A stretch of DNA of 32,081 bases from Clostridiales bacterium (lineage in GTDB: Bacteria; Bacillota; Clostridia; Oscillospirales; Butyricicoccaceae). The translations under genes and the position numbers were made by a program. Below the pieces are notes generated by a model. It made no database searches. It had not been told where the DNA came from and worked only from the letters and a program-made list of their open reading frames with translations. How positions within the stretch are numbered: position 1 is the first letter of the stretch; the number at the start of each line of letters is the position of its first letter. The stretch spans positions 1 to 32,081 of the forward strand of contig JALFIV010000081.1 in assembly GCA_022775385.1 (NCBI GenBank), written 5' to 3'. This document shows positions 1-32,081 of the stretch, piece after piece.

Positions 1-707
1 TCCTTGTACGGGACATCCGGATCGTTGATGCTGTGTGCACAGAACAGCGGACAGGGGAATTTGTCGCACAGGCGGAGGGAATAGTTCAAATAGAAGTATT
101 TCATCCGTCCCTCGTAAATCATCTCGCGCCATTTTCCGGTCTGACGCGCGTACACGTAGATCATGTAATGGGTGTCCAGATCGCCGTCTGCATGAACCTC
201 CGGACGGATCGAATCCAGACAGGATTCGCTGACTGCGGGGAGCTTGCGGTAATACGGCGTGGGTGCATCGAACCATCCGTCGCACAGAAAGCCGTAACCG
301 TAGTACGACAGAACCGCCGCCGGCTTTTTGCTGAGCTTGCCGCAGGCCGCGGCGAGCAGACAGAGATAGGCACCCGAAGAGCGTCCCCAGAGAACATACG
401 GGAGCGAACCATCGACGGTATCAATGTTTCCATCCAAATAATAATTCACAGAATCGCAGACGTCCTCCAGAATCTTGTCCAGCTTGACCACCGGCGCGAG
501 CGGGTAGTCGAAGGCGACAATCAGGTATCCCGCCTTGGTCAATGTTCTGATATGACCATCGGGAAGGTCGGTGCGCAGTCCGTAGAGAAGGCCGCCGCCG
601 TGAAAATACAGAATGCACGCCCGGGGCGTCACGTCTGAATCACGGTAAATTGTCAGGTATTTTTCGTAGGATGCGTCCGAAATCCGCTGATCCTCCTGCT
701 GAAGCAT
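1..707 (-). CDS. Alpha/beta hydrolase (esterase/lipase type), 3' end outside the window
   Basis: The reading frame is open from an ATG at 707 down to base 1, giving 235 codons with no stop, so the C-terminus lies outside the window. An AGGAGG site sits about 6 bases upstream of the start. Near residue 37 there is an HGGG oxyanion-hole motif. About 80 residues later comes a nucleophile elbow, Gly-Arg-Ser-Ser-Gly, and near the cut end a Ser-Ile-Asn-Asp-Pro-Asp stretch that fits the acid-residue loop. The catalytic His would be beyond the edge. These features place it in the alpha/beta hydrolase fold, close to the hormone-sensitive-lipase or acetyl-esterase type. The substrate is unknown. It is divergent from the ureide operon, and a role in that pathway is not shown by anything in its sequence. 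Confidence 0.85.
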   Translation of the reverse strand, partial: MLQQEDQRISDASYEKYLTIYRDSDVTPRACILYFHGGGLLYGLRTDLPDGHIRTLTKAGYLIVAFDYPLAPVVKLDKILEDVCDSVNYYLDGNIDTVDGSLPYVLWGRSSGAYLCLLAAACGKLSKKPAAVLSYYGYGFLCDGWFDAPTPYYRKLPAVSESCLDSIRPEVHADGDLDTHYMIYVYARQTGKWREMIYEGRMKYFYLNYSLRLCDKFPCPLFCAHSINDPDVPYK

Positions 708-779
708 GGGTATCCCTCCTGAAACTAACGGATTCCGGTCGAATTGCGCCGGATCCGTGTAAGAAATTCGATTGAACTA

Positions 780-808
780 ATCATAGCAAAAACAATTCCG
801 GATTTCAA
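780..808 (-). promoter_or_regulatory. Promoter of the alpha/beta hydrolase
   Basis: On the minus strand TTGAAA (803-808) and TATGAT (780-785) are separated by exactly 17 bases, a good sigma-A promoter. The predicted transcript start leaves about a 65-base leader before the ATG at 707. Confidence 0.6.
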
Positions 809-939
809 TTTAATTTTGAAATAATTTTCTGCGATACAGATTTTTCCGGATGATTTTAATTGGAAATTGGTGAGAATTCGTGAAACCGTGGTTATAATTC
901 ACAATTGACATGACATTGCACAAAATAAAAATGTCCTAT

Positions 940-949
940 TTGTATACAA
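940..949. promoter_or_regulatory. Palindromic GntR/FadR-type operator upstream of allE
   Basis: TTGTATACAA is a perfect 10-base palindrome ending 6 bases before the -35 box of the allE promoter. It matches the TNGT...ACNA pattern of GntR-family operators and is the core of the classical B. subtilis gluconate (GntR) operator. The operon's last gene encodes a protein with a GntR wing-helix and FCD domain, so this is its likely target. A position just upstream of -35 is compatible with activation or repression. No second copy was found in the other intergenic regions of the island. Confidence 0.5.
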
Positions 950-955
950 TGTCTA

Positions 956-984
956 TTGCAAATCGCGGATTATCTTGTCATAAT
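956..984 (+). promoter_or_regulatory. Promoter of the ureide operon (allE)
   Basis: TTGCAA (956-961), a 17-base spacer and CATAAT (979-984) with an extended -10 TG one base upstream make a convincing sigma-A promoter. The rest of the 708-1051 intergenic region holds the divergent hydrolase promoter and AT-rich sequence. A separate TTGACA at 905-910 has no good -10 at the right distance. Confidence 0.6.
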
Positions 985-1051
985 GGAATTGTAAAAAGTG
1001 GTTGACCGCAAAACGGATTTCAATCAAAATTTTAAGGGAGAAGGTACGAAT

Positions 1052-1843
1052 ATGGGATACTTAAACAATCAGATTGGTTACAGAGATGAGCTGCTGGCGA
1101 CCCGCTCGATCGTCAAGACGGAAAACTGGGTTCTGCTCGAGCCGGACGGACTGGTCAAGAACAGCATTCCGGGTTACGTAAACTGTGACACCACGATCCT
1201 GGGTTCCCCGGCAATGGGTGCATCGTTTGCCGACTACATCATCACCGTTCACGAGGGCGGCAAGAACGACGCCATCGGCGGAAATGGCATTGAGACCTTC
1301 CTCTATGTCATTGAAGGACAGGTCAAGGTCAAGAACGCCGACAAGGAAGCAGTCCTGACCGAGGGCGGATACTTCTACTCTCCGGAGGACAAGGCGCTGG
1401 GCTTTGAGCACTGCGGCGAGGGCGATGCCAAGCTCTATCTGTACAGACGCAGATACAGCAAGCTCGAGGGCTACGAGGCATACACGGTTTCCGGCAACGC
1501 AGAAGACCTTCCGTGGGAGTCCTACGAGGGCATGTCCAACTGCTACATCCGCGATTTCCTGCCGAAGGAGTTCGGCTTCGATATGAACATGCACATTCTG
1601 AAGTTCCACATCGGCGCTTCCCACGGATACATCGAGACCCATGTACAGGAGCACGGCATGTACTTCCTGAGCGGCAAGGGCATGTACCGTCTGGACGACG
1701 AGTGGATTCCGGTCAAGAAGGGCGACTACGTATTCATGGATGCGTACTGCCCGCAGGCATGCTACGCAGTCGGCGATGAGGGAAGAGAAGAGGTTCTCAC
1801 CTACATCTACTCCAAGGACTGCAACCGCGACGTCGAGTTATAA
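1052..1843 (+). CDS. allE: (S)-ureidoglycine aminohydrolase
   Basis: This bicupin enzyme removes ammonia from (S)-ureidoglycine to give (S)-ureidoglycolate. The chosen ATG at 1052 follows a GGGAGAAGG ribosome site, whereas an in-frame GTG at 998 has none. The resulting 263 aa match E. coli AllE in size. In the C-terminal cupin, Glu195, His197, His201 and Gln235 have the same spacing as the Mn2+ ligands I recall for the plant enzyme (Glu, His+2, His+6, Gln+40). The N-terminal cupin carries a typical glycine-rich beta-barrel segment near residues 65-115. It is the first gene of the operon, followed 84 bases later by allD, which takes its product. Codon use is strongly biased, suggesting high expression. 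Confidence 0.93.
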   Translation: MGYLNNQIGYRDELLATRSIVKTENWVLLEPDGLVKNSIPGYVNCDTTILGSPAMGASFADYIITVHEGGKNDAIGGNGIETFLYVIEGQVKVKNADKEAVLTEGGYFYSPEDKALGFEHCGEGDAKLYLYRRRYSKLEGYEAYTVSGNAEDLPWESYEGMSNCYIRDFLPKEFGFDMNMHILKFHIGASHGYIETHVQEHGMYFLSGKGMYRLDDEWIPVKKGDYVFMDAYCPQACYAVGDEGREEVLTYIYSKDCNRDVEL

Positions 1844-1927
1844 TTCGGATATGATTTGGTGCGGCGGACGGTTTGGGAGAAAGCCGGCGCTGCTCGTGTG
1901 AAATATAGAAAGGAAGGAAACACCAAT

Positions 1928-2980
1928 ATGAAAGTATCGCGTGAAGAACTCAAGAGCCTGATGAAGAACAAGATGGTCAAGGCCGGCCTGCGTGAGGATC
2001 ATGCAGAGCAGACCGCAGAGGTGCTGACCTGGTCGCACGAGAGAGGCTATGACTCCCACGGTGCGGTCCGCGTCGAGTATTACAGCGAGCGCATCGCCAA
2101 GGGCGGCATTACGCACGATCCGAAGTTCACCTGGAAGGAAACCGGTCCGTGCTCCGGCATTTTCGACGGCGACAACGGTGTCGGCTACGTCGTTGCAATC
2201 GAGGGCATGAAGAAGGCCATCGAGATGGCAAAGAAGAACGGCGTTGCAATCGTCGGCATGACCAACATGTCCCACAGCGGCTCGATCGGCTACTACGCTG
2301 AGATGGCTGCCAAGGAGGATCTGGTTGCGATCACGTTCTGCCAGTCCGACCCGATGGCAGTTCCGTACGGCGGCACCGAGCCGTACTACGGCACCAACCC
2401 GATTTCGTTCGCGGCTCCGACCGCAGACGACCGCCGCGTTGTATTCGACATGGCGACCACCGTTCAGGCATGGGGCAAGATCCTGTCCAAGCGTTCCAAG
2501 CACGAGCAGATTCCGGATACCTGGGCTGTCGACGAAAAGGGTCAGCCGGTTACCGATCCGAATCTGGTCAACGCATTGGTTCCGATCGCAGGCGCAAAGG
2601 GCTACGGCCTGATGATGATGGTTGACATCTTCTCCGGCGTCCTGCTGGGCGTTCCGTTCGGCAAGCACGTCAGCTCCATGTATCACGACCTGTCCAAGGG
2701 CAGAGAGCTGGGCCAGATGCATATCGTCATCGATCCGGCACGCTTCGTCGGCGTTGAGGAGTTCAAGAAGAGAATGTCTCAGGTATGCGACGAGTTGGGC
2801 GAGATGCCGGCAGCTGAGGGCTACGGCAAGGTCTACTATCCGGGTGAGAGAGCGATCATGCGCCGCGACAAGGCTTACGCTTCCGGCGGCATCGACGTTG
2901 TCGACGAGATCTACGACTATCTGAAGAGCGACGACATCCACTTCGACAGATACGATCACAAGAACAGATTTGCAGACTAA
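1928..2980 (+). CDS. allD: Ureidoglycolate dehydrogenase (NAD/NADP), malate/lactate dehydrogenase type 2 family
   Basis: It oxidises (S)-ureidoglycolate to oxalurate with reduction of NAD(P)+. The ATG at 1928 has an AAGGAAGG site at 1909-1917 and yields 350 aa, against 349 in E. coli AllD. An upstream extension from 1856 lacks a ribosome site and looks non-coding. Family features include the N-terminal helical segment with His-Gly-Ala (SHGAVRVEYY) near residues 40-50, the NMSHSGSIGYY block near 118-128 and the YGTNPISFAAP nucleotide-binding segment near 157-167. The near-terminal KGYGLMMMVDIFSG block is also typical. It lies between allE and the carbamoyltransferase fusion, in the order of the pathway. 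Malate or lactate dehydrogenase activity is the alternative for the wider family, but the neighbours make ureidoglycolate by far the likeliest substrate. Confidence 0.92.
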   Translation: MKVSREELKSLMKNKMVKAGLREDHAEQTAEVLTWSHERGYDSHGAVRVEYYSERIAKGGITHDPKFTWKETGPCSGIFDGDNGVGYVVAIEGMKKAIEMAKKNGVAIVGMTNMSHSGSIGYYAEMAAKEDLVAITFCQSDPMAVPYGGTEPYYGTNPISFAAPTADDRRVVFDMATTVQAWGKILSKRSKHEQIPDTWAVDEKGQPVTDPNLVNALVPIAGAKGYGLMMMVDIFSGVLLGVPFGKHVSSMYHDLSKGRELGQMHIVIDPARFVGVEEFKKRMSQVCDELGEMPAAEGYGKVYYPGERAIMRRDKAYASGGIDVVDEIYDYLKSDDIHFDRYDHKNRFAD

Positions 2981-3036
2981 GCAGATCGGACGATAGAAAA
3001 ACACCAAATAAAATCTAAGCAGAAGGAGAAACGACT

Positions 3037-6000
3037 ATGTTAAGAACCGTAGTAAAAAAGGGAAGCTATCAGGATTCCGTTGTACTCATGCTCTTGACCA
3101 ACGAGATCTCGACGCTCGAAGGCGTCAAGAAGGTTTCCATCATGATGGCAACCCCGGCGAACAAGGATATCTTTAAGCAGAGCGGTCTGGACACCGAAGA
3201 GCTGATGGCCGCTACTGCAAACGACATGGTAGTTGTTGCAGACGTTGACGACGAGGCGATGCTCGACGTCATCATGGAGAACGTAGAAGAGTTCCTGAAG
3301 AAGCAGGCGACCTCCAATAACGCAGCCAAGGGCACCGAGAGCGTCAAGTCCTGGGACAAGGCGCTGGAGAAGCTGCCGGATGCCAACCTCGCAGTCATCT
3401 CCATCCCGGGCGCATACGCAGCACTCGAGGCTGACCGCGCACTGGATCAGGGTCTGAACGTATTCATGTTCAGCGACAACGTCACGATTGAGGACGAGAA
3501 GGCACTCAAGGAGAAGGCACACGCAAAGGGCCTGTCGGTTATGGGTCCGGACTGCGGCACCGGCATCATTCAGGGTGTTCCGATCGCATTCACCAACAGC
3601 GTATCCAAGGGCTCCATCGGCATCATCGGCGCTTCCGGCACCGGTATTCAGGAGCTGACTACCATCATTGACCGTCTGGGCGAGGGCGTCAACAACGCAA
3701 TCGGCACCGGCGGACGCGACCTGTCCACCACGGTCGGCGGCATCACGATGATGGATATGATCGACGCGATGGAGAAGGACGAGACCGTCAAGGTTCTGAT
3801 CGTTATCTCCAAGCCGCCGGCACAGGCAGTCCGTGAGAAGATCTCCGCACGCCTGAGCGGATTCTCCAAGCCGGTCATCACCCTGTTCCTGGGCGAGAAG
3901 CCGGAGTATCACGAGGAGAACTTCTACCACACCTACACGCTGGATGAGGCTGCCCGCCTGGCAGTCAGCCTGGTCCGCGGCAAGGAAGTTCCGGAAGCTA
4001 CCGTCGACGTCGACGAGTCCGAGTTCTACAAGGCTGAGGACAACAAGACCATCAAGGCATACTACTCCGGCGGCACGCTCGCAAACGAGGCGGCGATGCT
4101 GATCAAGGACGCGCTGAACGTCACCGATCCGCCGGAAGATATCGAGGGCTACATGCTGCAGCTCGACGGCAACATCGTCGTTGACCTCGGCGACGACGCA
4201 TACACTCAGGGCAAGCCGCATCCGATGATCGATCCGGCAAAGCGCATCGAGTGCATGCAGGAAGCAGTAGACGACGAGTCCACCGGCGTCATCCTGCTTG
4301 ACATCATGCTGGGTTACGGCTCGCATCCGGACATGGCCGGTGCACTGCTGCCGACCATCAAGGAGCTGCAGGCAAAGGCTGACGCTGCAAACAGAAAGGT
4401 ATTCTTCGTCGCTACCGTATGCGGCACCCGCAGAGACTATCAGGGCTATGACGAAGCTGTCAACAAGCTGAAGGAAGCCGGCGTTATCGTCTGCGAGAAC
4501 AACAAGCTCGCATGCCAGACCGCAATCCGTGCGATCGGCAGAGACTTTGTTGAGCCGGTCAAGCCGATCCGTCCGAAGACGGTTGTCGAGATCGAGAAGA
4601 ACGAGCCGTCCGACAAGCTGATGCAGATGCTCTCCGAGAAGCCGAAGATCATCAACGTCGGTCTGAAGAGCTTCGCAGAGGTCTGCGAGGAGTTCGGCTG
4701 TGAGGTCGTACAGTACGACTGGATGCCGCCGGCAGGAGGCAATATCAAGCTGATCAAGACCCTGAACTTCCTGAGAAATTACGAGGGCATTGATGAGAAG
4801 AACCGCGAGGTTATCGCAAAGGTTGTTGCGAGCCAGCCGATCCTGAAGGACAACGTCCGCGCCAAGGAAGTCATTCCGGAAATGCGCGAGGGCAAGGTCA
4901 TCCTCCACGCTGGTCCTCCGGTAGCATACGAGAACATGCCTGACCCGATGCAGGGCTCCTGCGTAGGCGCTGTTCTGTTCGAGGAGTGGGCAGACAACGA
5001 AGCAGACGCAAGAAAGATGCTCGAGAACGGCGAGATCAAGTTTATTCCGTGCCACCACGTCAACGCAGTCGGCCCGATGGGCGGCATCACCTCCCCGAAC
5101 ATGGCTGTCTTTGTTGTTGAGAACGAGACCGACGGACATCGTGCATACTGCACCATGAACGAGGGCATCGGCAAGGTACTCCGCTTCGGCGCGTACTCCG
5201 AGGAAGTTGTCAACCGTCTGCGCTGGATGAGAGACGTTCTGGGTCCGGTACTCGGCAGAGCGCTCCGCTCCATGGACAACGGTCTGGCACTCAATCCGCT
5301 GATCGCAAAGGCGGTTGCAATGGGCGACGAGTTCCATCAGAGAAACATCGCAGCATCCCTCGCATTCCTGAAGGAAGTTGCTCCGATCATCACCAAGATG
5401 GACGGCCTGGACGAGAAGGACCGCTACGACGTCATCAAGTTCCTGGCTGATACCGATCAGTTCTTCCTGAACATCATGATGGCGACCGGCAAGGCGGTTA
5501 TGGACTCCGCGCGCGACGGCACCGACGGCACGATCGTCACCGCAATGTGCAGAAACGGCTATGAGTTCGGTATCCGCATCGCCGGCATGGGCGACGAGTG
5601 GTTTACCGGTCCGGTTAACACCCCGCAGGGTCTGTACTTCACCGGCTATGACGCTGAGGACGCGTGCCCGGATATGGGCGACAGCGCCATCACCGAGACC
5701 TTCGGTGTCGGCGGCATGGCGATGATCGCAGCTCCGGCTGTTACCCGCTTCGTCGGTGCAGGCGGCTACGAGGACGCACTGCGCACCAGCAACGAGATGA
5801 TGGAGATCGTAATCGACCGCAACCCGAACTTCACCGTCCCGACCTGGAACTTCCAGGGCATCTGCCTCGGCATCGACGCCCGTCTGGTTGTCGAGAAGGG
5901 CATCACCCCGGTTATCAACACCGGTATCGCACACAAGATCGCCGGCTACGGTCAGGTTGGTGCAGGTACCGTTCATCCGCCGATCGAAGCATTCGAGAAG

Positions 6001-6042
6001 GCAGTCGTCGCTTACGCAAAGAAGCTGGGCTTCGAGGCATAA
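3037..6042 (+). CDS. fdrA: FdrA-YlbE fusion: predicted oxamate (oxalurate) carbamoyltransferase, AllF+AllG in one chain
   Basis: This 1001-aa protein joins two proteins that are separate in E. coli. Residues 1 to about 515 are FdrA/AllF, a succinyl-CoA-synthetase-alpha-like fold. It shows GPDCGTG at 170-176, the Rossmann-like GIIGASGTGIQE at 195-206 and GTGGRDLSTTVGG near 223-235. After a linker of about 10-20 residues, residue 529 onward is YlbE/AllG (DUF1116), opening with IINVGLKSFAEVC and the MPPAGGN block near 563-569. In E. coli, AllF, AllG and AllH form oxamate carbamoyltransferase, converting oxalurate + phosphate to oxamate + carbamoyl phosphate. The fused length is close to the sum of the two E. 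coli subunits, so neither half looks truncated. No AllH (DUF2877) gene is present in the window. A GAAGGAG site precedes the ATG at 3037. The two downstream genes are carbamate kinases that use the product. The fusion could have arisen by loss of the stop codon between adjacent genes. Confidence 0.9.
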   Translation: MLRTVVKKGSYQDSVVLMLLTNEISTLEGVKKVSIMMATPANKDIFKQSGLDTEELMAATANDMVVVADVDDEAMLDVIMENVEEFLKKQATSNNAAKGTESVKSWDKALEKLPDANLAVISIPGAYAALEADRALDQGLNVFMFSDNVTIEDEKALKEKAHAKGLSVMGPDCGTGIIQGVPIAFTNSVSKGSIGIIGASGTGIQELTTIIDRLGEGVNNAIGTGGRDLSTTVGGITMMDMIDAMEKDETVKVLIVISKPPAQAVREKISARLSGFSKPVITLFLGEKPEYHEENFYHTYTLDEAARLAVSLVRGKEVPEATVDVDESEFYKAEDNKTIKAYYSGGTLANEAAMLIKDALNVTDPPEDIEGYMLQLDGNIVVDLGDDAYTQGKPHPMIDPAKRIECMQEAVDDESTGVILLDIMLGYGSHPDMAGALLPTIKELQAKADAANRKVFFVATVCGTRRDYQGYDEAVNKLKEAGVIVCENNKLACQTAIRAIGRDFVEPVKPIRPKTVVEIEKNEPSDKLMQMLSEKPKIINVGLKSFAEVCEEFGCEVVQYDWMPPAGGNIKLIKTLNFLRNYEGIDEKNREVIAKVVASQPILKDNVRAKEVIPEMREGKVILHAGPPVAYENMPDPMQGSCVGAVLFEEWADNEADARKMLENGEIKFIPCHHVNAVGPMGGITSPNMAVFVVENETDGHRAYCTMNEGIGKVLRFGAYSEEVVNRLRWMRDVLGPVLGRALRSMDNGLALNPLIAKAVAMGDEFHQRNIAASLAFLKEVAPIITKMDGLDEKDRYDVIKFLADTDQFFLNIMMATGKAVMDSARDGTDGTIVTAMCRNGYEFGIRIAGMGDEWFTGPVNTPQGLYFTGYDAEDACPDMGDSAITETFGVGGMAMIAAPAVTRFVGAGGYEDALRTSNEMMEIVIDRNPNFTVPTWNFQGICLGIDARLVVEKGITPVINTGIAHKIAGYGQVGAGTVHPPIEAFEKAVVAYAKKLGFEA

Positions 6043-6076
6043 GCCGGCATAACCCAACTGTAAGGAATCGATCGTT

Positions 6077-7015
6077 ATGAAGGAAAAGAGAACGATTGTC
6101 GTTGCCCTGGGCGGAAACGCCCTCGGCAATGACATAGACGAACAGAAGGTTGCGGTAGCAAAAACGGCGAAGGTAATTGTCGATCTGGCAGAGCAGGATT
6201 TGAACATTGTCATCACCCACGGAAACGGTCCGCAGGTTGGCATGATTCAGACTGCGATGGATAATGTTGTGGTTCGATACAAGAACTACAAGCAGGTTCC
6301 GCTGCCGGGCAGCATTGCCATGAGTCAGGGATACATCGGACTGGATCTGCAGAATGCAATCAAGTACGAACTGTACAGCCGCGGCATTGACGGTAAGGTT
6401 TCTACTATCCTGTCGCAGATCGAGGTCGATAAAAACGATCCGGCGTTCCAGCATCCGACCAAGCCGATCGGACGGTTTATGACAAAGGAAGAGGCGGAGA
6501 TCAATGAGTCGCATGGCATCCCGTGCATGGAAGATGCGGGGAGAGGCTATCGAATCGTGGTTCCGTCCCCGATGCCGAAGCGCGTCCGCGAGCTGGAGAC
6601 GGTCAAGACGCTGCTCCGAGCCGGACACATTGTCATCACTTGCGGCGGCGGCGGAATGCCGGTCGTCGACGAGGATGGCAGACTCACGGGTGTCAACGCA
6701 GTGGTTGACAAGGATAACGTCAGCTGCCTGCTGGCAGACAGACTGGATGCCGATCAGTTGATCATTCTGACCGCAGTGGAATACGCAGCGCTGAATTTCC
6801 GCAAGGAAAATCAGGTCTGGCTGAAAGACATCACGGTGGAACAGGCCAGGCAATATGTGAAGGAAGGGCACTTCGCCCCGGGCTCCATGCTGCCGAAGGT
6901 CGAAGCATCCATCCGGTTTGCGGAATCCAAGCCAGGACGCCGCTCCCTGATCACCCTGCTGGACAAGGCGACAGACGGCCTTGCCGGCAAAACCGGAACA
7001 AGCATACACCTATAA
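6077..7015 (+). CDS. arcC: Carbamate kinase, copy 1
   Basis: It makes ATP from carbamoyl phosphate and ADP, releasing carbamate (CO2 + NH3). The 312-aa length is usual for ArcC/AllK. The N-terminal ALGGNAL motif is at residues 10-16 and the THGNGPQVG motif at 47-55. A Lys-Pro-Ile-Gly-Arg-Phe segment follows near 128-133, as in amino-acid-kinase-fold carbamate kinases. TCGGGGMPV and the terminal AGKTGT block are also typical. It starts 34 bases after the fusion gene with a modest AAGGA ribosome site. By eye about three quarters of its residues match copy 2, so the two look like a tandem duplication. Copy 1 has several differences in the variable strip after the GNGPQVG motif (residues about 66-79). 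Confidence 0.95.
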   Translation: MKEKRTIVVALGGNALGNDIDEQKVAVAKTAKVIVDLAEQDLNIVITHGNGPQVGMIQTAMDNVVVRYKNYKQVPLPGSIAMSQGYIGLDLQNAIKYELYSRGIDGKVSTILSQIEVDKNDPAFQHPTKPIGRFMTKEEAEINESHGIPCMEDAGRGYRIVVPSPMPKRVRELETVKTLLRAGHIVITCGGGGMPVVDEDGRLTGVNAVVDKDNVSCLLADRLDADQLIILTAVEYAALNFRKENQVWLKDITVEQARQYVKEGHFAPGSMLPKVEASIRFAESKPGRRSLITLLDKATDGLAGKTGTSIHL

Positions 7016-7064
7016 CCATCTCTACGATTTGGTTTTGTTCCTTTATTTTTACCATGGTTTTGCG

Positions 7065-7088
7065 GTCTCCCGGCTGCGGCAAGAGCCG
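7065..7088 (+). other. Small intercistronic hairpin between the carbamate kinase genes
   Basis: CCCGGCT and AGCCGGG pair across an 8-base loop in the 128-base gap between the two kinases. No T-run follows, so it is not a standard terminator. It may affect mRNA stability or tune the second copy. Confidence 0.4.
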
Positions 7089-7143
7089 GGGGATCCGCAG
7101 GATCACCCAGCATTGAAAAAAGAGTTTCGATTGGAGGCGCCCT

Positions 7144-8079
7144 ATGGGAAGGAAAAAGGTAGTGATTGCCCTAGGCGGCAATGCCCTTGGCAAGGACGTT
7201 GAAGAGCAGAAGAAAGCTGTTGAAAAGACCGCGAAAGTAATCGTGGATCTGGCGCAGCAGGATCTGGATATCATTATCACGCACGGAAACGGTCCGCAGG
7301 TCGGCATGATTCAGGACGCGATGGACAATCTGGTTGTCATTCAGGACAACCTCAAGCAGATCCCGCTCCCGACTTGTGTTGCCATGAGCCAGGGCTATAT
7401 TGGAATTGATTTACAGAACGCCATCAAGTATGAGCTGTACAAGCGCAACATTGACGGCAAGGTTTCGACCATTCTGTCTCAGGTTGAGGTGGATAAGGAC
7501 GATCCGGCATTTCAGAATCCGACCAAGCCGATCGGCCGCTTCCTGACCAAGGAAGAGGCGGAGATCAATGAGTCGCACGGCGTACGCTGCATGGAGGATG
7601 CGGGACGCGGCTACCGCGTTGTTGTCGCTTCTCCGATGCCCAAGCGCATCCGTGAGCTGGAGACAATCAAGACGCTGGTCGGCGCCGGCCACATCGTCAT
7701 CACCTGCGGCGGCGGCGGTATTCCGGTTGCCAGCGAGAACGGCAAGCTGGTCGGTGTCAATGCAGTTATCGACAAGGACAACGCGAGCAGCCTGCTGGCG
7801 GCACAGCTGGGGGCGGACTATCTGATTATCCTGACCGCAGTCGAAAAGGTTGCGATCAATTTCGGCAAGGAGAATCAGGAGTGGCTGTCCGATCTGACGG
7901 TTGAGCAGGCCAAGCAGTACATCGCGGAGGAGCAGTTTGCCAAGGGCTCCATGCTGCCGAAGGTTGAGGCTGCAATCCGCTTTGCGGAGTCTGCACCGGG
8001 ACGCCATGCGCTCATCACGCTGCTGGACAAGGCAAGCGAGGGCGTGGCCGGAAAGACGGGTACCGTCATTCACGTATAA
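7144..8079 (+). CDS. arcC: Carbamate kinase, copy 2
   Basis: A second full-length carbamate kinase, 311 aa, with the same motifs as copy 1: ALGGNAL at 8-14, THGNGPQVG at 45-53, PTKPIGRF, CGGGGIPV and the C-terminal AGKTGT. No key residue appears lost, so both copies should be active. It follows a GATTGGAGGCG ribosome site. Having two kinases directly behind the enzyme that makes carbamoyl phosphate fits a high-flux ATP-yielding step. One copy could instead serve another carbamoyl-phosphate source such as arginine deimination, but no arc genes are here. Confidence 0.95.
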   Translation: MGRKKVVIALGGNALGKDVEEQKKAVEKTAKVIVDLAQQDLDIIITHGNGPQVGMIQDAMDNLVVIQDNLKQIPLPTCVAMSQGYIGIDLQNAIKYELYKRNIDGKVSTILSQVEVDKDDPAFQNPTKPIGRFLTKEEAEINESHGVRCMEDAGRGYRVVVASPMPKRIRELETIKTLVGAGHIVITCGGGGIPVASENGKLVGVNAVIDKDNASSLLAAQLGADYLIILTAVEKVAINFGKENQEWLSDLTVEQAKQYIAEEQFAKGSMLPKVEAAIRFAESAPGRHALITLLDKASEGVAGKTGTVIHV

Positions 8080-8144
8080 GCCTATTTTTGATGCAGGACT
8101 TTTGTGGTTTTTGCATGAGAGTATTTCATATTTCGTTGTTTCGT

Positions 8145-8164
8145 CCCCTCTCTTCGGGGAGGGG
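8145..8164 (+). other. UUCG-capped intercistronic hairpin
   Basis: CCCCTCTC and GGGAGGGG form an 8-bp stem (one G-U pair) closed by a TTCG tetraloop, an exceptionally stable RNA cap. There is no T-run after it. It lies in the 179-base gap between the second carbamate kinase and the permease. An mRNA-stability or processing element is likelier than a terminator. Confidence 0.55.
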
Positions 8165-8258
8165 GCGCAGACAGCGCATCAAAAATCAGCTTATTTCGGA
8201 ACGTTCGGACTATCCGAGACCGGTTGAACCGAAAATTTAGCAGTTAGGATAAGATAAT

Positions 8259-9872
8259 ATGAATATACCAATCAATCTGTTTATGTGGGTAATGGCATTC
8301 CTGCCGATTATCGTACTGTTGTTTTTGCTGATTAAATGCGGTTGGGGTGCGACGGAGGCGGCTCCGGTCGGTCTGCTGATCACGATCTTCACCGGCATTT
8401 TCTTCTACAAAGCCGACATTACGCTGATTGCGGCTGAGAGTGCCAAAGGCATTTGGAATGCTTTGATCATTCTGCTGATTGTCTGGACGGCGATCCTGAT
8501 GTATCAGGTCGGCGACGAGGCAAAGGCATTTCTGGTCATTCGAAACGGCATGCGCAAGCTTCTGCCGAATGAGCTGCTTCTGGTTCTGGCGATGGGCTGG
8601 ATCTTTGAGAGCTTTCTGCAGGGCATCACCGGCTTCGGTGTTCCGGTTGCGGTCGGCGCACCGCTGCTGATGGGAATCGGCGTCACGCCGCTGTGGGCGG
8701 TCATCATTCCGCTGTTCGGTCAGGCGTGGGGCAACACGTTCGGTACACTGGGTGCGGCGTGGGATTCGCTCGCCATGTCCGCCAATCTGGCGGTCGGCAG
8801 TCCGGAATACTGGATGACCGCGCTTTGGACTGCGGGCTTTATCTGGTTCTGGACCGTGATTGCCGGCTTCGCATTCTGCTGGTTCTACGGCAAAGGCAAA
8901 GCGATCAAGAAGGGTCTGCCGGCAGTGCTGATTCTGTCCACCATTCAGGGCGGCGGCGAGCTGCTGCTCAGTCAGGTCAACACGACAATTTCGTGCTTTG
9001 TTCCGGCCTGCATCTCGCTGATCGTCATCCTGCTTCTGGGACGCACCAAGATGTACCGCGAGGACTGGAGCATCGAGGACAGTCCGATCATGAATCGCAA
9101 GGCTTCGAGCGGAGCGGATTCGTCGGAGGAGCTGCCGGACATGACGCTGGTACAGGCGTTTGTTCCGTACTTCGTTCTGTCGGCCATCACGCTGATTGTT
9201 CTGGTCGTTAAACCGATCAATTCGTTCCTCGGACAGATTTCCTTTGGTTTCTCGTTCCCGGAGACGGTGACGGGATATGGATACGTCAACGCGGCGGTTG
9301 AGAAGTTCTCCGCACTGACACCGTTTACCCATGCGAGTATGTTCCTGTTCGTCTCGGCGATGATCGGTCTGATCTACTATAAGAAGAACGGATGGATCAA
9401 GGAGGGCGGCGTCAAGCGCGTCTTTGTCAAGTCGATCTCCATGACCATGCCGTCCGGCATCGCGGTCATCGGTCTGGTCATCATGTCCAAGATCATGGAT
9501 GGCACGGGACAGACACAGGTTCTCGCAAACGGTATCGCCAATGTACTCGGCAATATTTATGTCATTCTGGCGCCGTTTGTCGGACTGCTCGGCACGTTTA
9601 TGACGGGCAGCAACATGAGCTCGAACATTCTCTTCGGCGGCTTCCAGATGACGACAGCAAACCTGCTGCATCTCGATCCCGCACCGATCCTCGGCGCACA
9701 GTCCGCCGGCGGTGCGATCGGCAGTGCGGTCAGCCCGAGCAAGATCATCCTCGGAACGACAACGGCAGGCATCCTCGGCAGTGAGGGCGAGGTTCTCAAA
9801 CGGATTATCTTGATCACGGTGCCCGTGGCCATCATCATCGGCCTGATTTTGTTTGCAGTCGTCGGCATATAA
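8259..9872 (+). CDS. LctP-family (L-lactate/glycolate permease type) carboxylate transporter
   Basis: A 537-aa polytopic membrane protein with roughly 13 hydrophobic segments along its length. The family-defining block ESFLQGITGFGVPVAVGAP is at residues 117-135. The distal TGSNMSSNILFGGFQ and QSAGGAIGSAVSPSKI blocks are also characteristic of LctP/LldP permeases. Known members carry lactate and glycolate by proton symport. In this operon the cargo is probably a ureide-pathway acid: oxamate is a close structural analogue of pyruvate and lactate and would be the end product, so oxamate export is one idea. Glyoxylate, oxalurate or allantoate uptake are others. The ATG at 8259 has only a weak ribosome site (TTAGGAT). 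The small membrane gene follows 13 bases after the stop. Confidence 0.88.
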   Translation: MNIPINLFMWVMAFLPIIVLLFLLIKCGWGATEAAPVGLLITIFTGIFFYKADITLIAAESAKGIWNALIILLIVWTAILMYQVGDEAKAFLVIRNGMRKLLPNELLLVLAMGWIFESFLQGITGFGVPVAVGAPLLMGIGVTPLWAVIIPLFGQAWGNTFGTLGAAWDSLAMSANLAVGSPEYWMTALWTAGFIWFWTVIAGFAFCWFYGKGKAIKKGLPAVLILSTIQGGGELLLSQVNTTISCFVPACISLIVILLLGRTKMYREDWSIEDSPIMNRKASSGADSSEELPDMTLVQAFVPYFVLSAITLIVLVVKPINSFLGQISFGFSFPETVTGYGYVNAAVEKFSALTPFTHASMFLFVSAMIGLIYYKKNGWIKEGGVKRVFVKSISMTMPSGIAVIGLVIMSKIMDGTGQTQVLANGIANVLGNIYVILAPFVGLLGTFMTGSNMSSNILFGGFQMTTANLLHLDPAPILGAQSAGGAIGSAVSPSKIILGTTTAGILGSEGEVLKRIILITVPVAIIIGLILFAVVGI

Positions 9873-9885
9873 GGAGAGGATTCCC

Positions 9886-10092
9886 ATGGAGAACAAAAGC
9901 TTTTTTCAAACGAAAGAGGGCGGCCTGACCATCGCATTCATCGTCATTATGGTGGCGTTTGCGATTATCATCGCCGGACTGGGTGCGGGAAGCACGGCGG
10001 CATGTACGGTCGGATTCATTCTGATTGCGGCATCCATGCTGTATTCGCCGCTCAAGGTACAGGTCTACGACAGACTGAAAAAGAAGAAGTGA
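9886..10092 (+). CDS. Small two-helix membrane protein linked to the LctP permease
   Basis: A 68-aa protein with two hydrophobic segments (about residues 15-34 and 38-54) and a short lysine-rich tail (KKKK). Its AAGGAGAGG site overlaps the end of the permease stop codon, and only 13 bases separate the genes, so they are translationally close and probably act together. I do not recognise a named family. An accessory subunit of the permease, by analogy with small partners of other transporters, is an inference. Initiation at 9886 is preferred over an upstream in-frame codon at 9853 that lies inside the permease gene. Confidence 0.75.
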   Translation: MENKSFFQTKEGGLTIAFIVIMVAFAIIIAGLGAGSTAACTVGFILIAASMLYSPLKVQVYDRLKKKK

Positions 10093-10097
10093 TGGTG

Positions 10098-10128
10098 CTG
10101 CCGCTCTTCCGGAATGGGAGGGCGGCAG
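10098..10128 (+). other. Strong 13-bp intercistronic hairpin before allC
   Basis: Bases 10098-10110 pair with 10116-10128 across a GGAAT loop, 13 pairs with two G-U wobbles. It begins 6 bases after the stop of the small membrane gene. The sequence after it is AATAAAAAG, with no T-run, so it is not a conventional terminator. It may protect the upstream mRNA or set the level of allC. Confidence 0.6.
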
Positions 10129-10176
10129 AATAAAAAGAGCAGAGACGTTATGAGAGCGGACAAAGGAGGAACTGAC

Positions 10177-11415
10177 ATGGCAATTGAAGATATCACTGGA
10201 AGAATTGCGCGTGATCTGGAACATTTAAAGCAACATACGGCGACGCCGGGTGAAGGCTGCACCCGTCTTCCGTTTACCAAGGAAGCGAGAGATGCGGTTG
10301 AGTTTCTGAAGCAGCTCATGGCGGAAGCCGGCCTCGAAGTATCGGAAGATGCTGCGGGCAACGTGATCGGCATCCTGAAGGGAGAGGATCCGGAAGCTCC
10401 GTGTGTCATGATGGGTTCGCACTACGACTCGGTTGTCAACGGCGGCGATTACGACGGCATTGCCGGCGTCATCAGCGCGATTGAGGTTGCAAGACAGCTG
10501 CAGGAGAGCGGCGTACCGCGCAAGTGTAACTTCGTTGCGGTCGGCTTCTGCGACGAGGAGGGCATGCGTTTCGGCACCGGTTACTTCGGCTCGGGCGCGA
10601 TGCTCGGCAACCGCGACGTCGAGTACTGCAAAAACTTCAAGGACACCGACGGCATCTCCATCTATGATGCGATGAAGGGCTATGGTCTGGATCCGGAGCG
10701 CATCGGCGAGGCCAAGTGGCCGGCCGGTTCCATCGGACATTTTCTGGAGGCGCACATCGAGCAGGGTCCGGTTCTGGATGCGGAGAACATCGAGATCGGT
10801 CTGGTCGACTGCATCGTCGGCATTCAGCGATATATGGTAACCGTACACGGCCGCGCGGATCACGCGGGAACGACGCCGATGGACATGCGTCTGGACGCTG
10901 TCGACGCGGCAACCAAGGTCATTTCCAAGATCCCGGATTGGGCGCGCGAGAAGGCAGACGGAACGGTTGCAACCACCGGATATATTAACACGGTTCCGGG
11001 CGGTATGAACATTGTTGCAGAGAAAGTTGAATTCACGGTTGACATTCGCTCGAAAAACAATGATAATATTAATGATATCGCGCGCCGAATTCGTGCTGCT
11101 CTGGACCGTGAGGTCAGTGCAATGGGCGGAAGCTACGAAATAGACACCAAACTGGTCATTACCCCGGTAAACCTTTCTCAGGAGATGCTTTCCGTGATGG
11201 AGGAGAGCTGCAAGGCTCATGACTACAGCTACAAGTATCTGCCTAGCGGAGCGGGTCACGACTCGCTGGAGATCGGTCAGGTTCTGCCGACCGTCATGAT
11301 TTTTGTCCCGAGCAAAGAGGGCAGAAGCCATTGTCCGGTAGAATTTACCAAGTATAGCGATCTTGCAAAGGCATCTGTCGTTATGGCAGAGCTGGCGCAG
11401 AAGCTTCTGGGGTAA
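10177..11415 (+). CDS. allC: Allantoate amidohydrolase
   Basis: It hydrolyses allantoate to ureidoglycine, CO2 and ammonia, feeding AllE. The ATG at 10177 follows an AAAGGAGGA site and gives 412 aa, against 411 in E. coli AllC. In-frame ATGs at 10114 and 10150 lack such a site. It is an M20/M28-type dinuclear metallo-amidohydrolase: His82 and Asp93 (GSHYDS...GGDYDG), the acidic pair Glu127-Glu128 in CDEEGMRFG, a HIEQGP segment, and a terminal GAGHDS His match the metal ligands of the E. coli enzyme. The related N-carbamoyl-L-amino-acid hydrolases are the main alternative, but the surrounding genes point to allantoate. Confidence 0.93.
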   Translation: MAIEDITGRIARDLEHLKQHTATPGEGCTRLPFTKEARDAVEFLKQLMAEAGLEVSEDAAGNVIGILKGEDPEAPCVMMGSHYDSVVNGGDYDGIAGVISAIEVARQLQESGVPRKCNFVAVGFCDEEGMRFGTGYFGSGAMLGNRDVEYCKNFKDTDGISIYDAMKGYGLDPERIGEAKWPAGSIGHFLEAHIEQGPVLDAENIEIGLVDCIVGIQRYMVTVHGRADHAGTTPMDMRLDAVDAATKVISKIPDWAREKADGTVATTGYINTVPGGMNIVAEKVEFTVDIRSKNNDNINDIARRIRAALDREVSAMGGSYEIDTKLVITPVNLSQEMLSVMEESCKAHDYSYKYLPSGAGHDSLEIGQVLPTVMIFVPSKEGRSHCPVEFTKYSDLAKASVVMAELAQKLLG

Positions 11416-11480
11416 ACCTTTCTGAGAACAGACGAACCCCTGCGCGATTCATCAAACAAAATGAAAGCGCAGAGGTACGT

Positions 11481-12482
11481 ATGGACGAAGTGAAATTAAA
11501 CGCAGAAAACAAACGATATAATGTTCGGTTTTTGCGGAGATATTTGAATCTGACACAAAAGGAGTTTATCAATCAGTTTTTGTGCGACGAGAATGACAAA
11601 CCGTCTATGAGTATTGCGACCCTTTCCAATCTGGAGGCGAAGGGCGGTCCGCGGATCAACGAAGTGATTCTGGCGGCGTCCGAGAGTCTCGGAATTGATG
11701 TGATGTTCTTTTCCATGGAACCGGAGCAGTTTGCAGAACGGATCAGTCTCGTCCTTCCGAACAATCAGGAAGTCGACACGATCCAGCAGAGTTCCAAAAA
11801 GAGAAATATCGACCAGCTGCTCAACCGGCTGACGATGTATTTTGCGGAACAGCTGTTTGACAAGACACTGAAAAAGGGAGATAAAGTGGAATCCGATCGT
11901 GTTCTGGCGCGGAAACTTGGGGTGGGGCGGTCCGCCGTGCGCGAGGCGCTCAAAGTGCTGGACATCCTCGGCATGATTGATATCCGTCCGGGACAGGGCA
12001 CCTTCATCAGCAGTGATGAAGCCAACTTTTTCGTTGTTCCGCTCTCGTGGTCGCTGTTTTTGAACGGCGGACAGACCGAGAGCATTCTGGAAGTGCGCAA
12101 TGTACTGGAAAAAAAGGCGGCGGAGCTGGCGGCAGAATCCACACAGGAGGATGCGCTGCAGAAGCTGTCCGAGATCTCGCATCAGATTCATGAATCGTAC
12201 GTACAGCAGAACTATCAGGCCTTTTTGAACTGCGATATTGATTTTCACATTTGTCTTGCGGAATGTTCCGGCAATCAGATCATTTACAGCATGATTCAGA
12301 TCATCAGCAACCTCATGCGGCAGATCAGCGGAACTGGCATGGCGGATGAGAATCAGCTTCGGGAGATCTATGAGGAACATCGTCTGGTGTACGGCGCGGT
12401 GCTGGCGCATGACGCGGAGGCGGCAGGCCGCTATATGGAGGAACACCTGCACAAATCCATGCTGCGCTACAACTACCGATAA
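11481..12482 (+). CDS. XRE-GntR-FCD fusion transcriptional regulator
   Basis: A 333-aa regulator with three parts. Residues about 10-75 resemble an XRE/Cro helix-turn-helix (LRRYLNLTQKEFINQF, then SIATLSNLEAKGGP). Residues about 112-180 are a clear GntR winged helix (GDKVESDRVLARKLGVGRSAVREAL, with a wing at GQGTFIS). Residues about 190-325 are an FCD ligand domain with the expected Asp/His metal residues in CDIDFHICL and the later EEHRLV and EEHLH segments. FadR-subfamily regulators normally have only the GntR DNA-binding domain, so the extra N-terminal HTH is unusual. It is the last gene of the ureide operon and probably senses a pathway acid. The likely target is the palindrome before allE. 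A GCAGAGG site precedes the ATG at 11481. Confidence 0.85.
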   Translation: MDEVKLNAENKRYNVRFLRRYLNLTQKEFINQFLCDENDKPSMSIATLSNLEAKGGPRINEVILAASESLGIDVMFFSMEPEQFAERISLVLPNNQEVDTIQQSSKKRNIDQLLNRLTMYFAEQLFDKTLKKGDKVESDRVLARKLGVGRSAVREALKVLDILGMIDIRPGQGTFISSDEANFFVVPLSWSLFLNGGQTESILEVRNVLEKKAAELAAESTQEDALQKLSEISHQIHESYVQQNYQAFLNCDIDFHICLAECSGNQIIYSMIQIISNLMRQISGTGMADENQLREIYEEHRLVYGAVLAHDAEAAGRYMEEHLHKSMLRYNYR

Positions 12483-12495
12483 CGAAAAACAGCAC

Positions 12496-12533
12496 AATGG
12501 CAGCGGTCCAAACACGGACGGCTGCCATTTTTT
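12496..12533 (+). terminator. Intrinsic terminator of the ureide operon
   Basis: AATGGCAGC and GCTGCCATT pair, with a further GTCC/GGAC inner stem after one mismatch, followed by six T. It lies 13 bases after the regulator's stop codon. Confidence 0.9.
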
Positions 12534-12550
12534 CGGCACAAAATGAGACA

Positions 12551-12575
12551 GGGCAGACTCCGGAAGAGTCTGCCC
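12551..12575 (-). terminator. Terminator of the aminotransferase gene
   Basis: GGGCAGACTC and GAGTCTGCCC form a perfect 10-bp stem with a 5-base loop. On the minus strand it lies about 36 bases after the aminotransferase stop and is followed, after a short gap, by TCATTTTG. The T-run is not immediate, so efficiency may be moderate. Confidence 0.7.
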
Positions 12576-12611
12576 CGCTCATAATATAAGGGAAAGAATA
12601 GGGAAAAGCGA

Positions 12612-13835
12612 TTATGCGTTCTTGTAGACTTCCAGTGCGGCTGCAACGCCTTCGCCGGCCGGAACCTTGACATGGTTCTGGAGCAGAACGGCCTCGAGAG
12701 CACCCAGCGTGAGCAGGATGTTTCTCTTCTGGCTGGAGTAGCCCATGTTGCCGATACGGATGATCTTGCCGTCGAGCGGGCCGAAGGAGGTGGCAACCTC
12801 GATGCCGAAGTCGTTCAGCATCTGACCGCGCAGCGTCGGGCCGTCGATGCCCTCCGGAATGTTGATGGCGGTGACAACTGGCATCTTGTTCTTGCGGTCG
12901 CCGAAGATGGTCAGACCCATTGCCTCCAGACCGGCACACAGTGCCTTGTCGTTCAGGCTGTGGCGGGCAAAACGCTCCTCCAGACCTTCGGTCAGGATGC
13001 AGCGCAGCGCCTCGTGGACGGCGTACTGCATGCAGGTTGCCTCGGTGTGGTGGTTCAGGCGGCGCGGGCTCCAGTAGTCCTCGAGCTGTGCCATATCGAG
13101 GTAGTTGCTCGGGATACCCGGCAGCTTGCCGTCGACGTCGCTGCTCGTGCGGATGCCCTTCTCAACCTTCTTTCTCGCGTGCGCGATGGCGGAGATCTTG
13201 TCGTTGTAGGTGATGAGCGCGGAGCCGGACGGTGCGGAGATGCACTTCTGGGTGCCGGCGATACAGCCGTCGATGCCCCACTCATCGACGCGGATGTCGA
13301 CGCCGCCGAGGGTTGCGACCGTGTCGACGATCAGCAGGGCGTCATACTTCTTGCAGAGCTTGCCGATCTCTTCCATCGGCTGCATCATGGAGGTGGAGGT
13401 CTCGCCGTGGATGCAGGCGACTGCCTTGTAGCCGCCCTTCTTGAGTTCGGCTTCGATCTCGTCCGGCTCAAAGACGGTGCCCCACTCGCGCTCGATCAGC
13501 GTGATCTCTGCGCCGCAGCGCTCGAGGATCTCGGAGAGCAGGTAGCCGAAACGGCCGAATGCCGGAATCAGGACCTTGTCGCCCGGGCAGATTGCACCGG
13601 TGAGGACGGTCTCCAGACCGCCGCGGGAGGTCGTGTCGACAACATAGGTCTGCTGGTTCTTGGTCTGGAATACCTGACGCGCCATTTCCATGGTCTCGGT
13701 CATGAGCGCGGTAAACTCCGGGTCGAACTGACCGAGGATATGGTAGGACATGGCGCGGAGGACGCGCGGGTCGGCGTCAACCGGGCCGGGACACATGAGC
13801 AGGCGAGGTGACGGATTGATTTCTTTAAAATTCAT
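12612..13835 (-). CDS. pucG: PucG-like aminotransferase: (S)-ureidoglycine-glyoxylate or alanine-glyoxylate transaminase
   Basis: A 407-aa class-V PLP enzyme of the alanine-glyoxylate aminotransferase family. The cofactor lysine is Lys197 in AGTQKCISAPSG, and the PLP Asp lies in the IVDTVATLGG segment at about 169-178. The PTLRGQM and RIGNMGYSS segments near the C-terminus are typical. B. subtilis PucG transfers the amino group of ureidoglycine to glyoxylate, giving oxalurate and glycine; alanine- or serine-glyoxylate transaminases share the fold. Closeness to allC/allE/allD and the oxalurate-using fusion favours the PucG role, which would give a second route to oxalurate. It is transcribed toward the ureide operon with its own promoter. 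The ATG at 13835 is preferred to an adjacent GTG because it is spaced better from AAGAAGG. Confidence 0.82.
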   Translation of the reverse strand: MNFKEINPSPRLLMCPGPVDADPRVLRAMSYHILGQFDPEFTALMTETMEMARQVFQTKNQQTYVVDTTSRGGLETVLTGAICPGDKVLIPAFGRFGYLLSEILERCGAEITLIEREWGTVFEPDEIEAELKKGGYKAVACIHGETSTSMMQPMEEIGKLCKKYDALLIVDTVATLGGVDIRVDEWGIDGCIAGTQKCISAPSGSALITYNDKISAIAHARKKVEKGIRTSSDVDGKLPGIPSNYLDMAQLEDYWSPRRLNHHTEATCMQYAVHEALRCILTEGLEERFARHSLNDKALCAGLEAMGLTIFGDRKNKMPVVTAINIPEGIDGPTLRGQMLNDFGIEVATSFGPLDGKIIRIGNMGYSSQKRNILLTLGALEAVLLQNHVKVPAGEGVAAALEVYKNA

Positions 13836-13879
13836 CACAGAACCTTCTTTCTGATAATAATTTCAAACTCGACGCTTTT

Positions 13880-13908
13880 ATTATAGAACATAGTAATGAA
13901 TTTTACAA
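13880..13908 (-). promoter_or_regulatory. Promoter of the aminotransferase gene
   Basis: On the minus strand TTGTAA (13903-13908) and a perfect TATAAT (13880-13885) are separated by 17 bases. The transcript would start about 40 bases before the ATG. Confidence 0.7.
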
Positions 13909-14057
13909 GCTGTTTTTCAAGGAATTTTCTAAAATTTCTGCACTTTTTCCGTCGTTTTATATAACACAAAAGGGGTATTATCCTTCAAAAAAGCGGTTGA
14001 AAATTGAAGGAGACGAAATTGCAGATGCGGAAAGGAGGGAAAACCGGAAAAATGGTA

Positions 14058-14086
14058 TTGACCGGTTTTTAACGTCGTGATACACT
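14058..14086 (+). promoter_or_regulatory. Promoter of the nitroreductase/hydroxy-acid dehydrogenase/upp operon
   Basis: TTGACC (14058-14063), 17 bases, then TACACT (14081-14086); an alternative TATACT lies a few bases on. The rest of the 13836-14141 intergenic stretch is AT-rich with no further gene, and the GntR-type palindrome seen before allE is absent here. Confidence 0.6.
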
Positions 14087-14141
14087 ATACTATATAAAAA
14101 ACAACCATATTTTGTTCTTTTTTCTGAAAGGAGTGCACATA

Positions 14142-14666
14142 ATGGAGTTCATCAACATGTTAGCGCATCGCCGCAGCATCCGGAAATACACCGATGAGGC
14201 CATTCCGGAGGAAAAGCTGGAGAAGATCATTCAGGCAGGACTGCTGTCATTTGCCGGCAAGGGTCTGAATCCGTGGGAAATGATCGTTGTCCGCGACAAG
14301 GATATGCTGAAGAAGATGTCCGGATGCCGTACCGGCTGCGGCAGCATGCTGGACGGCGCGGATGCCGCTATTGTCGTTCTGGGCGATGAAGACAAGTCGG
14401 ATACGATTGTAGAGGACTGCTCCATTGTCATGGCATATATGCATCTGATGGCGGACACGCTCGGTGTCGGCAGCTGCTGGCTGCAGGGACGTCTGCGCAC
14501 GGCGGTAGACGGAACCTCGTCCGAGGAGTTTTTGAGAAAGCTGCTCGGCTATCCGGAAAATCAGAAGCTCGAGGCAGTTCTGGTGCTCGGCATGCCGGCA
14601 CAGCAGCCGGAGGCACACAAGCTGGAGGACCTGCAGTACGAGAAGGTTCACAAGGAAGTATTCTGA
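14142..14666 (+). CDS. Nitroreductase-family flavoprotein
   Basis: A 174-aa FMN-dependent nitroreductase-fold protein. The opening MEFINMLAHRRSIRKYTDE is the standard FMN-phosphate-binding RRSIR motif (residues 10-14), and DTLGVGSCWLQ near residues 106-116 is the usual C-terminal half motif. Three cysteines lie in the central part (SGCRTGCGSM and EDCS). The ATG at 14142 follows a GAAAGGAG site. The physiological substrate is unknown. The stop is 33 bases before the FMN hydroxy-acid dehydrogenase gene, so the two are probably co-expressed, and an electron-transfer link between them is possible but not shown. Confidence 0.85.
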   Translation: MEFINMLAHRRSIRKYTDEAIPEEKLEKIIQAGLLSFAGKGLNPWEMIVVRDKDMLKKMSGCRTGCGSMLDGADAAIVVLGDEDKSDTIVEDCSIVMAYMHLMADTLGVGSCWLQGRLRTAVDGTSSEEFLRKLLGYPENQKLEAVLVLGMPAQQPEAHKLEDLQYEKVHKEVF

Positions 14667-14699
14667 TCGGCAGATCCGGACAGAAAGGAAGTTTACAAC

Positions 14700-15713
14700 A
14701 TGACATACAATGAAGTTCTGACACAGGCGCGCGGAGACATCGGCGCGTACTGCAAGGCATGTCCGGTCTGCAACGGCCGCGCGTGCAAAAACCAGATCCC
14801 GGGCCCGGGCGCAAAGGGCGTCGGCGACACGGCGATCCGCAACTACGACAAGTGGCAGGAGATCCGTGTGAACATGGACACACTCTGTGCCGGCGGTGAC
14901 GCCGACACGAGCTGCGAGCTGTTCGGCAAGACCTTTGCCTATCCGTTCTTCGCCGGTCCGGTCGGTGCGGTCAATCTGCACTACAGCGAGAAGTATGACG
15001 ACATGTCGTACAATCAGGTGCTGGTTTCCACCTGTGCGCAGGCGGGTATCGCGGCGTTCACCGGCGACGGCACCAATCCGAAGGTCATGGAGGCGGCGAC
15101 GGCGGCAATCGGCGAGTCCGGCGGTCTCGGCGTTCCGACCATCAAGCCGTGGAATCTGGATACCATCAAGGAGAAGATGGAGCTGGTTCATCAGGCAGGC
15201 GCATTTGCCGCTGCGATGGATGTCGACGCGGCAGGTCTGCCGTTCCTCAAGAACATGAACCCGCCGGCGGGCAGCAAGACGCCGGAGGAGCTGGCGGAGA
15301 TCGTCAAGATGGCCGGCGTTCCGTTCATTGTCAAGGGCGTCATGACCGTCAAGGGCGCGAAGAAGGCAATGGAGGCCGGTGCGTCTGCGATCGTCGTATC
15401 CAACCACGGCGGCCGCGTGCTGGATCAGTGTCCGGCAACCGCAGAAGTGCTCGAGGAGATCGCACAGGCGGTCGGCGGCAAGATGAAGATTCTGGTCGAC
15501 GGCGGCATCCGCTCGGGTACGGACGTATTCAAGGCGCTGGCACTCGGCGCAGACGGCGTGCTGATCTGCCGTCCGTTCGTCGTATCGGTTTACGGCGGCG
15601 GCGCAGACGGTGTCCGCGCGTATATCGACAAGATCGGCGGCGAGCTGCGCGACACGATGCAGATGTGCGGTGCCCATTCTCTGGCGGAGATCACCAGAGA
15701 TATGGTTCGATGA
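14700..15713 (+). CDS. FMN-dependent alpha-hydroxy-acid dehydrogenase with N-terminal Cys motif
   Basis: A 337-aa TIM-barrel flavoenzyme of the glycolate oxidase/lactate dehydrogenase family, somewhat shorter than typical members. The catalytic-base His236 is in SNHGGR (234-239). The [20 protein letters not shown] block (about 265-284) and the phosphate-binding segment are canonical. Cys18, Cys21, Cys24 and Cys29 form a C-x2-C-x2-C-x4-C cluster close to the N-terminus, absent from the classical aerobic oxidases as I know them and possibly holding a metal or Fe-S centre. In an anaerobe it probably acts as a dehydrogenase using a protein electron partner rather than oxygen. The substrate could be glycolate, lactate or another 2-hydroxy acid. 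A GAAAGGAAG site precedes the ATG, and upp follows 19 bases later. Confidence 0.87.
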
Positions 15714-15732
15714 CAGGGAAGGAGAGAATACC

Positions 15733-16362
15733 ATGGGTAATGTTTATGTAATGGATCATCCGCTGATTGTACACAAGCTGTCCTTGATGCGCGACAAGTA
15801 CACCGGCGGAAAGGAATTCCGTGAGGCGGTTGAGGAGATCTCCTCGCTGCTGTGCTACGAAGCGGCACATGATTTCCCGATGAAGGAAGTGGAGATCGAG
15901 ACTCCGATCGCCCGCTCCAAGGTCAAGGTCATTTCCGGCAAGAAGATCGCGCTGGTCACCATCCTGCGCTCCGGCATCGGCATGGCAAACGGTGCGCTGC
16001 GCCTGATTCCGAGCGCGAAGGTCGGACACATCGGCTCGTACCGCGATCCGAAGACCCTGCAGCCGGTGGACTACTACTGCAAGCTTCCGAACGATATCGA
16101 CCGCAGAGATGCGTTCGTTCTCGACCCGATGCTGGCGACCGGCGGCAAGGCACTTGCGGCAATCCGCGAGCTCAAGAACCGCGGCGTTGAGCGCATCAAG
16201 GTCATCTGCATTCTGGCGGTTCCGGAATCCATCAAGGCGATTCAGGACGCGTTCCCGGATGTCGATATCTACTGCGCCTCCATCGACGAGGGCATCACGC
16301 CTGAGGGCTATATCGTCCCGGGCATGGGCGATGCCGGCGACCGCATGTTCGGCACCAAGTAA
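15733..16362 (+). CDS. upp: Uracil phosphoribosyltransferase
   Basis: Converts uracil and PRPP to UMP in pyrimidine salvage. The 209-aa length matches E. coli Upp (208). The PRPP-binding DPMLATGG motif is at residues 131-138 and the terminal [14 protein letters not shown] uracil-binding tail is intact. The ATG at 15733 follows GGAAGGAGAG. It is the last gene of the operon, with a strong terminator 11 bases after the stop. Upp is often placed near uracil transport genes; the neighbours here are different. Confidence 0.96.
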
Positions 16363-16373
16363 CTCCATCATCC

Positions 16374-16411
16374 GAATTCCTCCGTTGCACAAACGGAGGA
16401 ATTCTTTTCTT
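16374..16411 (+). terminator. Terminator after upp
   Basis: A perfect 13-bp stem (16374-16386 with 16392-16404) and a 5-base loop, followed by TTTTCTT. Confidence 0.93.
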
Positions 16412-16441
16412 CGATAAATTTTCAGTTAAGTTGAACAATCA

Positions 16442-16470
16442 TTGCCTGCATCGGGGGGATATGCTATAAT
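16442..16470 (+). promoter_or_regulatory. Promoter of the NTF2-like lipoprotein gene
   Basis: TTGCCT (16442-16447), a 17-base spacer and a perfect TATAAT (16465-16470). Confidence 0.65.
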
Positions 16471-16490
16471 AAGACAAAAGGAGGGATAAA

Positions 16491-17069
16491 ATGAGACGAT
16501 ATACAGCATGGCTGGCATCTGTCGTATTGGGGGCACTGCTGCTGAGCGGATGTGCCGCGCCGTCTTCGTTTTTCCTGCTTCCGGAAAAGAAGCCGGCGGG
16601 AAGTGCGGCGCAGGAGAGCGGAGAGCCGGGAGCGGCGGGCGCTTCGATTGCCGGACTGATCGGAAGAGATGCCGAGGGGGAGAAGGGCTTTGAGACGCCG
16701 GAGGAGGCGGTTCTGACATTCCTCGAGGCGATTCAGACCGGCAACACCAAGGCGGTGGTCGCATTGTATCCGGACGAGGCGGTGGACTATATCGCCGAAA
16801 AACAGGGCGAGACGCCGGACGAATGGCGCGAGCGCATGCGGTCTGCCTTCACCAAAAAGAAATGGCCATTTGATGCGTATGAAATCGCGGAGATGACCGA
16901 ACTGACGGAGGCGGAAATCCGCGACACCTATTTTACCGGATATGAGCCGGAGGAAGCGGTTCAGGCGACGATTTCCCTCGAAAAGAGCGGAGAGAAGCTG
17001 GAGAATACCCCAAAACTGTTTGCCGCGAAGTACGGGGAGCGCTGGTATATCACGCTGGCAAGCTGGTGA
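16491..17069 (+). CDS. Lipoprotein with a DUF4878/NTF2-like domain
   Basis: A 192-aa exported protein. Residues 1-21 form a lipoprotein signal with lipobox LSGC, Cys21 being the predicted lipidated residue. A Pro/Gly/Ala-rich linker follows to about residue 62. The rest (AVLTFLEAIQTGNTKAVVAL onward) resembles the small NTF2-like/DUF4878 fold, in which a cone-shaped pocket binds unknown ligands. Function is unknown; it would sit on the outer face of the membrane. An AAAGGAGGG site precedes the ATG. It appears to be transcribed alone. Confidence 0.75.
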   Translation: MRRYTAWLASVVLGALLLSGCAAPSSFFLLPEKKPAGSAAQESGEPGAAGASIAGLIGRDAEGEKGFETPEEAVLTFLEAIQTGNTKAVVALYPDEAVDYIAEKQGETPDEWRERMRSAFTKKKWPFDAYEIAEMTELTEAEIRDTYFTGYEPEEAVQATISLEKSGEKLENTPKLFAAKYGERWYITLASW

Positions 17070-17190
17070 CTGTTCCACGGGGGACGGAATCGAGCGGAAA
17101 TCTCTGTATCCTAAGTCATTAGAAAGAAAATCGCCGCAGTGATTGATAATCTATATTTTCTGAAATATCTGTAGAAAAAAATATTTTCTA

Positions 17191-17219
17191 TTGTTGTTTT
17201 TTTGTGCGAATGATATAAT
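17191..17219 (+). promoter_or_regulatory. Promoter of the FN3 secreted protein gene
   Basis: TTGTTG (17191-17196), 17 bases, TATAAT (17214-17219). A short hairpin (TTGATAC at 17232-17238 with GTATCAA at 17259-17265) lies in the leader just after the predicted start. Confidence 0.6.
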
Positions 17220-17304
17220 TGTGATGGCTGATTGATACGATTCCGAACAATGGATTCTGTATCAAACATACAAAACAAAAGGAGACGGCGAAAGGAGCGA
17301 TTTC

Positions 17305-18024
17305 ATGAAGAAATCATTTTGGAAACGGGCGGCGACGCTGGTCTGCGCGCTGACTCTCTGCGTGGTTGGACTGACCGCACACAGCACCGCACAGGCGGCG
17401 GGTCTGGCACAGACCAAGAAGCTGAGCGTCACGGTGGAGGAAAATCAGGTCAAGTTGAAGTGGAACAAGGTCACGGGCGCGAAGCAGTACCAGATTTACC
17501 GCGCGACCTCGGAAAACGGCACGTATACACGCGTCAAGACCACATCCAGCCGCAGCTGGACGGACACCGGACGCAAGGGCGAGTACTGGTACAAGGTTCG
17601 CGCAGTCAACGGAAGAAAGACCGGTGCGTTCAGTGCGAAGAACCACACGTTCCGTATCTATGCGAAGATCACGAGCTTTTCCGGCGGCGTGTTTAAGGTC
17701 AAGGTGACCAACCCGTCGACCAAAAAGACGATTTATTTCATTCCGGGCAGCGGATGCTCGGCCGCCACAATCGTCAACAAGCGTACCGGAAGCGATCGGA
17801 CGCTGACTGCGGCGCTGACGAGCAGCAAGATTGTTTCGGTCGGCAAGAATTCGAGCAAGACGATCTCCATCCGCGTGCCGGGTCTGACCAGTCTGAACCG
17901 CTCGGTGGAAGAGCCGATGGCGATTGCGACGTTCTGCACCTCCAAGACCAATCCGAAGTATGTCTACGCGGTCGGCGCGGCGTACACCAGCTCCTATACG
18001 ATGATAGACAAGGAAAAGATTTAA
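17305..18024 (+). CDS. Secreted protein with a fibronectin type III domain
   Basis: A 239-aa exported protein. Residues 1-32 form a Sec signal (KKSFWKR, hydrophobic core, then AQAA as a likely cleavage site). Residues about 38-115 are a fibronectin type III domain of the surface-protein type, with KLKWNKVTGAKQYQIYR, the Trp and WYKVRAV as typical marks. The remaining 125 residues, rich in Ser/Thr/Lys and probably beta-stranded, are not recognised. No cell-wall anchor or catalytic motif is visible. The role is unknown, perhaps adhesion or extracellular binding. GAAAGGAG precedes the ATG. Confidence 0.78.
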   Translation: MKKSFWKRAATLVCALTLCVVGLTAHSTAQAAGLAQTKKLSVTVEENQVKLKWNKVTGAKQYQIYRATSENGTYTRVKTTSSRSWTDTGRKGEYWYKVRAVNGRKTGAFSAKNHTFRIYAKITSFSGGVFKVKVTNPSTKKTIYFIPGSGCSAATIVNKRTGSDRTLTAALTSSKIVSVGKNSSKTISIRVPGLTSLNRSVEEPMAIATFCTSKTNPKYVYAVGAAYTSSYTMIDKEKI

Positions 18025-18039
18025 GGCAGGATAAAAATG

Positions 18040-18068
18040 GCGGCATGACAGCGGGTCATGCCGCTTTT
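18040..18068 (+). terminator. Terminator after the FN3 protein gene
   Basis: GCGGCATGAC pairs with GTCATGCCGC (10 bp) and is followed by TTTTCC. Confidence 0.85.
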
Positions 18069-18125
18069 CCTGTGCCGCGATTTGTGATAGGATGGAGAGG
18101 AGAACAAGGGAAACGGAGAGGAAAG

Positions 18126-18815
18126 ATGGAATGTTCGCTGTATTATGAAGAACGGGGACACGGCATCCCGCTGGTTCTCCTGCACGGAAACGGGGAGGAC
18201 GGGACGTATTTTGTGCATCAGATGGCATATTTCTCAACATCCTATCGGGTGATTGCGGTGGACACGCGCGGACACGGAAAGTCGCCGCGCGGCAGTGCAC
18301 CGTTCACGATGGATCAGTTTGCGGACGATCTGCGGGAATTTTTCGATCAGCGGTCGATTGACCGGGCAATTGTGCTCGGGTTTTCCGACGGTGCGAACAT
18401 CGCGATGAAGTTTGCCCTGCGCTTTCCCGAGCGGGTGCGCGCGCTCATTCTCAACGGCGGCAATCTGAACGCCGGCGGCGTCAAGCGGACGGTGCAGATT
18501 CCGGTTGAGATCGGATACCGGATCGCAGTACTGTTTGCCAGGCGGTCGGCGGAGGCGGCGCGGAAGGCGGAGATCCTCGGACTGATGGTGCACGAGCCGA
18601 ATATTCCGGCGGAGGCACTGGAACGCATCACCGCGCCGACGCTCGTGATTGCGGGGGATCGGGATATGATCCGGGACAGCCACACGCGGCAGATTGCCGG
18701 ATGCATTCCACAGGCGCAGCTGGCGATTCTGCCGGGCGATCATTTTCTTGCAAACCGCAGACCAGAGGCGTTCAACCGGACGGTGGAGGAATTTCTGAAC
18801 CGTTTGGAAGCATGA
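18126..18815 (+). CDS. Alpha/beta hydrolase
   Basis: A 229-aa cytosolic hydrolase with the full catalytic set. The oxyanion segment LLHGNGEDG is near 18-26, and the nucleophile Ser87 is in GFSDG (85-89). The acid Asp lies in AGDRDMI, and the His in LPGDHFL near the C-terminus. A VDTRGHGKS block (45-53) matches the 3-oxoadipate enol-lactonase/proline-iminopeptidase side of the superfamily. The substrate cannot be read from sequence. An AGAGGAAAG site precedes the ATG at 18126. It lies alone between two terminators. Confidence 0.88.
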   Translation: MECSLYYEERGHGIPLVLLHGNGEDGTYFVHQMAYFSTSYRVIAVDTRGHGKSPRGSAPFTMDQFADDLREFFDQRSIDRAIVLGFSDGANIAMKFALRFPERVRALILNGGNLNAGGVKRTVQIPVEIGYRIAVLFARRSAEAARKAEILGLMVHEPNIPAEALERITAPTLVIAGDRDMIRDSHTRQIAGCIPQAQLAILPGDHFLANRRPEAFNRTVEEFLNRLEA

Positions 18816-18855
18816 AAAAAACTCCCTGAGACGAGAGAATCGTTTCGGGGAGTTT
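18815..18855. terminator. Bidirectional terminator between the hydrolase and nitroreductase genes
   Basis: A 16-bp stem (18819-18834 with 18840-18855, two G-U pairs) and a 5-base loop. On the minus strand it is followed by seven T, serving the nitroreductase; on the plus strand the following GTGTTT is weaker. Confidence 0.85.
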
Positions 18856-18871
18856 GTGTTTGGGGAAAGAA

Positions 18872-19408
18872 TCAGCCGGCGTAGGTCAGCAGATCGGAGA
18901 CTGCCTTGCGACGCGGTGCGGCCGGCTCTTGATCCGGATAGCCGACGGCGATCAGCGCAACCAGCTCCTGTCCCTCCGGGACATGAAGGTGCTTTTCCAG
19001 AGCCGGACGATCGAAGATGCCGAGGATAACGGTGCCGAGACCGGCCTCATGTGCGGCGAGGCAGAAGGTCTGTGCGGCGATGCCGCAGTCGTACATCTCC
19101 CAGCCTGCACCGCGGTCGGTGGTAAACGAACCGTCGCGCTCATAGCCCGAGCGCTTGGTGACACAGGTCTGCGCGATGAGCAGCGGTGCGGTGCTCAGCG
19201 TGCGCGCGTTGAACGGAGCGTACTGTTCGGCGAGCTTGTCGATCGTTTCGCGTCCTTCAATGGCGATATAGCGGGATATCTGTGTATTTTTCCACGACGG
19301 GGCGTAGGCAGCCGCTGCAATGACCTGCTCCAGTACATCGTGCGGAACCGCCTTGTCCTGGAATTTGCGGACACTGCGGCGGGTCTGAATTCCTTCGATA
19401 ATCTCCAT
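18872..19408 (-). CDS. Nitroreductase-family protein
   Basis: A 178-aa FMN-dependent nitroreductase-fold protein. It opens MEIIEGIQTRRSVRKFQD (RRSVR at 10-14) and has the AAAYAPSWKNTQ segment at 32-43, in which the Ser-Trp-Lys-Asn contacts FMN in relatives. The AAHEAGLGTVILGIFD block near 118-133 completes the fold signature. It is only distantly like the nitroreductase at 14142. A GCAGGAGG site precedes the ATG at 19408. Substrate unknown. Confidence 0.88.
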   Translation of the reverse strand: MEIIEGIQTRRSVRKFQDKAVPHDVLEQVIAAAAYAPSWKNTQISRYIAIEGRETIDKLAEQYAPFNARTLSTAPLLIAQTCVTKRSGYERDGSFTTDRGAGWEMYDCGIAAQTFCLAAHEAGLGTVILGIFDRPALEKHLHVPEGQELVALIAVGYPDQEPAAPRRKAVSDLLTYAG

Positions 19409-19460
19409 GATGATAGTCCTCCTGCGGTGAGAATGCGTGTGGTTTGATCATACGTGCCTT

Positions 19461-19489
19461 ATCATAGCGCAGAATATCGAAAAATGCAA
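19461..19489 (-). promoter_or_regulatory. Promoter of the nitroreductase at 18872-19408
   Basis: On the minus strand TTGCAT (19484-19489) and TATGAT (19461-19466) are separated by 17 bases. Confidence 0.6.
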
Positions 19490-19517
19490 GCCTCATCGAG
19501 GGAAATTGCAGAAAGGT

Positions 19518-20666
19518 TCAGCGGCAGTAAACTGCGGTCTGTCTCCAGCCGCTTCCGGAGGGAGCGGGACAGTGGTACAAGTCGTCCGCCAGCATGTCGA
19601 GCGACCAGAGCTGCTGTGCCGGACCGGTCAGGGACTGCGCGGCGAGCGGCTTGGTGATGACCGGAAGGGAGGCGGTCTGCTTCATGGTTTTGAGCAGGGC
19701 GCGTCCGCGGTCGTTGAAGGCGAGCACGCGGAGATACAGCGGGGGGAGGGCGGCGAGGTCGGCGCGGATGCCCAGCCAGGCGCACAGAATCAGGCGGCGG
19801 ATGCGGCTGCGCGCATAGCGGCGGGAGGTGCAGGCTTCGACAATTTCCCCGACGGTGCGGCTCTCGCGGACAGCGCGGTACAGCCGGTTTTCCAGACCCT
19901 CCGAGACGTCTGGCAGGTCGGCAAGCTCCGCCGGAGACAAGCGGCGCAGATAGCTCAGGATTGCATTCTCGTGCTGTGCGAGCGTGCGGCGCGGCCAGTC
20001 AGCAGTTTCCGGGGCGAGATAGGCGGAAGTGTCCGCTCCCTCGGCGAGCAGTGCGCGCAGGTAGGAAGCGGAGGGGAAACCGTCCGCCGGTGGGGCGTCG
20101 TGTCCGGCGCCGATGCGCGCGACAGGGAGGACGGAGACCGGATGATCGCCGAGTGCACGCAGATACTGGATGCCGAGCGTGTCGTTGGGTGCGCCGAGCA
20201 GCGGGGCGCCGGCGGGGAACAGCTCACTCAGAGCCGCCTGCGATGCGGCGGCATAGCCGATGCCGGATTCCAGCTTTTGACGGAGCAGACCGGCAAATTC
20301 CGCTGTCTGCAGGACGGCGACGGTGCGCCTCAGCAGAGCGGCATCCCCACACTCGCTCCCGAAGGAGAGGTGGGTCAGGCAGCCGGTCGACAGCAGCTGA
20401 GAGACGGCGCCGGCGGCGAAGCGTTCGGCAGAGCCGAGGGCGGCGGGAAGGGACAGCTCGAAAATCAGGTCCGGACCGCCCGCGCGCACGGCATAGCCCG
20501 CCCGACGGTATTTCTCCCACACGGCGAGGTCGCCGCGCTGGACGTAATTTCCGCTCATCACACTCACAAGGACGGCGTCCGGCAGCTGCGCGCGGATGCA
20601 GCGGCAGTGGTAGGCGTGTCCGGCGTGGAACGGGTTGTATTCCGCAATGATTCCGCAGACTGACAT
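19518..20666 (-). CDS. tmcAL: tRNA(Met) cytidine acetate ligase (TmcAL, YlbM family)
   Basis: TmcAL activates acetate with ATP and transfers acetyl to the wobble cytidine of elongator tRNA-Met, giving N4-acetylcytidine. The nucleotidyltransferase-type signature GIIAEYNPFHAGHAYH at residues 5-20, the VMSGNYVQRGDLAVWEK block near 36-52 and the later LGAPNDTLGIQYLRAL segment are diagnostic. At 382 aa it is slightly shorter than the B. subtilis protein, with no obvious gap in the core motifs. GGAGG precedes the ATG at 20666. It is divergent from acetate kinase, so two acetate-using enzymes share one intergenic region. Confidence 0.9.
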   Translation of the reverse strand: MSVCGIIAEYNPFHAGHAYHCRCIRAQLPDAVLVSVMSGNYVQRGDLAVWEKYRRAGYAVRAGGPDLIFELSLPAALGSAERFAAGAVSQLLSTGCLTHLSFGSECGDAALLRRTVAVLQTAEFAGLLRQKLESGIGYAAASQAALSELFPAGAPLLGAPNDTLGIQYLRALGDHPVSVLPVARIGAGHDAPPADGFPSASYLRALLAEGADTSAYLAPETADWPRRTLAQHENAILSYLRRLSPAELADLPDVSEGLENRLYRAVRESRTVGEIVEACTSRRYARSRIRRLILCAWLGIRADLAALPPLYLRVLAFNDRGRALLKTMKQTASLPVITKPLAAQSLTGPAQQLWSLDMLADDLYHCPAPSGSGWRQTAVYCR

Positions 20667-20695
20667 AGATCCTCCAAAAATAAAACTGGAAACAG

Positions 20696-20724
20696 TTGAG
20701 AATTCTTTTGACTTGGTGTAGAAT
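20696..20724 (+). promoter_or_regulatory. Promoter of ackA
   Basis: TTGAGA (20696-20701), 17 bases, TAGAAT (20719-20724). A second possible start, TTGCAA near 20762 with TAGAAT 18 bases on, lies closer to the gene. Confidence 0.55.
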
Positions 20725-20807
20725 AAAAGTACGAAACCATTTTACTCTGTTTTGAAAGTGGTTGCAATGTTATCCTATCAGTTTTTAGAATAAGGAGATT
20801 GAGAGAA

Positions 20808-22022
20808 ATGAATGTTCTGGTAATTAATGCGGGCAGCTCCTCACTCAAGTATCAGCTGTTCAACATGGATACCAAGGAAGTTCTCGCAAAGGGTCTTTGT
20901 GAGAGAATCGGTATTGACGGTCGTCTGACCCATACCAATCCGAACAAGGATGAGAAGTTCAGCGACAACATCCCGATGAAGGATCATGCGGACGCAATCC
21001 GTGCGGTCATCAACATCCTGATTGACAAGGAGTGGGGCGTCATCGAGTCCATGAGCGAGATCGACGCGGTCGGTCATCGTGTCGTACACGGCGGCGAGTT
21101 CTTCGCTGATTCCGTCCTCATCAACGATGAGGTCATCAAGGCGATTGAGGCATGCATTCCGCTGGCTCCGCTCCACAACACCCCGAACCTGATCGGTATC
21201 GACGCCTGCAAGGACGTCATGGGTGAGAACATTCCGCAGGTTGCCGTATTCGACACCGCGTTCCATCAGTCCATGAAGCAGGCAAATTACATGTACGCAC
21301 TGCCGTATGAGTACTATGAGAAGTACAAGATCCGCCGCTACGGCTTCCACGGTACCTCCCACAAGTACGTATCCAAGCAGGCTTCCGAGATGCTGGGCAT
21401 TCCGATCGAGAACCTCCGCATCGTCACCTGTCATCTGGGCAATGGTTCGTCCATCACCGCGATCAAGGGCGGCAAGTCGGTCGACACCTCGATGGGCTTC
21501 ACCCCGCTGGACGGTCTGCCGATGGGCACCCGCGCCGGAAACCTCGACCCGGCGATCATCTCCTTCCTGTGCGAGCATGAGAACAAGAGCGCCGAGGAAG
21601 TCATCGACATTCTGAACAAGAAGTCCGGCATGCTGGGTATCTCCGGCGTATCCTCCGACTTCCGCGATCTGGATACCGCAATCAATGAGGGCAATCCGCG
21701 CGCCAAGCTGGCAAAGGATATGTTCATCCTGTCGGTTAAGAAGATCATCGGCTCGTACATCGCTGAGATGGGCGGCGTAGACGCCATCGTATTCACCGCG
21801 GGCGTCGGCGAGAACGACCGCTCGGTTCGCTGGGATGTCTGCGAGCACATGGAGTACCTCGGCATCAAGCTCGATCCCGAGAAGAACAAGTATCGCGGCC
21901 GCCAGATGGATATCTCCGTCGACTACGCGCGCGTCCGTGTTCTGGTTATCCCGACCAACGAGGAGCTGGTTATCGCAGAGGATACCAAGCGTCTGGTGGA
22001 AGAAGCAAACGCAGAAAAGTAA
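20808..22022 (+). CDS. ackA: Acetate kinase
   Basis: Makes ATP and acetate from acetyl phosphate, the main substrate-level ATP step of mixed-acid or butyrate fermenters. The 404-aa length is normal. [10 protein letters not shown] at residues 7-16, the RYGFHGTSH block near 178-186 and the [11 protein letters not shown] segment near 208-218 are canonical ASKHA-fold motifs, and the terminal [11 protein letters not shown] is typical. ATG 20808 follows AAGGAG; an in-frame TTG at 20799 is unlikely. It is a single-gene unit with its own terminator, and phosphotransacetylase is not adjacent. Codon use is strongly biased, as in the ureide operon. Confidence 0.97.
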
Positions 22023-22034
22023 GAGATACAACAG

Positions 22035-22066
22035 AAAGAGACCGGCACGTTCCGGTCTCTTTTTTT
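22035..22066 (+). terminator. Terminator after ackA
   Basis: AAAGAGACCGG pairs with CCGGTCTCTTT (11 bp), followed by a run of T. Confidence 0.93.
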
Positions 22067-22121
22067 ACCCCGCCGCGGGGAAAATACGGCGGAATTGCTA
22101 TTCGAAAGACGGGAATCCGGT

Positions 22122-22316
22122 CTATTCGGCGCTGGACAGTTTGGAAAAAAAGCGGAATGCCCACAGTCCGGCAAGACCGACGATGGTGAAGATGATCCGG
22201 CTGAACACGGCACCCTGTCCGCCGAACAGGACACCGACGATATCCAGACCGAAGATGCCGATACAGCCCCAGTTGAGTGCGCCGATAATAACCAGCGCAA
22301 GCACAAATTTGTCCAT
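22122..22316 (-). CDS. DUF378 small membrane protein
   Basis: A 64-aa protein with two hydrophobic segments, IIGALNWGCIGIFG near residues 10-23 and IIFTIVGLAGLWAF near 41-54. These blocks match the DUF378 family of small bacterial membrane proteins, whose function is unknown. GGAGG lies 9 bases before the ATG at 22316. It is convergent with ackA and apparently transcribed alone. Confidence 0.82.
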   Translation of the reverse strand: MDKFVLALVIIGALNWGCIGIFGLDIVGVLFGGQGAVFSRIIFTIVGLAGLWAFRFFSKLSSAE

Positions 22317-22382
22317 TATCCATAACCTCCTTTTTTTGCGATAAAATCAGTATGTCCAAATGCACGGAAATGATACCCGCTC

Positions 22383-22411
22383 TTGTCAAGCCGCCGTTTG
22401 CACGATATAAT
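22383..22411 (+). promoter_or_regulatory. Promoter of the PHP-ispE-spoIIR operon
   Basis: TTGTCA (22383-22388), 17 bases and a perfect TATAAT (22406-22411), about 78 bases before the first ATG. Confidence 0.65.
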
Positions 22412-22488
22412 GAATAGTTAGAAGTATACCCAATCGGGAGTTCTCTTGCGAAACACCGGACAACAATTCACGAGGCAGAAGAAACAGG

Positions 22489-23283
22489 ATGTTACTTGAT
22501 TTACACACGCATACGCAGTATTCCTACGATGCGGAGACGGGAACCGTTGAGGACAATGTCCGCGCCGCGGTGGATCGCGGGATTTCCATTCTCGGCATCA
22601 CCGAGCATGTCGACTTTTTCCGCCGGGCGGAGCACATCATCGCGGATGTGGATGCCGAGCGGGCGGACATCGAGCGGTGCCGGAAGCAGTACGGAGACCG
22701 GATCTCGATTCTGGCGGGTGTCGAGCTGGGACAGCCGCACGGCAATCCGGAGGCGGCGCGCCGCTTTCTCGCGGGACGGGAGTTTGACTACATCATCGGT
22801 TCGGTGCACGCGATGCCGAACGACGTCGACCTGTACTTCCACGAGTACGAGAAGCTGGACTGCGATCAGGTGCTGCGGGAGTATTTTGACGAGGTGGAAC
22901 AGCTGCTGGCGTTCGGCGGCTTTCAGATTCTCGGACACATCGACTATCCGCTGCGCGTGATGAAACTGCCGGACAACCATCCGACGTTTGCCGGATTCAT
23001 GGATCGGGTCGAGCGGATTCTGCGCACACTGATTGCGCGGGATATCGCGCTGGAGAGCAATGCCAAGAGCCTGATGGGATGGCAGAAGCAGGTCGGTCCG
23101 GAGGAGTTTGTGCTGACGCGCTATCGGGAGCTGGGCGGCGAACTGATCACGGTCGGCTCGGATTCGCACAGCCCGAAGACGATAGGAAACGGCATCGAAC
23201 AGGCGATGAACCGCCTGCGGGAGCTGGGATTCCGCAATGTGTATACCTTTGATCATAAAAAACCGGTTGCAATACCGCTGTGA
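22489..23283 (+). CDS. PHP-domain phosphatase, HisJ-like
   Basis: A 264-aa PHP metallo-phosphoesterase. The metal motifs run in the usual order: LHTHTQYSYD at residues 5-14, TEHVDF near 38-43, the Glu of GVELGQPHG near 80-88, SVHAMP near 105-110, HIDYP near 150-154 and the terminal GSDSHSP. This is the histidinol-phosphate phosphatase (HisJ/HisK) type, but no histidine genes are nearby, so another phosphate ester is possible. Its stop overlaps the ispE leader, and the ispE start is 17 bases on. The ribosome site is weak (GAGGCAG). Confidence 0.85.
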   Translation: MLLDLHTHTQYSYDAETGTVEDNVRAAVDRGISILGITEHVDFFRRAEHIIADVDAERADIERCRKQYGDRISILAGVELGQPHGNPEAARRFLAGREFDYIIGSVHAMPNDVDLYFHEYEKLDCDQVLREYFDEVEQLLAFGGFQILGHIDYPLRVMKLPDNHPTFAGFMDRVERILRTLIARDIALESNAKSLMGWQKQVGPEEFVLTRYRELGGELITVGSDSHSPKTIGNGIEQAMNRLRELGFRNVYTFDHKKPVAIPL

Positions 23284-23300
23284 GGTTTAAAGAGGAGAAA

Positions 23301-24185
23301 ATGAAACGAAAACGAATACGCGCACACGCGAAGATCAATTTGACGCTTGATGTGGTCGGCCGGCGGGATGACGGCTATCACTTAGTGGAAATGGTGATGC
23401 AGTCGATCGGTCTGCACGACCTTGTGACCGCCGCGATCGACACCGGAACACGGGAGATCGTCGTGCACACATCCGACGAGAATCTGGCGGACGACGAGAC
23501 CAACCTGTGTTACCGCGCAGCGGCGCTGTTTCTTGAGGAGACTGGCGTGGAAAACCGCGGCATTGAGATCGATGTCGTCAAGCGCATTCCGATGGCGGCC
23601 GGACTGGCCGGCGGCAGTGCGGATGCGGCGGCGGTGCTGGTACTGCTCGACCGGCTGTATGAGACCGGTCTGACCGAGCAGCAGCTGTGCGCCATGGGAC
23701 TGCGCCTCGGCGCGGATGTCCCGTTCTGCATGCTGGGCGGCACGATGCTGGCGGAGGGAATCGGCGAGAAGCTGACCCGTATGCCGGACGCGCCCAATCC
23801 GATCGTCGTGCTGTGCAAGCCGCCGGTTGCGGTTTCCACACCGGAGATCTACCGCGCCATTGACCAGTTCGAAATCGAGGATCATCCGTCGACCGAGGCG
23901 ATGATCGAGGCGATTGAGCACTGCGACCTGCAGGAGCTGGCGAAGGAGCTGGAGAATGTCATGCAGCCGGTGACCGCGGAGATGTATCCGGAGATTCTGG
24001 ATATCTGCGAGAGCATGCTGGACTGCGGCGCAATCGGCGCACAGATGAGCGGCTCGGGTCCGACCACGTTCGGCATCTTTGTCGATCCGGACGAGGCGCA
24101 GGAGGCGTATGATCTGCTCAAAAAGCGCTATCCGGCTACGTTTATGACGGACTTTTCCAAGACGGGACTGGATGAAATCGAGTAA
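23301..24185 (+). CDS. ispE: 4-diphosphocytidyl-2-C-methyl-D-erythritol kinase
   Basis: Phosphorylates CDP-methylerythritol in the MEP isoprenoid pathway. The 294 aa fit the family. AHAKINLTLDVVGRRDDGYH at residues 7-26 is the IspE opening, and the ATP-binding PMAAGLAGGSADAA (97-110) is the GHMP-kinase loop. GAQMSGSGPTTFG near 250-262 is the third GHMP motif. AGAGGAG precedes ATG 23301; an in-frame start at 23280 would overlap the PHP gene. ispE followed by spoIIR is a familiar order in clostridia. Confidence 0.95.
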   Translation: MKRKRIRAHAKINLTLDVVGRRDDGYHLVEMVMQSIGLHDLVTAAIDTGTREIVVHTSDENLADDETNLCYRAAALFLEETGVENRGIEIDVVKRIPMAAGLAGGSADAAAVLVLLDRLYETGLTEQQLCAMGLRLGADVPFCMLGGTMLAEGIGEKLTRMPDAPNPIVVLCKPPVAVSTPEIYRAIDQFEIEDHPSTEAMIEAIEHCDLQELAKELENVMQPVTAEMYPEILDICESMLDCGAIGAQMSGSGPTTFGIFVDPDEAQEAYDLLKKRYPATFMTDFSKTGLDEIE

Positions 24186-24226
24186 ATCGGTCTATCCTTT
24201 GTGCAAACGGCAAAGGAGAGATGGAT

Positions 24227-24823
24227 ATGAAAATACTGCGCAGGCGGATGGAGTGCACGATTGCACTCACGCTGTGTCTGACGATGGGATATGCGCTGTT
24301 CAGCGCACACAGTCAGCGCAGTCTGGCAGAGGATCTCGTGCGGCTGCGCGTCGTGGCCAATTCGGATTCGGCATATGACCAGTCCGTCAAGCTCGCGGTG
24401 CGCGACGCCGTGCTGGAGGAGATCGCCGGATGGGAGCTTCAGCCGGACTGTGCGCAGGAGATGATGAACGAACTGGACAGCCGGCGGGGACGTATTGCGC
24501 AGGCGGTGCGGCGGACGCTGGACGCCTGCGGCTCGGAGGACGGGTTTGTCATCCGGCTGGACCGCGATTTCTATCCGACCCGTACGTATGAGACATTTTC
24601 ACTCCCGGCAGGGGAGTATCAGGGTCTGCGCATTTTTCTGGGGGAAGGCGCGGGACACAACTGGTGGTGCGTGATTTATCCCGCCCTGTGTCTGGACACC
24701 GTGAGCGCGGAGCAGTCGCTCACCGGGGAGCAGCGGGGGCTGATTCATCGGGACACCGGCGAGTATGCCGTCCGGTTCCGCATGGCGGAGGTCGTGGGGG
24801 AACTGGAAGCACTGCTCGGATAA
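24227..24823 (+). CDS. spoIIR: Stage II sporulation protein R
   Basis: SpoIIR is secreted from the forespore and triggers SpoIIGA to process pro-sigma-E in the mother cell. The 198-aa protein has an N-terminal hydrophobic segment (about 7-24) as export signal. It then has the family blocks LVRLRVVANSDSAYDQSVKL near 36-55, YQGLRIFLGEGAGHNWWCV near 127-145 and the YPALC segment directly after. ATG 24227 is 8 bases from AAGGAG, whereas the ATG at 24221 is too close. It lies 41 bases after ispE. It supports a spore-forming host. I did not find a convincing sigma-F promoter just upstream. Confidence 0.92.
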   Translation: MKILRRRMECTIALTLCLTMGYALFSAHSQRSLAEDLVRLRVVANSDSAYDQSVKLAVRDAVLEEIAGWELQPDCAQEMMNELDSRRGRIAQAVRRTLDACGSEDGFVIRLDRDFYPTRTYETFSLPAGEYQGLRIFLGEGAGHNWWCVIYPALCLDTVSAEQSLTGEQRGLIHRDTGEYAVRFRMAEVVGELEALLG

Positions 24824-24841
24824 TTCGGAGGGGAAGGTTTG

Positions 24842-26182
24842 ATGAAAATACATTTGGGACGGCGGGAGCCGGCTGAGGTCAGTGGGAAGCTCCGCCGGAC
24901 AGCCTTTTTTCTGGTGCTGTTTTTGTGCGTGTTTCTGCCGGTGCGCAGTCCGCTCGCGGATTTGACGACGGCGGCGGTCAAAGCGGTTCCGGATGTGCTG
25001 ATTGTCCTGCTGCTGCTCTGGTATCTGGCGGAGCGGCGGTGTCTGGAGCTGCTGCCGCAGGATCTGTTTTTTCTGGGATTTCTGCTGACGGCGTTTGTCA
25101 GCACCTGTCTGGTAAACCACTACACCGTGTTCCGCTATGTCTATCAGGTGCGGAGCATCGGTGTGATGTACATTTTGTACTACGTCCTGCGCGGGGTTCG
25201 CCTCACGCGGGAGCAGTTGATCCGCGTCGTTCAGACCCTGCAGGGGATGGCGGCGGTTCTGCTGGCGTTCGGCATCGTCGAGAAGATTTCCATGAAAACC
25301 GCGGCGTTTTCGTGGGATGTTGCGCTCTCGATCTACGCGCCGGACAACTATGCGCGGGTGTACAGCCTGTTCTACAATCCGAACACGTTCGGTGCGTTTC
25401 TGGCGTTCACGCTGTTTTTGAGCGCCGCGAAGAGCCGGTTCTGGAACGACCGGACGCCGGTCTGGGTGTACGCGGTGCTGGCCACCGGACTGTACATGAG
25501 CATGTCGAGAAGTTCGGTGATGATCGTGGCGCTCGGTCTGCTGATCCTGCTGGCTTTCGATCTGAAAAATCACACGCTGAAGAAGAATGCACTGCGCTAC
25601 TGCAAGACGGCGGTAGTCTGTGTTGTCTGTGCGGCGGTGATTTCGACGGCGGCGACGGCGGCGGGAGACCGGTACTACGACGAGGTGTTGTCCAAAAATC
25701 CGGACTATGCATGGCTGGTGGAGATGAAAACCGGTCTGTCGATGAAGGACCGGTTCGGCGAGCTCGGCGAGGCGTATATGTACAGCGGCGTCAAGAATCT
25801 GCGCATTTTCTTCTTCCAGACCGGACTGCGGGTCTATCGGGACTATCCGGTGATCGGCACCGGCTTCGGCACATTCGGCACATCGGCGAGCCTGAACTAC
25901 GGCTCTCCGCTCTACGAGACGTACGGACTGATGGACGGATTCTACGCCGATGACCAGTACATCACGATTCTGGTGGAGACCGGCACGATCGGCACGATTC
26001 TGTTTGCCGGATTCCTGCTGAGCATTTTGTGGCGGTACCGCAGAAGTCCGTTCCAGCTGTTCTGCTGTGTTGCGTTCGGATGGTTCGGCATCTTCTTTAC
26101 GATTTTCGAAATTCAGATTGCGGCGATGCTGTTCTGGCTCTGTCTGTCGATTGACGAGCCGCTGCTGCGCCGTGAGCCATAG
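24842..26182 (+). CDS. O-antigen ligase-like (Wzy_C family) polytopic membrane protein
   Basis: A 446-aa membrane protein with about ten hydrophobic helices. The central YNPNTFGAFLAF segment near 179-190 and LYMSMSRSSVMIVAL near 219-233 match the O-antigen ligase/polymerase (Wzy_C/WaaL) family. An extracellular loop of about 100 residues (around 275-370) ends in VIGTGFGTFGTSAS, as usual in that family. It would act on glycan chains at the outer face of the membrane. The gene follows spoIIR by 18 bases, with a GGAGGGGAAGG site. Its position suggests a role in spore or cell-envelope polysaccharide, but the donor and acceptor are unknown. Confidence 0.82.
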   Translation: MKIHLGRREPAEVSGKLRRTAFFLVLFLCVFLPVRSPLADLTTAAVKAVPDVLIVLLLLWYLAERRCLELLPQDLFFLGFLLTAFVSTCLVNHYTVFRYVYQVRSIGVMYILYYVLRGVRLTREQLIRVVQTLQGMAAVLLAFGIVEKISMKTAAFSWDVALSIYAPDNYARVYSLFYNPNTFGAFLAFTLFLSAAKSRFWNDRTPVWVYAVLATGLYMSMSRSSVMIVALGLLILLAFDLKNHTLKKNALRYCKTAVVCVVCAAVISTAATAAGDRYYDEVLSKNPDYAWLVEMKTGLSMKDRFGELGEAYMYSGVKNLRIFFFQTGLRVYRDYPVIGTGFGTFGTSASLNYGSPLYETYGLMDGFYADDQYITILVETGTIGTILFAGFLLSILWRYRRSPFQLFCCVAFGWFGIFFTIFEIQIAAMLFWLCLSIDEPLLRREP

Positions 26183-26188
26183 AAAGAC

Positions 26189-26228
26189 AGCCGGAAGGCG
26201 GGTTATCTCCCGTGTTCCGGCTTTTTTT
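26189..26228 (+). terminator. Terminator of the PHP-ispE-spoIIR operon
   Basis: AGCCGGAA pairs with TTCCGGCT, with a CGGG/CCCG inner stem, followed by seven T. Confidence 0.92.
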
Positions 26229-26257
26229 GAATATTTTATGAACCCGTCAAGAAAGGA

Positions 26258-26286
26258 TGGAAATTTCTGCGGGAATTCGCTATAAT
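26258..26286 (+). promoter_or_regulatory. Promoter of the VOC-DegV-HAD operon
   Basis: A perfect TATAAT (26281-26286) lies 17 bases after TGGAAA (26258-26263), a partial -35 match. Confidence 0.5.
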
Positions 26287-26325
26287 GAACATGGTATTGA
26301 AAACTACGTTTGGGGAGGAATCACC

Positions 26326-26694
26326 ATGAACTTTACATTTGCACACAATAATTTTAACGTTGCGGATCTGGACAAGTCGCTCGCTTTTTATCGTGAGGCG
26401 CTCGGTCTGACGGAAACCAGACGAATCAACGCAAAGGATGGCAGCTTTGTCATTGTATTCCTCGGCGACGGCACGACGCCGCACAAGCTCGAGCTGACCT
26501 GGCTGCGCGACCATCCGCAGGCGTACAATCTGGGCGAGAATGAGTTCCATCTCGCCATGGTGACGCCGGACTTCGATGCGGCGCTCGCCAAGCACAAGGA
26601 GATGGGATGCGTCTGCTTTGAGAATCCGGATATGGGCATCTATTTCATCAACGATCCGGACAACTATTGGATTGAGATTATCCCGGAAAAGTAA
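26326..26694 (+). CDS. VOC-family protein, glyoxalase I-like
   Basis: A 122-aa vicinal-oxygen-chelate protein. His7, Glu56, His75 and Glu117 fall at the four positions of the glyoxalase I metal site, in the order His-Glu-His-Glu. The sequence around DLDKSLAFYREALGL (14-28) is typical. A lactoylglutathione-lyase-like role, probably with a different thiol in this anaerobe, is plausible, and other VOC activities are not excluded. GGGGAGG precedes the ATG. Confidence 0.87.
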   Translation: MNFTFAHNNFNVADLDKSLAFYREALGLTETRRINAKDGSFVIVFLGDGTTPHKLELTWLRDHPQAYNLGENEFHLAMVTPDFDAALAKHKEMGCVCFENPDMGIYFINDPDNYWIEIIPEK

Positions 26695-26708
26695 GGGGAG
26701 TGACTGGA

Positions 26709-27593
26709 TTGCGCGACTATGTGATTGTAACCGACTCGGTGCTGGACATCGAGGAGTCCTGGTTTGCGGAAAATCAGGTACAGTGGGTGCCGCTGAGCTT
26801 TACGCTCGAGGGACATCCGACGATTGAGGATGACTTCGGCAAGACCATTCCGATGAAGGAGTTTTATCAGGAGCTGCGCGACGGAAAGAACGTCACGACG
26901 GCACAGGGAACGATGGGCGGATTCTGCGAGGTGTTCGAAGGCATTCTGCAGTCCGGAAAGGACGCGGTCTATGTCGGTTTTTCCTCGGCGCTGAGCGGAA
27001 GCTACCACTCCGCCTGCATGGCGGCGGAGGAGCTGCGGGAAAAATACCCCGAGGGTGCGATTTACTGCGTGGACACCAAGGCGGCGGCGGGCGGACAGAC
27101 GATGCTCGCGCGCGAGGCGGTCCGCTGCAAGCAGGAGGGCATGCCGGCCGACGAGCTGGCCAAGCACATCGAGGAGGTACGCGGTCATCTCGTACACTGG
27201 TTTACGGTGGACGACCTGTTCTATCTCCACCGCGGCGGCCGTGTCTCCAAATCGGCGGCGGTCATGGGCTCTCTCGTGGGCATCAAGCCGATTCTGTACG
27301 TGGATGACGAGGGACGGCTGATTCCGGACAAAAAGGCGCGCGGACGCAGAAAGTCGATTGAGGAGCTGGGAAAACAGCTGCTCCGGCACATTGATCCCGA
27401 TCAGATTGCGCGCTACGGCGTCTCCATCAGCCACGGCGACTGCGAGGAGGATGCCAGGATGCTGGCCGACTGGCTGTGCAAAAACTCGCCAGTCAAGAAG
27501 GTGGACATCCACATGCTGGACACGGTCATCGGCGCACATGCCGGACCGGGTACGCTGGCGCTGTTTTTCTACGGAGACAAGCGCGGAAACTGA
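26709..27593 (+). CDS. DegV-family fatty-acid-binding protein
   Basis: DegV proteins bind fatty acids; the FakB members present them to a kinase. The 294-aa protein has the expected blocks: VTDSVLDI near 7-14, GFSSALSGSYHSA near 93-105, VDTKAAAGGQ near 121-130 and DDLFYLHRGGRVS near 168-180. A TTG at 26709 is chosen as start because it lies 8-10 bases after AAGGGG; the in-frame GTG at 26700 overlaps that site and is less likely. A clear FakA partner is not in the window. It follows the VOC gene by 14 bases. Confidence 0.86.
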   Translation: MRDYVIVTDSVLDIEESWFAENQVQWVPLSFTLEGHPTIEDDFGKTIPMKEFYQELRDGKNVTTAQGTMGGFCEVFEGILQSGKDAVYVGFSSALSGSYHSACMAAEELREKYPEGAIYCVDTKAAAGGQTMLAREAVRCKQEGMPADELAKHIEEVRGHLVHWFTVDDLFYLHRGGRVSKSAAVMGSLVGIKPILYVDDEGRLIPDKKARGRRKSIEELGKQLLRHIDPDQIARYGVSISHGDCEEDARMLADWLCKNSPVKKVDIHMLDTVIGAHAGPGTLALFFYGDKRGN

Positions 27594-27613
27594 GACCGCA
27601 AGGGGAGACAGCG

Positions 27614-28228
27614 ATGAACGTATACGATTTTGACGAAACCATCTATCACGGAGACAGCACGGTCGATTTCTTCCAATACTGCCTGCTCCATCATCCGGCA
27701 ATGGCGGTTACGCTGCCCAACACGGCGTTCCAGTTCGGCCGGTATTTTGCGGGACGGCAGAGCAAGACACAGGCCAAGGAGGAGATGTACAAGTTCCTCC
27801 GCTGTATCGGCAACACGCCGCAGGTGGTCGAGGCATTCTGGAAGAGCCATATCTCCAACATCAAGCCGCTGTATCTGGAGCATCTGCGTCAGCCGGATGA
27901 TGTCGTGATCTCGGCGTCGCCTGAGTTTCTGGTCGGTCCCGCCTGCCGGATGCTCGGTATTCCGGTCATGATGGCGTCCAAAGTCGATCCCTATACCGGA
28001 CGGTATGAGGGGGCGAACTGCTGGGGCGAGGAAAAGGTGCGCCGGTTCTATGAACACTTCGGCGAGGGAACACCGATTGATGTGTTCTACTCGGATTCGC
28101 TGTCGGATACACCGCTCGCCCGTCTGGCGCGCGAGGCGTGGATTATCCGCGGCGACAAACTGGTTCCGTGGGATGTCTGGGAGCATCAGCATGGGAAGAA
28201 AAAGCAGTGGAGTGAAACAAGGACATAA
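27614..28228 (+). CDS. HAD-superfamily IB phosphatase
   Basis: A 204-aa haloacid-dehalogenase hydrolase. The nucleophile motif is DFDET at residues 5-9 (Asp5 and Asp7). Motif II is the Ser in VVISASPEF near 97-105, and the YSDSLSDTPL segment near 159-168 carries the motif IV acids. These features match the SerB-like, subfamily IB phosphatases, such as those acting on phosphoserine or phosphatidylglycerophosphate; the true substrate is unknown. AGGGGAGA precedes the ATG 20 bases after DegV, so it is in the same operon. Confidence 0.87.
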   Translation: MNVYDFDETIYHGDSTVDFFQYCLLHHPAMAVTLPNTAFQFGRYFAGRQSKTQAKEEMYKFLRCIGNTPQVVEAFWKSHISNIKPLYLEHLRQPDDVVISASPEFLVGPACRMLGIPVMMASKVDPYTGRYEGANCWGEEKVRRFYEHFGEGTPIDVFYSDSLSDTPLARLAREAWIIRGDKLVPWDVWEHQHGKKKQWSETRT

Positions 28229-28229
28229 T

Positions 28230-28267
28230 AAAAGAGCAGGAGATTTACCGTTCTCCTGCTCTTTTTC
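28230..28267. terminator. Bidirectional terminator between the HAD and HTH genes
   Basis: A 13-bp stem (28230-28242 with 28253-28265) followed by T on the plus strand; the leading A-run gives T on the minus strand. It serves both convergent genes. Confidence 0.92.
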
Positions 28268-28273
28268 TCGGGA

Positions 28274-28720
28274 TTATCTGTTTTCCGACCAGTGTTTCAG
28301 CTTGGGAATCTGATCTTCGAAATAGGCGCGCGCCTGCTCGGGAGGAAAGGTCTCGCTCGACATGTGGGAGACGAGAAATTCGATCAGCTCGTCCTTGTCG
28401 GTGTAGACAAAACTGCCGTCGGCATAACACCATTTGCAGTAGTCCTCGTTGAACGATCCATCCGGCTCGCGGCTGATCGTGGAGTCGTCGAGCGGCATGC
28501 CGCAGCACTGGCAGATCAGCTTGCGCGGGGAGCCGAGGAGAGTGTTGATGGAGACATCGAACAGCCCAGAGAGCAGCTTGAGCGTTTCGACATTGGGGAT
28601 GGTCTCTCCGGTTTCCCAGCGGGAGACCGCCTGACGGGTGACAAAAACCCGCTCCGCAAGCGCATCCTGAGAGAGACCGTGCTGTGTGCGAAGATCACGA
28701 ATGATATCCATTGTTTTCAT
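28274..28720 (-). CDS. HTH (XRE) regulator with a C-terminal zinc-ribbon domain
   Basis: A 148-aa protein. Residues 1-63 form an XRE helix-turn-helix (LRTQHGLSQDALAERV, then TRQAVSRWETGE). Residues about 70-98 carry a zinc-ribbon-like set, Cys70 and Cys73 (CQCCG) with Cys95 and Cys98 (CKWC), as in the 'putative zinc ribbon' family. The remainder resembles the C-terminus of that family. It may regulate in response to metal or act as a simple repressor. ATG 28720 follows GAGGTGA. Confidence 0.87.
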   Translation of the reverse strand: MKTMDIIRDLRTQHGLSQDALAERVFVTRQAVSRWETGETIPNVETLKLLSGLFDVSINTLLGSPRKLICQCCGMPLDDSTISREPDGSFNEDYCKWCYADGSFVYTDKDELIEFLVSHMSSETFPPEQARAYFEDQIPKLKHWSENR

Positions 28721-28739
28721 AGCAAATCACCTCACAAAC

Positions 28740-28768
28740 AGTATAGCACAGCGGGGACGGTTGTGGAA
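28740..28768 (-). promoter_or_regulatory. Promoter of the HTH/zinc-ribbon gene
   Basis: On the minus strand TATACT (28740-28745) lies 17 bases from TTCCAC (28763-28768). The -35 match is moderate. Confidence 0.5.
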
Positions 28769-28838
28769 GCAACGCGCAGTTGCGGACGGGATACAAAACA
28801 GAACATTCGCCGATGCCCCATGAGTTTTTGATTTTTTA

Positions 28839-28867
28839 TTGACACCTTCCTATCGTTGTGCCATTAT
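28839..28867 (+). promoter_or_regulatory. Promoter of the ATG-grasp gene
   Basis: A perfect TTGACA (28839-28844), 17 bases, CATTAT (28862-28867). Confidence 0.6.
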
Positions 28868-28937
28868 AACCGATAAATACAGTATGTTAATTGGTTTATA
28901 AAATTCAAACGGGAGGCAACGAGTGGAGGATATCCCT

Positions 28938-29645
28938 ATGAATTTCATTTTTATTTCACCGCAGTTTCCGCATACCTATTGGCAGTTCTGTGACAGGCTG
29001 CGCCGAAACGGTGTCAATGTACTGGGAATCGGAGACAGTCCGTATGAAACGCTGGAGGACAGCCTGAAACAGGCGCTCACTGAGTATTACCGCGTGAACT
29101 CCTTGGAGGACTACGATCTGGTATTCCGCGCAGTGACGTTTTTCTCGTTCAAATACGGCAAGATTGACTGGCTGGAGTCCAATAACGAGTACTGGCTGGA
29201 GCAGGATGCGCGTCTGCGCACCGAGTTCCACATCACGACCGGCGCCAATCTGGACGAGGTCGCGTGCTTCAAGAGCAAATCCGGCATGAAGACCTATTAT
29301 GCCAAGGCGGGCGTCCCGACGGCGCGCTGCCACAAGATTACCACGGCGGAAGCGGCGAAGCAGTTTCTTCAGACGGTCGGATATCCGGTCATCGTCAAGC
29401 CGGACAACGGCGTGGGAGACTCGGACACGTTCAAGCTGGAGTCGGATGCCGATTTTGACCGCTTCTTTGCGGATCTGCCCAAGATTCCGTATGTGATGGA
29501 GGAATTTATCGAGGGCGATATGAAGACCGCAGGGAGGAGAGATGGGGCAGTCAATGTAGAAGGAAAAGGCTGCTGTGAAAGGAGCCCAAACCGAAACCCA
29601 GCGAAGCGGATTCGGTTTGGAGAGGAGCTGCGACGGAATGAGTGA
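28938..29645 (+). CDS. ATG-grasp domain protein, apparently truncated
   Basis: The start, ATG 28938 after GTGGAGG, gives 235 aa. Residues 1 to about 195 are a good ATG-grasp N-terminus (MNFIFISPQFPHTYWQF at the start, then VGYPVIVKPDNGVGDSD and the YVMEEFIEGD block). Relatives I know of run to about 400 aa, continuing through the ATP-binding lobe. Here, right after EEFIEGD, the sequence changes to a Lys/Arg/Gly-rich tail of about 40 residues with no similarity to the family. No continuation is visible in any frame before the tRNA gene. The gene is therefore probably non-functional, a remnant of a deletion or insertion at the tRNA-Leu locus. Peptide-ligase or carboxylate-amine-ligase activity would be expected of the intact protein. 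Confidence 0.7.
   Translation: MNFIFISPQFPHTYWQFCDRLRRNGVNVLGIGDSPYETLEDSLKQALTEYYRVNSLEDYDLVFRAVTFFSFKYGKIDWLESNNEYWLEQDARLRTEFHITTGANLDEVACFKSKSGMKTYYAKAGVPTARCHKITTAEAAKQFLQTVGYPVIVKPDNGVGDSDTFKLESDADFDRFFADLPKIPYVMEEFIEGDMKTAGRRDGAVNVEGKGCCERSPNRNPAKRIRFGEELRRNE
29586..29620. other. Hairpin in the unexplained segment after the ATG-grasp break
   Basis: CCAAACCGAA and TTCGGTTTGG pair perfectly (10 bp) across a 15-base loop. It lies in the stretch 29522-29660 that replaces the missing ATG-grasp sequence. No T-run follows. It may be a remnant of a repeat or mobile element; no second copy was seen in the window. Confidence 0.4.
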
Positions 29646-29669
29646 GAAGTGACTTTTGATGCGGAGCAT

Positions 29670-29706
29670 AAAAAAGTCGCTGCGAACATATGAAGTCCGC
29701 AGCGAC
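29670..29706 (-). terminator. Terminator of the tRNA-Leu gene
   Basis: On the minus strand a 9-bp stem, GTCGCTGCG with CGCAGCGAC, and a 13-base loop, followed by six T. It begins one base after the CCA end. Confidence 0.92.
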
Positions 29707-29707
29707 G

Positions 29708-29795
<88 letters not shown>

Positions 29796-29900
29796 AAAAC
29801 AAAAGTCCCTCTATTTTTACTCGGAGAGGGAATCCGGGGCGGAGCATATCGCTGAATCCGCATGGAAAAAATGAGATCAGCCCCATTTTTACCAAAAATA

Positions 29901-29930
29901 ATGATAACACAGGGCTTTTTACATTGTCAA
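29901..29930 (-). promoter_or_regulatory. Promoter of tRNA-Leu
   Basis: On the minus strand TTGACA (29925-29930) and TATCAT (29901-29906) lie 18 bases apart, or TTATCA at 17. This leaves roughly a 100-base leader, which contains a small CCCTCT/AGAGGG hairpin (29804-29829 region). Confidence 0.6.
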
Positions 29931-29948
29931 GAAAATTATCCGCTGAGG

Positions 29949-29977
29949 TGTTCAAACACAAAAAAATATGGTACAAT
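29949..29977 (+). promoter_or_regulatory. Candidate promoter of the Asp-motif lipoprotein gene
   Basis: TACAAT (29972-29977) is a fair -10, with TGTTCA (29949-29954) 17 bases before it as a weak -35. The transcript would begin with the structured leader at 30008-30095. Confidence 0.4.
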
Positions 29978-30007
29978 AACTTTGTTTATTCTGGAGTAGT
30001 AGAGCAT

Positions 30008-30095
30008 ATCGGAAGCACATCCGATCGGTCCGCACCGCGTCCGTTCCCGGGGGATGACAGAGACGGGAGACACGCCGTGCGGGGGAAATGGACCG
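30008..30095 (+). other. Structured 5' leader, possible regulatory RNA
   Basis: A perfect 6-bp hairpin, ATCGGA/TCCGAT (30008-30025, 6-base loop), is directly followed by a long nested structure. GGTCC/GGACC (30027-30031 with 30090-30094) encloses GCAC/GTGC, GCGT/ACGC and TCCCG/CGGGA (30045-30049 with 30064-30068). It lies between the candidate promoter and the lipoprotein start. No known riboswitch consensus was recognised. Confidence 0.5.
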
Positions 30096-30144
30096 GCTTT
30101 CCGGGCATCTGACTCCAACGGATATTTATGGTTTGGGAGGACGT

Positions 30145-31485
30145 ATGAGATATTGTAAGCGAATTGCAGCGCTGGCACTCTGTGCGGCGCTGCTGAGCGG
30201 CTGCACCATGCTGAACAGCGGCGACGACCTGCTGCAGCAGCCCAAGCCGCCGGAAAGCTATCTGCTCCTGCAGAACAAGCTGGCCGAGCTGGAGAACTCC
30301 ATGACGCCGATCTCGCCGCAGTCCGGACAGTACCGGAACACGGTCACGTTCGAAGATCTGAACGGAGACGGCAACGACGAGGCCATTGCGACGATGTGCA
30401 GTAAAAAGAGCGGCAAGGTTCAGGTATTCGTGTTCCAGCTCGTGAACGACGAGTATCAGCAGATCGGCCATATCTCCGGACAGGGCTCGGCGATCAGCTC
30501 GCTGGCATTTCCGTCCCTGGAGAAAGACCGGCAGGAAAAGGGCATGATTATCACATGGAATCTGTCCAACAGCCTGGAACAGGGCATGACGGTCTGCGTC
30601 CTGCAGGACGGCGAGATGACCGCCCTGCGCGAGCTGGAATACACTGACTACACGGTGTGCGATCTGGACGGGGACAAGGCGGACGAGTTGTTTACGCTCA
30701 ACTACATGGACAACGGAAAGACGGCGAACGTCTACAACTACAACGCACAGAAGGGCAAGCTCGAACTGCTCTCGCAGGCGGCCGCGACACAGGATATCCA
30801 GTCGCCGGTCAATATCACGACGGGACGTCTGGCGAGCGGCGAGACCGCGGTGTTTGTCGACAACAAATACGAGACGGACAACGGTATGCAGACGGATGTC
30901 TACGTGCTCGAGAAGAAACAGCGCGACAGCACCGCCAAAGAACAGCAGCGGCTGCAGAACCTCGCGCTGACCACCGAGCTGTCCACCTACCGCTCGGTCT
31001 CCCTGTACTATTCCGAGGATATCGACTCGGACGGACGGGTAGAGGTGCCGCAGCTGGTCTCTCCGCCGGAAGCCGAAGGGGATTCCTCGGTCGGCTCGCT
31101 CTGGTATGTGGACTGGTATCAGTTTACGCTGGAGGGAGAGCAGGTTCCGCAGCAGGTTGCGACAACCTATATCTCCATCAACGAGGAATGGAAGCTGTTC
31201 CTTCCGGACGGATGGCAGGAGAATGTCTCAGTACATGTTGCCAGCGATTCGGATATCAGCCAGACTCTGTTTTTGGATGCGGAGACCGATGAAGTGCTGC
31301 TGACGATTTATGTGTATGCAGAAAAAGACCGCGATCGAATCTCTCAGATCGGCGGAGTAAAAGAAATCGGCGGATCCAACAGCCGATGCTATGCAATGCG
31401 TGTGGAGAATGCGGAGAGTCCCTATGCGGTCACGGAGTCGGTCGCACGGAGCAGCTTTGCACAGGTTCATACGGATTGGTATTGA
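30145..31485 (+). CDS. Lipoprotein with Asp-rich calcium-type (VCBS/FG-GAP-like) motifs
   Basis: A 446-aa exported lipoprotein: residues 1-20 are a signal with lipobox LSGC, Cys20 being the predicted lipid site. Three Asp-rich loops, DLNGDGNDE near 71-79, DLDGDKADE near 173-181 and DIDSDGRVE near 292-300, resemble the D-x-[DN]-x-D-G calcium-binding loops of VCBS/FG-GAP repeats or EF-hand-like sites. No enzymatic motif was seen. It would face outside the cell. The response-regulator gene follows 26 bases after its stop and may be controlled with it, so a role as a sensor-side partner of that system is a guess. GGGAGG precedes ATG 30145. Confidence 0.8.
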   Translation: MRYCKRIAALALCAALLSGCTMLNSGDDLLQQPKPPESYLLLQNKLAELENSMTPISPQSGQYRNTVTFEDLNGDGNDEAIATMCSKKSGKVQVFVFQLVNDEYQQIGHISGQGSAISSLAFPSLEKDRQEKGMIITWNLSNSLEQGMTVCVLQDGEMTALRELEYTDYTVCDLDGDKADELFTLNYMDNGKTANVYNYNAQKGKLELLSQAAATQDIQSPVNITTGRLASGETAVFVDNKYETDNGMQTDVYVLEKKQRDSTAKEQQRLQNLALTTELSTYRSVSLYYSEDIDSDGRVEVPQLVSPPEAEGDSSVGSLWYVDWYQFTLEGEQVPQQVATTYISINEEWKLFLPDGWQENVSVHVASDSDISQTLFLDAETDEVLLTIYVYAEKDRDRISQIGGVKEIGGSNSRCYAMRVENAESPYAVTESVARSSFAQVHTDWY

Positions 31486-31511
31486 TGGGGACGGAAAGGA
31501 GTCTGTCAAAA

Positions 31512-32081
31512 ATGTCGAAAAAAGTTCTGGTACTGGAAGATGAAGAGAATATCCGCAGCTTTCTCGTGATCAATTTGAAGCGCGCCGGCTATGATGTCAT
31601 TCAGGCGGGATGCGGCGAGGATGCGCTGGAGGAGTATCATAAAAACAACGATGTCATCGTGTGTATTCTGGACGTCATGCTCCCGGGCATAGACGGCTAT
31701 GAGGTCTGCCGCACCCTGCGTGCGGAGGGCTATGAGGGAGGCATCATCATGCTGACCGCACGCGTGCAGGAGTCCGACAAGGTCACCGGACTGATGACCG
31801 GTGCGGACGACTATGTCACCAAGCCGTTCTCGGTCGCGGAGCTGACGGCACGCGTCGATGCGCTCGTGCGCCGCATGGGATTCCATAATGTCGCGGCGGA
31901 TGTCATTCAGAGCGGTCCGTTCAGTCTGGATCTGCGCGCTCGCGAGCTGCGCAAAAACGGCAAGCGCGTCGATCTGACGCAGGTGGAGTTCTCCCTGATG
32001 AAGACCTTTATGCAGAACAAGGGACGCGCGCTCGACCGCGAGGAGCTGCTCTCCTCGGTCTGGGGACGCGATTATTCCGGC
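31512..32081 (+). CDS. OmpR/PhoB-family response regulator, 3' end outside the window
   Basis: Codons 1-190 are present and the frame is open to the last base. The receiver domain has the acidic pocket Glu9-Asp10 and the phospho-acceptor Asp54 in ILDVMLPG. The switch Thr of MLTAR and the conserved Lys of TKPF follow. From about residue 130 a winged-helix DNA-binding domain begins (LDLRARELRKNGKRVDLTQVE), cut off in the recognition region. A histidine kinase is expected just downstream. AAGGAG precedes the ATG at 31512. Confidence 0.93.
   Translation, partial: MSKKVLVLEDEENIRSFLVINLKRAGYDVIQAGCGEDALEEYHKNNDVIVCILDVMLPGIDGYEVCRTLRAEGYEGGIIMLTARVQESDKVTGLMTGADDYVTKPFSVAELTARVDALVRRMGFHNVAADVIQSGPFSLDLRARELRKNGKRVDLTQVEFSLMKTFMQNKGRALDREELLSSVWGRDYSG

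Follow-up and report, generated by a model that had tools for sequence, protein, structure and literature searches.

In Escherichia coli, the formation of oxamate was lost on deletion of allF or allG and nearly lost on deletion of allH; all three genes together restored oxamate in complementation, and the activity was present in a preparation of AllF, AllG, and AllH after purification (PMC11326118). The text of that paper gives 0 for each of the three deletions without plasmid, its table being hard to read for allH. For decades this oxamic transcarbamylase was an orphan activity; the 2024 paper in which it was identified left the arrangement of its subunits in E. coli unsettled. The stretch of DNA analyzed here (the window) is a complete contig of 32,081 bp, one of 142 in a draft genome, and it holds AllF-like and AllG-like sequence in a single open reading frame (ORF). 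The initial annotation of this locus proposed that either AllH is encoded elsewhere or the fused form works without it. We therefore asked whether the fusion represents a simpler enzyme or a rearranged form of the known one.

A single chain for AllF and AllG

The frame runs from an ATG to a stop codon with no internal stop and encodes 1,001 amino acids (Table 1). Residues 1 to 579 matched the NCBIfam model NF004760 (FdrA) at 717 bits against a cut-off of 433, and the Pfam AllG model PF06545 matched residues 667 to 883 (E = 8.4e-95, 316.8 bits). Among solved structures, E. coli FdrA (3DMY) spanned residues 80 to 581 and an uncharacterized AllG homologue (3CLQ) spanned residues 582 to 993. Both were solved as separate proteins, and here they match one chain end to end; as the two matches abut at 581/582, the halves are joined directly, with no linker. 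Identity to the E. coli K-12 proteins was 42% for the AllF half and 58% for the AllG half. These matches bear out the initial annotation, which had described FdrA and YlbE/DUF1116 halves in one frame of 1,001 amino acids. Pfam and NCBIfam scans of the fused protein returned only FdrA, succinyl-CoA ligase-type, CoA-binding and AllG models, with no match to a domain of the classical transcarbamylase superfamily (ATCase/OTCase/YgeW).

At the junction, the AllF C terminus (..LNFLRNYE) runs directly into the start of AllG (..IDEKNREVIAK), where the fused protein has no Met. An AlphaFold2 model of the fusion predicted, with moderate confidence, a helix at residues 570 to 581, a three-residue turn, and a second helix at 585 to 597. 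The model had a mean pLDDT of 76 and was poor in the C-terminal region (863 to 979), and was therefore used for the junction only.

To find homologues, the AllG half was used as the query in a scan of named bacterial genomes, and ORFs were then analyzed. The same domain order, AllF then AllG in one full-length frame of about 1,000 amino acids, was found in contigs of 72 other species, several of them isolates. The hosts are mostly Lachnospiraceae, and also include Butyricicoccus, Eubacteriaceae, Mogibacterium, Pseudoramibacter, and four Pasteurellaceae. Two AllG frames of 817 to 850 amino acids (L131, L132) were rejected as fusions, their upstream part having no similarity to AllF.

Table 1. 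Features of the fused locus, with positions in the window
Feature	Position	Strand	Basis
Alpha/beta-hydrolase-like gene, cut by contig end, divergent from allE	1..710	-	translation and homologues
allE, (S)-ureidoglycine aminohydrolase	998..1843	+	TIGR03214, 329 bits
allD, ureidoglycolate dehydrogenase (makes oxalurate)	1856..2980	+	TIGR03175, 570 bits, above cut-off
Fused AllF-AllG (FdrA-YlbE) subunit, putative oxamate carbamoyltransferase	3037..6042	+	AllF ~1-581, AllG ~582-1001
AllF (FdrA) half	3037..4779	+	NF004760, CoA-binding PF02629, Ligase_CoA PF00549, 3DMY
AllG (YlbE, formerly DUF1116) half	4780..6039	+	PF06545, 3CLQ, identity to E. coli AllG
Carbamate kinase 1	6077..7015	+	TIGR00746, E = 1.7e-102; NF009007 above cut-off
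Carbamate kinase 2	7144..8079	+	TIGR00746, 361 bits, above cut-off
LctP-family permease, candidate oxamate exporter	8259..9872	+	PF02652
allC-type allantoate amidohydrolase	10114..11415	+	NF006771, 445 bits, above cut-off
GntR/FCD-family regulator	11481..12482	+	PF07729, PF00392
Class V aminotransferase, PucG-like ureidoglycine-glyoxylate aminotransferase	12612..13838	-	PF00266; 3ISL, 3NNK

AllH in the genome and among relatives

No AllH gene is present within the 32,081-bp window. A search of the whole genome with the DUF2877 (AllH) model PF11392, however, gave one match in an intact frame on another contig (G000:C17:10955-11260(-); E = 2.8e-25, 90 bits). The absence of AllH that the initial annotation had noted thus held for the window and not for the genome, loss of the gene from the genome was ruled out, and the first of its two alternatives, an AllH encoded elsewhere, proved correct. 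The initial annotation had named such a DUF2877 gene, if required for activity, as a refutation; the presence of the gene is established here. The AllH ORF comprises 282 amino acids and is divergent from an allantoinase gene and a cytosine/purine/allantoin-type permease gene. When aligned with other AllH proteins, including that of E. coli, it retained the motifs GxGxGLTPSxDD and GHxSGxDT intact. Its identity to E. coli AllH was only 28%, which leaves room for a possible shift of role.

A sister genome (G008) carries on a single contig, in order, the aminotransferase gene, gntR, allC, lctP, two carbamate kinase genes, the fused allFG, allD, allE, the alpha/beta-hydrolase gene, the permease gene, allB, a divergent AllH gene, and purF. 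There, AllH lies upstream of the fused gene at a distance of 6.4 kb and is divergent from the allantoin cluster. The window (contig C84) and contig C17 hold the two halves of this order, and from this synteny we infer that they are adjacent in the genome and that the locus was split by assembly. The start of a 59-amino-acid ORF at the end of C17, NRAMP-like by eye, had no match in the sister loci.

AllH was also retained in nearly all genomes with the fusion that were searched whole. Fifty genomes reached through their loci were searched, 49 with the fused gene and one (L103) with split genes; AllH was present in 49, which included 48 of the 49 with the fusion. In the genus and family of the window, all six genomes with AllG had AllH as well. 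Within the fetched flanks of the 72 fused loci, AllH was seen in 33, divergent in 28 of them; it lay 1.8 to 8 kb upstream in 32 and 32 bp downstream in Faecalicatena faecalis. Across 398 genomes of the phylum, 53 had both AllG and AllH, 5 AllG only, 2 AllH only, and 338 neither (Fisher p = 1.7e-57; the genomes are related and not independent, so that p overstates the association, but the pattern is clear). Two relatives seemed to have AllH and no AllG. One (G002) is 72% complete; in the other (G005) the contig stops shortly after allD, at the expected position of allFG, and its lack of AllG is likely an assembly gap.

These data bear on what the fused chain may do by itself. E. coli with allFG but without allH still formed oxamate, at 7% of the wild-type level (PMC11326118); on this ground AllH may not be an absolute requirement, and there is a small chance of activity in its absence. 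The fused chain could be imagined as the catalytic core itself, and AllH as an activator, substoichiometric or dispensable, that has its own promoter; we regard this as improbable, though were it true, the fusion would let an AllH-independent oxamate carbamoyltransferase be studied. Less probable still is the second alternative of the initial annotation, that the fused form works without AllH as a simpler enzyme. Besides the residual E. coli activity, it could draw on the fact that most fused loci have AllH apart from the main operon and on one genome with the fusion and no AllH match (L086/G492). That genome is a fragmented metagenome-assembled genome whose contig is only 14 kb long, and the alternative is contradicted by the retention of AllH in the window's own genome and in nearly all further fused genomes, as well as by the co-occurrence of AllG and AllH across the phylum.

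Gene neighborhood and oxalurate supply

Genes for making oxalurate (allE, allD) and for using carbamoyl phosphate (two carbamate kinases) are linked to the fused gene, and the linkage is kept in relatives: allD was found in 64 of 68 fused loci and carbamate kinase in 63 of 65. The tandem arrangement of carbamate kinase genes also occurs in the sister genome, whereas most other fused loci have one. Homologues of the alpha/beta-hydrolase were seen at 65 of the 72 fused loci and at split loci, including two of Listeria. Two ORFs without a family, 33-638(+) and 12672-13811(+), were rejected as genes, being antisense shadows of the minus-strand alpha/beta-hydrolase and class V aminotransferase genes, respectively. 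Among the 61 fused loci whose downstream sequence extends for 3 kb or more, 58 have an LctP-family permease gene beside the fused and carbamate kinase genes, those of Pasteurellaceae included. Oxamate is an analogue of lactate and pyruvate and a dead-end product, which makes this permease a candidate oxamate exporter.

The closest solved relatives of the aminotransferase were PucG (3ISL, E = 2.4e-152) and a ureidoglycine-glyoxylate aminotransferase (3NNK, E = 3.2e-130). Ramazzina et al. reportedly showed in 2010 that the latter enzyme converts ureidoglycine and glyoxylate to oxalurate and glycine. Three Butyricicoccus genomes that carry the fusion gave no match to AllE or AllD, and two of the three have the PucG-like aminotransferase at the locus. 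More broadly, the fused loci without allD and allE, Butyricicoccus and Anaerostipes loci among them, have the aminotransferase in four cases (L069, L071, L072, L092), and two more (L051, L068) are truncated by a contig end near the fused gene. This distribution suggests a possible supply of oxalurate independent of AllD; the genome of the window encodes both AllD and the PucG-like aminotransferase.

The same three protein families as in E. coli AllFGH (FdrA-YlbE-YlbF; PMC11326118) are found here with the same neighbors, namely AllD, AllE, AllC, allantoinase, and carbamate kinase. The E. coli proteins are three separate polypeptides, whereas AllF and AllG form one chain here, and we do not treat separateness as essential to the family. 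Unlike in E. coli, AllH is not co-operonic with the other subunits; its gene is divergent and lies beyond the other end of the cluster. The stretch of the E. coli allantoin locus that was examined lacks the LctP permease and the PucG-type aminotransferase.

A paralogue acting on a substrate other than oxalurate was also considered. PF06545 does include divergent split members within the phylum, about 47 to 56% identical, that fall outside the clade of E. coli AllG and the fused proteins. The fused protein, however, groups with E. coli AllG in the tree, its AllG half is 58% identical to E. coli AllG, and its gene sits among allE, allD, allC, and carbamate kinase, so that a paralogue of this kind is very unlikely. 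Unlikeliest of all, to the point of being negligible, is an assembly or sequencing error joining two genes, for which the draft state of the genome might speak and which the initial annotation had named as a possible refutation: it is excluded by the 72 independent full-length fused frames with their conserved junction, and in each of the six AllG-bearing genomes from the genus and family of the window, AllG is part of a single frame of about 1,000 amino acids.

Origin and meaning of the fusion

In the AllG tree, 72 fused sequences (71 homologues and the window) and three contig-truncated sequences formed one clade with support of 99. F. faecalis AGMB00832 (L098) is fused, as here, yet falls outside this clade, and its AllH gene follows the fused gene in the same orientation, an order shared with E. 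coli and in contrast to the window's. The tree thus needs two changes, which may be two fusion events or a single one followed by splits; a single origin was not rejected (p-AU 0.36). AllF and AllG are split in E. coli, Listeria, Clostridium sp. E02, and Faecalicatena contorta NLAE-zl-C134. The latter three (L103, L104, L106-L108) have close AllF, AllG, and AllH homologues in allantoin clusters, with AllG 76 to 79% identical, but their AllF and AllG are encoded by separate genes, 4 to 23 bp apart in the four loci measured. In two Listeria loci, AllH and carbamate kinase matches share one open frame of 586 (L106) and 469 (L107) amino acids, and are separate in the third (L108); this frame is possibly a second fusion in the pathway.

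The fused genes of the four Pasteurellaceae (L090, L096, L101, L102) are in a clade nested among Bacillota sequences, which suggests horizontal transfer of the allantoin cluster. In the window's family, AllG occurs in only 2 of 15 sampled genera, and the AllG sequences closest to the window's outside its genus are mostly from Lachnospiraceae; the distribution and these relatives suggest that the window locus, too, was acquired horizontally.

In the literature searched, which takes in only a minority of subscription journals, neither a published description of an AllF-AllG fusion nor biochemical work on a fused form was found; the passages covered include those on the E. coli enzyme, the CanOE prediction (PMC3364942), and AllFGH in nitrifiers (PMC12625717). 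To call the fusion undescribed is a limited claim, as the architecture is already present in public genome records.

Overall, the ORF most probably (about 0.9) encodes a fused AllF-AllG subunit of oxamate carbamoyltransferase (oxamic transcarbamylase, EC 2.1.3.5) that has a separately encoded AllH as its partner and carries out the phosphorolysis described for E. coli, on whose enzyme the proposed activity and need for AllH are modeled. In this scheme, AllD, and probably the PucG-like aminotransferase, would supply oxalurate, which the fused chain, joined in trans by AllH, would convert with phosphate to oxamate and carbamoyl phosphate; the adjacent carbamate kinases would then use the carbamoyl phosphate to yield ATP, ammonia, and CO2. 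The fusion would set AllF and AllG at 1:1 and place the C-terminal helix of AllF beside the N-terminal helix of AllG.

The best reading is thus a real, conserved gene fusion in a known enzyme, a rearranged form and not a simpler one. Its natural occurrence in dozens of gut bacteria implies a 1:1 AllF:AllG unit with the AllF C terminus next to the AllG N terminus. Such a unit agrees with the equal amounts that Kim and Kim proposed from SDS-PAGE, although their own western blot did not show equality. The fusion also offers a single-chain construct for structure determination. Allantoin is a purine waste product, and these loci indicate that many Lachnospiraceae and some Pasteurellaceae encode its anaerobic breakdown to oxamate.
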